64,000 bases of DNA from Phlyctochytrium arcticum. Taxonomy: Eukaryota > Chytridiomycota > Chytridiomycetes > Chytridiales > Chytridiaceae. Below the pieces are notes generated by a model. It ran no database searches, had not been told where the DNA came from, and saw only the letters and a program-made list of their open reading frames with translations. Positions 1 to 64,000 of the stretch are shown one piece after another (the first letter of the stretch is position 1; each line of letters opens with the position of its first letter). The stretch is from NCBI GenBank assembly GCA_025602905.1, contig JAHLKI010000024.1:362681-426680 (forward strand). Direction: 5' to 3'. The position numbers were made by a program, and so were the translations under genes.

Positions 1-471
1 AAAATGTCCTGGAGGATCTAGATACACGACACGACGACTTCGGAACATGTTCGCAGCAGACATGGACTCTTTGCCGTCTTGGAAGTATCTAACTTCATTA
101 TGTTCAACTGGCAAGTCAAAAGGACTCAAAGGGCCCAGAAGAGTGGTGCTGCCTTTCTAGGTCCTTACGTACCTTTTGGAGGATTTTTTCTCCAACAAAG
201 GCGTGAGTGATCTAGGTCAGTTCAGGTAATTCAACCGTGCCAATACTTCCAGGGAGCTCGAGCATCGCCGTATATCTGGGGGTTCCCCCTACGTATGCAA
301 ACGGTCTACAACACAAGTGCATACCCATGCTTATATTCGTGTGACGACGTCTACAAGGACGACTTTGAGGAGCACGCCCTTCTGAAGACGTAAAATAAAG
401 CACGGCAACGAAGCGGCCGTATGTAGTGGTCATTAAAATATATAAGGAAACCGAGGAAAAGAAAAATGTTA
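1..471. other. No gene recognised
   Basis: I see no convincing coding sequence, RNA or repeat here. The short open frames have no recognisable composition or motif. The stretch lies downstream of the minus-strand fragment that ends at 472, so part of it is probably that gene's 3' flank. Confidence 0.4.
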
Positions 472-1104
472 TTAGCGACGGCGGGCGTTTCCCAAGTCTA
501 CGTTATATTCGCTCTCTGCGTATACTGATTGCACTACAAATACATTTGAGTCGGTGAAGTGCCTGGTACCAATGATGCGGGCACCCCATTGCCGAAGTGG
601 CCGTCCGTTCTCGTCATACGCGCCAAGGGGCCCCGTGACATGCACAGCCCAGAGCCCTCTGGGAAAGGTGATGATCTCCCCTGTTGGGTGGTTGCCGTCC
701 CTTACGCGAGTGCCCAGAATTTTCTCCTTTCTACTCTTCCTAAGACTACTTTGGCATTTTGTAAATGATAGAGCACCTGCAGGCGCTGTTCCTCCACAGG
801 CCAAAGGCATATGTATTCTTCGGGGGGATTTGGTGCGTATTTTTCGGTGATGTGGGACCAGGACATCTCATGATGTGGTACTTTGTCGAAATTTTGGTTT
901 ACCGCTATCCGCATCTGATTGTCTGAAGCTTTCTGTACGTTCAGGGTTCCTACCGCTCCCGCCTCCGCACTCCCAAAGAATGCGTCGACCTTTTTGACAT
1001 AGGTCGAGTCGTCTTTTGCCCAAAATTGCTTGATTCGATCTTGTTCGCGGCTCTGATTGGCGGTGGACTTCTGGAGGTTTGGTAGTCGACCTGGGTGTCG
1101 AAAA
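472..1104 (-). pseudogene. Unrecognised repeated protein family, copy A, frameshifted
   Basis: I do not recognise this family. The minus strand reads from a plausible splice acceptor near 1080 through an SREQDRIKQFWAK segment and a DAFFGSAEAGAVGTLNV segment. It continues to YAPNPPEEYICLWP and, after a one-base frame change near 700-705, to GEIITFPRGLWAVHVTGPLG and a stop at 472. The frame change is inferred by alignment with copy B (1219-1644), which reads through the same place without a break. The break could be a real mutation, since a third, partial copy also exists (2777-3130), or a sequence error. The EEYICLWP and W-x-VH blocks are the most conserved parts. No transmembrane segment or catalytic motif is evident. 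Confidence 0.45.
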
Positions 1105-1218
1105 CACGTGTTTTGGGCCTTGCTACGGGATAGGCAATTTGTAGGATGAACTTCGAGGATAAGATCGTGATTAGCTTTCATTATTAGCCTAATCGGAGGC
1201 ACGCAAATGCTTGTTCGA

Positions 1219-1644
1219 CTACAAAAACTTCCGGATCCGAATAGTGTCGGCTGCCAAGTATTCTTGCCCCCCAATCTCTCTGCGGATACGGCCCTGGTTG
1301 TCGTCGCCATGAAAATCTCCGCTGATATGGGCCACCCATACGTCCCTCGGGTAGGTAATGATTGCCTCCGCATCAATTTTTTGCGTGCCTGATGCAAGGC
1401 CGATAAACATCCCACGTTCTTCGTGGCTCAACAAATTTCTCGAGTTCCTCATGACCTTCAAGAATGCGATCCGAACTTCCTCGTCCGGCCAAAGACAGAT
1501 GTACTGTGATGGCGGGTTGGGTGCATAACACTCCGTCATTTTTAAGATGTGGGGGGTGTGTTTCAGTTGAAACCGCAAAACTACGGGGTTTTCGAGGGCG
1601 ATGGCCATCTTTGCTTTCTGAGCGACTGAGCAAAAGGTTGGCAT
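1219..1644 (-). CDS. Unrecognised repeated protein family, copy B (C-terminal half)
   Basis: This is an open minus-strand segment of about 140 residues. It aligns without gaps of note to the C-terminal half of copy A: YAPNPPSQYICLWPDEE, then a 30-residue linker, then AIITYPRDVWVAHISGDF. It lacks the SREQDRIKQFW block seen in copies A and C, so it is either one exon of a longer gene or a partial duplicate. The function is unknown. A neighbouring RhoGEF gene (3196-4040) lies upstream on the same strand, and a common origin of the two is possible but not shown. Confidence 0.4.
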   Translation of the reverse strand: MPTFCSVAQKAKMAIALENPVVLRFQLKHTPHILKMTECYAPNPPSQYICLWPDEEVRIAFLKVMRNSRNLLSHEERGMFIGLASGTQKIDAEAIITYPRDVWVAHISGDFHGDDNQGRIRREIGGQEYLAADTIRIRKFL

Positions 1645-1699
1645 ATGTATTTTGCGGATGTTGTCTAGTTCAGTTTCGAGTTTGAGGCGGATTGAATGC

Positions 1700-2776
1700 G
1701 CGGATAGTGAACAGTGGCAACATGCGGGTCGAGTGAGCCCGGATTGCCCTTTGGCGGTCTGAGGCTAAGAGTCTTGGTCCTGATCTTGGTCCGGCCAATG
1801 GCACAAAGAAACGAGAGGGTGGTGGATTTGTCCATTTTTCCGGCCATTGGACAACAAAGGCGGCGTCGACAAAAACAAAATGTTCGTATTTGCTGAGATG
1901 GCTATTCAGTGTGTGTGGAGTTTGCGGGAGGTGGCCTGCTGATTGCAATGCGATGGGAGTGGGGGGATTGTGGAGTGACAGCAGTTTGGACGCGAAATAA
2001 CGCCGAAATTCCCAACGCGTGGGGCACAGCTTCCTTGGCCGCAGGCGCAGCCATGAACTGAAAGTCTCGCGTGTGATCGCCTCCATGATCCATTGTCCTA
2101 TAAAGTCTTTCCTTTCCGCTGCGTAAGTGTGTCGGGTTTCTCTCTTCTTTCAACACGGCTTTGCAACATGGTGATTGCATCCTCCTTCAGGCAACCGTCA
2201 AATTCGCCGGGGCAGTTGGCGAAACTTTATTGGCGAGCGGGAGTGCGATCCCGACGAGCCCGAGCGCAAGCGAAGGCGAGGAGCATTGATTCTATTTGGG
2301 AGTTGGAGTTGGATGGATGTTTGGGCTCGGATGAGGAGCATTGTTTATTATGGAGTTGGAGTTGGTTGGCTGGATGATGTTGCGCTGGGGCGAAGAGCAT
2401 TGTTTATTTTTGGAGTTGGAGTTGGGAGATGTGGGATCACTCAACTAACACCATTCATCTAGGCTTCTTCCACGAAACGAAACTTTGCAAAATGATAAAC
2501 ACACCAACATTGATGGGGGATTGTTCTTATTGATACAAAAAATAAGATGATTGCAAAATAAAAAAGAAACCAATGCTTGACCCGATTGTTGTTAACTGCT
2601 TTATACGCCCCACATTCTCGATATTATCATCCTGAGGGGTTTTCAAACTACGAAAAAAAGAAAAAAGGCAAAAGTCAGCCACGGCATTCATTCAGAGAAA
2701 GACAGATATGAGGTCCAGTATTACCTTTATTTGTAGTACGTGTGTGCAAGTATGATGAATTTTATATCTTTCCAAA
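1700..2776. other. No gene recognised; GGAGTTGGAGTTGG-rich patch
   Basis: No convincing coding sequence is visible. Between about 2295 and 2430 the plus strand carries several copies of a GGAGTTGGAGTTGG-type unit alternating with a GAGCATTGTTTATT unit. This is a small degenerate tandem repeat with a period near 60-75 bp. The rest is unremarkable. Confidence 0.4.
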
Positions 2777-3130
2777 TTAATCCTTGGAATCCTTGGGGTC
2801 GGGCTTGATGGTCTTGCCACCCTGCTCCCATTGGGCGGGGCAGACTATATAGGTAGGAGGCGAGGAGAAAGAGCAGTCCGTTCGCAGGTCACACGAACCG
2901 CTCGGCAACCGGCGCTGCCGCTGTTGGTTTTTCATTATCAGCATCTGATTGTCTGAGGCCGTCTGCACGTTCAGGGTTCCTACGGCTCCCGCCTCCGTAC
3001 TCCCAAAGAATGCGTCTACCTTTTTGGCATACGCCGTGTTGTTCTTTGCCCAAAATTGCTTGATTCGATCTTGTTCACGGCTCTGAATTGCGGTGTACTT
3101 CTGGAAGTTTGGCCCTCGCTTGACCGCCAA
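2777..3130 (-). pseudogene. Unrecognised repeated protein family, copy C (N-terminal half)
   Basis: The minus strand encodes SREQDRIKQFWAKNN followed by KKVDAFFGSTEAGAVGTLNV, nearly identical to copy A at 870-1090. It then diverges into unrelated sequence and stops. The conserved block starts right after a CTTCCAG-type splice acceptor in both copies, so it is probably one duplicated exon. It lies just downstream of the DH-domain exons of the RhoGEF gene on the same strand and could be that gene's next exon. The intron phase I deduce does not fit, so I keep it separate. Confidence 0.4.
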
Positions 3131-3195
3131 TTCTTTGTATTCCTTTATTGTTAGTCATGACGGAAAGGGGAGGTGGTCATCTGAGCCTTACATCG

Positions 3196-4040
3196 CTAAA
3201 ACTGTCTTGAATGTCTACCACACTTGGCGCGCCATCTACCTGCAGCAACTGTCTTGATTCCCTCAATCCGCTCTAACGCTTCCTTCAATTGAACCATAAC
3301 GGGTGATGCTTCATTTGTGTATTTGATGATTTCCTGTGGGAAGGACAATAAGCGACCGGTCCTTGAAGCTTGCTGTGGATGCCATCGCAGCAGACTTACT
3401 TGTATCAAGAAGGGATACTTGCAAAGTCTTTGCTGAGGTTTTATTAGAAACCGCGCCATGCTGATTCCACGGCTTGCCGAGTTTCGGTACGCTTTCTGTA
3501 GCAAGTTTCGAAACTCTCCTTGGGTCTGCGATAAAGATGCTTGTTTCCACAGTGACACGGCATGCTGGTTACAGTACGGTGTATAGCATAAAAACTTGGT
3601 CATCTGCAAAAGGAACTAATGTTTTAGTAGCAACTGATGATTTTTCGGAATGGTCCATACCATTGACAGTAGTGTATATATTTATACCCTCGAAATTCAT
3701 CCTACAAACTGCCTATCTCCAATCCGATCACAAACTGGATTGTTGACGTTCAGATATTCCAGCTTGCCCAAAAATTCCTAAAGCATCACAAAATCAGCTG
3801 GCAGGCCAAGTTACTGAACAAAGTGGTGGTACCTGGGCGACTCTGAGGATTTCTTCCACGTTTGAAAATGTGGATTCAACCACTTTGGGTGCCATAACTC
3901 GTCGCTCCAGCATTAGTCTTTTGAATAACTATATAAAGGTTCTTCTTTTTTGAGAAAAGTGTTGAGAAAATACGTTGAATGGTGTGGATGGCATAGCTAC
4001 TAACCTCAACGATTAGTTGACATACTCTCTCTGTACTCTC
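3196..4040 (-). CDS. RhoGEF, Dbl-homology domain gene (5' end unresolved)
   Basis: This gene encodes a Dbl-homology (DH) guanine-nucleotide exchange domain for Rho-family GTPases. Minus-strand exons at 3833-3928, 3706-3777, 3400-3603 and 3196-3333 join in one frame with every junction in phase 0. They give STFSNVEEI, then VCDRIGD, CYTPYCNQHAVSL, ARFLIKPQQRLCKYPFLIQ and a final helix. This is the expected DH order, and KPxQRxxKYPFL is the signature. A further exon at about 3990-4040 reads ESTERVCQLIVE, a good match to the start of a DH domain, but I find no clean acceptor for it and an upstream stop lies in frame. No PH domain follows before the stop at 3196. The gene is either incomplete at its 5' end or a decaying copy. 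Confidence 0.7.
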
Positions 4041-4124
4041 TTTCCATCGTAATGAATTCAGGTATGGCCGTCATACGCGAACGCTCTTCTTTGCTCATTT
4101 TCGGATTAAGCGAAGTTTGAAGCT

Positions 4125-5520
4125 GCATCCAAAAAATTCCACAGTCGAGATCCTGGAGAGATCCTGATGCATTACGTAAACACACGTACTAGTAACTCCG
4201 CCAGGGCCCACGGTGAATGCAGGTTGAGAATTTCACCGGATAACTGAATAGACAACCAGATCCGAACCCCATAACTGTACGTTACCCATCATACAGTGAT
4301 CTCAACTATTGATATTGCAACATCCTCAGAGATCTAAAAAATGAAGTTAAAATTCTCGGAATTATTCAACAATCAAGTTCACTTTCCCAGCATTACAAAT
4401 TGTTCAAAAACAAAGTTTCCAATATCGTACAAATATTTTGAAAGGTCAAATTTGCTCACCGGGCTGACTTTTAGATGTCCAGGGAATATGGGCGTAGGTA
4501 GATCTAATATGAAGCTTTTTGGACGGTACGATGGCTAGTGTTGACCCATGCGGTTCATGAGACGTATGGTGCTCCCCATTTTAGCAATAGTACAGCGGGT
4601 TCGGCAACAACCATCTCTTAGCGACAGCATAGGAAACATCTTGAAATTGATGTCATTTTTGATGTCAGCCGGCAGGGCGAAAACCCTTTTTTTGCATTGA
4701 AATTGGCGACAGTGTTCTAAATGAGCCAGCAAGTCCGGATTACAATCATTACATGCCACCGACATTTGGTTTATTTGTTCTCACGATAGTTTATGTAGTA
4801 CTGAGCAAGGATCGGTCAGAGAATGACTGCCCCGACGAATTTGATTGTTGTTTAGTTGAGTACAATACAATTCACACAATACTGAAGAAGGCTGCGGCAT
4901 GAGTTAATGTGGGGTACAGAAGAGCGGTGTCATCCACGGCACGGCTGGTTCCGAGTTAACAAGAGCCTCCACCATCGTCCTCACCGAGCATTTACCAAGT
5001 GCATACGTTCTACGTGTTGGTCCTAAATTCGCGGTCGATTACTCCCACGCTACTGCCGCTCATCGCGGCGTAGAACGACGATATCCCAATACTCGCTGCT
5101 CCGTAGCAATCAGGTTGTCCGAAATCAACCATGTGCACAATCGAAGAGGATGTGGAGTTATAAATCAAATTGCACGGCGGCGTTAATGTTGAGGAGATTG
5201 CACAGAAAGTGACAAATATGCATATTGTCTCCCGGCAACGAACGGCAGTAGTACTGATAGTATAGTCATCAAGATGGTGCGAAGACGTTATGTATTATAG
5301 TTATAAAATAACAGACACTTTGTTTGTTCCAGTCGGGTGAAGCTATTTGGCGGAGGAGCGTGGAGAGACCAGCTATTCTAGATACTCCTCGTAGTCATAC
5401 GTATGTTCGAGCCCCACATTCCCAGAGGTTTCCCTGATTGCTGGACTCGTCAAAGGGAATTCCGTCCATTAATCAAATGCCCCTGGGACATGAGAGAATA
5501 TGACTGGCCGTAATTCCCTC
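4125..5520. other. No gene recognised
   Basis: About 1.4 kb without a recognisable gene. Short open frames occur on both strands (for example 4341-4538), but none shows a motif or a splice-supported extension. No tRNA-like fold or long repeat was noticed. Confidence 0.4.
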
Positions 5521-5560
5521 TGATGAGTCGAACAACCCCGCTAGCGCTCCAGAGCTCTGC

Positions 5561-6143
5561 TCAAAGTTTTGGTTCAGACGGAGGCCCAAAGAACGGAAGG
5601 TTGTACCTCTTGCAAACTTCTAGAGGGATAGGTCTTTCCACAGCAAGAGCGGCTTCGGCAAAGGCGGCTTGCTCTTCTTTGGTCATACGACTGTCCAGAA
5701 ACTCGCGAACCCGACGAAGGCCCTCTTCCATATCCAGACCGAAATCACCGTCTACGTTTTCCCAACGACCAAAGAACGATTCCGGTGTAAGCCAGGTACC
5801 TCTGGATGGATAAATATCGTTCAAGGAGACGGTGGCTGGGGCAGTCGCAACGGTAGTTGTCGAGGTCGTTGCAACGGCAATCACCGAGGGAGTCACCGAG
5901 AGGTACAGTCGCCGTGGTAGTCGCAGCGGTAGTCACCGAGGTAGTTGCCGCCGGAGTCGCCGAGGTAGTCACAGGCATGATTTCCTGATAATATACGAGA
6001 CAAGTGCTGGGGGAAGGCGGTTTCGAGGGAGGTGGTCGGCGCTGTAATAACCGTTGTAACGGCGTTGTTGTTTCGTGTTGAATTTGTTGAGTGGCAGTGT
6101 TGACTCTGTAACTCTGTTGAGGTGAGCCATGTTGCCACGGCAA
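5561..6143 (-). CDS. Thr/Ala/Val-rich hypothetical protein with a frame break
   Basis: The minus strand encodes a repetitive segment rich in VTT, ATT and TAT units (about 5830-5985). After a +1 frame change near 5895 comes an ordered C-terminal region reading WLTPESFFGRWENVDGDFG and FLDSRMTKEEQAAFAEAAL, ending at 5561. The repetitive DNA is built of GGTAGTCACCGAG-like units, so the frame break may be slippage, an unrecognised small intron or an error. The C-terminal part has the composition of a soluble helical domain that I do not recognise. Thr-rich spacers of this sort are common in cell-surface proteins of fungi, but no signal peptide or anchor can be placed. Confidence 0.4.
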
Positions 6144-6229
6144 GCGGAGAGATGCGCTGCACAGTCATGCGAGGCGGCCTTGAACCCAATCCCCCAATCC
6201 CTAGAGCTGAGATCGTCAAAAGAACCGCA

Positions 6230-6976
6230 ATGGATTCGTTAAAGAGCCTTTCCCGACTGTCATTCCGACAGGTGAGTCTTCTGGGGACACTCCAGGGGTT
6301 CACACACTGGTGGTGCAAGACACTTATCATAATCTATGCTAACACAAGCGTCTCGCGAATCCTAGCTGGCCTTACAACTCTTGAATGTCGGCCTTATTGT
6401 ATCCTCCGCGTTGATGATATGGAAGGGCCTCAGCGTAGTCACGGATAGCGAATCGCCAATAGTGGTTGTTCTCAGGTCAGGCAGCAAAGACTTGACAAGT
6501 CGCGATCAAAGCCCCAACTGAAATTTGACATTTAATCTAGTGAATCTATGGAGCCTGCGTTTCGTCGAGGGGACCTCCTGTTTCTTACACAACCATCAAG
6601 TCCTATTCTGATAGGAGACATTTGCGTCTTCAAAATCACGGGGAAGGAAGTGCCTATTGTGCATCGAGTTATTGAGTTACATGCCCAGAACGAGACGCAG
6701 TGGATCTTGACTAAGGGAGATAACAATGAAATCAATGACCGGGGCCTTTATAACCATGGACAAATGTGGATCAAGAAAGAGGACGTGGTTGGGAGGGTAA
6801 AGGGGTGGGTTTCCAAATTTGTGGCGGACCCAAAAACAGTTGCTAACTACTTTCGGAATCATAGATTCCTGCCATATGTGGGCATTATAACTATTCTGCT
6901 GAACGACTATCCACAAGCAAAGGTGGTGCTACTGTTGGCGCTGGCTGCATTTGTTTTGTTTACGCGTGAAGAATAA
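6230..6976 (+). CDS. SEC11: ER signal peptidase complex catalytic subunit SEC11
   Basis: This is the catalytic subunit of the ER signal peptidase complex, which removes signal peptides from secreted proteins. Exons 6230-6271, 6366-6475 and 6541-6976 join in frame into 195 residues, the normal SEC11 length. The N terminus [14 protein letters not shown] leads into one membrane helix ([20 protein letters not shown]). The nucleophile serine is in VVVLSESMEP, the catalytic histidine in [10 protein letters not shown] and the aspartate in INDRGLY. The usual S-G-S-M-E-P reads S-E-S-M-E-P here, with the serine codon before this Glu split across intron 2. [13 protein letters not shown] stretch and a hydrophobic tail complete the family pattern. 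The introns are 94 and 65 nt, and the first has a GCTAAC branch point. Confidence 0.92.
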
Positions 6977-7166
6977 ACTGTTTTTTTTGGCATCGCACCG
7001 ATTTAACTGACACCCTAAATTACCACCCTATAATTCTACGCTAAGATGGGAATGCGGCCGGACGTACTCCGAAGATTTTCCTCTACCCTTATCAGCAAAG
7101 TACAACTGGGAATTTGATCTCTTTGACGAAGACTCATCAACAAATAGACGGTTGCCACGCCAGCTT

Positions 7167-8222
7167 TCAGATGAGTCCGAATCCCAGGTCATGGTGGGTG
7201 ACAGGTACCGGATTGACGGCGTTTGCCGCGTTTGCTGGTATTTTGGGGTTGGCAGTTTCTGTGCTGCGCAAGCAAGTGAGGGAGTAGGTAAAGAACCACC
7301 AACTGGCGGCGTATGTAATTGCGCCTGTGTACGTCAAGGTGTTGCCCAAGTTTCTCATGGTCGCCACACCGTAGAGCGACCCAAACGAGATGTTTCCTAC
7401 TATTGTACAAATGGCAGCCGCCCTGTTACGTCGCGTAAACTCTCCAACTGTGTTCGAGTTGATGTTGTAATGACCGACATCTTTTGCCCTAAGCATTGCA
7501 GTCATGTCGCGAGAAATTCCTATGATACAAATCGATATGGCGCTGTCGATCAAGGCTGTGGCAAAGCTCAATATCATCCAAGGTACGATGAAGTGAACGG
7601 GCTCCCGTTGCGCAGCGCCCGGCCCATTACGAACGCCAATGAAGAACAGAATTGCGGTAATGGCCCCCAGTAGGAGAGTGCATGTAACCATTACTCTTCG
7701 ACAAATATTTGCCCAGTGTCGAGATTTATTTCGGGCGATGAGAATGAATTCGATACGTAGCGGTTGAATCCAAGCTACCGCAAGCAGGCCGCCGTACAGA
7801 AATACTGTAGAGAACAACAAGCATTAATGATGCACAGAACCCACTTCAGAACGGAGCCGTGCACAGGACTGACCTTTAGACAAATGCCCTCATTCTGGGC
7901 TGCTCTCGAATTGCCAATGGACGATCGCTGCGTAAAGTAGAATCACCATGCCCACCCATAACGACACAGCAGCCACCAGAAACAAAACATTGATATGCGT
8001 GAGAGGGTTTCTCCAAACTGCCCTCACGCTAAACAGGACGGTGGACGCGCTGACACAAAAACTGATGAGCACAATCAGAATGTTTGCCCAGTAGATATTG
8101 ATCCCGGAACATGGAGATTCTTTGACCTCCCATGCGGACAAACGCCCAGTGTACGTTGTCACTGGTGTTCCATCTTGGGCAGTGGAGAAAACGCAGTTCG
8201 GGTCATCCACCATTCGAGACAT
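7167..8222 (-). pseudogene. Seven-helix membrane protein, paralogue 1, with nonsense codon
   Basis: This is the first of five tandem paralogues of a membrane protein family I do not recognise. Exons 7874-8222 and 7167-7804 have conserved boundaries and a phase-1 intron. They give two helices in exon 1 and five in exon 2, seven in all, with conserved motifs WAQPIRLDFIL, IGVxNGPGA and ASxWWFxTYSLSC. This copy is the most diverged (SGINIYWANILIVLISF). The Trp codon of the PEWGHLCK motif at the end of exon 1 is replaced by TGA at 7890-7892, so the reading frame is broken 6 codons before the intron. The rest of both exons is open. It may be a recent pseudogene. Confidence 0.6.
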
Positions 8223-8593
8223 GATCAGCTATCGGGATATGAGAGGAAGGGTGTTTTTCGAAGCGGAACCAGGTCGACGGACGCCAACCCACATAATAAA
8301 ATTAACTGTTTTTTTTTGAGGAACAAGCAAACAAAGCGATGTGGTCTCCTCTCAAATGCACGCTCGGTGTTAGTTCGTAGCCTTGTATTTAAAACAAATG
8401 TATGTCCCAGATATTCAGTAATGCCACCCAAGCCAGTCGTACTTTCGGGGCGAGAGTGTCAACGACTGGAGTGTCAAAACTAGCCGGGATGTACCGGAGG
8501 CGCGGTGCTGATGTCACCCGGACTTCCCCGGACGTGAATTCGTGAATGTGCGGTACAAACTTTGACTGCTCCCTACAATCAGCACTATGTAGG

Positions 8594-9690
8594 CTATATA
8601 TCTCTGCATTCAGCTACGGCTACGGATCTTGCTGTACCATGGACGGCGCTCCCAGTCGCCGACTCGCTCATGCTCCCTTGCACCTTGGTGTTGGCAGAAG
8701 GAGTTCTTGCAGGATCTTTGATGGATTCGCGCATGCAGGACAGCGAATAGGTGACAAACCACCAGGTGGAAGCGATGGATATGGTGCCCATGTATGTGAC
8801 GGTGCTGCCCAGATTGAGAAAAGATCCAGCCAAGTATAGTGAGGCAAATACCACATCACCGGTGCAAGCCATGACTGCTGCAAATTTGTTTCGCCGGGCA
8901 AAGTCTACCACATTACCAGCATTGACATTGTAGTATTCAATGTCTTTGGCATGGAGCAATGCATGTTGATCGTGGCATGCCTTGATGATGTAGACCGAGA
9001 GAACAAGGTCCAGAACTGCTGCTCCGAAATTGACCAGCACCCAGGGAATGATATAGTGCACCATCTCTCTTTTCGCAGCCCCGGGCCCATTGTGAACTCC
9101 AATGGCAAAGAGAAGTACGCACATCATGCCGAATACTAGCGCCACGGTCAGGTACACCTTGTGGAAGGTACGAGCCCATCGGCGAGGTTTGTTTCTCGAT
9201 ATAAGAATAAAGTCGAGCCGGATCGGTTGTGCCCAAGCTCCAAAGAAAATTCCGCCGAACCAGAAGACTATTGGTACGAATATGAAAGGGTCAGGCCAAA
9301 GTGATGCAGAGTAAACAGGATGCATAAAGGTTTACCCTTGCAAAGGTGCCCCCATTCTGGCCGGCCCCCCAACTGCCAATGATCGACAACAGCGGCGAGT
9401 TCCAAAAGCATCCCCAGCCAAACCGAAACAGCCCCTGCGAGGACCAATCCATTGCCTTTCGTCAGACCATTCGCCACTATCGTTCGACTACTGTAAAAAA
9501 CAGTATATCCGCTGATGCAGACGCTGATGAGAACTATGGCAATGTTTCCCAACCACACATTGATGCCAGTACAAGCAGCGTCTATGGAGTCCCAATGGGA
9601 AAGGACTCCATTGTAGCCAAGGACCACTGAGTAATTTGCATCAAGGGAGTAAGTACAGTGGGGATCATTGGAGAGGTATATCGTGGCCAT
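8594..9690 (-). CDS. Seven-helix membrane protein, paralogue 2 (intact)
   Basis: Exons 9336-9690 and 8594-9267 give 342 residues with no stop. Predicted helices are GNIAIVLISVCISGYTVFY, LVLAGAVSVWLGMLLELAA, FWFGGIFFGAWAQPIRLDF, VYLTVALVFGMMCVLLFAI, IIPWVLVNFGAAVLDLVLSV, FAAVMACTGDVVFASLYLAG and YMGTISIASTWWFVTYSLSC. They are followed by a polar tail of about 50 residues. Seven helices with a hydrophilic C-tail suggest a receptor or transporter. There is no DRY, NPxxY or other class A GPCR signature, so I leave the function open. The intron is 68 nt with a conserved phase. Upstream and downstream flanks are shared with paralogues 3 and 4, showing tandem duplication. Confidence 0.75.
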
Positions 9691-9699
9691 GGCTTAAAG

Positions 9700-10290
9700 G
9701 TGGTACTGTAATGGCAGGGAGAGAAAGTTTGAGCGGCACTTAAAAGGCCAGAAGCGTTGCTGAGTGAAACCATTATTCCTTCCATGGTTAACATACCCTT
9801 CTATTGAGCCAGAATCTCGAAACGACCCTTAATCTAAAGTTAACCCAAGCATTCTTTGCTCAAAATCAATGTGGCATAACGTCTTAATTTAGACGTGACA
9901 GTTTTCCCGCTATTTATATTCCACTATGTGATCCATGACGGACACGTTTGGAAGTCCATTCATACCAAATGGTGAATGGAAGTAAATTAATTCAAAGAGC
10001 TTTTTTTATGTTCTGTGGTGGAAACCCCTCATTGTTACTGAAGACGGCTGATGTTTGAATCCGGCTTTGTGTACTCATGTACGAGTAAGACCCCTACAGT
10101 TTAAAATTAATTTTTTTTTCGCAACAAACTAAACACCGAGGAATAAAAGGAATATGTTGCTCAGGCCGATCGGAATGGATCCGATCCTGAATAAAACGTT
10201 TTTGCGGCTTCTCTAGTGAGCATATTGTGATTGGAGATTGGATCATGGCATATACAAGGATGAAAAATTGAAGTTATATTCGTCTGCACG
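9700..10290. other. Intergenic, repeated flank of the seven-helix gene array
   Basis: There is no gene. The sequence around 10000-10060, with CCCCTCATTGTTACTG, recurs near 14680, 15075 and, inverted, near 18760 and 19085. It marks the flank that was duplicated together with the membrane protein genes. Confidence 0.45.
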
Positions 10291-10291
10291 A

Positions 10292-11402
10292 TCAATACTG
10301 TGTAGGGTCCGGGTCCTGAGATTCAGCTACAGCCAATGGTCTTGATGTGTTCCCAGGCATCACAGGCATCGAGGAATAAGCTTGTATCTTGGTGGCCTGG
10401 GACGGAGTTATTGGAGATTCTTTGAAGAATCCGCGCATGGAGGACAGTGAATAGGTAAGAAACCACCATCCGGAAGCGATGGATATGGTGCCCATGTATG
10501 TGATCGTGTTGCCCAGATTGAGTAAAGACCCGGTCATGTATAGTGTGAAAAATACCACATGCCCGATACACGCCATAACTGCTACAAATTTGTTTCGCCG
10601 GGCAAAGTCTACCACTGTATCAGCATTGATATTGTAGCATTCAATGTCTTTGGCCCGGAGCAGTGAATACCGGTATGCATTATGACATGCCTTGAAAATG
10701 TAGACCGAGATAAGCACGTCCACAACGACCTTCCCGAGATTTACCAGCATCCAGGGCACGACATAGTGTACCAGCTCTCTTTCCGCTGCCCTGGGCCCAT
10801 TCTTGACTCCAATTGCGAAAACACCTATTATGAGCACGGCAAATACAAGCAGCACAGTCAGTAAAACTTTTTGAAAGATACGGGTCCATCGGCGAGGTTT
10901 GTTTTTTGATATAAGAATAAAGTCGAATCGGATTGGTTGAATCCAAACTGAACACAGGTTTCCGCCAAACCAAAAAACTATAGTTAAGAATGTGAGACGG
11001 GTCAGGCCAAAGTGATGCAAAGTGAAAAAAGCGAAATACATAAAAGGCAATACCTTTGCAGAGATGGCCCCATTCCGGCCGATCCCCCAACTGCCAATGA
11101 TCAATGACAGCAATGAGTTCCAAGATCATCCCCAACCAAACGGAAACAGCCCCGATGAGCACCGATCCATTGCCCTTCGTCAGACCATTCGCCACTACCG
11201 TTCGACCACTATAAAAAACAGTATATCCGCTGATGCAGCAGCTGATGAAAACTATAGCAATGTTCCCCCACCACACGTTGATGCCAGTACCAGCACCTTC
11301 TATGGAGTCCCAATGGGAGAGGACACCTGTGTAGCCAAGTACTACCGTGCCATTTGCATCAAGGGAGTAAGTGCAATGGGGATCATCGGAGAGGTATTTC
11401 AT
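10292..11402 (-). CDS. Seven-helix membrane protein, paralogue 3 (intact)
   Basis: Exons 11054-11402 and 10292-10976/7 join in phase 1 to about 344 residues without a stop. The order of seven hydrophobic segments is the same as in paralogue 2, with NIAIVFISCCISGYTVFYSG, WLGMILELIAVIDHWQLGD, FDFILISKNKPRRW, FAVLIIGVFAIGVKNGPRA and SGWWFLTYSLSSMRGF. The short polar C-tail ends SQDPDPTQY, similar to paralogue 4. I start it at the ATG giving MKYLSDDPHCTYS, which aligns with the starts of paralogues 2 and 4. No known family signature is recognised. Confidence 0.75.
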
Positions 11403-11464
11403 GGCCAAAAGCTGGATACAGTAGCTACGATGGTGCCAGGAGACAAAGTGGACGACTCTTGAAA

Positions 11465-13298
11465 GGCATTGACATGTAGTGGTTGACTACATTAGTCCTT
11501 GCTTAAAGTCAATGACGTATAACGTACTTATTTAATGCTGACCCATTTTCCACCACGATATTGGGGGGTTCCGCCCATTTGCGTAGGGATGGCCATAGTT
11601 TACCATGAGGAGCCACTGAAAGTATTCAATTCAGGGAAATATGATGAGCTACTGAAAGCAAATGGTGAATGGGAATGTAACTAAGGGGACTGTATAATCC
11701 ACGTTTTTTTATTAGACGGACGGCATTTCGTATGATTTCAGACATTGTTCAAAAGCTATCATCCCTTCCGCCAGTCTGGCACACCTAGAAGATATCATTA
11801 TAAATTGAAATGACCCTCTCCTAGAACCCGCAATTTAGCCCACTCCCACTGTCGCTATCGCTCACGCTCCTAAACCTCCCACCAACTGCGCAATGTAGCA
11901 AATCTAGCTCCAATGCCCCGAGCCATCTTCAAGGCATTGCAACCAGCCAATGCTTTTATGAGAAGTTTTTACGAATAGAATAACAGACTTTGTCGTGGAT
12001 TTGTTGAAAGAAACTGTCCTTATTTCTTATACTAGTCATTCGGCCAATAACACTTCTGCAAGCACATGCAGGCTCATCAAACCAGTAAGTGAGAAAGGCG
12101 TATACCATTAATGCCTTTCAAAAGGCATTCATCAATCATGGGGTAGGCGTGCATTTAGCAGTACCATTTAATAAGTTCCTTTTTCAATACAACAAAAACT
12201 GAAGATAAATAATGCTTTCGCATAGAAAAAATTATGGAAAGAAGAGATCAGGTCTGCGGGCGCCCACCTTACAGAGTAACATGGATTACTTTTTGAGGAA
12301 CAGTGAATGAAGAGAAGACCTCGCCCCACTGTTTGCTTGGAAGCTGGGGTCTGCGATGTATAATAATGCCTGCCCAAAGAGCTAATCGAGAAGAAATTTT
12401 ACGAAAAATTTCCCCAGGAGGATGCCCTGGACAGCCTGGATGGAGGATGCCAGCCTTGCCAGAAGCTGAAAGGGCTGGCCTCGGGTACTCCCGGATCTGG
12501 TCACCTAAGCCTAGTTATATGCATCTCCGGTGAATTCCGATCGTCTTGTTCCTAAAACAAACGTATGATCTCGCCACAATTTCAATGATGTTACTCAAGC
12601 CCATTGAGCTCTTTTGAGAAGGGTATTGGGAATGGACGGCCTCCCGGTGTGAATTCAGTTTCAACAGATCAGATCTTAAAAAACAACTTTGGCGACGTCT
12701 CTAGTTGTAAAGCATCTTGTGATTTGAGACTATCTAAACGGATACAAAACTAACGATGAAAGGCGGCTATGTGAGATGATTTCAGACCTTTTTGCAACAG
12801 GCATCATCAATCCCATCAGTCTAAGTTCCCCTACTTTCCTTTTTAGGAAAGTTGTGTCGCAAATTGAAAGAACCGTTCTATATATCATACTTGGTTCCGC
12901 ACATGTGCCCACTCCCACTGTAACCGTTGCCCGTTCACGACGCTCACGCTCCTTGTTCCCACTAATTGCGCGATATGCACCAAATTACGCTCCAATGCCC
13001 CAACCAGATCAGCCGTCCTCAACCTGATCCTCAAGGCATTGTAATTAGCAATCCTTTTTGACAATAAATTCTGCAAGCACATGCTGGTCAGATTTTGGCT
13101 CATCAAGCCAGTCAGGGAGACGGGCGGGTGCCTCTCAAAAGGCATTCATCTCACAATGAGGTAGGCGTGAATCAACCAGTTTCATTTGATCAATGCCGCA
13201 GGGTCCGTTTTAAATACAGTTACGGTCGGCCACGCTACTAGTAAGTATGGAGATAGAGTTCTGCATATAAGCGGATGCTAAACTAAACTTGTGCTCAG
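11465..13298. other. Intergenic duplicated spacer
   Basis: No complete gene is visible in 1.8 kb. The blocks at about 12030-12380 and 12895-13200 are similar to each other in part (GCAAGCACATGCAGGCTCATC and GGGGTAGGCGTGC motifs). They are also similar to 15000-15330 and, inverted, to 18540-18880. They are the spacers of the tandem array. Short open frames such as 12303-12533 have no support. Confidence 0.45.
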
Positions 13299-14394
13299 CT
13301 ATTGTGTAGGGTCCGCGTCTTTAGATACAGCTACGGCCAAAGATCTTGATGTGTTCCCTGACACCGTGGAGTAACCTTGTACCTTGGTGTTGGCAGAAGG
13401 AGTTCCCGAAGGATCCTTGAAGGATTCGCGCATGCAGGATAGTGAATAGGTGACAAACCACCAGGTGGAAGCGATGGATATGGTGCCCATGTATGTGATT
13501 GTATTGCCCAGATTGAGTAAAGAGCCGGCCATGTGTAGTGAAGCAAATACGACGTCACCGATGCAGGCCATGAGTGCCGCAAATTTGTTTCGCCGGGCAA
13601 AGTCTACCACTGTATTGGCATTGATATTGTAGCATTCAATGTCTTTGGCCTGGAGCAATGCATGTTGATTGTGGCATGCCTTGATAATGTAGACTGAGAG
13701 AACAAGGTCGAGAACAGCGGCTCCGAAATTGGCCAGCACCCAGGGCACAATATAGTGCATCAACTCTCTTTTCGTAGCCCCGGGCCCATTCTTGACTCCA
13801 ATGGCGAACAGAACTACGCACAGCATGCCGAATACTAGCACCACGGTCAGGTACACCTTGTGAAAGGTATGGGCCCATCGGCGAGGTTTGTTTCTCGATA
13901 TGAGAATAAAGTCCAATCGGATCGGCTGTACCCAAACTCCGAACAGAATCCCGCCATACCAAAAAACTGTTGGTGAGGGAAAAAAAATCGTGGGTCAGGC
14001 AAATGCGATACAGAATGAAAAATGGAAGACGCATCAAAGTCATACCTTTGCAAAGATGGGCCCATTCCGGCCGGCCTCCTAACTGCCAATGATCGATGAC
14101 CGCAACGAGTTCCAAGAGCATGCCCAACCAAACTGAAACAGCCCCGGAGAGCACCAATCCATTGCCTTTCGTCAGACCATTCGCCACTATCGTTCGACTA
14201 CTATAAAACACAGTATATCCGCTGATGCAGACGCTGCAGAGAACTATGGCAATGTTCCCCCACCACAAGTTGATTCCAGTACAGACACTCTCTATGGACT
14301 CCCAATGGGAGATGGCCCCGGTGTAGCCAAGTACAACAGTGCCGTTCGCATCAACAGATTAAGTGCAGTGGGGATCATCGGAGAGGTATATCAT
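13299..14394 (-). pseudogene. Seven-helix membrane protein, paralogue 4, with early nonsense codon
   Basis: Exons 14046-14394 and 13299-13966 align over their full length with paralogues 2 and 3 and keep the same splice sites. Codon 12, a tyrosine codon in the other copies (HCTYSLDANG), is TAA here at 14359-14361, so translation from the conserved start would end after 11 residues. The remaining 326 codons are open and all seven helices are preserved. Either the pseudogene is very young or translation starts at a later site. The C-terminal end AVSKDADPTQ matches paralogue 3. Confidence 0.65.
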
Positions 14395-14514
14395 GGCTAA
14401 AAGCCGGTTATGTTGTACTGAAGCAATGCAAAAAGCTTTAAGAATGTATGTTCCATAGAGTTGCTCTGAACGCTGACATTGTCCCATAATTCAAGGTTAA
14501 TTTTAGTCTATTCT

Positions 14515-15420
14515 CTGCTGGAAATCAATATTGCATACCTTACTTGATTTAGACTTGACCCATTTTCCAATTCGGAGGTCACGGCCATTTGGCCAAAGTC
14601 CGCCACGATGAGCCTCTGACAGCAAACTAAAATTGGGGAATTTGATTAATGCAAATCTATTTTTTTGTTTGTTCTGGTCAAAGAAACCCTCATTGTTACT
14701 GTATTTGGGCGACAGCTGGGACGGTTTGGTAGGTCTCGACCTGGGCAGTAAATAAAATACACGCCGGGCGTCGTTGTACCAACTCCCTAAATAAAAGCAA
14801 GTATTGATCGGGCTCGAAACAATCCTTGTCCGTATCACGGACCGTATGGCATTGATATGTATATCAAGTGCACGCAATGCAAAGGCAACTATCAAAACGA
14901 CCACAGATATGCTGATTTACAACAGAATCATGTTTGTTCACCCCTTGTATTTCATCTTGCTCGCAAGTTCAACTTCTGCAATCGCATCAAATCACAGATC
15001 AAATCAGTACAGTGAGAAAGACATTCATTTAACCACGAGCACCTGGGTAGGCGTGCATTTACCAGTTTTTGGCAAACCCCTCATTGTTACGTATAATTTT
15101 TCAAAGTTAACGTAGCAGAGATCCGATTTCTCGTTCTTTTGCTATTCGCATAGCTCAAGAAAAACTGAAAATACATGATATTTTCCCACAAATTAGGAAT
15201 ATACGAAGAATAGGACCAGGTTTGCGGACGCCCACTGCACACAGTAGAAATAATTGTTTCTTGAGGGACTATGAGGCGGGGATCTTACCCCGCTGTTTGT
15301 AGCTTGGAAGCTCTATTTGCGATGTATGATAATTCCCAAAGAGCTAGAAGTTATCCCGTCATCTCAGGGGCATGTTTATATTGTCGGGTACGCCCGGGTC
15401 TGTTAATTTCAGTTCTAGTT
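14515..15420. repeat. Inverted segmental duplication, left arm
   Basis: This block recurs in reverse orientation, and diverged, at about 18400-19270. Matching landmarks include the TGGCATTGATATG stretch near 14847, the CCCTCATTGTTACTGTATTTGGGCG run near 14690 and the TTTGCTATTCGCATAGCTCA run near 15138. The arms flank the degenerate seven-helix copy 5 and the helicase remnant. The duplicated unit is the array spacer, so the far arm marks an inversion of part of the array. Confidence 0.6.
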
Positions 15421-15479
15421 AAGCACCTCCGGTAAATTCCGATCGTCGCGTTGCATTTTTCCCAGAAGAAACTTGTTCC

Positions 15480-15990
15480 TCTTCAAAAGGTACGGGCCCA
15501 TCGGCGAGGTTTGTTTTTCGATATCAGAATAAATTCCAGGCGGATCGGTTGCACCGAAACTTCAAATAAGTTCCCACTGTACGAAAAGACTGTTGCGGGG
15601 AGGGTCAGCTCATGCCCCGCGGAAATTGGAAGATGCACAAAGGCATACCTTTGCAGAGATGGCCCCATTCCGGCCGGCCGCCAAACTGCCAATGATCGAT
15701 GACAAGAATGAGTTCCAAGAGCATCTCCAACGAAACCGAAACAGCCCCGGCGAGGACCAATGCATTGCCCTCCGCCCGACCACTACAAAAGACGGTGTAT
15801 CCGCTGATGCAGCAGCTGATGAGAATTATGGCAATGCTCCCCCATCACAGGTTGATACCGTTGATCCCGGTACAGACACTTTCTATTGGGTCACATTGTC
15901 AGTCCCAATGGGACATGACACCTGTGTAGTGAAGTATTGTGGCGCATCAACAAGTCAGTGTGTCGGAAGCGTCAGCGGGATCCATCTCGA
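15480..15990 (-). pseudogene. Seven-helix membrane protein, paralogue 5, truncated
   Basis: The minus strand shows recognisable pieces of the same family: the end of exon 1 with a GGRPEWGHLCKG-like sequence, the intron, and the first third of exon 2 up to RNKPRRW. The N terminus is scrambled around 15870-15960 and everything beyond RNKPRRW is missing. The flank at 15420-15480 changes abruptly to spacer sequence. This is a dead copy at the end of the array. Confidence 0.6.
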
Positions 15991-16124
15991 AAGCAAATGG
16001 TGAAGTGGAGGACGATGGGGCTCGAGAATATAAATATATATCTACAAAGTGACTGGACGCTTGACCGCCAGCACGACAAAGTCGATAAAATTTCCTGCAA
16101 AAATCGAGCGGACTAGGTGGCTCC

Positions 16125-16250
16125 TCGAGAATCTAGCCCGTATGTTGCAGCCGGGGTCTGCCTGGAATCCGCCGAAGATTCTCCTCCACACGATGAGCCA
16201 CTGACAGCTTTCAATGAACAATGTGGCCGCCGAAGCTGGCCTTGACCAAG
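16125..16250. repeat. 126-bp segment with an inverted, near-identical copy at 21108-21235
   Basis: The segment from CTCGAGAATCTAGCCCGTAT to GAAGCTGGCCTTGACC reappears in reverse complement at 21108-21235 with almost no differences. The copy at 21 kb lies inside a small element with its own inverted ends, so the direction of copying is probably from here into that element. Confidence 0.75.
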
Positions 16251-16429
16251 GTACACTTTTCCAGCCGCGCCAATCAAGGAGTCCAAACTCACTTTCATGT
16301 AGTCCTCGGCCCGCTTTGTCACTCGACTCACTTGCGACGGGGGTGAGATCAACTTCTCCCAACGAATATGCGAATTTGGGAGATCTCCATATTGCGAAAA
16401 CTACAGGTGAATAATGTCTCGTATTTACC

Positions 16430-17440
16430 CAACCCCAAACGCCTGTACATGAAACTGGAGCTCCACCGCCCTTATCGTCACCCAAGATGCCTTGATAAAG
16501 ACTAATTTGGGCTCATTCAACGTAAGTATGTCATCTCCAAAACTTTCGAACAACATGAAGTAACTTTCTTTCACATAGGCAATGTCGACTTGCACAACCG
16601 TCTCTAGCTTGTTCCTCGCAAGAGGAACATGCAAATTGATCAAAAGGTCATGGCATTCTTTTTGCGATGAGAGTGGCTCTTTGCAGGTCTGTTTCTCACG
16701 ATCTGCTCCGGCGGAGTCTTCGGATTCCCACTGTTTGCGGCTAGTTGCGAAGCACAAGATATCCACTGCCAAGCTCACTACAGAGGAGTGGCCGAGGTCT
16801 GCTCGATTGTGGGAGGGGAGCCTGGTGACGGTTATCTTTCGGAAGAATCGCCTCTTCCGATCCCCAACCAGCCTCCCCCACTAACGCTATCTTGACCTAC
16901 GATGTCTTGGTAAAAATGGATTTGGGCACATTGGTTGCCGCGGGTGGAAATCTGTACCTGACTCATGGTAAATCTCTCATCTCCGGAACTTTTGATTAAC
17001 ATGAAGGCAAGTTTACTGACGTTCCTCCCAGCATTCATCAACCAAATTACCAAAAACCATCAACCTTCCTTCTCACTCCATACCAACCGCCTTAATGCCC
17101 ACCTACAAAATTCTCCTCCAGTTTGATAACGACGAGGTCTATCTAATTCGCAATCTCAAGCCCGAGATGCAAAGCCTCGTCGACATCAAAGTCTGCATCC
17201 TGCGGGCATTGATGGCCAATCTGGTATCCCCTCTTCCAACTACCCACAACCTGCACATTTCCCTTACACCAGCAGGGGACCTCATCTTGACCCAGGTGTT
17301 TCTCGACCAATTTACACTGGGCTCTCTGGTTGCACCGGGTGGCAAACTGTACCTATCGCTAGGCAAGTATCTCGTCTCCGATCCTCGAACAACATGAAGG
17401 CAAATTTGCTGACTTCTTTGACATAGGGAAAGCAGCGGAT
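16430..17440 (+). pseudogene. Repeated exon-like segments upstream of a helicase remnant
   Basis: Three plus-strand segments, at about 16455-16540, 16880-16995 and 17095-17397, encode diverged versions of one block: an ILTxDxLxKxxLGxLVAxGGxLYLxxGK pattern. The third lies in an open frame of 100 residues beginning MPTYKILLQFDNDEVYLI. Each block is followed by a similar sequence containing ATCTC, CTCC and ACATGAAGGCAA. They look like tandemly duplicated exons plus introns. I do not recognise the protein. Confidence 0.35.
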
Positions 17441-17663
17441 ACGATGAATTTTAACCTGCGACACAATTGGCTGCTCGCAGGTCTTGTGCTTCATCGGGGT
17501 GTTCGGCTTCCCCTTTCTTGCCTCTGGGTGCGACGACGACGTAGCGTGCCGAATTCGGTACGAAGGAGCAGCGGAACTCTGCTCGATTTTTGCAGGAAAT
17601 TTTGTCACCTTTGGGGAATGCTGCTCAATCCTAGCCCCGAGCAATTGCGAGGTCTGAGCGCAG

Positions 17664-18194
17664 ATGTCCGACAACAAAACCGGGAAAGTTCCAGTGTACC
17701 TGTACATCTTCGAAGGGATGATTGCGACGGCAACAGCAAATCAAGCTGTCCAGAAAGGGGTCGCAAACGGAGCCACCTGTCAGATCTATACCATAGACCA
17801 ATTCCCGTTGGTACCATCTTTCTCCACTACATTCCACGGCGTACAAGGAGCCACTTTGTCCCGAGTCATTCTGGGACAACTACGGCCGAAAACGTTCCGA
17901 AGTCCGCCCAGACAAAGCTTCTACGTGGGAGTCAGCAGAGTGAGGACCGAAACGGGCTTGCTGTTATTGGATGAACACACGGAAGCCGACTTTGACTATT
18001 TTCGCCCTACGAAGGACATCTTCACTGACGATAAGAGGCTGGAGGATTTGTCCAAGATTACAAGTGCATATTGGTTGGAGCATAGATATACTACTTTCTC
18101 TTTCATAAAGGGCGTGCAAAAAAACCGCGGTGGTCTATCTTCAACGATGGCGATGAATTGGGGTCTCCCCTTGAAATTTTTTTCCAATCCATGA
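17664..18194 (+). pseudogene. PIF1/Helitron-type helicase, C-terminal fragment
   Basis: This frame carries the last motifs of a PIF1-like superfamily 1 DNA helicase. GVANGATCQIY corresponds to the nucleic-acid-binding NG segment, FHGVQGATLSRVIL to motif V and FYVGVSRVRTETGLLLL to motif VI. The Walker A and B motifs and everything N-terminal are absent from the upstream sequence, so no active helicase is encoded. Such fragments usually derive from Helitron transposons or telomere-linked helicases, but no Helitron end (CTRR with hairpin) was found. The last third (HTEADFDYFRPTKD) is not recognised. Confidence 0.6.
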
Positions 18195-18399
18195 AGAGGA
18201 CTATAATTCCTGCGTAGGATTAAGAGCGTTAGAAGTATGTGCACATAAAGAAGGCGGTTACAGTACATTAAGGACGTCGAATCAAGCGGAGGTAAAAATA
18301 TTGCTACATTTGCAGTGAGGACCGTGTTGCGACAAGGCGCAACCAGTACTGCGATGATGAACGTGTCGCTATAACGCGCAATCAGTGGTGTTCTTCGCT

Positions 18400-19270
18400 G
18401 CTTTCAAGGGGTGTTTGGTGTCCAGTGTAGGCTTTTGGGGATGGCATCAGGCCGAGGCATCAGGCGGTGACATGCCCAGTGACATACCCCTAGATTCTCC
18501 TGGGATAAGGGGATTATCATACATCGCAGATAGAGTTTCCAAGCAGCAAACATTGAGGCGAGGTCCCACCCCATAGTTCCTCAAGATTCCTCAAGAAAAA
18601 ATCAATTTTAATGTGTGGGGTGCGCGTCCGCAAACATGATCCCGTTCTTTTGGTATCCCTATTTTGTGGGAAACCATTATATCTATTTCAGTTCTTCCTG
18701 AGCTATGCGAATAGCATAAGCTACGTTAGTTGAAACAACAATACGTAAACAAATGAGGGGTTTTCCACAATTTCTCACAAATTGGGTAAGTACACGCTAT
18801 CATAAATGAATGCCTTCCTCACTTACTGATTTGATGGGCCTGCACGTGCTTGCAGAAGTTAAAAACTTTCGGAGCAAGATGAATTTGAATTACAAGAGGT
18901 GAAAAACATCATGCTGTTGTAAAATAACATATGAGTAGTCGTTCTGATGCTTGGCTTTACATTGCGTGCAGATATCAATGCCATGGACAAGGACTGTTTT
19001 GAGCTCGATCAATATTTGCTTTTATTTGTTGCTCAAGTCGATACCACAAAGCTGTCCCAGCGGTCGCCCAAATACAGTAACAATGGGGGTTTCTTCACCA
19101 AGAACAAAACAAATAAAATAGATTTGCATTGATTGAATTCCTCATTTACAGTTTGCTTCCAGAGGCTAATCGGGGCGGACTTCGGTCAAATGGCCAGGAC
19201 CTCCGAAGTGGAAAATGGGCCAAGTCTAAATCAAGGAAGTTATGCCATATTGATTTCGAGCAAAGAATAT
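18400..19270. repeat. Inverted segmental duplication, right arm
   Basis: This is the reverse-complement counterpart of 14515-15420: spacer DNA of the seven-helix array in inverted orientation. Matching runs include GAGCTATGCGAATAGCATAAG near 18700 and CCCAAATACAGTAACAATGG near 19067. No gene is visible here. The class A GPCR gene begins 180 bp further on. Confidence 0.6.
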
Positions 19271-19448
19271 TCTTAAGTAAACCAAATTATGGGACACTCT
19301 ATATTAATTTCTCCCCGACAGCTGACGACCGACAACTCCGCGACAACCAGAGAGCTAACTGTCCAGAGACTAGGTTAGGATTCATAAAGAAGCGTCGATC
19401 AAGTGGCGATGCCCTTTCCTTACGTAAAAGGTTGACGAAACTATAACG

Positions 19449-20662
19449 ATGATTCCCGTGCATATGCTTCGGGAAGGATGGGTTGAGTTTACGCCAGACA
19501 CGAAGTTTTGGAATTTCCTCTCATTGGGCATAAACAGTGTCAATATTATCGCCAATTGTCTCCTCTTCTACCTGTTTGCAACGGATAGAGCTTTAAGGCA
19601 TGACTACCGAACGTACTTGGTACGTATTTTTGCTCATGTAGCATTCGCCCTTGTACTTACCACTGACATTTCTTGCCCATCAGTTCCTGAACCTTGCCAT
19701 TGCTGATTTCTGTTGGGGGATTTCGGCATGGGCTACAGAAGTTGTCAATGCTCATCATGGAGCTTTTTCTACGGGAGTCTGGGGCTGCGAAATAGTACTT
19801 ATCATCGCCAGCACTGGCATGGCGGTCTCCATGCAGACCTTCATGTATATTGCTTTCGACAGGTGGATCGTAATTTGGTTAGAGTACGTACAATGGATGC
19901 ATTCTTTTGCGTCGAGCCACATCTGCGTACTTACCATGTTCGTGCAGAAAGTCAGTCACTAAAGTCCATATCGCAACGATGTCAGTCTCGACCTGGATAG
20001 TAGGATTGATTTATTCCGGCTTGCTTCACCTCGCGGGCCGAGTTAGCGGTGGCAGTCGGTTGGCGTCCACGCACACCTACTGTGAGCCGCCGTGGATGTC
20101 GAAACACCCCGCCATGATCAGCATCGTGGTCTTCACCTCATGTGCAATGGTTTTTTGCACATGTGTGCCCGCTGTCTGTTATACCATGATCTACGCCAAG
20201 TTTCGAAGGACAAGTCGCTCAGTTACTACAGGTCTGAATCACAGCATTACGAGCAGAACGACGTTTGAGCCGCCACGGCGATTCCCCTTCCGCAATCCTC
20301 TTGCCAATAAGGAAGATACGAAAGCTCTGACCTGCGACATGGGACAATCCCAAAGCAATCCCGACGAACCGCGCAGTATCAAGGGTCTTCAGATGGAAGC
20401 AGACCAGGCTAAAGAGAGGGAGATCCTGCTAAAGTTCATTATTCTAGTCGCCTTGTTCCTATTCACCTTCATGGTATGGATGGTGACAGTAGTTTGGTAC
20501 GAGTCAATCAACGGCACGGAATCCCCGAGATGGATGACTGGCATGGGGGCTGTATTAGCGTATGTTGATTCCAGTCTCAACCCACTGTTCGTCTTACACC
20601 AAGATGGACGCTTTCGATCTTCACTCCGCCGGTTGTGGGACAGAGTCAGATCACAGAAGTAG
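19449..20662 (+). CDS. Class A (rhodopsin-like) G-protein-coupled receptor
   Basis: This is a plasma-membrane receptor of the rhodopsin superfamily. Exons 19449-19619, 19684-19883 and 19948-20662 join in frame to 361 residues. The class A landmarks are all present: the TM1 asparagine in NIIANCLLFY, the TM2 motif LNLAIADF, and the cysteine before TM3 (GVWGCEI). There is also a DRW version of the DRY motif after TM3, the TM4 tryptophan (VSTWIVGLIY), and SSLNPLF in place of NPxxY in TM7. The third intracellular loop is about 90 residues, polar and basic at its start. The ligand cannot be told. It differs clearly from the seven-helix array upstream, which lacks all these signatures. Confidence 0.85.
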
Positions 20663-20669
20663 CCCGAGG

Positions 20670-21071
20670 TGATTCTGGAACACCTGATGCGGACACATGT
20701 GGAAGTAGAGGAGCAGAGAATAGTGGTCCTGACAGATACGGCCTGATGCATAGCACGACCGCCCACTTAGAAAGACACCGATATTTCCAATGAACACATA
20801 ATATGTTACTAGCTTTTTAATATGAGAATTATCTTTTTTGCTTTTTCTGGTACCCTTTTCTCGTGAGACTCCTGAACTTTCAAGAACTTAGTAATTCTGT
20901 GTCTCTGGATCTGCCAAAAGATCCCCCAGAATACTTTGCAGGCTTTTGCCTGGTAAAGCACTCCTCTACACGTACTAGCCTCAGATGTAGATCTGAGCGT
21001 ATCTTCCTTTACTGCGGTTAGTCTAGCATATTCTGGCATACTAGGAGAGTGAAAGTGTAAGCAAACTTTCT
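20670..21071. other. No gene recognised
   Basis: This is the 3' flank of the GPCR gene. No coding sequence or long repeat was noticed. Confidence 0.4.
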
Positions 21072-21450
21072 AATGTAAAAATGTTCCATTTTTTCCAAAT
21101 GTTTTGCGGTCAAGGCCAGCTTCGGCGGCCACATTGTTCATTGAAAGCTGTCAGTGGCTCATCGTGTGGAGGAGAATCTTCGGCGGATTCCAGGCAGACC
21201 CCGGTTGCAACATACGGGCTAGATTCTCGAGGAGCGGGAGATGTCTGCTTTCTTCTCCGGGGGGCCTCAAGAAACAGTACGATTCCCGTATATAGCTCAA
21301 GATGATGATGACCAATTTGGATTGACAGGTCCCTGAGGAGATTGAGGCTGGTTCGGCTGTCATCTTGTCATGCCTGCGCCATATCGTTGCATACGGAGCA
21401 TTTTCCATGAAGCGCAAAATATTGGGGAAAAATGGAACATTTTTACATGA
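21072..21450. mobile_element. Small non-autonomous element with 35-bp inverted ends and a captured segment
   Basis: The ends TGTAAAAATGTTCCATTTTT (left) and its reverse complement (right, near 21430-21447) form inverted repeats of about 35 bp with few mismatches. They enclose roughly 380 bp without coding capacity. The interior contains the 128-bp block shared in inverse orientation with 16125-16250. No clear target duplication is seen beyond TA/AT at the edges. The size and ends fit a MITE-like element that has picked up flanking host or helicase-linked DNA. Confidence 0.6.
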
Positions 21451-21687
21451 GAAGAACCAGCATGCTAGACTAAGAAAGAAAATGCAATCAAGAATCTACA
21501 TCTGGGACTACTACATGTAAAGGAGAGCTTTACCAGAACAAAGAGAAATGATTGCTGCTAGACTTGGAAGGAAGGTCGCTAATTAAAATAGAGGATGGGT
21601 GACAAATGAGATCCCAATCAGAAAGTTTTGGCGACAGAAAAGAAAAGGTTGATCAAAGTCGTAAACACAAAAAAAAAATTGGAGCGT

Positions 21688-24400
21688 TTAGGATGGGGTA
21701 TCTTTTGCTTGTGAGCTCTTGAATGAAAATTTCCGGGGTGCACTACCTCGTTCTTGCCCGCTTGTCGTTTTGGAGCTTGGCCCGCCCATCGGGACTTGTC
21801 CAAAACCAAAGTGCGGGAAAGACGTTGCAGGGGCCGAAGCGGGACCTTGACTGGCTACATCTTGAGCAGCTTCGGCTGCGGGCGCGACTGCATTCTGCGG
21901 TGGAAAGGCATTGCCAGCATTGGAAGATGAGGTCGCGAGCATAGAATGAGCCGAACGGAAGCTATTGGGTGAGTTGGGCTGGTCATTCTTTGCATTGGGG
22001 TCTTTCATGTCAATGAGGAATGGGCTGTTTAGACCCAGGGCACCTGCCGGCGATGCCGCGATGGAGTCACTCAAGCCCGGTGGTTGTGCATTCTAATAAG
22101 GTGGCGGTCAGACTTTTTGGTTGCAGAAATATCCATCAAAACTTACTGAAAGTACTGCAGCATTGTCATGCACAAGTCGCTCAGCACCAACTGCTGGCCG
22201 CTCACTTCCATTTCCGGCACGAACAGGTCTATTGCGTCCGGAACCCAAGTTCGTATCAATCGGCTGCAATGGACTCGGAGCGCGATTGTTCAGCTTTGGC
22301 CCGGAATTGAAAAACGCTGCCGATCCGTTAGTGGACATTGTGCCAACGCGATGGGAGGCGTTGGAAAGGAAGCGCAGTCGGTGGCTCTGACTATCCAGCT
22401 GGGATACCTTCTCTTCGATTTTGGACACCACATCCCGCTCTTCTGCCGGAGAACCAACGGCGAAAAGCCTTGTCTCAAGATCTGTGATATCGTCCTGCGT
22501 ACCTATTGTGAGTACTCCTCGATATCAATTTCAAAGAAAGGCAACTTACCTGCAGGAGGGCAAGCCAAGATGCGGTTGCAGCACTGCCAAGATCCGTCTT
22601 GTGATTGGGCCTCTCTGACATGTCCTCTTCAAGAGCACCCAGTTGACGTGCCAATAAGGAGTTATCATTCTCCAACCGTTTCCGCTCATTGTCCAGCTTT
22701 GTGACGATAGTGACCAAAGCTTCATTATCAAGAGAAGAGAAATCCTGCTCGGAACCCAACCGCTCATGCAGTGTTTCACTGATAGAAATGTCAATTCAAA
22801 TGTCAAGATGATGGTCATACAATGACTTATCGTACCCATGAGAGCTCTCGTCATCCCAGGTACTTGCTCCTTGAGACCGCGATGATGCAGAGACAGCACG
22901 AGCTTCGGCAAGAACCCGCTTGTCGCGTTCTTCCTGCACTTCACGGCGAAGAGTTTCGATCAGTTCTTGCGACTGACTTTGCGAAGCTTGCAGTGAATGG
23001 GTATACTGATTCAACTTGAGAACCTCTTGTTGCATGTGTAGGAGATGCTGTTGGTGCTGATCCCTCTCTTGATCCATCTTAAGTTCGGCATACCTATCTG
23101 AGGTTGTTTTGCCGTAATCAGAGGAACCCGAACCAGTGCCGCGTATCACGCCACCGAATCGCTCCTCAAACCGATGGCGGATAGCATCCTCTGCATTGGT
23201 GATCCGCTGGCGGGTGGCCATTTCCATCTCTTGCCGCACGCGTTGAACCTCTGCTCGAAATGCCGAGCGTTGCGCTTCCATGCGTACGTTGAGCTCATTG
23301 CCATACTCTGCGGCGACAGCCTCAGCGAACGCCAAATTCACCCGCATCTGATGCTCCAAGAGTACTTTTGTTCGATAAACCAAGTCATCTCTTTTAGCCG
23401 GGTCGTTTGCGTTAGCTGCGGTGGTTGGGATATTGCCAGAGACCGATAGTCGTCGAGTAGGGGATGGATTGGGAGTTCGATAATGCTGGTTGGACAGTGT
23501 GGAAGCAGTATTCGGATGAATTCCAGACAGCTGCCTGATATTTTGCTGTTGTAAGTTCTAGGAAGAAAATTAGATCGGATGCGAACCGCACGTTCTGACT
23601 AGGTTTGATTACATGAGTAGCAGACGGCTGAGGTTCCTGGTCCATGGTACTAATAATATGCCCTTCCGAGGCAGCTCGGCGTAAGATGTGCTGGGAGTCA
23701 CGAGCGTCCAAATTTGTATCAGCAGCTTTGAGAGGTACAGTGTACGTTCCAGTGTTGAGAGACAATCCCGAATGGGGGCTTGACCGAGGCGCATCCTTTA
23801 TGAATATGAGAAGGCCAATTAAATAAAGTGAAAGCTGGACTTTGTGTGTGCGGACCAACCTGTTTGGTGGAGGACATGGCAGATTTGCCCCAATACTCGG
23901 TATAGTTGACCCCCTCCTGGTATATCGTAGTGGTTTCACCTTCTTCCGGGAACTGAGACCCCCCGGGTCCAAAGTCTGGAGGCGCAGATCGCGGCCCGCC
24001 ATTGCGAACTGGGGCAAACTCGGGCGCATCAGGATTTAACTGGGCAATCCGCTGAGCCTCTTCTTCTAATTGCCAACTACTGTACATTTCATGTCGCATG
24101 TGAGAGTCTCGACCACCTGATTGCTGCTGATGCTGTAATATGATGGAGAGACATTTCCCACTGTCAGTAAATCAGGTTTGATATAAACAAACCCTAAAAT
24201 CAAGCCATTACCATTCCAATTGGTGCAAATGTTGCACTTGTTGGCCGCTCCAGGCCCCCACCTCCATGTCTTGAAGCAAATCCTCCTGTTTGACTACTGC
24301 CGAGTCGGGATCCGCCACTATTATAGGGTCGATCGCCTACACTAGTGTCTATCATGAGCGGCTGATTGGTCGCAGGCTGCTGATCAACGTATCCGGCCAT
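21688..24400 (-). CDS. Coiled-coil protein, 785 residues, function unknown
   Basis: Seven exons (24212-24400, 23860-24132, 23592-23795, 22836-23545, 22550-22778, 22147-22494, 21688-22092) join in frame to 785 residues. All introns are short GT-AG introns. The N-terminal 270 residues are polar, low in hydrophobics and probably disordered (GGFASRHGGGG, SPHSGLSLNTG). Residues about 270-500 form a long coiled coil (EVQRVRQEMEMATRQRI, LIETLRREVQEERDKRVLAE). A second coiled coil follows (LDNERKRLENDNSLLARQLG, VSKIEEKVSQLDSQ). The C-terminal 130 residues are Ser/Pro/Ala-rich and end FSFKSSQAKDTPS. It resembles cytoskeletal or centrosomal scaffolds in layout only. I recognise no family. Confidence 0.8.
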
Positions 24401-24409
24401 TGTGTTAGA

Positions 24410-25153
24410 ATATTGTTTTGGATCAAAAACTACAGATAAAACGCAACAGCACACCTTGGTGATTTTTTTTGGTTATTCCTCTTTTTTACGCAACCCAAGG
24501 TAGAGCCCCCCCTTCCCCACACCACGGCGAGATCTTGCAATTACGCGAACACAATGTCGAAGCGGGGCTTTCCTCCAGAACGCCGGCTGCGGCCTGAAAA
24601 CGACGCCGGGAGCAGCTTGTTTTGCGGCTGGTCGCTGGAGCCCCTACTCGGAAAATGCGATCTGAGATTGCCACCGAAATCCCAAAATCCAAGACACTTT
24701 CCGGGGTCGTCCGTTCCCACGACGGGCTATTTACGCGCCCAACAATTTCCACGTGATTGCCATTTTTACGTAATCCCACTTTGGGCCTTTGGCACTTTCG
24801 GCACTGCTCGCAAAGCCTCGCATCATGCCAATCATAGCATGGAGAATCTGGGACAGATGCGTTTCTAAGTGTGGCATGGTTGCAGGTTTCAGTGCAGACT
24901 GTAAAAACCTACACGGACAAGGGAATCTTGTTGAGGGCGCGCGCATCGTGCGTACATCGTGTGGCTCTGTGAGGTGTTATTCACAGTCTTCCGTTGATGG
25001 CGCGGATGGTTCGGACCTTCGTGCTCTAAGAAAAGGCAGTGCATTTATGAACATGTTTGGTAGTTATAACACGATGTAAATTGGTCCCGTCTCTAAAGCA
25101 CATTGTCTTCCCATATGCTACTCGTAAATCTTCCCCAATGCCATAGATTGGCC
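24410..25153. other. Intergenic region between divergent and convergent genes
   Basis: This holds the upstream region of the coiled-coil gene (minus strand, start at 24400) and the 3' flank of the hydrolase gene ending at 25154. Short open frames on both strands have no motifs. Nothing else was recognised. Confidence 0.4.
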
Positions 25154-26195
25154 TTAGACGCGCTTGTTGAGCCACTCCAAACAGACACCCAGCAACTCTT
25201 TGGATTTAGGCTCGCGCAACAGGTCATGCTCCTGTCCTTCCGAAATGTGAAGAGTTTTGTCAGTAGCCAGCGCAACTTCGTAAAGCTTCCTGGATCCATC
25301 GGGGCTAAAAACAAACATTTCCATGTCAGATACGGGACCTAGGCGAGATTGGGATGAAAGGAACAATGTACCTGGTTACCCGATCACTGCTGCCGTGAAC
25401 GGCCAGGAAGGGTGTTTTTATATCGGCCAAATGGGACTGAAGATGTTCAAAGGCTCGCAGCATAGCCAATCCAGTACCCACTCTCAATCGTCCGTGATAC
25501 GTCAGGGGATCCGAAAGGAATGCCTCTTCATCCCCTCCATTCTTGCCGCGATTGGCCTCCGCTAATGGTAATGATGGGACCACGCTGCATAGAGCCTTGG
25601 CAACAAGCTCTGTGGCATAAGAGGGCCGCGAGTCGGCAGCTGCCGATACCAATGGGCAGAGAATCAACATGCCCGAAGGGCCGCATTGTTGGTCGGCGCC
25701 GTATTTTAAAGCATATGTCAGAGCAACCAGTCCCCCTAGGCTGCCAGCGAACAGAAAGATTTTGCCAGTCTGTGACTTTGGCAGGGTTCGCACCACTCTG
25801 AGAATGACTTCGCGTACCAACTCAACCAAATCATCGACCGAATTAAAGTGCCCGTGCGTTCCCGTGGTCCGTCCGTGTCCCAAAAGATCAGGAGATGTCA
25901 CCCGGAATTTGCTCTCCACCATACTTTTTGGCCATTCAGTGTCTGCCCATCGAGTCCCATAATCGTGTAGACCATGGATATGCACTACATCTGCCACCGG
26001 TTGGCTCTTGCCACTAAGTTCCCAGGTTCGACTGTAGACAATATCGCCGCGGAAAGGGGTCTTATGGGTCGAAGTGTGGTATTTTGACTCGTCAAAGAGA
26101 AGCTCTGCGTTGGCTCGGGCAACGGAAGCCCGGCCTTCGGTCAAATCTTGTTCCCATCCCAAAGCGTTGCTGACCACTGACGGGATCCACTGCAT
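25154..26195 (-). CDS. Alpha/beta hydrolase, monoacylglycerol-lipase-like
   Basis: This is a predicted serine hydrolase of the monoglyceride lipase (hydrolase_4) type, likely acting on lipid esters. Exons 25372-26195 and 25154-25304 join in frame to 324 residues across a 67-nt intron. The oxyanion motif HIHGLHDYGTRW corresponds to HGxGEHxxRY. SPDLLGHGRTTG is the usual strand-turn, and the nucleophile serine lies in FAGSLGGLVAL. The aspartate is in HGSSDRVTS and the histidine in EGQEHDLLREP, so the triad is complete. I start at the ATG of MQWIPSVV. No signal peptide is obvious. The nearest characterised families are fungal Yju3-type lipases and human MGLL, but substrate assignment is inference. 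Confidence 0.88.
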
Positions 26196-26225
26196 CGTTG
26201 TTTCTGATCCTTCAGTGTCCTGCAA

Positions 26226-26760
26226 CTATTTGCAACTGTGTTGTCTGTAGGGGTCCGTAGGTGTTATTAATACTTCCACTTTGCTGATTGCGCCCCGTCA
26301 ATGAAAGTTGTTTGTTTGGCCTACTTTGATTTGCAAGGCTCCTCAGCAAGGCTCAGCAACATCGTGATAATCGAATGTTCCATAATGTGTCACGCAAAAA
26401 CCTTCCATATTATGGACAGTCTTTTCCCCAAAAACTGTTCAACAATGAAATTCAATGAAAACAGTGTAAAATATAGGGAAAAATGTATTCACTTACATCT
26501 CCTAGATTCTGAAGGAGGTCATTTTTTTCCTAATTCTTGAGCAGTCGAAGCTCGTCAGGTATCATTAGGAGACAAACCAGTTTTTTTTATTTTACATTCA
26601 ATTAAATGCATGTCGGTCCTTTTAAAATTTAAGCTCTCTATTGGTATACAGAATAGCATCACAAGATCTCAAAACTCAGTTTCCATAAAAATCTAAAATC
26701 CACTCAAAAACTGCTACTATCCTATCCTTCTCGGTGCCAACATGATCAAATTCAGTCCCT
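26226..26760. other. AT-rich intergenic region
   Basis: No gene is visible. The stretch lies between the start of the hydrolase gene and the end of the glycosyltransferase gene, both on the minus strand, and should contain the hydrolase promoter. Confidence 0.4.
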
Positions 26761-28476
26761 CTACTTTTTGATCACGTCAAAGTCGTTCGGTGGAGAGACG
26801 ATGGCATACATCACAGCAATAGCTTCCAAAAGGACCGCAACAAATTGGAACAGAATTGTTACGGGGATGAGCAGGATGAGAATGATGGGATTATATCCTC
26901 TGTCCAGATTCTCGACAAACATGCCGAGAACGTAAAGGTAGACAAAGACGATGAAGGAAAAGTCCTTGAGTACTCCGAACCAAAGGGGCGTGTCGGTTGG
27001 AACGTAAAAGCCGAGGACAATGGATGCGATGGTGCAGTAGAGCGAAATCAAACCCAGAGCCCAGAAAAAGGCCAATAGTTTGGGCAAGAAAGAGGGTAGA
27101 CGGCGAATACCGACAAACCATCGACGACGCTGCTTGAGAAAGCCAATAAGATCCAAGGGCGATTGTTCACGGACGATACCAGCGACAGAACCGCACTTGT
27201 AACCCAACTGCCAGGCCTTGACGGCAAACTGAAAATCTTCAGTCAAACCTGGGAAATTTTAAGTTAGTTACGGCCGTCGAAAGGGTTCAAAGCTAAAGCT
27301 CAAAACGGTTGCAAAACTTACTGCCAAGGTCCCAAGTAACGGCATTCTCAACGGCACCATTGGTCAAAAGGAAACTACCGTGGGCTCCAAAGATGGGACG
27401 GCGAAAGTACGAGTATTGCAGGTGGAAACGCGACAAGTCATCTCCAACACGAAGACCATCGGCCACAGTGAAAACAGGGTTCTTCCAGAAGTGGTATTGG
27501 TTGTACATGATGACACCCTGACCCCAAGTAAACTCCTTCTCGTAACGGATAAAGTTCAAGACGCGCTTGACACTCTCATCATCAATCACACTCTCCTCAT
27601 CCAAATGCAAGATCCAGTCAAACTCAGTGTAGCCCATAGTTTTGCGGTACCATTCCAAAGCGCGGGCCTTGTATTTTGAGTTTTGGGTCGTAAAGGCCTT
27701 GGGGCAGGTATAGCAGTTGATATTGTCAAAGTGATTTGGCTCGTCGGTGAGCACATGAACGCGAACACAAGGGTCGAGTTTTTCAAGGTGGTTGTGAGCG
27801 TTCCAAGATCGCATAACAGCTTCCTTGTTGTCGCCCTTGGTGACAGTCAGAATGTAAAGGTTGTTAATTTGACGGGGTTCCACGCCTTTGGGGATAGCTT
27901 TGGCATTGCGCAGCGGAAGAGCCAACCCCAAAAAGCAGACCAAAGTGTAAGGAATGGGAAGGAGCCAACCTTTGAGCAATATATTTTAGCTACCTTGGCA
28001 CTCGCGAACGTAATAGTGTACTTACCCATTTTCCAATAACATCCTTTATTCCAGTACTGATCCCAGACGTACCCTTGCGGGATTTGGAAACTCATGATAT
28101 AAGTTCCACCCAAAATGACAATAATATGCGCAATCCAAGCATAACTGAGCATAGTCATCACAAGCTTGGTCCGGCCTTTGTTGAGCTGTCCTGGTTGAAA
28201 TGCACCTTTATCTTCAGCAAGGGTGATGTCGCTGATTTTGCCTTTTTGTGGAGAGGGAGCCACATCAATCACAAGATTGTGATCCGTCAAAGTGGCCAAA
28301 GATGATTCCTGACTGTAGCGGGAGACCGTTTCGCCTCTGGTGGGAACATAGTCGGAAATGACCTCAGAAATCCGGACATCTTTCTCGTCTTCCTTTTGAA
28401 CGGGAACCTCAAAGACAGAAGCGGGTAAATCGTCGGGAATGACCTTTTTACGAGGAGAACCTGCTTTTCGGGACAT
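26761..28476 (-). CDS. GT2 glycosyltransferase, egghead (beta-1,4-mannosyltransferase)-like
   Basis: This is a membrane-bound family 2 glycosyltransferase with the layout of animal egghead/BRE-3, which add mannose to glucosylceramide. Exons 28026-28476, 27322-27969 and 26761-27248 give 528 residues. A cytosolic polar N terminus of about 100 residues precedes two helices (LSYAWIAHIIVILGGTYIMS and PIPYTLVCFLGLALPL). The catalytic region shows the DxD-like HLDEESVID, a GQGVIMYN turn, the TEDFQFAVKAWQLGY acceptor-site motif and the QRRRW motif (KQRRRWFVGIR). Four C-terminal helices follow. Substrate identity in a fungus is uncertain, so glycolipid mannosylation is an inference from the family. 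Confidence 0.85.
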
Positions 28477-28479
28477 CTT

Positions 28480-28998
28480 GGGATTTTGTGATCAGATGCG
28501 GATCTCGTAGAATAAACGCTGAGAAACAACTAGCCCTCAAGATGAGGTCGCTGCCTTTTTTTCCTTCGGCAAATTCAACGAATGGGAATGTCGGCAAGGA
28601 AGAAATATTATTGGGATGGATCTGACAAAAGGATCACTCAGGTTTTATTCCCTTTTAAAGTTGGGATAAAAAAGTAAAACCGGGCTTTTTTTGGCTAATG
28701 CCTAAAAATAACTTGCCGTGCGCCTTTTTTCCCAGATCTAGAAATGTACTGATAATACTCGGGCTACGATAAGACGCGACTCCCGTGGCGCCCTTACACC
28801 CGTAAAGGTTACTCGGGGCGAGCACATGTCAGGATATGAGGGAATAGAACAGATCTGAGGGCGCCACAGAATTCGCTCCTCGAGTAATAGCAACAAACAA
28901 TTTGAAGACATGAGAAAACCTTATTCTATGAAAACATATGTAAAAAAAAATGAGAGGTAATAGAGAATAAATTGCAGATCTGTCGTATGTTCAGGTAA
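28480..28998. other. Intergenic region
   Basis: This holds the promoter side of the glycosyltransferase gene and the 3' flank of the acid phosphatase gene. There are several poly-T/poly-A runs near 28550-28700 and no gene or RNA fold was recognised. Confidence 0.4.
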
Positions 28999-30682
28999 TC
29001 ATCGGTCCGGGGTCGCGGGGTTGGATGGTGGTGCAGCCTTGGCAGGTGCCTGCGCACCTATAGATTTGCATTCCCCCTCATAATCCTGCGGGATGATTCG
29101 CTCCATCTCACTCAGAAATGTTTCGAGGGTGCACAGTGAAGGATCGTCTTTGCGATGTCGATCGGCAGGTGCGCACGCCGGAATGGATAGTGGTTGTCCA
29201 TTATAGATCATGCGGACGTAGTGATTACTAGCTTTATAAAAAGGCAGAAACCGTGTCCATGATGATCCTAGCTTATTCTCCTCAAATAACTCGATATTGA
29301 CCTGGTTTACGGTTGATGTTATGGCACACGTATTCACCCAAAAGATGGTGGTACTTACCATGGACCCAAGAGGTGGCCACTGCGATTCTTTGATTTTGAA
29401 CGCAGATAATAATGGTCCAACCGTTCTAATGAAAGGATATGAACAGTGCGGTCCACGATTCATCATTGTAAGATACGTACGAGTCATGTCCAGAGAAAAT
29501 CGCGAGCTTAACGCTCCCAGGGCGGCTGTACACGGCATCCTGGAGTCGATCTCGTAAATCTTGAACCAAGCGTCCTATTCCCAGGCTTGCTAGTTTGTCG
29601 TTCATGTCGTAAGGGTTATATCTGATTCGTAAAAGTGAGCAATACGACCTCGCTTGAATATGCCAAGACAAATCGCCCAACTTACGCGTAGCTTCGGACA
29701 AGGTAGTTGAGTTCATCCACATCAGCCTGGCTCACACCTTTGGGAAGAGGAACACCATGCCCTTGCATACAAACAAACAGATCCTGCAAGTCATACAGCT
29801 GGTGAAAGTTACTTTTGGTCGTTGTGGGCTTGGGGTCAAGATGTTTCAGTCGAGCCAGTAACGCGTCAATCTGTGGTTTGTGGTCCTCCCAGGTTCGTTT
29901 CCGGATTTCAGTTGACAAAACCTTCAACGCCGCACAGTGTGGGTGAGGATACATGTTCTCTTCAGCAAAAGGCTTGACATGAATAGTCAGATTGGCATAG
30001 GACTCGTCCTGTCGAGCAGATGTGGGATGTAATCCATGCAACAAGAACTGGAGTGATTCGATGGTCCGAGCGTAGTCGGTGCTCCGGAGGTACACATGTT
30101 GATGATAGTCCTTATCCATTTTACCCTCAAATAACCCCATGCGGTCAATGTATAGCTTCCGCAGGTTCTCGCCTGACGTCTTCATCGTAGATTTGCCTGT
30201 ATCCGTCAACTGCCCCGCAGAGCATTCACCATTATCTGCCGATTCTTTCAGTGATGCGACAGCTGCCATCTTGGTGATATCATCCTTGTAGATGATATTT
30301 TGGACGTTGGGTGGACGTTCGTGCCGCGGTGTATCTATAGAGTCTGCAGTCCTGATGCGTCAGCTACCTTGATCTGCAGCTTGAGACTCTATGAATGGTT
30401 CTACTTACCACGGTCTTCGGTCTGCAGATCACTTCCCATCTGGTACAGAGCATGTAGAAATGGGGTGACTTTACAATGGGACCATGTACCGGGCGGCTGT
30501 AGATGTGGATAGCTGTTCCCTGGAGTCCGTTCACCTAGAGACATGACGGTTATTTCCCTGCTGCGGGGCTAACCCTGTCTGTCTAACATACCATGACGAT
30601 GAATGATTTCCAGAAACTTTAGCTTGAGCTCTGGAGGGTATCTCTGGCTGAGGGTGGCCTCGTCGGGCAAAGGGAACGGCAT
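28999..30682 (-). CDS. Histidine acid phosphatase (ACP6-like)
   Basis: This is a branch-2 histidine phosphatase, closest in layout to lysophosphatidic acid phosphatase ACP6. Six exons (30592-30682, 30409-30534, 29686-30343, 29481-29621, 29359-29425, 28999-29301) sum to 1386 nt and 461 residues. The catalytic histidine lies in IIHRHGERTPG, split by intron 1. CSAGQLTDTGKSTMKTSGENLR and YLRSTDYARTIES are the substrate-pocket blocks, and the proton-donor motif is FSGHDSTVGPLL, split by intron 4. I chose the ATG of MPFPLPDE, the first in frame after a TAA. No signal peptide is evident, so an intracellular enzyme is likely. The C-terminal AQAPAKAAPPSN tail is low-complexity. Confidence 0.9.
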
Positions 30683-30689
30683 GTTTGTA

Positions 30690-31046
30690 CGTTAGATCCA
30701 ATCGTCGGAGAATGTCAAATTCGCACGAAGGTGGGCTGGTGGCCCAAACGCGTCGCAGTTCTTTTACCTTTCCAAACAATTTTGTGCATCGAAAACCCGG
30801 ACATCCTGTCAGGCATAACTTGAATAGGATATCTCACAGATGATCTTCTTTTAATTCTTTTATTTCACTTTTTCCTGACTTTCTGTATAATATGGGCCTT
30901 CATAAAAGTTTCAAAGATCAAGGAAATTTCCAGTAAAGTGTTTTCACCGCCACCTTGTTGTGACGTGAGCGGCAAAAGCTGATCGAGAATGTGAATCGTA
31001 TCGAGCGAGAGCCTGATCTCTGAACTCTGGACGCAACGGACGAAAC
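30690..31046. promoter_or_regulatory. Divergent promoter region
   Basis: The 364 bp between the acid phosphatase start (minus, 30682) and the metal transporter start (plus, 31047) must hold the promoters of both genes. A CCACCTTGTTGTGACG stretch and AT-rich runs are visible. No specific operator can be named. Confidence 0.5.
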
Positions 31047-32819
31047 ATGATGGGTGTAAAACGACCTCCTATTACTTACCCTTTCATGCTCCATGTCAAG
31101 CTTCTACACTCCAATCCACTAGCTCCCATGCGACGCAGCAGTGCCAATTCCCAGTGCCTCGCCAGATCCCTGTCTCATGCCACCTCCCGGAGAGCAAAGA
31201 CTTTACCGATCATACCACTGATTATCGTTCAAAAACGACTACATGGCAGTCATGGGCACTCGCATGGGCCCGGGCTGCTAGCATCAGGGACCAAAGAAGG
31301 TATAGTAGGTCTAAAAACAGTCGTGATCTTGGACTAGAAATTGAACCTTCCACTGATAGGTACCAAAGTAACTGTGGTGGGGTTCGTGAATGTGACTACG
31401 AGTCCATGAAGATGTACACTCTGACGAATCGTCGTTAATCAGGATCGGAGTCAACTTGGGACTAACGGTCTCCAAGGGTGTGGGTGGCATGTAAGTTACA
31501 AGCCAAACGCAGTGTCAAATTGATACTAAACAGTCGAGAATAGCCTTTGGCAATCAGCCTCACTACTGGCAGAGGCTGCTCACTCCCTAAGTGACTTGCT
31601 AAGGTAACATTATCGTTATTTCCGTCAAGACTCACATTGACGACCTGGTCGCAGCGACTTTGTAACCCTCTATGCATATCGTAAAGCCCGGGCAAAGCCC
31701 AGTGCCGAATTTCCACTAGGCTTTGCAAAGTTGGAGCCCATGGGCAGTCTTATCGTATCCGGTTTGCTGGTCTCTGCCGGCGTCGGTATCGGTAAGTAAT
31801 GGAATACTGAACCTGATGTATGGTCAACTTAGAGATCCTTCAGCGTATCACAGTTTAGAAGTCCTGCTCGGCTTCCTAGATATATCAGCCGCCGCGTCAG
31901 CACATCATCACCCAGATCAAATGAGTCCTATCGCATTGCACATCATGCTGGCATCAGTTCTCTCGAAGGAGGCCATGTTCCAATGGACCATTTGTGTTGC
32001 CCGTCGCGCACGATCGGACGTTCTCATTGCCAATGCATGGCATCACCGTACGGATGCAGCCTCAAGTCTGGTTGGCTTGGCCGGAGTGGGCGGAGCCGTG
32101 TATGGATTACAATGGCTGGATCCAGTGGGTGGCCTGCTGATTTCGGGAATGGTCTTGAAAGCCGGCGTGCAAATTGGGATGCCGGCGCTGAGAGAGCTCC
32201 TGGATGCTTCCGCCGATGGTGAGACTGTAAAAGAAGTAGAGACGGCGGTAAAGCGATTCGAGGTACACATTCTTGATTGGACCAAGCTCTTCCGAATTGA
32301 ATCCTCAACACTTTATAGAGCCAGTCAGATGTCCTACGGATTGGACCAGCGCGCGTGAGAAAAAGTGGGCCGTTCCTCTATGGTAAACAAACAAGAGTTT
32401 CTCCGATGTCTTTGTAATGAAGGTTTTGACTAAGTTACTGTAGTGGACGCTGCACTTTATGTCAACCCGGAAATGACTGTACAATCTGCAGCCCTAGTAA
32501 GTCAAACTGAAATCACGCGGCAACGAAACATGTATTTGAACTTTTGTTCCAGCTTTCAGAGCAAGTGCGGCAGAGTGTAGTTACTCATTTGAGTTCTTTG
32601 GACCATGATCACAGTCATTCACATTCCAAAGATGATCATAAACAGACACATGACAATGACCATGACCATGTTCATTCCCACTCAAATGATCACACGCATC
32701 AAACGGAACCCTCGACTGCATCTGAAATTCATCAAGCTTCGAACGATGCACAAAATGACGCTTTGCGGGAACACTTAATTATTCACGTCGATGTTTATCC
32801 TGATACACCACGGGTTTAG
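31047..32819 (+). CDS. Cation diffusion facilitator, MMT-type mitochondrial metal transporter
   Basis: This is a CDF-family metal exporter of the Mmt1/2 type (mitochondrial iron or manganese). Eight exons (31047-31299, 31403-31490, 31544-31603, 31655-31791, 31835-32262, 32319-32382, 32444-32496, 32553-32819) sum to 1350 nt and 449 residues. The basic, Ser/Arg-rich N terminus suits a mitochondrial presequence. A GSHGHSHG patch leads into the helices. CDF metal-site motifs are AEAAHSLSDLLSD (TM2) and NAWHHRTDAASS (TM5), and DPVGGLLISGMVLKAG is the MMT signature. The cytosolic domain ends with an unusual His/Asp-rich insert (HDHSHSHSKDD, HDNDHDHVHSHSND) just before the final strand HVDVYPDTPRV. 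The normal family tail is shorter. Confidence 0.88.
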
Positions 32820-33100
32820 GAACTGGGACGTTCTCCATAGCGGGCCAAGTTCCGATTACGAAAATAGCAAGAGAATAGAGGTGGCATTCACCATTGTGTC
32901 CTTAATCTATGTATTTAAAGAATCAGTTAGACACAGATAGAAAATCTCTGCGTGCCGAGCACTAAACAATTGGTATAGCATTGGTATTACGGCAGCTTCA
33001 CGCACGCCCAATCGGGCCTCAACATGACCTAATCGTTCCATATCATGAAGTGATAACTTTGACGGGAAATACAAGTCCCTGCAACTATAATTGGACCAGG

Positions 33101-34166
33101 TTAGTCCCGTAGGGTGATGTTTCCACAGTCAATATATCTTGCCTCTCGAAGTTTCTTTGGTAATTTCTTGCTGTTTGCGAATTTCTGTTTAGTCCCCTTG
33201 ATATCCCCCGTAGCCGCCAAATACTGCAATGCTTGAGCCCCCAAATCTAATGCATGACCGAAATAATCCATCTCCTTCTTCTCTTTCGTAAATCCTCCAA
33301 GAACAAAATCAACCACACTTGTACCAGTTGGCGGACGTCCGATACCCAATCGAAACCGGATGAAATCGCCAGTCTTTAAGTGCTCAACAATGTGTTCGAC
33401 CCCCTTATGGCCCTGTATTGATCGGAGATCACCACCATCTATTGCAAACGCTTTTTGAATATCGAGGAGATTCGGCAGTTTGGTCAAAAGATACATACTT
33501 TGCACTCCTATAGATCCTTGAAGCGTGTTCAAATCGTCAAAAACAACAATCAACTGCCGTGGTATGTTCTTGATGTCGTATTTGGCAAGCACCTTGGCAA
33601 CAGCAAACCCAGATCCGTTCATTTCGATTTGGGGTTTTACCAGAAGTAACCGGAATATCTGCTAGTTCCGAGTTCACATGATAAGTAATGTATATGTTGC
33701 ATCAGTAGTGAAAAGCATCTACCTGATGATCACTACTGGGTTTGGTCCCCGCCGTCTTTGAGGCCACCACATCCCCTGGTGCCAATTTGAATACTACATC
33801 ATGGATGTCTGCCGACAAATCCAATTTGCGGATAAACCTGGGAGAAGTGTAATTGGCCGGGATAGCAGTTGTCGAAGTTTTGTTGGTACTGCTGCTGCTG
33901 CTGCTGCTGTCAGGTTCAGATTTCTCCAGAAGGGCTGTTTGCATCGCAATACAGTTTGCCAGGTAATCCACAAAGATGTGTCCGGCTACAGGAAAAGACA
34001 CATTGATCGTCAGCGCATGCCTTCAATTGAAGCACATCAATGGCTTTTGCGAGTTGAGTGACCTCCCACAAGGTTGACACTCACCATTATGTCGCGAACT
34101 GGCATACATTGGCTCAGAATTGCCAAGACCCACAACAACATAGTCGACGGGACGTTCGGTGGCCAT
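33101..34166 (-). CDS. Peptidyl-tRNA hydrolase (Pth family)
   Basis: It hydrolyses peptidyl-tRNA released by stalled ribosomes. Exons 34085-34166, 33723-33985, 33499-33658 and 33101-33438 total 843 nt and 280 residues. Family motifs in order are VVVGLGNSEPMYASSRHN (tRNA-binding Asn and catalytic His in SRHN), VKPQIEMNGSG, VVFDDLNTLQGS, then IQGHKGVEHIVEHL and FRLGIGRP. The last intron (33439-33498) has an open frame and could be missed. Splicing it out restores the NGGDLRSIQGHKG region. A Ser/Thr-rich insert (DSSSSSSSTNKTS, encoded by a CAG-type run near 33890-33910) is absent from bacterial enzymes. The C terminus is basic. The enzyme is bacterial-type, so a mitochondrial role is plausible. 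Confidence 0.9.
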
Positions 34167-34472
34167 CGTTTTGCAAAAGTTGGAACGCGTAACTCTTTCA
34201 CAAAATTCAACAGGATGTGACAGCCCTGGCTAGCTTCGCGCGTGAGAACAATGCGAAACGATTATAAACAAACTGACTGGTGGGAAATGTGGGCTTTATG
34301 ATGAACTTTTATCCCAGTAAATTCGGTTTGCTACTCAGTTTCCATGAAAGATCCAAACCCCAACGTCCAACAACTGCAGAACATGCTGTAATCAATACAC
34401 AGGAAAAGACTGAACTTAGCGAAACGGTGCTATTATAGACCCAACAAAACCCGTGCAAATATCGAAAAATCA

Positions 34473-34545
34473 GCCCGGTTAGCTCAATCGGCAGAGCGTG
34501 AGGCTCTTAACCTCAAGGTTGCGGGTTCGACCCCCGCATCGGGCT
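34473..34545 (+). tRNA. tRNA-Lys (anticodon CTT)
   Basis: This is a 73-nt cloverleaf: acceptor GCCCGGT paired with ATCGGGC, a D arm GCTC/GAGC, anticodon stem TGAGG/CCTCA with loop CTCTTAA, a T arm GCGGG/CCCGC with loop TTCGACC, and discriminator T. There is no intron. The A box (TAGCTCAATCGG) and B box (GGTTCGACCC) are intact. A 5'-truncated chromovirus fragment starts about 10 bp downstream. Confidence 0.97.
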
Positions 34546-34552
34546 TTCTAGC

Positions 34553-35550
34553 AGACGCCCCGGCAAATACAGTCTCCATCAATGCCATCCAGATTAGTCT
34601 TGCTAATGAAACCCATGTCCGTCAAGCTGTCGTATAAGCCACAAAGCACGACGATGAGTTGGTCCAGATATGCAAGTTCTTGACAAAACGACTGTACCCA
34701 AAGACTTTGCACACGTGTTAATGCACTTAAGTATCCGGAATGGACTTGTTTATTTTCAAGATCGACTTTATGTACCAGATAGTCCAGAGCTGCGGCTTCA
34801 GTTATTGGAAAGCCACCACGATAGACATTATGTGGGTCACTTTGTTGGCGTTACAAATACTTACGCAACATTGGCCACGAAACTACTACTGGCCCCAGAT
34901 GTACCGTGATGTGAAGAAGTTCGTTGTGAGTTGTGATGCCTGCCAGAGAAATAAACCCAGTCAACAACCACCTGCCGGTCTTCTTCGCCCACTCCAGGTC
35001 CCGATAAAGAGGTGGAGTGATATTGGGATGGATTTCATTGTTGGTTTACCTCCATCAGGACCAGAAAAGTTCGATGCGATACAAGTAGTCATTGACCGTC
35101 TCTCAAAACGTTGTCACTTCATCCCATGCAAGACCACTGCCACCGCCAAAGACATTGCAAACCTGTTCATACGAGAAGTCTTCAAGCATCATGGTTTACC
35201 TGAGCGCATTGTTTCCGACCGAGACAGTAAATTTACTAGCGAGTTCTGGACCGAGTTGATGAAACTACTTGACTGTGACTTGACCATGGCCACTGCCAGA
35301 CACCAACAAACCAATGGCTAGGCCGAGATCCCCGTGAAGACTGTCAAGACGTACCTTCGAGCATTTGTCAACTACCGCATGAATAATTGGGCAGAGTTAC
35401 TGATGTTCGCAGAGTTCGCTTATAACAATAGCAAAGCAGCCTCTACGTCTTTCACACCCTTCTATTTAGAAACCGGCCAACATCCCCGCACGCCTAACAC
35501 CCCTCCGGCGGACATATTGAACGCAGCACATCCCCCAGCAACCGAGTTTT
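34553..35550 (+). pseudogene. Ty3/gypsy chromovirus pol fragment (truncated, nonsense)
   Basis: This is a 1-kb piece of the same element as at 40.9-43.2 kb, about 90% or more alike by eye. It runs from the RNase H-integrase linker through the zinc-binding HHCC region and the integrase core (VSDRDSKFTSEFW) to PPATEFY. It carries several frameshifts before 34750 and an in-frame TAG in the NGQTE motif (near 35321). Both ends are cut: the 5' end abuts the tRNA-Lys gene and the 3' end abuts the terminal repeat of the large DNA transposon. Confidence 0.85.
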
Positions 35551-35643
35551 ATGGGACACGAGAATTCCACCCCATGGGGTCCACCCCACCTATATTCACG
35601 TGGGGTGGATTTGATGTTTTGGGTTAGGGTTCATGAATTCCAC
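35551..35643. repeat. Outer part of left terminal inverted repeat of the large transposon
   Basis: It matches the reverse complement of about 48140-48217, including CACCCCATGGGGTCCACCCC and CCTATATTCACGTGG. The MULE insertion follows at 35644. The inner part of the same repeat resumes at 38960. Confidence 0.75.
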
Positions 35644-38600
35644 GAGAGCGCCTCGAATGCACGGTGCCGATCGCTAAAATGCGGGGTTCTCCCACTGGGG
35701 GACGCGCTATATCCTTTTTAGGACAACTTTTTGTCTTTGTGCTGCCAGATGTGCTCCCAGAGCCTTCAAACCACGGTTTCGGACCTAGTTCTTCATCTGG
35801 GCGTCGTACGTTTAACAACTTTTCCCCGTAACAATGTTTGTTTATGTTCATACACTTTTCACAATGTCCACAATTCGACAGATTTTTGCCAGACACACCC
35901 AACAACGATTATGATAACATTGAGAATGAAAAATTATGACAATAAATAGAACAGGTGGTCAAAGAGAAACAAGACAGCAACAAAAAAAGACAGATTGCCA
36001 TAGCAACGAATGTTTATTACGGACGTCAACACTTCACGCACGCGTAGAACCACCATCGCGACCTCGTCCTCTGCGTCCTCCTCGACCTCGTCCAGTAGTC
36101 TTGGGCTTGGGAGCTGCCTTCCGAACCTTCCCACACTGCTTCAGAACATGGTCGTACTGATCCGCACCCTGTGCACCGACGCTTCGTGGGAGGCTTTGTC
36201 AAGTCCAAACCAAGACTAGACGCGTCCTCACCCGCCCCCATCTCCATATTCTCAACACTGGCGCACAGTGCACGCAAATCAGCCATGAGATCGTCCTCCC
36301 CACTCAAGTCAATCATCTCGTCCTCGTCTTCCGGGTCGGACTCCGGAATTGGCTGGTCTCCTGGCGCGCTCAGGTCGTCTTCGCCATCTTCAGCATCTCC
36401 AGCAAGACCAAGATCCTCGCCACTACTGTGAATGCGGGGTTCTTGCCACTGGTTTCGTGGTCTTCCAATGCCTTGCTTTTGCTGCGGTTCTCTAGCGCCG
36501 GCAATGTCTGGAGCAATTGTGTTGTCTTGGGGTTCATCGACTAAGTACCATCGCGCGTCAAACTGCCGGTTGCTGAGCTGCTCCTTCTTCTCGAGGATAC
36601 TCATGACTTCATGGCCGCACGGCACACCATAAACTTTGCGAATTGTGCACCGGCACTCCACATCACCATCGTCGATTGCTGCCGTCACGCTCTTCCAAGA
36701 TTTCGATGTCAGGTTGATCGCAAATCTGGAAACAATTTGCTGAAGCGGCAAGAACATGACGTTGAAGGTGGTGACAATGCCGTTGATCTCGTTATTGTAC
36801 CGAATCTCGGATTTCTTCTGCATGCTTGCTACCGTCAAGGATATCTTCTTGTACGTGTGGGCAAGAGTTCCGACGGAAGACTTCAGGTTTTGTTTGATCC
36901 GCCGATGTTGGCTCTCGACAATGGATGTCTCCGTATGTCTGCAGTGTTTGAGTTGGTTGGTAGAGAAGCCGGCGAAATGTTCCTTGAAAGGTAACTTGTT
37001 GGATGTGATGTAGTTAATTGTTTCTGGGCTAACAAGTTTCGCAATCTCGCTCCAGGCTTGTTTGAAGAGGGCTTCTGTCGGCTGCTCCAACATATACTTC
37101 CAGTCCTTTTCGAATTTGGCCCATGTATATGCTTCCAAGTTATCATCAGACGCTGTCACAAAGTATTTGTGGCAGTTGGATTTGATGTTGAGAAGGATAT
37201 GCCACCGGCAAAGGAGTCTCTTCGTCTGGGGCCAAACTCCTTTCAAGGCTCCTATCAACGCTTTTTCGTGGTCGGTTACTACAATGTCAGGTGCCCTGCC
37301 CAAAACTTGCGTCAACAACTGTAGGAACCAAACATAGTCGCCGCATTCTTCCTGCTCAACAATTCCAAATGCAATGGAGAATGTGTTGTTGGTAGCCGTG
37401 AATCCAACAGCATGCATCATTGGCATCTTGTACTTGTTGGTTTGGTAAGTGGCATCAATAATTACCACATCCGCGTACTTCCTAACGTTTGGATTACCAT
37501 CGGCTGACCAAAACAAACGACGTACGGTACGGTCGGCGTTCAGTGTGAAGTCCGCCACCAAATGATTTTGTTTCATTCTCGTCAACAGCGCCTCCATCAT
37601 CGTCATAGTTCCAAGCTCTTTTCTCTGCATTCGGGCGACAATGTTGGAGACATCCCGAGCAACGATCAGGATCGGTCTGTCCGGATTGTCATCAGCAAGC
37701 GACTGAACTATTTCACCGGGACTACGGGCATCAGCGTACATATCAATAATCTTGGCGAGAATGACACCATCTGCAAGTTTTTGGGTGGCCCTTCTTGCTG
37801 CAGGCAGACTGGCAAGCTCTGCGGTGTTCCTCTTTGGATGGTTGATGTGCTGGTCGTGCCCGTCGCCAAATTTCACAATCCTCCAAACTTCTCCAACCAA
37901 GCTTAAACGGACTCTGTAGGTGCAACCGACCTTCTTACTCTCCCGCTTTCTCTTCGAGTTTGGAATGTTTGCTGGAGGCGACCCACCCTGACAACAATGA
38001 AAGATCACCATACGAACAATTTTCGGATTGCCCCAGTGTTCCTTTTTCTTCTCAGAAACAGCAAATCCCTCGGAAAGCGCGTACTGATGAACACCGTTAA
38101 TCCCCTTTTCCATCGTGGCAAATTCAACATCCGGCGCAGCTTGAGGAAACCATGGAGCGTGGCGGGATGCGGCTTGCGCGATGATAGCATTTGCCAAAGC
38201 AGCTTGAGGGGCGGCCAGGCTACTGGGAAGAACGATTGCCTGTTCGGGGGTCAACCCGACCACAGTGGCAACCTCTGTTGGCCGTCTTGCGCTGGGGCGT
38301 GCGATAGCTGTGTCTGCAGAATTGGCGGCTTCCATTTCGGGTGTTGTGTTGTGTTGGTGTTGGACAGGTTCTTCGATTCAGAAGAATGGGGCGAACCTGA
38401 GTGGCAATCGGACGGCCGGAGCGGAGTTTTGGTTGCCAAACAGCGCTGAGCCACATCTCGGACAAGGATTCGGACGTGGTATGATTTGGCAGATGCCTTT
38501 ACTATTAACCTTTCATTTTCAGAACAGCAAGCGTCGACATGTACCACTAGGCTAGTTCTTTGTTTACATTTCAACGGTTTTGCGTCACTATCTAGTTCGC

Positions 38601-38959
38601 CTTTTTTCAATTCACTGCAATTCAGTTACTACAATGATTTCTTTTCGTTTTACAATGCGAGTGTTCACATTTGGTTCAGTCAGTACTCTGTTCACATGTG
38701 GTTTATATGGGAAAGTGTGATCCGGATGCATAGCACACATTTGAGAGCGATTGCTAATGGAGTATAAACAAAAGTTGTTAAACGAAAAAGTTGCGATGGC
38801 CAAGGACAGTGCTGAAGCCGTGGTTCATCCGCACGTGGGAGCACAAAAGGTCGCAATGCGAACACCAACGAAAAAGTTGTCCTAAAAAGGATATAGCGCG
38901 TCCCCCAGTGGGAGAACCCCGCATTTTAGCGATCGGCACCGTGCATTCGAGGCGCTCCC
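35644..38959 (-). mobile_element. Complete MULE (Mutator-like) transposon
   Basis: The element has inverted ends that start GAGAGCGCCTCGAATGCAC (left) and GGGAGCGCCTCGAATGCAC (right, reverse strand). They stay alike for about 95 bp up to GGACAACTTTTT. The 8-bp target AATTCCAC is duplicated at 35636-35643 and 38960-38967, as expected for MULEs (usually 8-11 bp). It carries one open transposase gene on the minus strand. It sits inside the left inverted repeat of the larger transposon, so it arrived later. Confidence 0.9.
36026..38335 (-). CDS. MULE transposase
   Basis: This is an uninterrupted 769-residue Mutator-like transposase. The N-terminal part holds a FAR1/FLYWCH-type region (CTYRVRLSLVGEVWRIV with HINHPKR). 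The DDE catalytic core follows: the first Asp in VVIIDATYQTNKY, a GYTxT-like HAVGFTATNNTFSIAFG, the second Asp in IVVTDHEKALIGAL, then CRWHILLNI. The SWIM zinc finger is CRCTIRKVYGVPCGHEV. The C-terminal tail is acidic with an RGRG-type basic patch at the very end. There is no intron or internal stop, and both inverted ends plus the target duplication are intact, so the element may be autonomous. Confidence 0.92.
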   Translation of the reverse strand: MEAANSADTAIARPSARRPTEVATVVGLTPEQAIVLPSSLAAPQAALANAIIAQAASRHAPWFPQAAPDVEFATMEKGINGVHQYALSEGFAVSEKKKEHWGNPKIVRMVIFHCCQGGSPPANIPNSKRKRESKKVGCTYRVRLSLVGEVWRIVKFGDGHDQHINHPKRNTAELASLPAARRATQKLADGVILAKIIDMYADARSPGEIVQSLADDNPDRPILIVARDVSNIVARMQRKELGTMTMMEALLTRMKQNHLVADFTLNADRTVRRLFWSADGNPNVRKYADVVIIDATYQTNKYKMPMMHAVGFTATNNTFSIAFGIVEQEECGDYVWFLQLLTQVLGRAPDIVVTDHEKALIGALKGVWPQTKRLLCRWHILLNIKSNCHKYFVTASDDNLEAYTWAKFEKDWKYMLEQPTEALFKQAWSEIAKLVSPETINYITSNKLPFKEHFAGFSTNQLKHCRHTETSIVESQHRRIKQNLKSSVGTLAHTYKKISLTVASMQKKSEIRYNNEINGIVTTFNVMFLPLQQIVSRFAINLTSKSWKSVTAAIDDGDVECRCTIRKVYGVPCGHEVMSILEKKEQLSNRQFDARWYLVDEPQDNTIAPDIAGAREPQQKQGIGRPRNQWQEPRIHSSGEDLGLAGDAEDGEDDLSAPGDQPIPESDPEDEDEMIDLSGEDDLMADLRALCASVENMEMGAGEDASSLGLDLTKPPTKRRCTGCGSVRPCSEAVWEGSEGSSQAQDYWTRSRRTQRTRSRWWFYACVKC

Positions 38960-39232
38960 AATTCCACCCGACGTTGGCTCGAGGTGCCCCCCAGGGGTGG
39001 AAATGCTGATGGACCAACCTACAAATATTGCTGCAGCCTTCATTATGGGTTCTATCCGCGAATGAATGGCATACTCGGCATCCGGACAGTCTTGGCTACC
39101 CGAGGGTATCAACAGATTTCGATTTGGAGCTCGCTCCAGGTATCGGGCGATTACGGGTTTCCCTTCTCACCAGCTCGGGTTGTACCGGGAAGACCAATAG
39201 CTGCGCATCTGCCTTTCTTCTCATTATTCAGG
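38960..39232. repeat. Inner part of left terminal inverted repeat of the large transposon
   Basis: It is near-identical to the reverse complement of 47915-48160 over about 240 bp, from GGGGTGGAAATGCTGATGG to CTTTCTTCTCATTATTCA. Confidence 0.85.
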
Positions 39233-39239
39233 TTCATCG

Positions 39240-39872
39240 ATCAGTAGCGATGATTTCTAGCGATCCCAGTGATTCACTGATTCCTGGAGCTTTGGAATAC
39301 CCCTTCGGTTGAATGGATGTATTTTGAAATTTTTAGTGGTTTTTGCAAATTATATTCCGGGTTTGTATGTTTGTGCGGCAATTCTCTTTCACACACAAAT
39401 AGGAACCACCTCTGGGTCTACGCAAAAATACATCTAAGAGAACGTTTCACTCTCAGCTGAGAAATTGATATTATTCTATCCATGCATGACGAGTCTTTCG
39501 GGAGTGGGAATCGTGTATCATGTTAAAGTCAAGAAGTTGTCGTAAGCAAAAAAAAAAAACGAAAAAGAATCATTCTTAACCGAGGGTGGATCCTGACCTG
39601 AGCAGTATGGACCCCATCGGCAATTCCACCAGCCCATGCATCCTCGTAACGGTAAAGTAAAAAACATATAACTTCTAGTCTGTAGTAAGAGTCTTCACTA
39701 TCGTTGAAGGTGGGAAAAAGATTATGGGGAAACACTATAACGCCGTAGGATACCTGCAGCATACTGGTTAGCTATATATTCGACAATTACCGGCGGCTTT
39801 CAGATAGAAGATGTAATGTAGGAATGGATGGAGAGGTGTTACAAAGGATGCTATATACTCTAGAGTAGTGTA
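39240..39872. other. Transposon 3' non-coding region
   Basis: No gene is visible. This is the stretch between the left inverted repeat and the end of the Ulp1 exon, and it should hold the polyadenylation signals of the transposase gene. A poly-A run is at 39548-39559. Confidence 0.45.
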
Positions 39873-42800
39873 TCATTTACGTTCTTTCTTAGCAGTCACA
39901 ATATCGACTATAACTTGAGCTCTGGTCTGTGTCATGCTGACCCCTTGCGCGAGATCTGCGCCAGCAGCGATGGACTTCATGCCAGCGCATACGAAGACAC
40001 CGCAATCGTACCCGTTAAATTGCTGGGGTGTCTTCTCGCTGCATTGGGAATACACCATCTTGGGGAGTTTGCGGCGTGCTCGCTCTTTGGTCAAGAAGCC
40101 CACAATCACGCTAAGGACTGTCTCTGCTTTCACTCCGAAACCATCAAGCGAGTTGTGGTAGCTCACTCTTTTTTCGCGTACCGCAACAAGGCTCCAGTGT
40201 CCTGGGCTGTGAACAGGGACAAGCAAGGTTTGCTTGTTAAACAACGCGATGTTCTTAGTCCATCGCATCAGCTTTTCATCATTGTCCATAAGACGAGGTA
40301 GCCAAAATGTCGAGAAGACATAGATGTTTGGGTTTTTGGTGGCTAGAATCTCACCATATGCATTGATAATCTACAAATAAGTAAGGAAGTGTGACAGCTC
40401 GGCGCTGTCTGTTGTAGTTCGGTCATTTGGAACTGCCCGAACCCCGCTAACCGTCAGCCTCAATGCGGACTTGATTTAGGATACGTAGAACCGAAAGCGC
40501 ACTCCATCTACATCCAACGTCGGCTCATCTGCACGCCATTTCAAGAACTCGACCAGTGTCTCTCGTTTATCCTGCTAACCTCTCTTTTTTCTAGTAACTT
40601 ACAAGGGCTGGTGGCAAAGGAAAGGCTGGTGCCGACAAGGTTGTCAAGGGCGGCAGCTCTCGCTCAGCTCGCGCCGGACTTCAGTTCCCAGTTGGACGTA
40701 TTCACCGTCTCCTTCGCAAGGGCAACTACGCTCAGCGTGTTGGTGCCGGCGCTCCTGTTTACCTGGCCGCTGTGCTTGAATACCTTGCTGCTGAAATTCT
40801 CGAATTGGCTGGTAACGCCGCCCGCGATAACAAGAAGACTCGTATCATTCCCCGTCACTTGCAGCTTGCCATCCGTAACGATGAGGAATTGAACAAGCTT
40901 CTCGGAAACGTAGTCCAAATGCGCGTTCGTCCAGCGTGAAGTCGAATTCTTGGGTCATGTAGTATCAGACAAGGGAATCAGGCTTGACCCCAAGAAGGTT
41001 AACTCAGTACGCGATTGGCCTACCCCACAAAGTGTGACTGAAGTACGTCAGTTTATGGGGCTGGTAAACTATTTTCACGCATTTTTGAAAGATCTGGCCA
41101 AGATTGCTGCACCTTTGACCGACCTTTTGAAGAACGACGCTGTCTGGTCATGGGGACCCACTCAACAAGCAACATTTGAACATCTGAAGAACCTTGTCAC
41201 ATCCGCTCCGGTCTTACGCCATTTTGATCCTGACTTGCCGACCGTGGTCTGCCCCGACGCGTCTGCCTTTGCTGTGGGAGCTTGGCTCGGTCAAAATGAC
41301 GGATCGGGTATGAGACCGGTTGCGTATCATTCGCGCAAACTTACTCCAGCAGAAACCAGATATGACACCCGGGAACAGGAGTTATTGGCAATTCATGACG
41401 CACTCCGGGTATGGCGACCATATTTGGAGGGTAGGAAATTCCAAGTCCTCTCCGACCACGAATCCTTGAAGTGGTTGCAGAATCAAAATTTCTTAACCCG
41501 ACGCCAGGCCCGATGGGTGATGAATTTTCAATCGTACGATTTTGAGATTGGGTATGGCCCTGGAAAATTCAACACCGTCGCGGACGTATTGTCTCGACGA
41601 CCCGACTTAGCCCCACGATGTGTTAAATGCAAAGCCTTAGTAGACTCCCCGGCAGATCAAGTATCTATCAACGCCATCCAGATTAGTCTTGCTAACAAAA
41701 CCCAGTTCCGCCAAGCTGTCGTGGAAGCCACAAAGCACGACGATGACTTGGTCCAGATATGCAAGTTCTTGACAAAACCAGACAAAACTGTACCCAAAGG
41801 CTTTGTACACAAGTTGACACACTTAAGTATCCGGAATGGACTCGTTTATTTTCAAGATCGACTGTATGTACCAGATAGTCCAGAACTGCGGCTTCACTTG
41901 TTGGAAGGCCACCACGATAGACATTATGTGGGTCACTTCGGAGTTACAAAGACTTACGCAGCGCTGGCCACAAACTACTATTGGCCGCAGATGTACAGTG
42001 ATGTGAAGAAGTTCGTTGTGAGTTGTGATGCCTGCCAGAGAAATAAACCCAGCCAACAACTCCCTGCCGGCCTTCTTCGCCCCCTCCAGGTTCCAGTAAA
42101 GAGGTGGAGTGATATTGGGATGGACTTCATTGTTGGTTTGCCTCCATCAGGACCAGAAAAGTTTGATGCGATACAAGTAGTGATTGACCGTCTATCAAAA
42201 CGTTGTCACTTCATCCCATGCAAATCAACTGCCACCGCCAAAGACATTGCAAATCTGTTCATACGAGAAGTCTTCAAGCATCATGGTTTACCTGAGCGCA
42301 TTGTTTCAGACAGAGACACAAAATTTACTAGCGAATTCTGGACCGAGTTGATGAAATTACTTGATTGCGACTTGACCATGGCCACCGCCAGACACCAGCA
42401 AACAAATGGCCAAACCGAGATTACCGTGAAGACCGTCAAGACGTACCTTCGAGCATTTGTCAACTACCGCATGAATAACTGGGCAGATTTAATGATGTTT
42501 GCAGAGTTCGCATATAATAATAGCGAAGCAGCCTCCACGTCGTTTACACCCTTTTACCTAGAAACTGGCCAACACCCACGCACACCCAACACCCCTCCGA
42601 CCGATATCTTGAATGCAGCCCATCCCCCAGCAACCGAGTTTTATCAGTATATGCAAGATCTTTTACACGTAGCACGCGACCAGATACTGGAAGCCCAACA
42701 AGAACAAGCCCGGAAAGCCAACACTCATCTACGCCCAGCACCCAAGTTTGCCATTGGTGACAAAGTCTTACTTTCACGCAAAGGAATCAACGTCGCGGAA

Positions 42801-45800
42801 GAAGTGCAACGCCCAACCGACAAACTCCTCTCACAATGGCTTGGACCCTACAAGATTACCCACAAAGATGAGTTTGACAACTACACGCTACAGCTGCCAC
42901 ACACCATGAAGGTATACCCAACTTTCCACGCTCGCCTGTTACGACGGTACCGCGAACCCACACAAGATTTTCCCACGCGCCCTGCACCCCCCAAACCACC
43001 CCCTGACATAGTTGATGGCGAACGCTATTACTTGGTCGAAGAACTCCTGGATGTTCGCCAATACCGTCGGCAAAAACAGTATCTCGTCAAATGGCAAGGC
43101 TGGCCACACTCGGACAACACCTGGGAACCAACGAAGAATCTCCCCGCCATAGTCATCAAAGAGTTCGAAGAACGACGACGTCGCGAACTAAGTGGGGGAG
43201 TGTGACAGCTCGGCGCTGTCTGTTGTAGTTCGGTCATTTGGAACTGCCCGAACCCCGCTAACCGTCAGCCTCAATGCGGACTTGATTTAGGATACGTAGA
43301 ACCGAAAGCGCACTCTTAGTAATAGACATCTGTAATTGATAATTAGCCGAGACCGCATTGCGGAGTTTCTGTACTTAGTTTAGCCAGTAGACCTCTGTTG
43401 ATTTTGTTATAAAAAGGGCCCCTGTCCTCGCCCCAGAGCGGGAGGACAGCCCGGACCTGAATACAACTAGTTTCTCTACGACCTATTCTGCCTGTCCCTG
43501 TTACTGTTAAAGGAAGGGTCTCAAAGAGAAGTGCGGGATGAGCGTACATTGTCATTTAACCAACGCGTGTCCAAGAGTCGCTCCAGATCACTGGCCATGA
43601 CGATCGCCGACTTGGTCTCATATATAGCGATATTCGTTTGGAATGCCTTCTGGACCGACACTAGCACATCTTTCGACACTGCTAGGCCCATCATCGCCTG
43701 AAACACCGTGACGAAAGGCCTGCTTTCAAAAATAGTAGCTGTTTCTTCGCTGTGATTACTGGATAATTAATATCACCTCTAAGAACGATTTGCAGATGGT
43801 CCTTACCTTTCACTATACAGGAGAGACACATGTTTCTCGTCCAATGATACTTTCTTCCAAGTTGTCGTCTTCACATGGCCCAACTCAGGGTCCTCCAGAA
43901 AGCGCACCGACAATTTGTCGGATGCCGCGTAACCACATATTTGCAACACAGTAGCTGTGTATTTGTGACCCACCTTTGTTTCGCAAAACACCGTGTCGCC
44001 AGGTTTTACTACAGCTAGTGGTTTGCCATCAGAGGCGGAATGCATTTCCCCATCGTCGTCATCATAGCGGGCTTTTCCTTCAATCAATGTGGCAGGGTAG
44101 AAGTGATCGTCCTCAGCGGATCGGACCAACACTCGATCCTGGTCGATGGGCAAGGGGTCCACCTTTGGGTACGCTAGCAGTGTTAGCGGACTCCGGTCCT
44201 CTGACGAGAGACCATCGAGCGAAGACATGACATCAAAGTGATGATCAAAATAATGGAATAAGTAAATACAAGGCAAGTCCCCGCTGCCCATCTGCCGAGG
44301 GCGTACGTTAAGAGGATCGGCAAATGCTGTGGAGAGAATACAGATCTCAATCCTTAGGTATGTTGCCAATCCTATCAACGTGAACTCGTCTCCCCAGCTG
44401 TGCGTTTTCATGTCATCGCAATACTTGACAAAGTTCACCCCAGGCCGATGATAATAGTCCGGGTCCTTCATCATCTGGTCCACGGCATGCAAGCGCAGCT
44501 CTTGTACTGTAGCGTTTGAGCACGCGTGACCAATGCGACGTAGCTCATGAAGTATCGCATTAAACTGACAGTTGCCATCGCCGGGAATCTGTGTCAATGT
44601 GATGCCCCACAGCTCCGTCAGCTGCCTCGCCCGTTGTTGCCGTTCCAGGCGGTCGTCAGATGAATGGTTTGCTGACGACACACTTTCCGCGTCTGCGGAG
44701 GGCAGCTCTGTAAGGCTATCCGCATCGATTACAGCTGCTTGTGGCAAGGACTGTTCCCCTTGCTTCGGAAACACGGGATCATTATAAGAAGCATCCCCCG
44801 GAACGCATCTGTAAAAGACGCAAACTGTACCCCGATGAGCGCCGGAAACTCTGGCGGCACCCTCTCCCAGGAAGTAGGCCCTGTTGCCGTTCTCCTTATC
44901 GTTGAAGATGTACGAGCCGGGACAGTTGCAGTTTTCACGAACAACTAAGGCATGAGTGTGCCCAGACTGACTCTCTATAACGCGTCCACATAATCGCATC
45001 TTCCTCCCAGCAACTGTGAGCATGGCGGGAAAAGACGGTTGCGTTGATGTTCCATCCTGAACGCAAAAAATCAGGATCTCCGCACATTTTCCCAACGCAG
45101 ATCTGGAATCTTTATGATAACAAATGCTGCAAGTCTGCTCTGTGCCTGCAACATAGTGCTCCATCTCTGCTGCTGTTACCGTAACATAATTTGTGGTTTG
45201 TTGGCGGCAAGGGCATGAACTTACTAATTCCACATGCAGAAGCTCGGCGAGTCCGCCACTGTTAGGTAACAGGTGCTCCAAGAACCACAGGTGCGATGTC
45301 TCAACCTGTTCCTGTTCTTCTGCAAGATCTGTAAGCCATGCAGCAAAGTTCTTCGCGCAGTTGTTTAAAGACCTCGCACTCTCATTCGCAACGAGCCGCG
45401 CGCGAAAATGTGTTATGATAGTCTTGAGTATGCTCCTCGAATACTCGCCATCAGGAATGTCCTGCCATTCTGAAGAGGCACGATAGACATGAAAGAGAAC
45501 ATCTAGGAAAGCGCCCCCACAGATTCCGTCTTGATGTTTGTAAGACAAATAGGTGGTGTTAGGATCCTTGTAGATGTTCTTCGCTCCACGGGGTCTGCCA
45601 ACTCCTCTTCCCAACAAAGTTTGCGTAGTATCAGGAGGACGGCCATCATTTATTTGTTTGGTTGCATGTTTCCCTCGGGAGCGTTTGGTCCTTCCGATAT
45701 CCGCCGCGACCTTCTTCCATCGCTCAGCCTCGCCATATCTGATGGAGACACCGTCCTGGTATGCCTGAAATTGCTTCTCGAAATGCTTGCTTAAAAGAAG

Positions 45801-47547
45801 AAGCATCTTGAAGCCCGGAACGATCTGCTGATTTGTCTCGGCAATCAAATAGTAGGTCTTATGCATCGCCTCCTGGGCATTGGTATCTTTGGCGAGGTTC
45901 GCAACTTCCAGTGCAGAGGTGTTGCGCGCCGGGAAAAGTATACATGCTATGTCAACCTTTGTCCACCATGAGATCCAATGCTTAGATCCCGGAAATTCCC
46001 GAAGCAGGGTATCCTTGATGTCCTGGAATTCATCAAACTGGGTGTCAGCGCTCATTAAAAGACCGCAGAGCTCCTCAAAACGTTTAGTTTCATCAAGTGG
46101 GACAATGGCGTGGTTTCTCTTGACTCTCGTCACTGATTGACGATAATGCTCCCGACAGCCTTTCAATAAGCTTGTTCCAGCATAGTTGATGTAGACCCCT
46201 ATGAGGTCGGGGCGTAACGTTGCATTCACCTTCTCCCTATCGCAACGTAGCTCGGCGTAGGCTTTGCAGAAGGCATTTTTCTGAGCCAGTGAGAAGTCCA
46301 CGACTTGTTTAAGCGTCTCGTCTGCTTGCCCCTGGTCGCTGATGCGATCAAAGACCATTTTGATCAAAACCAAGAAATGCGCTTCATAGTGCTCCGTGGT
46401 TTGCCCTTCGACAAACGTGTACAAGACGGGTACCCAGCGACTGACTTGATGGCAGTATACCACCGAGCTGATGAGGTACCCATCAGCAAAAAAGGAATAA
46501 GTCATGTCGGTAAGAATCCCCAATATTGTGCGCCCGTCCACACCTAGTGGGTCCACGTCGTTGACTCTCTCTTGTTGAAAAGGGGTGTAAATGGAGATGT
46601 GAGTGTTAGCACCCTGAAGGCTTGATGACGCAATCTGCACCCCAAACTCTTCCTCCATCTGCCGCAGGTCGTGGATGAGTGACCCTCCAGATCCAGATTT
46701 CCACAAATCAAGCTCGATCAGGACCTTCTTTCTCAAGTATGCCACCCGGTCTCGATTGAGGAAAGAGTCACTGATGTTGGAAATCGGAGCGTTGGCATCG
46801 TTCGGATCCAAGGTTCTTCCCACTAGATGCTGCAATGGTTTACGCTCGGGATTGTTCGCAACGCGCTGATTAAACTCCTCCACTTCGGTCTTAAGCGGTA
46901 TGCCTGCTGGAGGTTTCTCGTGAAGATGAACGCCAACATGTCTAAAGACGCCCTTCTTTGAGCCCACATCCATATCCCAGCGCATTTTGACAGTGCACGT
47001 AATGTGCTCCAGAGATCCATCGCAACGATCGCAAGGCCTAAAAGGTGAGTAAGTATTGTACGCAAAAAATGAGTATCCGACAATTTACTTACTTCTCGAG
47101 ACGTTTGGCAATGGCAGATTTGTCCTGAGGAGGTCGATAGACAACTTTACATTCGGTACAGCGGATTATGCCCAGGCATAGCTTTGTATTGTGCAAGTCT
47201 TTCTTGGAGTTGACAGTCCGGCATGCCCACTTAGTTTGAAGCCAGCTCTTTCCACTGTAGTTGGTGGTATGAAGGAGAAGATTGCCCTGGGGGTAGTTGG
47301 GGTACCCGTGCGTATCATATTCCATGACGCTCGTTTTGGACGGGTCTTGTAGAATTTGATCGCAAACCACGACCATCGCTACGTTCACGGGCGCGAACGC
47401 TTGCTGTTTATTGTCGACACCAACTTGCGACAAAGTAACGGCACCATCGATGAACTTCTGAGTAACATCGGCATGAGAAGGTAGGAGACCAGTGGGAGCT
47501 ACAGGATCTCTGATCTCGGGATCTCCGAGATTCGGTTCGCTCGACAT
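39873..47547 (-). CDS. GCM zinc finger - DDE-like - OTU - Ulp1 transposase polyprotein
   Basis: Exons 47093-47547, 43807-47037, 43548-43749 and 39873-40370 sum to 4386 nt and encode 1461 residues. Residues about 120-165 form a GCM/WRKY-type zinc finger ([10 protein letters not shown], then [14 protein letters not shown]), split by intron 1. A transposase-like region follows ([36 protein letters not shown]). Residues near 970-1070 form an OTU cysteine protease ([16 protein letters not shown], then [10 protein letters not shown]). The C terminus is a Ulp1/SENP-type protease: [14 protein letters not shown] across intron 3, [19 protein letters not shown] and GYDCGVFVC, with His, Asp, Gln and Cys present. 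Such fusions are known from fungal GCM1/MULE-type elements. Intron 3 contains a gypsy retrotransposon of 3.1 kb but its splice sites are intact. Confidence 0.85.
40390..40504 (+). repeat. Partial 5' LTR
   Basis: It matches 43201-43315 base for base or nearly so. It ends at GCGCACTC, after which the sequence is H2A-gene DNA. Confidence 0.9.
40505..40939 (+). pseudogene. Captured histone H2A gene fragment
   Basis: From 40606 the plus strand encodes a fungal-type H2A core: [60 protein letters not shown] and [14 protein letters not shown]. The frame then runs into retrotransposon sequence and stops at 40937. The first codons and the C-terminal tail are absent. Upstream, GCTAAC followed by a pyrimidine run and CAAG at 40574-40605 is an intron 3' end, so the copy still has intron sequence. 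The host parent gene is not in this window. Confidence 0.92.
40925..43205 (+). CDS. Chromovirus pol: RT C-terminus, RNase H, integrase, chromodomain
   Basis: One long frame without an initiator begins in reverse transcriptase ([19 protein letters not shown], the thumb region). It continues into RNase H ([26 protein letters not shown]) and then integrase. The integrase zinc site is [17 protein letters not shown]...CDACQRNK, and its core residues lie in [24 protein letters not shown] and [20 protein letters not shown]. The C terminus is a chromodomain ([34 protein letters not shown]). The stop codon falls at the first bases of the 3' LTR. The polymerase catalytic YxDD half is missing, so the copy cannot transpose alone. 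Confidence 0.93.
43201..43509 (+). repeat. 3' LTR
   Basis: It starts TGTGACAGCTCGG and ends about CTGTTACTGTTA. It contains a TATAAAAAG TATA box near 43410. The flanking duplication AAGGAAG follows. Confidence 0.85.
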
Positions 47548-47785
47548 GAAAGCGGTAGTGGCCGAAACTACGGACTTGAATACTCGTCGACTGACCGTTT
47601 GGAGTATGTGTATTCAAGGATTGATAGTATAGTGGGTTTCTATACTATGCGACCTAAAGTTCTAACCTCTCAATCTCCGACAAGCTGCTATAATAGCCGA
47701 TCCCGCCAAAAACTCGCGTTGCACAACTAACTCTACCGATTAATCTAAATGAACCCGCGCGTTTGAAGCCACGGTACAGATTCTA
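47548..47785. promoter_or_regulatory. Leader/promoter of the GCM-OTU-Ulp1 transposase, shared with 51228-51445
   Basis: This block lies just upstream of the transposase start (minus strand). It is roughly 85% alike to 51228-51445 in the same orientation, with landmarks TTTCTATACTATGCGACC, CTCAATCTCCGACAAGCT and CGCGCGT(T/C)TGAAGCCACGG. An inverted repeat GATAGTATAG...TTTCTATACTAT is present in both. It probably holds the transposon promoter. Confidence 0.6.
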
Positions 47786-47914
47786 CAGAAGCTGTGGGCG
47801 AACGGAGGTGAGAGAGAGACTGTCGGAAATGATAATCTCGAGGCAAGCGCGACCCTTTTATAAGCATGAAATCAATTTCCGCAAGTGTGGCTATCCTCGT
47901 TTCCCACGCTGAGC

Positions 47915-48217
47915 GATGAATAATGAGAAGAAAGGCAGATGCGCAGCTATGGGTCTTCCCGGTACAACCCGAGCTGGTGAGAAGGGAAACCCGTAATCGC
48001 CCGATACCTGGAGCGAGCTCCAAATCGAAATCTGTTGATACCCTCGGGTAGCCAAGACTGTCCGGATGCCGAGTATGCCATTCATTCGCGGATAGAACCC
48101 ATAATGAAGGCTGCAGCAATATTTGTAGGTTGGTCCATCAGCATTTCCACCCCTGGGGGGCCCCACGTGAATATAGGTGGGGTGGACCCCATGGGGTGGA
48201 ATTAAGTTGACCCATAT
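47915..48217. repeat. Right terminal inverted repeat of the large transposon
   Basis: It is the reverse complement of the left repeat (35551-35643 plus 38960-39232). It ends near GGGGTGGAATTAAGTTGACCC. Confidence 0.8.
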
Positions 48218-48219
48218 AA

Positions 48220-49835
48220 AATTGCGCACCTATCTAATCGTACCCAGTCAATATCCTTGGCGAAACGTTCAAGATGGTGGCTCCTGGTCTGGGGAGCCCA
48301 TCGCCCGTCACCGGCGTCACCCGACTAGACGTGGCTGGGCACATCCAGCGACTGGTGCAGCAAATTGAGCACAACCGATTCCGACATGTCAGCATCCCCA
48401 CCGCAATACCCCATCGCATCTCACCCCACTGCTGCACTGCTGCTGCCGGGTCAATCATTGGTCAAACATGATTCATGAACCTTGCTCGGACGCTGGCTCG
48501 GACGTCCCAGTGAGGATTCCTGCATCAGGATGAAGAAGGAATGAATCTGCCTTAAGCTATTCCATATCTAGTGCACATCCTGCCTAGATCTCAGGAAATA
48601 AAAATACTTGGGTTGCAATTGCGCCATTGCGGTTGTCAACCTCAGAATAGGTTGTGAATTGAACCCAACTGATTTACCACATTGACATCAAGGGAACAGA
48701 CAAGAAAAAAAATCATGAAAGAGGCAACAATTAACCAACCATCTCCCTCTCATCTATATATTAGAATCCTTCATCTTCATCTTCAGTGCAGAGTGCATTT
48801 TACTTTGTACTTGAGAAAATGTCGACGAAAATCAAAAAATTGTTTCACCAAAAACAAACTACCGAGTTTCGATCCAGCGGAGCTCCGGTGTTGCCCAAGA
48901 AGTATTCCACTCCACCATCGGACTGGTCTTCCTAACTCACAGAGTAAGTAGTACATATACCAGTGTCTCTTCAAGTTGAGTTTTGCATAGTGCATATACA
49001 GTATTAGTGTCTCTCTGTTCGTGTAAGAATCGTCCTAGATTTTTCTCTTGCATAATGTCTGGTCCGGGTCCACCGTGGGCAAAGCAAATATAAAAATTGA
49101 ATAATTTTAGCCTACGGCCGGCCGGATGTAACAACGGCTGTGTTTGACGTATAACAAGAGTATGTGTAGACATGTCGTTTACACATATGGGTCTCTGATT
49201 ATTCATAGAAGTTTATCCCTGTCATAACATGCGCAGTGCACACTTGTGATTTTCCCCCACACTGGCCTGCACTGGCTTGTTTACTTGATTTTTCATGTAG
49301 AAGAATCGAGTTCGACAAAAAAAGATCGATATTTGTATTAGAACGCATATTGAGCACTGTCAGATGGGTAAGGAACTATTTCATTGCTATCATACTAGGC
49401 TCGGGCGTCTAATTAGGTACAGAGCAAAGAAAAGCAGTCCTTATGCTCACGCAACACATGCGAAAAATTGGAATGACAGGCTCGCACCAACGTCACAAGC
49501 TCTCACAACATAGGCCGAGCGCGTCATTCCAAATCTCGCTAGTCCCACAACATGGGGTCCAACGCTACCTAGCTCTTGACGTGATCGCCTTTACGATCTA
49601 CAACTGTTTTAATACAAATCAGATCGAATGAACACTTACATGGATCCACTTCTTGAATATATCTCACTTAGGTTTGTGCTTCCCAGTAACGATCAGTGGT
49701 ATGAGGATGCAATGAACTATGAGTGGCAATGGCGTGCCAACCGTAAAATGAGAAGTTGTATGGCTCCCTGAATAGCAAATAGTGTGTGACTGGAAGCAAA
49801 AATGTATTGTGATGCAAAGTATATTCAAATGGTTC
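48220..49835. other. No gene recognised
   Basis: This is 1.6 kb of mixed-composition DNA with only short unsupported open frames. No tRNA, repeat unit or homology was recognised. Confidence 0.4.
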
Positions 49836-49837
49836 CT

Positions 49838-49942
49838 TGTGCCGGGGTGCCTTGCGCCGGGGGGTCCTGTGCCGGGGGGTCCTGTGCCGGGGGGGTCCTG
49901 TGTCGGGGGGTCCTGTGCCGGGGGGTCCTATGCCGGGGTGCC
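49838..49942. repeat. Minisatellite, about 15-bp unit, 7 copies
   Basis: Tandem units of the form TGCCGGGGGGTCCTG, with slight changes (TGTCGGGGGG, TATGCCGGGG), run from about 49843 to 49938. They overlap the stop codon of the minus-strand gene ending at 49928. G-runs of 5-7 on the plus strand could form G-quadruplexes. Confidence 0.85.
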
Positions 49943-51240
49943 TTGCAGCCGCTCAAACTGGGCCTGTAAATCCTTTTCTAGCTGGAGGAGCCTGTTGCGT
50001 TCGACCATGGCAGCGATCTTTGCGGCAAAAATGACATTCGCCTGTGTGATGGCGGCAACCTCAGCACTCTCAGCGGTGCTCGGCTGGGCAGGCAATGGGG
50101 TAGTGGCAGTCGAGGTTGCAGCGGCTGGCTTTCTCCCTCTACGGGCAGCGCGGGGCGGGGCTGCACCAACTGTACTCCCGCTGGCAATCGGTGGACCATC
50201 GTCTCCGGCGTCAGTAGAAGTAGAGGACGTAGAGGCCTGCTTGGCAGCAGCGCGTGCCTCCCGGCGACGACGGTTAGCCAAAGCGTCTTTCTCGAGCTGA
50301 ACCGCGCTCTTGGTCCTCTTGTACTCAACTCCTGTCTCAGCCCCTATCTGTACCTGCAGCCATCTTCTTCTGTCGTAGTCGTGCCTGGCACGAATGCAGT
50401 TCAGAAGGGATGTATTGACCATATCCCTATTCTGGTCCGCATGCAACGATTCGATTCGGTTTGAAGAGTCACTAGACGCAGGTGAGGACAGCCAACAGCT
50501 TAAAAACGATGGCAGATATACAAACCTCGTGTTTCTCCAGACATCCCGCGGGATCTGTGAGCATGCCGCGTTCAGTGATCCAATGACGTGGGGCTGCTTG
50601 TAATATACCGTCCACGCTTCAAGGTCGCGGTTTACCAGCCGTTCCGCCGACAAAATATGACCAAAAATGGCATCTAAACTTGCTGGGTCATCAAAGGACG
50701 TGATAGCCTTCATGAAAGTCCGGAGCGACGAACGCGCTTTCCCGGCTGCATTTGTTTCCACATTTCTAGTGTATAAATCAGTGGCAAATACAGAGGTTAG
50801 CAAATGTGTGCGACATACCGAAAAAAGTGGACTTGACAAGACTTGAAAACGTGTAATAGGTGATCCTGCCACGTCATGCCCGTTGTGTTTGCCGTCATTT
50901 TAGCTAAAAAGAGACCAAGGCCTTTCGCCTGCCCTTGGTCCAAATCACCAATAATCACATCAATGACCTTGGTTTCATTTGTGTGAATGTGCCGAAATTT
51001 GAGGCCTCTGCCGGCTTCCGATTCGCAGACAGCATTAACAAGCTCAAAAATCTGGCAATATACTTGTGCGTCGGCGCCATCGGTATAGATTCTGATACCC
51101 GCAAGGACTAGATGATGCAGCGTCAGTAGGGGAGCTACGCCATACCACGAACAACAAACTCTTACCTGATGCCCGGTGGCTACCTCCACGCCCCATAAAG
51201 GCTAGCTCCCATTCATTGAACTCTCCTGTAGCGGCCGAAC
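49928..51240 (-). pseudogene. DNA transposase, 5'-truncated, behind a transposon leader
   Basis: Exons about 51150/51180-51238, 50819 to about 51110 and 49928-50765 give a transposase C-terminal half. It includes RIYTDGADAQVYCQIFELV, IIGDLDQGQAKGLGLFLAKM (a probable catalytic Asp), MTWQDHLLHVFKSCQVHFFR and NAACSQIPRDVWRNTRF. A basic, Ala-rich tail with coiled coil ends at 49928. This pattern resembles fungal MULE/GCM-type transposases. The N-terminal zinc finger and first catalytic part are absent. The frame starts abruptly where the leader shared with 47548-47785 ends, so it looks like an internal-deletion derivative of a related element. Confidence 0.6.
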
Positions 51241-51445
51241 TACGGACTCAAATAAAGACACTCGTCGACTGACTGTTTAGAGTATGTGTTATTCAAGAAC
51301 TGATAGTATAGGTGGTTTCTATACTATGCGACCTTAGGTTCTAAACTCTCAATCTCCGACAAGCTCATAACCGATCCCGCCAAAAAACTCGCGTTGTACA
51401 ACTGTGCAAATCTAACTAATTGATCCCGCGCGTCTGAAGCCACGG
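51228..51445. repeat. Second copy of the transposase leader
   Basis: It is about 85% alike to 47548-47785 and in the same orientation, ending at the same point relative to a minus-strand transposase frame. Beyond 51445 the two loci diverge. Confidence 0.7.
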
Positions 51446-51624
51446 TTCGTGCTGTCACTTCTCTACATCTCCCGACAATACCTTTGCACGTCATATCCAT
51501 TTGTAATTGATTCATAACTAGCAAACCCTCGATTTGCCTCTGCAAAACCACAAACAATGATGGTCTTGCCGGCAGCCGTAAACTCTAGCAAGGGCCATCA
51601 TCAGATTCGGCTTGGCACAAAGTA

Positions 51625-52478
51625 CTACTGTTGCACGAGGTACTCACCCACTCTACGGAGGTAAACACCGTCTTCCACATCGCGGATCTTTGATTGTTTG
51701 TACATTTCTGCCATAACCCCCATTACGGCCGTCCCCCATGGATCTCTACGTCGGATTTCGGCATTGATCAGACGGCGGGTTACATCTAAATCGTTCAATG
51801 CGGGCGCTCTGCGCTGATCTCCACTTCTTTTGAGGGGGAAGTAGATTTGAAAGGCTTCCCTGGAGTTTGTGAAACTCGCGCCAATTCGCTTGTCCCTTCG
51901 CAACCCGGGCCTCGTTGGCACCTTCTACTTCCAATTCGTGTCGATGGAGCATGTCCTTTCGTTGTAGTTTCATTTGTTCGACAGAGAATTTCTCAAGGAG
52001 CCCCATTCGGGGCTTATTGCGGCATTTCTTGGAGTAGGCCAAACTTCAGCTTGGTCAAGCGATGATACTCGTTGGGGAGAAAAAGGGACAGCAGGCGATG
52101 ACACGGCGGGCGTCGGAAATCGATGCGTAGACGGCCCGGCCAAATCGATTGAAGTATCAGGGGCAAGTGGGGGGCGGGGGGTGGGGGGCGGGTGATGACA
52201 TTGCTTGTTCTTGTTCTTGTTCTTGGTGGTGGTGATGTTGAAGACTGGGCAGGTGTTGTGAGGGTCGCGTAGCTCGCCCTGGTCTCCACCGTGGCCCCAC
52301 CGATGGAGTGAATGTAGGCCAAGAACGCCCCGAAACTGACACTTAGCATTCCGGGTAAGCCCGGCCTAGCCTGGACCGGGCTGGGGGCTATCATGACGGA
52401 TGCCGCTACGGCCGCCAGCATACCCAAAAAAAGAAGAAAAAACCCTGGGTACGATACAGTTAGATAGGACCGCATCAT
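51625..52478 (-). CDS. Hypothetical protein(s), uncertain gene model
   Basis: Three minus-strand frames probably belong together. The N-terminal one (from 52478) has a hydrophobic segment FFLLFLGMLAAVAASVMIA followed by a Pro/Thr-rich stretch. A middle frame (KFSVEQMKLQRKDMLHRHEL) is helical and charged. The last frame (RRAPALNDLDVTRRLINAEI, AVMGVMAEMYKQSKI) ends at 51625. I could not place clean splice sites. A G-rich run (GTGGGGGGCGGGGGGTGGGG) at 52168-52190 lies inside. The function is unknown and it may be part of a transposon cargo or a small host gene. Confidence 0.35.
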
Positions 52479-52479
52479 C

Positions 52480-53136
52480 TCACTGATCTTTCCTACTCAC
52501 GGCCAATTCTTGCCATTTAAGCAAGAGGTATGCTTTGTCGGCAGCTCTCTTGGAGTCGCCCGATTTTTTGAAGAGATCGGTGTTCGAGATGAAAGTTGCG
52601 TATACCTCCTTCAGAGACTCCAACTCGGTAGTGCGGGTGTCAAGTTGCACTTGTAGAGTTTGATTGTAACTCTGTAGATCTTCGTTCTCTCGTCGCAGAT
52701 CGGCAATTTCCACCTTTAGACTTTGAATTACGCTGGCCTCTATCCCGTCAGTCTCTCCGTGACTCGCCGGATACGCCCGGCCACATCTACAGAACGGACG
52801 TATGATGCCCTTCCGGTAGTACCCGATGTCAGTAGCCTGGTCTACTAAGCCGACTACCATACTCATTTGCGAATGACCCGGAGACGATCGGGCCTTGGTG
52901 GTCACCACCCTGATGTCGGACCAGATCTGGACCAGATGTCGGACCAGTCTACGACCAGATGTCGGACCTGATGTCGGACCAGATGTCGGACTCACTGTCC
53001 GACTTGCAATGCCCCGGATAAAACTCGACAGAGAATCCTCCAGAGAATCCTTGTAAATCTGACACACACACAAAGCAATACAGTGTAGACCTTCCTGGCC
53101 AAGGTATATATATATGGTTCTTTTGCTGACCCACAT
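52480..53136 (-). CDS. Hypothetical coiled-coil protein with a CxC motif
   Basis: The minus-strand frame contains PFCRCGRAYPASHGE, possibly half of a GRF-type zinc site. A clear coiled coil follows (LKVEIADLRRENEDLQSYN, QTLQVQLDTRTTELESL). The first third is translated from a small tandem repeat (unit ACCAGATGTCGG, 52915-53000), which encodes SGPTSGPTSG and is probably intronic or untranslated. The start is therefore uncertain, and MSMVVGLVDQ near 52863 is a likely one. I do not recognise the family. Coiled-coil plus GRF-like proteins are common in fungal transposon-rich regions. Confidence 0.4.
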   Translation of the reverse strand: MWVSKRTIYIYLGQEGLHCIALCVCQIYKDSLEDSLSSFIRGIASRTVSPTSGPTSGPTSGRRLVRHLVQIWSDIRVVTTKARSSPGHSQMSMVVGLVDQATDIGYYRKGIIRPFCRCGRAYPASHGETDGIEASVIQSLKVEIADLRRENEDLQSYNQTLQVQLDTRTTELESLKEVYATFISNTDLFKKSGDSKRAADKAYLLLKWQELAVSRKDQ

Positions 53137-53189
53137 ATTTCATCAGTGTGTCCATGCTAACCGCGGAAGTACAGTGTTTTTAAACCAAC

Positions 53190-53396
53190 ATGGCCGACGA
53201 AACAAATTTGATCGATGAGTCGCATTACGAGACAAGGGATGATGGAAAACTTTGGTGCAAAATGTGTAATGTGAAAGTGCGTCGTCCTTTGCCTGGATAC
53301 CATACTAGAGTCCATTCAGGTGGTATGAGGCACCTTGACATGGTTGAAGATTATGAGATCAGATTTCCTATCCTCAATCAGCGTATTACTTGGTAG
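53190..53396 (+). CDS. Short zinc-finger-like ORF
   Basis: This is a 68-residue frame with LWCKMCNVKV and YHTRVHSGG, a CxxC-H-x3-H arrangement like a BED or C2H2 finger. It may be the N-terminal or accessory ORF of the Harbinger remnant that follows within 30 bp, but the link is not proven. Confidence 0.4.
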   Translation: MADETNLIDESHYETRDDGKLWCKMCNVKVRRPLPGYHTRVHSGGMRHLDMVEDYEIRFPILNQRITW

Positions 53397-53423
53397 ACTG
53401 AATTTACCCCCCTTGGCCTACCT

Positions 53424-53671
53424 TGATTTCCACCGTCACCCGACCCGTTGATGAAGACCTGAAACTATTTGCGAAGCATCAAGAAGCGGCCCGGAAAGAT
53501 ATTGAACGGGCCTTTGGCGTTTTGCGAATACGATGGAATATCCTCCGGCAGCCTTCCCAATTTTGGGACACGGAAACCATGGCCTTAGTCATCAAAGCAG
53601 ACGTCATTCTTCATAACATGATCATCAAGCATGAAGGGGAGAGGAGTAGTATAGGTTGGCGGAAACTGTAA
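53424..53671 (+). pseudogene. PIF/Harbinger transposase, C-terminal fragment
   Basis: The frame matches the last part of the Harbinger DDE nuclease: KLFAKHQEAARKDIERAFGV, RIRWNILRQPSQFW and ADVILHNMIIKHEGE. The glutamate of ERAFG is the third catalytic residue. The first two catalytic aspartates are missing from the upstream sequence, so this is a remnant. Confidence 0.75.
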
Positions 53672-53679
53672 CCGCATTT

Positions 53680-55287
53680 GACCACATTCACTTTCCTCCC
53701 TCGAATCTGATGTCATGCCTGCGCCACTTTATGTAATCTTGGAGTCCGATAGAGTGGCATGACTGCGCGTCAATTGGAGAGACCTCTTCAGCGATGTGTG
53801 AAAACAGAGAGCGATGGAGAGCCGTACTCCATGATTTCCGTTTTTTCCAATTTCAAATGTTTTTGATTTCATCGAGACAACTCAAGAAAAAAGGGTTATT
53901 CTAATTTTGCCAAAATGGAATGTGTGAAAAACACCCGTTTTCACCCTGTTCATGTCGATAAACCATCAAAATGGTGAAAAACATTCGAAAACCGTCAATT
54001 GGAATGACTTTAGCGACTTAAAACGGCACTTTTGCAACTTTACGCTTCACTGGTGAATGCTACCCGCAATTTTCCCACACACGCGCCTCACTTGTTACAT
54101 TTTCATCAACCAAATTTACAAACAATCTTCATTTGCTACAGACTAATCGAGTACGACAACGTTACAAGTGATGCACTACATGAATCTTTGGTCAAAAGTA
54201 CACCCGCAGTTTCTTCACTTTTCGACCTCACTTGCTACATACTTTCCACTTTCTGCTTCTTTCAACAATTTGTCTCCATAGCCTCCGGAGGGTAACCAGA
54301 GGGAACACTGATATTCAAGAGAGTAGCGAGAGTAGACCGCTGTGGTAAAGTCGTTCAAACTGTTCTACCGCGGATTCATCGAATACGAAATCTTCGATTG
54401 GCTTGGAAAAGGTCAATGATGCATACACAATACTCGGTCTTCTCTGGCCCACTCCTCTCAAGATTCCAACGTAGGAACGACTATTTTCAGTTTCTCCGAT
54501 CTAGTCGCCGAATCTACGGTCCTCCAATAAACTCCGTAACTGACTGTTTGTAGTTGTATATTGAAAGAATATGTACAATGGTCCTAACCCGGGACTGTTG
54601 CGACATGAACAAGTTGAGTGGGATTAGATCCGCAGGTTTTTCACTTTTTGTTGTGGTTTGTTACATATGTACACTCTTCTCAACTCCTTCTACACTACTC
54701 TCCATACCCTCCAAAGGCTACAGAGGCTCTCGTAGGTTATCACACTTCTCCATCTACATCATTGCACCGCCACTTTATATAATCGTCGAGTCCGCTGGGT
54801 CCGATGGAGTCTATCGGTGTCTTCCAACCAATGTGAAGCATGAATTGCCATCAAGTCCCATCAAGTGACACACTTTTTACACCCTTTCCAACTTTTACAG
54901 CAACTCACTACATGGTATGGAGGGTTTTATACAGTCAAGAATGAAGAACTCAGTTCATTTCCGAGTGTTATGTAGAGACGCTCTCCATGGCGGAAAAGGT
55001 TTTCAGAAATTTTCAATATTGAAATCATGCCAAGTGAAAAACGGTCATTCTAAATGTAACAAAATGGAAAGTGTGAAATACACTCGTTTTTGGTGTGTTT
55101 ACGCCTGATTTATATCGATAAAACGTTGAAATGGCTGAAAACGTGGGAAAACTGTATGTAGTTGTATATTGAAAGAATATGTACAATGGTCTGTACTCGA
55201 CTAAACTCCGCTAAATTCAAAAAGAAATGAGGCGCAAGCCATGTTTCCAACTCCGACTAGAAATGCATCCGAAACTAAACCCAACTC
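53680..55287. repeat. Non-coding region with two diverged direct repeats of about 250 bp
   Basis: Blocks at about 53800-54010 and 54950-55150 share AAAATGGAA(T/A)GTGTGAAA and CATC(A/G)AAATGG-like stretches in the same order. The 35-bp run TGTAGTTGTATATTGAAAGA plus 15 more bases occurs exactly at 54549-54583 and 55156-55190. Two further blocks (54050-54290 and 54640-54750) resemble each other around ACTTTTTG, ACATA and CTCCATA/CCCTCC. No gene is visible. Confidence 0.5.
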
Positions 55288-57181
55288 CTAACTCGACAAT
55301 TTCAAAATTAATGGGTCTTCATTGCCATATACAAACTGGCACGACGAGAAATTTCCGGAAGAAAAGAATACCGAAAGTCGATGTTTGTATCGCTCAATCT
55401 TTTTCGAGAATGAACCCTGCCGAAAGTCAACAACAACATATTCGTTCACACGAAGCGCATGGTACGGTCCTGAAGGAGAAAATCGATCCATATGGCCGCC
55501 AATTTTATCCCCTTTCCTCAAAAGTTCGACTCCCCAGCGCAAGTCCCCATTCAAATAAAAATCGATTGCACCCGCAATTCGCTCACTTGGCTCCTCGCCA
55601 TGCGCAGGAAATACGGTCGACAACTCGGGACATATCGCGCACGATGGTGGTGTAGATGCGGCAAGGGAGTTCATCAGAAGATGTTGAAACGTGGCCTCCT
55701 TTGGAAAATCAACGCCACCAGGTGAAGATGAACGAAGGATTGCGCTTGACATGTCAGAAATAGCCTGCTTCATCAACACTTTCAAATTAGCCGGGGCGCT
55801 GGGAGACCTTTTTGGGAAAAGCCACCGGCAATAGTATCGTTTTGCTAATGGAGAAGAGAAAGCAAACTTATTACTTCCAACTTCGACAAGCAGTCCAACC
55901 TTCATCAAGAGGGACAGGTGATCTGTAGTCTTATCGTCTTCAAATGTCGGTTTCTCTAAATCGTCCGGGCAGATTAAACACTGCTGCAGAAACGTTCTCA
56001 AGCCTGAATCCACTGGAGCCGACTGTTTACTGCCGAAACATCGACTCACCTCAGGAAGAAAATCTTGTGAAAAATAGTACTGCACTATATTCGTTTCCGG
56101 CGGCGGCAGCGCATTCTTCACGAATCGCTGTTTTATAGCATCAATAGAAAGGCGGACTGCAGCAATCAGTCCGTTGCTTTCGTTGATAATCATGTTCTCA
56201 ATCAGTTGAGTTCCGTAGCCATTGGGAAGACCAAAAGGTGGCGGTGCTCTTAGCATGTCAAGAGCCTCCTGCGAGGAAATTCGGAAATCTTCCCGCTTCA
56301 GCCGTCTAAGTGATGCCAACTCAACAGGACTTTCTTGCTGGCCCTCCAGCAGATGTGTTGCAGATATCACCAATCTCAGACGCGGAAATTTAACGATAAC
56401 ATCCTTAACTAGAGATGCCCACGCTTTAATGTTGTTGTACGTTGCTTGAGCATCATCCAGCCATATAAGGTAGTGGCTGGTAGCGTCCAATAGATACTCA
56501 TGGCGTCCATCGAAAAGTTTGCCTCCCCCCAGAGCAGAAACAAACGTTTCGAAGTTGAAACCCGATGCTAGACACGAAACGCGAACGCAGTTCTCCCTTT
56601 CTCGCGAAAGCAATTGAAAAAGGGAAGTCTTTCCCGAGCCGGCCGGCGATGCTACGACCACAACCTGATTGTCGTTGAGTAGTTGATTAAGTTCAGTCAA
56701 CAATGGAATACGATGAAGGTAAAAGCCGTTCAAGTTGACGCCATCGAGTGTGACGGTCCGGTCGATGGTTGCTGTATTGCGTCGTACTGAAGGACAGAAG
56801 TGTATGCGTTAGAATGCTATTGTCTGTAATTGCAATCCCTCCCTTACCACTTGTAGTCGGCTGACTCCGCTCCGGCACCACAATCAGCAGCGGGTTCTCA
56901 TCCGAGTGGTCTTTTGCTTTTTCCAGTACCGATTCCAGCGTTTTCCCCGCTTTCAACCAGTGCTTGGGTTCGGGTTCGTCTTTGTCTTTCTCTAGTGCTT
57001 CTGCGCTGGCGTAGACGAGGAGGTCGGCAGCGTCATAGTCCCGCAGGCGGTTCCCAAACTCCTTTTTCACTTGCTTTCGCAGATTGTCCACAGTCGAGGT
57101 TTCTGAGACAGAAATGGAGGTGGCGGTTCCAGGTACTCTCTTGCCGTTGGCATTCGTTAGTTGAAACCAAATTGTCGCCAT
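55288..57181 (-). CDS. Crinkler-like effector: Ubl header, P-loop ATPase, REase-like domain
   Basis: Exons 56848-57181 and 55288-56786 give 610 residues across a 61-nt intron. Residues 1-111 form the Crinkler-type ubiquitin-like header, which has a strand-rich start, ADLLVYASAEALE, WLKAGKTLESVLE and the terminal LLIVVPERSQP. Next comes a STAND-like P-loop domain with Walker A ASPAGSGKTSLFQLL (about 155-170) and Walker B YLIWLDDAQ. The C terminus has WGVELLRKGDK, MDRFSPSGPY and VVVDFRQG, the layout of a PD-(D/E)xK-type nuclease domain described in Crinkler/CR effectors. A host or self target is unknown. There is no classical signal peptide. An alternative start lies 6 codons upstream (57199). 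Confidence 0.8.
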
Positions 57182-57439
57182 GGTTGTTTCCTGAATCATG
57201 CTTGCGGTATTTTGCCGTATTTCGGCTACTGGAATGGTCGGTCAGTCAACAACTGCAGGTGGCTTATGTCAGTGGCACAGATATCAAAAAGTAGCGCGTG
57301 GGCGGCGTGAAAACAATGTTAGCGGCAGCACTAGAACCAGCACAGTGCATTCATATAGATTCTCAAGGAAAACGCCCTCCAGGGACTTTTTCCAGCATAC
57401 ACTTTGCCGGCTTGTTCCAACACAAACGACTTCATTACC

Positions 57440-57653
57440 CGCTCAGCCCGTCAATCCTCCACCAACTCAGGAAGGATATTACGAGGTAGACTACATTATT
57501 GACAAGCGAACTCGCATGGTAGATGGAGAGGAAGGGGTCGAATTCCTTGTAAAGTGGGTCGGGTATAACAACCCACAAGACAATTCGTGGGTTCCGCTTG
57601 GAGATTTTGGAGACAATAGGGAAGCAATTTACGAGTTTGAACCGAATAAATGA
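57440..57653 (+). pseudogene. Chromodomain fragment
   Basis: The frame reads YYEVDYIIDKRTRMVDGEEG, VEFLVKWVGYNNPQDNSWVP, a complete chromodomain of the kind found at the C terminus of Ty3/gypsy and Polinton integrases. It ends with a stop at 57653. The integrase core found 150 bp downstream is on the same strand but in the reverse of the normal order, so the locus has been rearranged. The upstream part of the frame overlaps the Crinkler gene start and is probably not coding. Confidence 0.65.
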
Positions 57654-57721
57654 TCATTTACATAGGAAAGATCACAATACATTTGATTTATACAATCCAC
57701 ACAACATTCTACATTTCATCC

Positions 57722-58168
57722 ATGTCGCTAAAAGGATATGCTGCTCCACTTAGAGGCGAAAGTGAAGAAGAAGTGACCGAAGCATTATAGAAGTGCCTTG
57801 GCAAGGGTCGACGAGAAGGAAGGAAAATCTCAATAATGCAAACGGATCAAGGCGCGCATTTTCAACAAATCTTCAAAAGGGAACTCGGTGATAGTGGAAT
57901 CAAACATTTTTATTCACAAGTAGCCAGACCGCAAAGTAATGCGTACGTTGAGAGAAGAGGAGGCGATATTAAACGTCAGTTAGACCAAATCATGGGGTCA
58001 AATAATGATAAAAAATGGGTTAATAATCTTCAGACAGTTATTGACAATATCAATTCGGTAAAGTCAACAGCAACAGGGTTTTCTCCAAACGAAATGGAGC
58101 GGGGTGATGAAAATATTTCGGCAGAAGCAAAAGCACGATTTATGGGGGGTGGGGGGTTATCTCGATAA
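57722..58168 (+). pseudogene. Retroviral-type (Polinton-like) integrase core fragment
   Basis: The frame gives SLKGYAAPLRGESEEEVTEAL, a TAG stop near 57788, then MQTDQGAHFQQIF (second catalytic Asp), HFYSQVARPQSNAYVERRGG (catalytic Glu) and the tail NSVKSTATGFSPNEM. The zinc-binding region and the first Asp are missing. The sequence type is nearer to Polinton/Maverick integrases than to the chromovirus copies elsewhere in this window. It borders the HTH-polymerase-helicase element and may be a relic of its integration module. Confidence 0.65.
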
Positions 58169-58254
58169 TCCTAATGTTCTTGATAATCCTAGATTATCGA
58201 GATTATCAAGATCAACGATTTGACCCCCTTTTTTCTTCATAGCCCTTGAAGGTA

Positions 58255-58452
58255 TCACTTTTCTTTATTCTTTGGTCTTTCTGTGATTACAGCCTTCATC
58301 CTAGTAGTTTCGCGATTGTTGAGCATTTTATGAATTGTCGGATGTGACACACCCAATTTCCTAGCCAATTGGCGAATGCTCCGTGCTTCGACCGTTCGTT
58401 CTTCTCCCAGAAAAGTTACAACTGCTGTATAAATGCTTTTTGACCCAGTCAT
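58255..58452 (-). CDS. Small helix-turn-helix protein
   Basis: This is a 65-residue protein, MTGSKSIYTAVVTFLG..., with a clear HTH (RSIRQLARKLGVSHPTIHKML) and a basic tail. It reads outward from the left divergent promoter block. The window's last bases (63993-64000) begin an identical start (ATGACTG) reading outward from the right promoter block, so the gene is probably present twice, once on each side. The likely role is a repressor or origin-binding protein for the element, by analogy with small HTH proteins of plasmids. That role is an inference. Confidence 0.6.
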   Translation of the reverse strand: MTGSKSIYTAVVTFLGEERTVEARSIRQLARKLGVSHPTIHKMLNNRETTRMKAVITERPKNKEK

Positions 58453-58688
58453 TGCAAGAATATTAAAATAATGCTATACTATTTTACTATCTTTTAAAAT
58501 ATGAATCAATATTTCATTTGTTGCGTTTGAAAGAGTCATCGTCTACACCGGAATTTCTCGAATTTCGATGTATGTGATGGATTATGACCAATACCGTTTT
58601 GGATGTCGATGTTGCGCTTAATTGTTATTTAAAGAAATAAAACTTTTGTTAAAGAAGGAAAGTTACTAAACATTCAATAACAACAATT
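58453..58688. promoter_or_regulatory. Left divergent promoter / inverted repeat block
   Basis: This 236-bp block lies between the starts of the HTH gene (minus) and the polymerase-like gene (plus). It is about 93% identical to the reverse complement of 63759-63992. It is very AT-rich, with CTTTAAATAACAATTAA, GGTATTGGTCATAATCCATC and AAAGATAGTAAAATAGTATA conserved. An imperfect hairpin is formed around AATTTCTCGAATTTCGATG. Confidence 0.85.
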
Positions 58689-60059
58689 ATGTCTGACTTT
58701 TGTCCAAAATTATCAAGCGATACCGCACTCGAAAAATTCGAGTATATCAATGACATTCATATCAAATATTGTCTTCAGAGTCCATTCGTTTTACACAAAC
58801 TAAAGACCCGTTTGCGTGCTCTTAAGCATCGCAAAGTTGGAAAAAATCTTTATCGCACCGAGTATGCTTATTCCGAAAAAGGGAGCCTAGAGCAAATTGG
58901 CCGATTATGGGCTAGAGGACTGTCTCTTCAGAATCTCGAGGCAAGAGATAATCATTTCAGACAGTATCTAGCAGCAGGACGATATCATGATATAGACCAA
59001 GTAAATTCTATATTTACTTTAATTGCTCATCTCTTTAAGCAACATTCTATCACTTGTGATGCTCTAACTCACTATGTCGAAAATCGCTCTACTATCTTAA
59101 CAGAAAAAAATATTGACAAACAAGAGGTTGTTTCCATGATGCTATTCGCTGGGCGTAAAATCAGTGACCCTTTCTTTTCTGAAATACACTCCGTTATTTA
59201 CACCACACTTTGCCCCATTCTAAAAATCGAGTATCCCGACATTTGGGAAAAAGTCAGAACATCCCGGGATGCTACTATTAAGGGCAATCGCGAAGGTAGT
59301 TTTATCGCACAAGTTACCCAAACCCTCGAAAACAGAGTGACACTTTTAACGGATCAATTCTTTACCGATAGGGGGTGGTCGGTTGATGCTCTTATCTTTG
59401 ATGGTGGAATGATTAGGAAAAGAGATGGTCACGATATGACTCAAGAGTTACTTGATGAATGTTCACAATTCGTCTTTGACGAATGTGGTATTCATATTAA
59501 ACTGGCGGAAAAACCACTCGTTGTATCTGATGCGTTTTTGGAGAAATTCCGTTTGAAGTATGAACCTTTGGAGGAAGAAGATGATGAGGAGGATGATGAT
59601 GATGAGCCACCCAAGAAAAAGCAAAAAGATGACCTTGATTTCGAAGCGCTGCGGGACTTACCATCTGGCAAATGGAAATATTTCGATTTCAAGCGACTTT
59701 ATGCTCCAACACATCTCAACGCCGCAAAATGGTTTATTGAAGAACAAAGTGCCGATAGTATCATGAAACATACGAGCGGTTTTCTCTATATCCTCGGGAA
59801 AGACAATATCTGGCGCGAATATGATACTATCGGAGCAAGTGACTTAAATATTCAAGTTGCCGAAACTCTGGTGTCCTCCTTTAAATCTCTTATCCAGGAA
59901 GCAGAGGACGATATGCAAAATGTCAACGACCTTAGAGATGTGTTTAAACAATTTCAACGAATAATCGAAATGAATGATTTCTCCGGAAACGTGGCCAAAA
60001 ATGTCGATAGACTCTCTGTTAAAAACGACAATGTGATAGTGCATAACCAAATCCCATAG
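58689..60059 (+). CDS. TV-Pol / family-A-like DNA polymerase palm protein, C-terminally cut
   Basis: This 456-residue protein starts directly after the left promoter block. ARGLSLQNLEARDNHFRQYL followed by RYHDIDQVNSIFTLIAHLF (about 100-115) fits polymerase motif A of the TV-Pol/family-A-like group found in virophage- and transposon-encoded replicases. VVSMMLFAGRKIS fits the fingers helix, and ALIFDGGMIRK (about 235) fits motif C. An acidic stretch and a PPKKKQK nuclear signal follow (295-315). The region from WFIEEQSADSIMKH on resembles the N-terminal part of D5-type helicases, but the frame ends inside a 60-bp palindrome, with no Walker motifs. I infer that a polymerase-helicase fusion has been cut there. 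Confidence 0.6.
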   Translation: MSDFCPKLSSDTALEKFEYINDIHIKYCLQSPFVLHKLKTRLRALKHRKVGKNLYRTEYAYSEKGSLEQIGRLWARGLSLQNLEARDNHFRQYLAAGRYHDIDQVNSIFTLIAHLFKQHSITCDALTHYVENRSTILTEKNIDKQEVVSMMLFAGRKISDPFFSEIHSVIYTTLCPILKIEYPDIWEKVRTSRDATIKGNREGSFIAQVTQTLENRVTLLTDQFFTDRGWSVDALIFDGGMIRKRDGHDMTQELLDECSQFVFDECGIHIKLAEKPLVVSDAFLEKFRLKYEPLEEEDDEEDDDDEPPKKKQKDDLDFEALRDLPSGKWKYFDFKRLYAPTHLNAAKWFIEEQSADSIMKHTSGFLYILGKDNIWREYDTIGASDLNIQVAETLVSSFKSLIQEAEDDMQNVNDLRDVFKQFQRIIEMNDFSGNVAKNVDRLSVKNDNVIVHNQIP

Positions 60060-60092
60060 TATATACTATGGGATTTGGTTATGCACTATCAC
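60033..60092. repeat. Perfect 60-bp palindrome (no spacer)
   Basis: The two 30-bp arms GTGATAGTGCATAACCAAAT... and its exact complement meet at 60062/60063 without a loop. The left arm is the last coding sequence of the polymerase-like gene and contains its stop codon, TAG at 60057-60059. It could extrude as a cruciform, act as a bidirectional terminator, or mark a fold-back or hairpin end. Confidence 0.97.
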
Positions 60093-60099
60093 AGGGAGA

Positions 60100-60240
60100 T
60101 TCCAACTATGGGCCAACTATGCCCCAACTATGCCCCAACTATGCCCCAACTATGCCCCAACTATGCGGCAACTATGAAGCCCGCTATGTGACCTTATTAT
60201 AAGGCCACTTCTCCACTATGTGACCCTATGATAAGGTCGC
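60100..60240. repeat. Tandem 11-bp iterons and a duplicated hairpin-like motif
   Basis: CCAACTATGCC-type units, period 11 bp, occur six to seven times in a row from about 60110 to 60176. They are followed by two copies of CTATGTGACC-n-TATAAGG (60184-60208 and 60219-60240). Direct iterons next to a palindrome resemble replication origins of plasmids and viruses. Confidence 0.8.
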
Positions 60241-60720
60241 CTCCATCAAACATCGAGTCATATTACACATCATGAATCATCCCTCTTCATATTTCATCGA
60301 GTGGTGCCGCTTGTCACGGGAAAGGGACTTCCACATTACACCGTGTAATAGGCTGCTTACGTAAGCATCGTGTCTCATCTCCTCACATTCTATCCAAAAA
60401 AGCAACGACCCCCCGGGTTGATCGTTGCTCTCCTTTCAGAGATACCAAATTTATCTTTTAGTGACCTTGGTGAAGACACTGTATCGAGCCATCGAGATCT
60501 GAATCGTTGTGAATCGCTTATGGAGCGGGCCCTTTACGGGACTTTCAATCCTTTATAACATTCTCCGTAATATCGATATAACGCAATATCGATAATCTAG
60601 GATCATCTGGATCATCAGGAGTATCGATATCGCCCCCTGATATTGCTATGTCCCTCTCTGGGTCTCAATATTTGAATGTCCCGATTCAGCAACTTCTCAG
60701 TAATTGAAATACTGCTTAAA
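60241..60720. other. Intergenic region with small palindromes
   Basis: It contains GCTTACGTAAGC at 60355-60366, a stem GCAACGA...TCGTTGC at about 60402-60428, and several ATATCGATA palindromes (60572-60640) with GATAATCTAGGATCATC repeats like those at 58160-58215. A 62-codon frame at 60370-60558 has no recognisable motif. Confidence 0.5.
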
Positions 60721-61095
60721 GAATTTGGTACATTTGCAAAACATTTGCAAAAATGGGATAACAAATGTACCACTCCATGATTCAGATTATTCTATTTCTT
60801 TCTTTTTGTTATTAGAGAGAATAGAGAGAAGAGAATAGAAAAGGGTAATGGGTTCATGGAGTGGTACATTTGGTACATTTGTTTGGTAAAATTAAGTCAG
60901 GAAAAAAAATAGAAAATGAAAAAAGAATAATATCAAAAAAATACCACTTGCAAATGTACCAAAATGTACCACCTCCATGCCCGAGTCAAACAGTCTTTCC
61001 TGATTTATGGGTCAGTGGAGGACTTTATCGAGTTGGTACATTTGCATCTTTTCTCTCTGTAAATGTACCAGCAAATGTACCAGCAAATGTACCAA
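60720..61095. repeat. Cluster of GGTACATTTG / CAAATGTACC motifs in both orientations
   Basis: At least nine copies of the decamer or a near form occur at about 60727, 60762, 60862, 60873, 60950, 60963, 61034, 61063, 61074 and 61086. The 19-bp TCATGGAGTGGTACATTTG and its reverse complement form an inverted pair around 60780-60855. The cluster lies between the convergent ends of the polymerase-like and helicase genes, where a promoter is not expected. Confidence 0.85.
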
Positions 61096-61145
61096 TTTCT
61101 TTAACACGGCTTTTTCTTTTCTTTTCAGATCTTTTTCGGCCAACT

Positions 61146-63758
61146 TTACACATTTTCTACCTCCTCTACAATCTTCTCTATTTTTAATGTGATGGGCGTT
61201 CCCCCTCGCCTGTTTGTAGTAGCATTTTTTATCCACACCTTCTGTCGAATCAGTTTTCCAAATCCTCTTTTTGACAATTGTTCTGACATTCTCCCCCCTT
61301 GCTTATCTTCATAGCAGAACTTGTGATAATGTCCAAATAATTCATCCATGGTCATCTCATATTGCTCACCTATTTCAAAGTATTCTGGCTCAGTTTCGAC
61401 ATAAGTTCCATCAACCCATTCATTCCCAGAAAAGCGTCCTTCGATGTGTTGTTTTCGAGATGGTGTTTTGATAATGTTTCCATCAAGTAATTCATCAACA
61501 AATAGATCGATAGGTGATCTGGTGAATATTGCCATTTCTCTTTTCTCATCTGTCATCGGAACTTCACGGGGATCGAAATCTGACAGGTCCATATCAAGAA
61601 GATATGTATAGAAATGATTGGCCACATCTTGGCGCATTTCCTCTCCATCCAATCTCGCAAAGTATTCTACAAAATGCTGTCTCCGTGGTTTCTTGGCGGT
61701 TCTTTTTACAGCAAATCGTCTATCCCCATCTCCTCCGTCCTCGATACGAATCGCATCTTTGTTATTTGAGAGAAACACGAAATGCATATATGAGTCGATC
61801 ATAATTAGATCAACTCCTTTCTTTTCAAGTGGAATCTGGGTTTCGGTAATCTTTGATTTCAAAATGTTATTTTGCTTATGCTCTCCAGCAAAAGTAACTT
61901 CATTAGCAACCGTGTACAGACATTTTGCTTGATGTGCATTAAATCTTCCGGTAAGTTGATCCATGGAACTTGTGGAGAAAAAGTGAACTTTTCCATATAT
62001 ATATTTGCCGATATAGTCAAAAAAGGTATTTTTTCCGGTACCTTGAGGACCAGTAAAAACTGGTGAAGTTCCCATTTTGATCCAGGGAAACTGGAGAGCG
62101 TGTGCTTGCCATCGAATGAGCCAGTTATAGAATACTTCATCCCCGTTGCATATGATATTCTTGCAATGGTCAAGTAAAAATTGGATTTTACCCATGTCAA
62201 CAATTGAGACCCGCTTTGCGTTGAACCCTTGGAAGAGATTGATATATTGACCTTCGACATCTCCAACCTGTCGTGGGTCTAATATTACATTTTTAAAAGT
62301 TCGAATATTTTCATGAAAACACCATGATGATATCTTGAATGAACACTCTTCAATTTCTCCGTCCTCCTTCTCATCCTTATAGATGAATGACAAGTGTTCC
62401 ACGTGAGCCACAAATGCTGATTTTCCCCGTACCAACCATGGTGAGTCTATCGTATCTCGGATACAGTACCATATCGCGTCCTCGTGAGTAATTTTTGCCA
62501 GAAAATTATTGAGGTAATGAATGAGAGCATGTTTGCCAGACGTTTCTACAATCCGACGTGCTTTATCTAAAGATAAAGTCTCACATGGTTTCACCAAATC
62601 GTCATTCGTTGGAAAAGAGTCTGCAATAATCTTAACATTGTGGTTTTTAATGAATGATTTGTCGCAAACGTCACAATGATACTTGAGTTTTCTGCGAGAT
62701 ACCGATACATACATTTTCGGATTGGATTCAGTATGTTCGCATTTAGTATGCAAACAATAATAGGGCGCTTTGATGAATGTGACAAAGGCATATTCCATTT
62801 CCGATATAGGCCCCAAATCGCTTTTTCTAATCCCGAAAGTTTGCACGATTAAGTTGGTAATGTCTTCTTCAAGCGGATTAAGTGATGAAACAGGTTTTTC
62901 GATATCCTTCTTCTTCTTCTTTTTTGGTTGGATCTGTTGTTTCTCTACATCAGAATCAGAATCTTGAACAAGGACGAATTCCGAGATACATTCTTCGCTC
63001 GGTGTATCATCAATGACTGCGTTGGTTCTCTTTAACGTATCCTTTGGTGTCTTTTGTTTCTTATTCATGTCAAATGCGGTATTTTTTGCCCATCTGACCT
63101 TTTCATCCGTATCTTGAACATTTTGGATTAAAAAGTTCTCAAGACGTTCATTATCGTCCTCTCGATATAATATGCGTTTGTCAAATTTGGTTTTGGTTTT
63201 TCCTACACACGCCATCGATCGGTTGTTATCATTGTAAACACCAGTGTCAAAGAGTGAATTATTGTCAAATGAGTAATTACGCACACATTCTGGGAATTCC
63301 GACAAATCCGGCATATAACCTTTTAGGTGTTTGAGAAGATCCTTTTGAGATGTGCGAACCCCGTTCGCATAAAGTCGATAAGAAATTTTCCATTTTCCAT
63401 GTTCAACCCATTCTCCAGATTGTTTATCCTTTTTCTTATTAGTTGCAAATCCCCTTTCGCGGTAGGCACCAACTATTTTTATATTGTCATTTAAAATGAA
63501 ATCGCTGAATACCTTTTTAAGGGCTTTTCGGATTGCAAGTTCTTCATCGACTGAAGGAAGGTCAGTCTTGGATGTGAAATTCATATCAAAGTCAACAAAC
63601 GGAATTATATATTTGGTAAAGATGGTGTCGTTTTTCGCAAAAAAGTCAACGAGATGGGGATATTTCTGTTGATTTGCGAGATAATCGTCAACATTCCAGT
63701 CAAAGGTTTGAACAGGGAACTTGGCAGAGGATCCTAAATAAGAAGTTTTGAAAAACAT
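61146..63758 (-). CDS. Primase - zinc finger - superfamily 3 helicase (D5-like replicase)
   Basis: This is an 870-residue replication protein. The N-terminal domain is an archaeo-eukaryotic primase: IPFVDFDMNF (metal-binding acidic pair, about residue 55), KISYRLYANG (about 124) and FDTGVYNDNNRSMACVGKTK. A linker with a KPKKKKKK-type basic signal follows. A zinc cluster is CLHTKCEH...YHCDVCDKSF (335-365). The C-terminal superfamily 3 helicase has Walker A GPQGTGKNTFFDY (about 568), LYTVANEVTF as Walker B and FVFLSNNKDAIRI as motif C. The layout matches D5-like primase-helicases of large DNA viruses, virophage relatives and related transposons. It starts directly after the right promoter block and has no intron, unlike host genes here. 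Confidence 0.88.
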   Translation of the reverse strand: MFFKTSYLGSSAKFPVQTFDWNVDDYLANQQKYPHLVDFFAKNDTIFTKYIIPFVDFDMNFTSKTDLPSVDEELAIRKALKKVFSDFILNDNIKIVGAYRERGFATNKKKDKQSGEWVEHGKWKISYRLYANGVRTSQKDLLKHLKGYMPDLSEFPECVRNYSFDNNSLFDTGVYNDNNRSMACVGKTKTKFDKRILYREDDNERLENFLIQNVQDTDEKVRWAKNTAFDMNKKQKTPKDTLKRTNAVIDDTPSEECISEFVLVQDSDSDVEKQQIQPKKKKKKDIEKPVSSLNPLEEDITNLIVQTFGIRKSDLGPISEMEYAFVTFIKAPYYCLHTKCEHTESNPKMYVSVSRRKLKYHCDVCDKSFIKNHNVKIIADSFPTNDDLVKPCETLSLDKARRIVETSGKHALIHYLNNFLAKITHEDAIWYCIRDTIDSPWLVRGKSAFVAHVEHLSFIYKDEKEDGEIEECSFKISSWCFHENIRTFKNVILDPRQVGDVEGQYINLFQGFNAKRVSIVDMGKIQFLLDHCKNIICNGDEVFYNWLIRWQAHALQFPWIKMGTSPVFTGPQGTGKNTFFDYIGKYIYGKVHFFSTSSMDQLTGRFNAHQAKCLYTVANEVTFAGEHKQNNILKSKITETQIPLEKKGVDLIMIDSYMHFVFLSNNKDAIRIEDGGDGDRRFAVKRTAKKPRRQHFVEYFARLDGEEMRQDVANHFYTYLLDMDLSDFDPREVPMTDEKREMAIFTRSPIDLFVDELLDGNIIKTPSRKQHIEGRFSGNEWVDGTYVETEPEYFEIGEQYEMTMDELFGHYHKFCYEDKQGGRMSEQLSKRGFGKLIRQKVWIKNATTNRRGGTPITLKIEKIVEEVENV

Positions 63759-63992
63759 TGTTGTTATTGAATGTTTAGAATCTTTCCTTCTTTAAACAAG
63801 AGTTTTTTTTCTTTAAATAACAATTAAACGCAACATCGACATTCAAAACGGTATTGGTCATAATCCATCATTTACATCGAAATTCGAGAAATTCCGATGT
63901 AGACGATGACTCTTTCAAACGCAACAAATGAAATATTGATTCACATTTAAAAAGATAGTAAAATAGTATAACATTATTTTAATATTCTTGCA
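63759..63992. promoter_or_regulatory. Right divergent promoter / inverted repeat block
   Basis: This 234-bp block separates the start of the primase-helicase gene (minus) from the start of a second HTH gene (plus). It is the inverted counterpart of 58453-58688 with scattered substitutions and one or two small indels. Confidence 0.85.
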
Positions 63993-64000
63993 ATGACTGC
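63993..64000 (+). CDS. Start of a second HTH gene, cut by the window end
   Basis: Only ATGACTGC is visible. It is placed exactly as the start of the 58452 HTH gene relative to its promoter block, and its first seven bases are the same (ATGACTG). The rest lies outside the window. Confidence 0.5.

What the first reader, a model, noticed from the sequence alone, without database searches (positions are those of the whole stretch)
57722..64000. A replicon with two inverted copies of one divergent promoter driving a split polymerase and a primase-helicase
The sequence shows HTH gene, promoter block, polymerase-like gene, repeat-rich centre, primase-helicase gene, promoter block and HTH gene start, arranged symmetrically. 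The two 235-bp blocks are about 93% identical and inverted, and each serves one replication gene inward and one HTH gene outward. Intronless genes and AT-rich composition set it apart from host DNA. D5-like primase-helicases and TV-Pol polymerases are known from virophage relatives and related transposons. A symmetric dual-promoter arrangement with the two replication proteins on separate arms is one I do not recognise. It could be a linear plasmid, an integrated virus of the polinton-like kind, or a new element class.
Basis: partly seen in the sequence, partly recalled or inferred. Interest (0 to 1): 0.92.

Follow-up and report, generated by a model that had tools for sequence, protein, structure and literature searches.

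The report
Virus-like element inserted inside its cousin
What looked like one symmetrical replicating element in a chytrid fungus genome is most likely one integrated virus-like element sitting inside the replication gene of a related one, and the ends of these elements are near-perfect DNA palindromes that could fold into hairpins.

The parts
54061..58212 (.). Left part of the outer element (remnant). Its far end was not found in the window.
   Evidence: 54061-57737 and 57730-58137 match the inside of elements on C30 and C58 at 68-80% in pieces; 56834-58212 matches the C5 element at 91%; only one tip palindrome in the window
55288..57199 (-). Crinkler-like cargo gene: N-terminal piece 56693-57199, P-loop-like piece 55288-56733
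   Evidence: Pfam Crinkler E 7.9e-5, 23.8 bits, just below the 24.6 cut-off; the C58 counterpart scores 26.2, above it; 55288-56733 only weak NTPase matches
57480..57653 (+). Chromodomain remnant
   Evidence: Pfam Chromo E 6.3e-10
57836..58168 (+). rve integrase fragment (C-terminal part of the core)
   Evidence: rve_3 E 7.8e-4, below cut-off; about 80% identical to the integrase of C30 over 96 residues
58138..58212 (.). Deletion scar: about 1.07 kb of the C5 element, holding a 289-aa ORF, is missing here
   Evidence: C5 4418 and 5490 abut in the window; 79-bp direct repeats, 83.5% identical, flank the lost stretch in C5
58255..58452 (-). HTH gene of the outer element, 65 aa
   Evidence: Many weak HTH matches, best E 7.8e-5, below cut-off
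58446..58687 (.). Divergent HTH/replicase promoter block of the outer element
   Evidence: 94.65% identical, inverted, to 63757-63999; promoter role inferred from position
58689..60031 (+). Front half of a TVpol-D5 (family-A polymerase plus D5_N) replicase gene, interrupted in codon 448; the ORF runs on to 60059 in the palindrome
60027..60031 (+). GACAA: left half of the expected 5-bp target duplication (inferred)
   Evidence: Last bases shared with the uninterrupted C5 gene before the break; right half not found
60032..60093 (.). 62-bp perfect palindrome: left tip of the inner element
   Evidence: identical to the right tip of the C5 element
60091..60243 (.). Subterminal repeats of the inner element (11-bp units; two 31-bp copies)
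   Evidence: families D1 and D8
61146..63758 (-). D5-type primase-helicase of the inner element, 870 aa, open; N-terminal half AEP-like by recalled motif only
   Evidence: DUF5906 E 1.2e-21; phrog_1156 DNA primase 5e-30; PDB primase 6k9c 4e-10; 98% copies on C45 and C43
63757..63999 (.). Divergent HTH/replicase promoter block of the inner element
63993..64000 (+). First 8 bases of the inner element's HTH gene; contig end
   Evidence: Sequence; alignment with C45 and C5; contig length 426680

Best explanation
Two related endogenous Polinton-like (MELD) virus elements of Phlyctochytrium arcticum, one nested in the other. The outer element keeps an rve/chromodomain remnant, a Crinkler-like cargo gene, an HTH gene and a TVpol-D5 replicase gene; its far end was not found. 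The inner element sits in codon 448 of that replicase gene; only its left tip, its D5 primase-helicase and its promoter block are assembled. Shown: the interrupted gene, the uninterrupted sequence in relatives, the palindromic tip, 5-bp target duplications in three relatives, and capsid, integrase and D5 genes between tips of relatives. Inferred: an rve integrase joins linear DNA to the chromosome with a 5-bp stagger. Inferred: the palindromes are the opened form of hairpin ends that let a linear genome without protein-primed PolB copy its ends. Inferred: related elements kept one HTH/promoter cassette while the replicase downstream was exchanged near its start codon.
For: Window and C5 gene agree up to AAAAACGACAA, then the window has TGTGATAG... 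(the palindrome) and C5 has TTGTATCG.... Nine other copies are 92-97% identical over residues 1-450; eight lie in frames of 830-878 aa and continue through the back half. Model matches family-A polymerases; relatives have D5_N and the profile matches ASFV C962R and poxvirus D5. 110 places fit the tip pattern, control 0. 5-bp duplications: C13 AACCT, C58 GAGCC, C24 AACCG. rve plus chromodomain in frames of 451-454 aa at six places (domains in the C30 copy). Capsid family: 62 rows in the genome, relative deposited as hexon of a Powellomyces MELD virus, 54%. Six of 18 tip-bounded intervals hold capsid, integrase and D5 hits.
Against: The right-hand junction was not found: pattern search 0 of 1 genome, and C45:57125, which starts at about the same residue, is not it. 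The contig ends inside the inner element. C5, the closest relative with both tips, has no target duplication and two unlike tips. The window itself holds no capsid gene that I found, and its integrase is a fragment. The C24 right tip has a mismatched pair.
Confidence: 0.82

Rival explanations
1. One symmetric replicon (linear plasmid or new element class) whose two inverted promoters drive a separate polymerase and a separate primase-helicase.
For: Inverted blocks, divergent genes, two replication proteins.
Against: The polymerase ORF is a cut-off gene: eight relatives run on to 830-878 aa. The palindrome at the break is an element tip found across the genome. Of 18 tip-bounded intervals none was seen with the window's pairing of a TVpol-D5 and an inner-type D5 (hit lists typed in part).
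Confidence: 0.03
2. Not a clean insertion but a one-sided rearrangement: recombination between elements or self-insertion joined a tip to the middle of the replicase gene, and the rest of the gene is lost.
For: Right junction not found; the window palindrome equals the right tip of the closest relative, C5; the outer element already lost 1.07 kb; tips of near-identical inner elements differ (window 62 bp, C45 and C43 longer).
Against: The break is exactly at the tip base, as in the relatives that have 5-bp target duplications; the contig end alone can hide the other side.
Confidence: 0.12
3. Assembly chimera at the palindrome.
For: The contig ends in a repeat 3.9 kb to the right, and the near copies on C45 and C43 also lie at contig ends.
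Against: The left side is matched by C5 up to the break, and the same kind of tip occurs well inside contigs. Reads were not available.
Confidence: 0.05

Closest known systems
Polinton-like viruses / MELD viruses of chytrids (Spizellomyces punctatus PLV group, PMC7805220, passages; Powellomyces chytrid fungus MELD virus 5)
   Same: Capsid family, rve integrase, 5-bp target duplications (5-7 bp reported there), inverted ends, chytrid host
   Different: Near-perfect palindromic tips; nested, capsid-less derivatives; replicase exchanged behind a shared HTH/promoter cassette
TVpol-S3H and AEP-S3H replicases of PLVs and virophages (PMC3671162, PMC4642659, PMC12220804, passages)
   Same: Family-A polymerase fold fused to D5_N and an SF3-type helicase; both replicase kinds in one host genome
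   Different: In the window the TVpol gene is cut by a relative's tip; AEP label of the second protein rests on a recalled motif
Polintons (Mavericks) proper
   Same: rve integrase with chromodomain (chromodomain in Polinton integrases is recalled), short target duplications, inverted ends
   Different: No protein-primed PolB row inside the 18 tip-bounded intervals
Poxvirus and ASFV-type linear genomes with hairpin ends (recalled)
   Same: Helicase half of the TVpol-D5 family matches ASFV C962R and poxvirus D5; ends able to fold on themselves
   Different: Small integrated elements, family-A polymerase domain, rve integrase; hairpins themselves not observed

Membership tests
Polinton-like virus (PLV/MELD) | Major capsid gene | tested here: met
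   Met for relatives, not in the window: 62 rows in the genome, relative deposited as hexon, 54%, Pfam Capsid_N in that relative E 0.003, below cut-off; capsid plus integrase plus D5 in 6 of 18 tip-bounded intervals, five gene sets, some with stops inside
Polinton-like virus (PLV/MELD) | Packaging ATPase, minor capsid protein | not tested
   No search was made
Polinton-like virus (PLV/MELD) | TVpol or AEP fused to SF3 helicase, or PolB | tested here: met
   TVpol-D5 by model and family hits; second replicase D5-type, its AEP half inconclusive
Polinton-like virus (PLV/MELD) | rve integrase or tyrosine recombinase | tested here: met
   rve fragment in the window; frames of 451-454 aa at six other places
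Polinton-like virus (PLV/MELD) | Inverted ends with short target duplications | tested here: met
   Three of four relatives with both ends in hand; C5 lacks a duplication; in the window only one end is present
Polinton (Maverick) proper | Protein-primed PolB in the element | tested here: not met
   14 PF03175 rows in the genome, 12 over the cut-off, none in the 18 intervals and none on the window's contig C24
Hairpin-ended linear replicon | Self-complementary ends | tested here: met
   15 pattern-matched tips, 240 of 242 pattern-free pairs complementary
Hairpin-ended linear replicon | Covalently closed ends in free DNA | not testable with these tools
   Needs DNA from the organism

The most novel reading that the evidence does not exclude
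These PLVs without protein-primed PolB replicate as linear DNA with hairpin telomeres: each end folds on itself to prime synthesis, a D5-type replicase with a family-A polymerase or another primase domain drives it, and the opened palindromes are what the rve integrase joins to the chromosome. Hairpin-templated copying would explain why each palindrome stays perfect while the two ends of one element differ (C5), and why a whole element can become a giant inverted duplication (24.5 kb on C24).
Probability: 0.4. Interest if true: 0.72.

Novelty: new variant of a known kind. Interest (0 to 1): 0.5.

Why it matters
How Polinton-like viruses that lack protein-primed PolB copy the ends of a linear genome is, as far as I recall, open. 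A genome with about 110 tip-pattern places, near-perfect palindromes in those examined, beside D5-type replicases, offers a concrete and testable answer. The shared HTH/promoter cassette upstream of unrelated replicases is a clear snapshot of replicase exchange. Crinkler-like genes inside two tip-bounded elements (C5, C58) suggest a vehicle for the spread of that gene family in chytrids.

Tried and rejected
Single symmetric replicon: rejected, see rivals. TVpol by sequence alone: the 456-aa ORF gave no convincing Pfam, PHROGs or PDB match (best PHROGs E 0.0035, terminase small subunit); the intact C5 copy and the model settled it. C45:57125 as the missing back half: it starts at about the same residue, but its upstream DNA has no palindrome and no gene front. 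C45 and C43 as the two arms of one element: rejected, because the 5 bp beside their tips differ (CAATG against CAGAT). Tyrosine recombinase as general integrase of the family: six rows in the genome, on C30, C58, C86 and C1; Pfam does not name it, so the label is recalled. Viral contigs: the inner D5 protein alone found nothing, the capsid alignment no relative, the D5 alignment 31 helicase loci that I did not examine. Structure of the inner primase-helicase: pLDDT 31, not used; its N-terminal 260 residues have no significant PDB match. Literature on palindromic or hairpin tips: searches listed 5, 1 and 3 papers, none by title a description of PLV tips and none opened (two are giant-virus genomes that mention hairpins); 'palindrom' has 0 occurrences in PMC7805220, PMC3671162, PMC4642659 and PMC12220804. 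This covers only the held open-licence library; the adintovirus/MELD paper PMC8502044 is not held. No paper was read whole: passages only of those four and of PMC9952930.

Full report
What was checked. The inverted blocks are real: 58446-58687 against 63757-63999, 243 aligned bases, 94.65% identity, E 3e-109. The genes are there, with lower GC than the 58 kb to the left. The window is from Phlyctochytrium arcticum: P0027, a protein with that name, is identical to the window's 456-aa ORF over its aligned part and comes from a contig of 426680 bases, the length of C24. The 870-aa protein has a 98% identical P. arcticum relative. The window ends where C24 ends, so the right half of the picture is cut off.

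Where it is cut. Window and C5 agree up to AAAAACGACAA; then C5 continues TTGTATCG and the window reads TGTGATAG, the start of a perfect 62-bp palindrome at 60032-60093, the only one found in the window. It is identical to the right tip of the C5 element. To its right come subterminal repeats and an open 870-aa primase-helicase with 98% copies on C45 and C43. The simplest reading is a second element inserted in the replicase gene of the first. The expected right-hand junction was not found; the contig end can explain that but does not prove it.

Why it looks symmetric. The HTH/promoter cassette of the outer element and that of C45, a sister of the inner element, are 93.5% identical over 493 bp, up to the start of the replicase. 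The two replicases of the window have no meaningful protein match (best E 0.64) and no extended DNA match in their first 300 bases (best 16 bases, opposite strand). So related elements share this cassette upstream of different replicases, which I read as replicase exchange. Nesting in opposite orientation then gives the mirror.

What kind of element. One degenerate tip pattern fits 110 places, reversed-pattern control 0. Fifteen pattern-matched tips in held loci, ten distinct sequences, have 240 of 242 pattern-free pairs complementary. C45 and C43 tips form a longer palindrome of the same style; the C24 right tip has one mismatched pair. Of four elements with both ends in hand, three show 5-bp duplications (C13 AACCT, C58 GAGCC, C24 AACCG); C5 shows none and has two unlike tips. 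rve-type integrase occurs in frames of 451-454 aa at six places, with rve and chromodomain matches in the C30 copy. A capsid family gives 62 rows, many of them fragments or with stops; its best functionally named relative is 'hexon' of Powellomyces chytrid fungus MELD virus 5, 54% identical. Of 18 tip-bounded intervals that I paired by proximity, six hold capsid, integrase and D5 hits (five gene sets, two intervals on C6 being nested), one more capsid and D5 (C44), and four none of these. PolB genes exist elsewhere, but none of their 14 rows falls in these intervals. So the elements belong with endogenous Polinton-like viruses, several of them without a capsid hit. An integrated PLV in the chytrid Spizellomyces punctatus, and inverted repeats with 5-7-bp duplications in such elements, were reported before (PMC7805220, passages).

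How it likely works. Shown: interruption, tips, duplications, gene content of relatives. Inferred from family knowledge: an rve integrase joins linear DNA and leaves 5-bp duplications. Inferred and untested: the tips are opened hairpins. That each C5 palindrome is perfect although the two tips differ is what copying one arm from the other would give. I found no description of such tips in PLVs in the held literature, a limited search.

Limits. The primase half of the inner protein is called AEP-like from a recalled motif only; its model and PDB search gave nothing. The capsid was not modelled. Promoter and regulator roles of the shared cassette are inferred from position.

Noticed in passing
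G000:C24:303568-328046 (L032-L034): A 24.5-kb element with palindromic tips and 5-bp duplication AACCG that is itself a giant inverted duplication: arms 99.9-100% identical over at least 8.0 kb, ORFs mirrored up to the centre. It carries a DnaJ-like ORF (recalled motif). A fold-back assembly artefact is not excluded inside it.
   Followed up: partly
G000:C13:606105-628141: Probably a second nested case: a tip-bounded 19.1-kb element (607553-626669, duplication AACCT) lies between an outer pair of tips of another sequence type.
   Followed up: partly
window 55288-57199; L040:6510-8224; C58 61217-63220: Crinkler-like genes (effector family) inside tip-bounded elements on C5 and C58, and in the window's outer element.
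   Followed up: partly
G000:C45:132990-135647 (L022:3190-5847): 886-aa ORF with no Pfam match, related at 27-43% to ORFs on C39, C6 and C34; its last residues run into an element tip.
   Followed up: no
G000:C58:50338-50571 and 68499-69380 (L024, L026): The 17.9-kb C58 element sits in a tandem-repeat array of about 27-bp units.
   Followed up: no
window 54543-54583 and 55151-55191: A 41-bp direct repeat, 98% identical, 608 bp apart, left of the Crinkler-like gene.
   Followed up: no
G000: C25, C54, C7, C3: PolB genes (PF03175) lie 7-9 kb from divergent capsid genes, which suggests that PolB-type relatives also live in this genome.
   Followed up: no
window 58689-60200, P0027: The deposited gene model DFS34DRAFT_687727 (491 aa) continues past the break into inner-element sequence, so its C-terminal part is probably not a natural protein end.
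   Followed up: no
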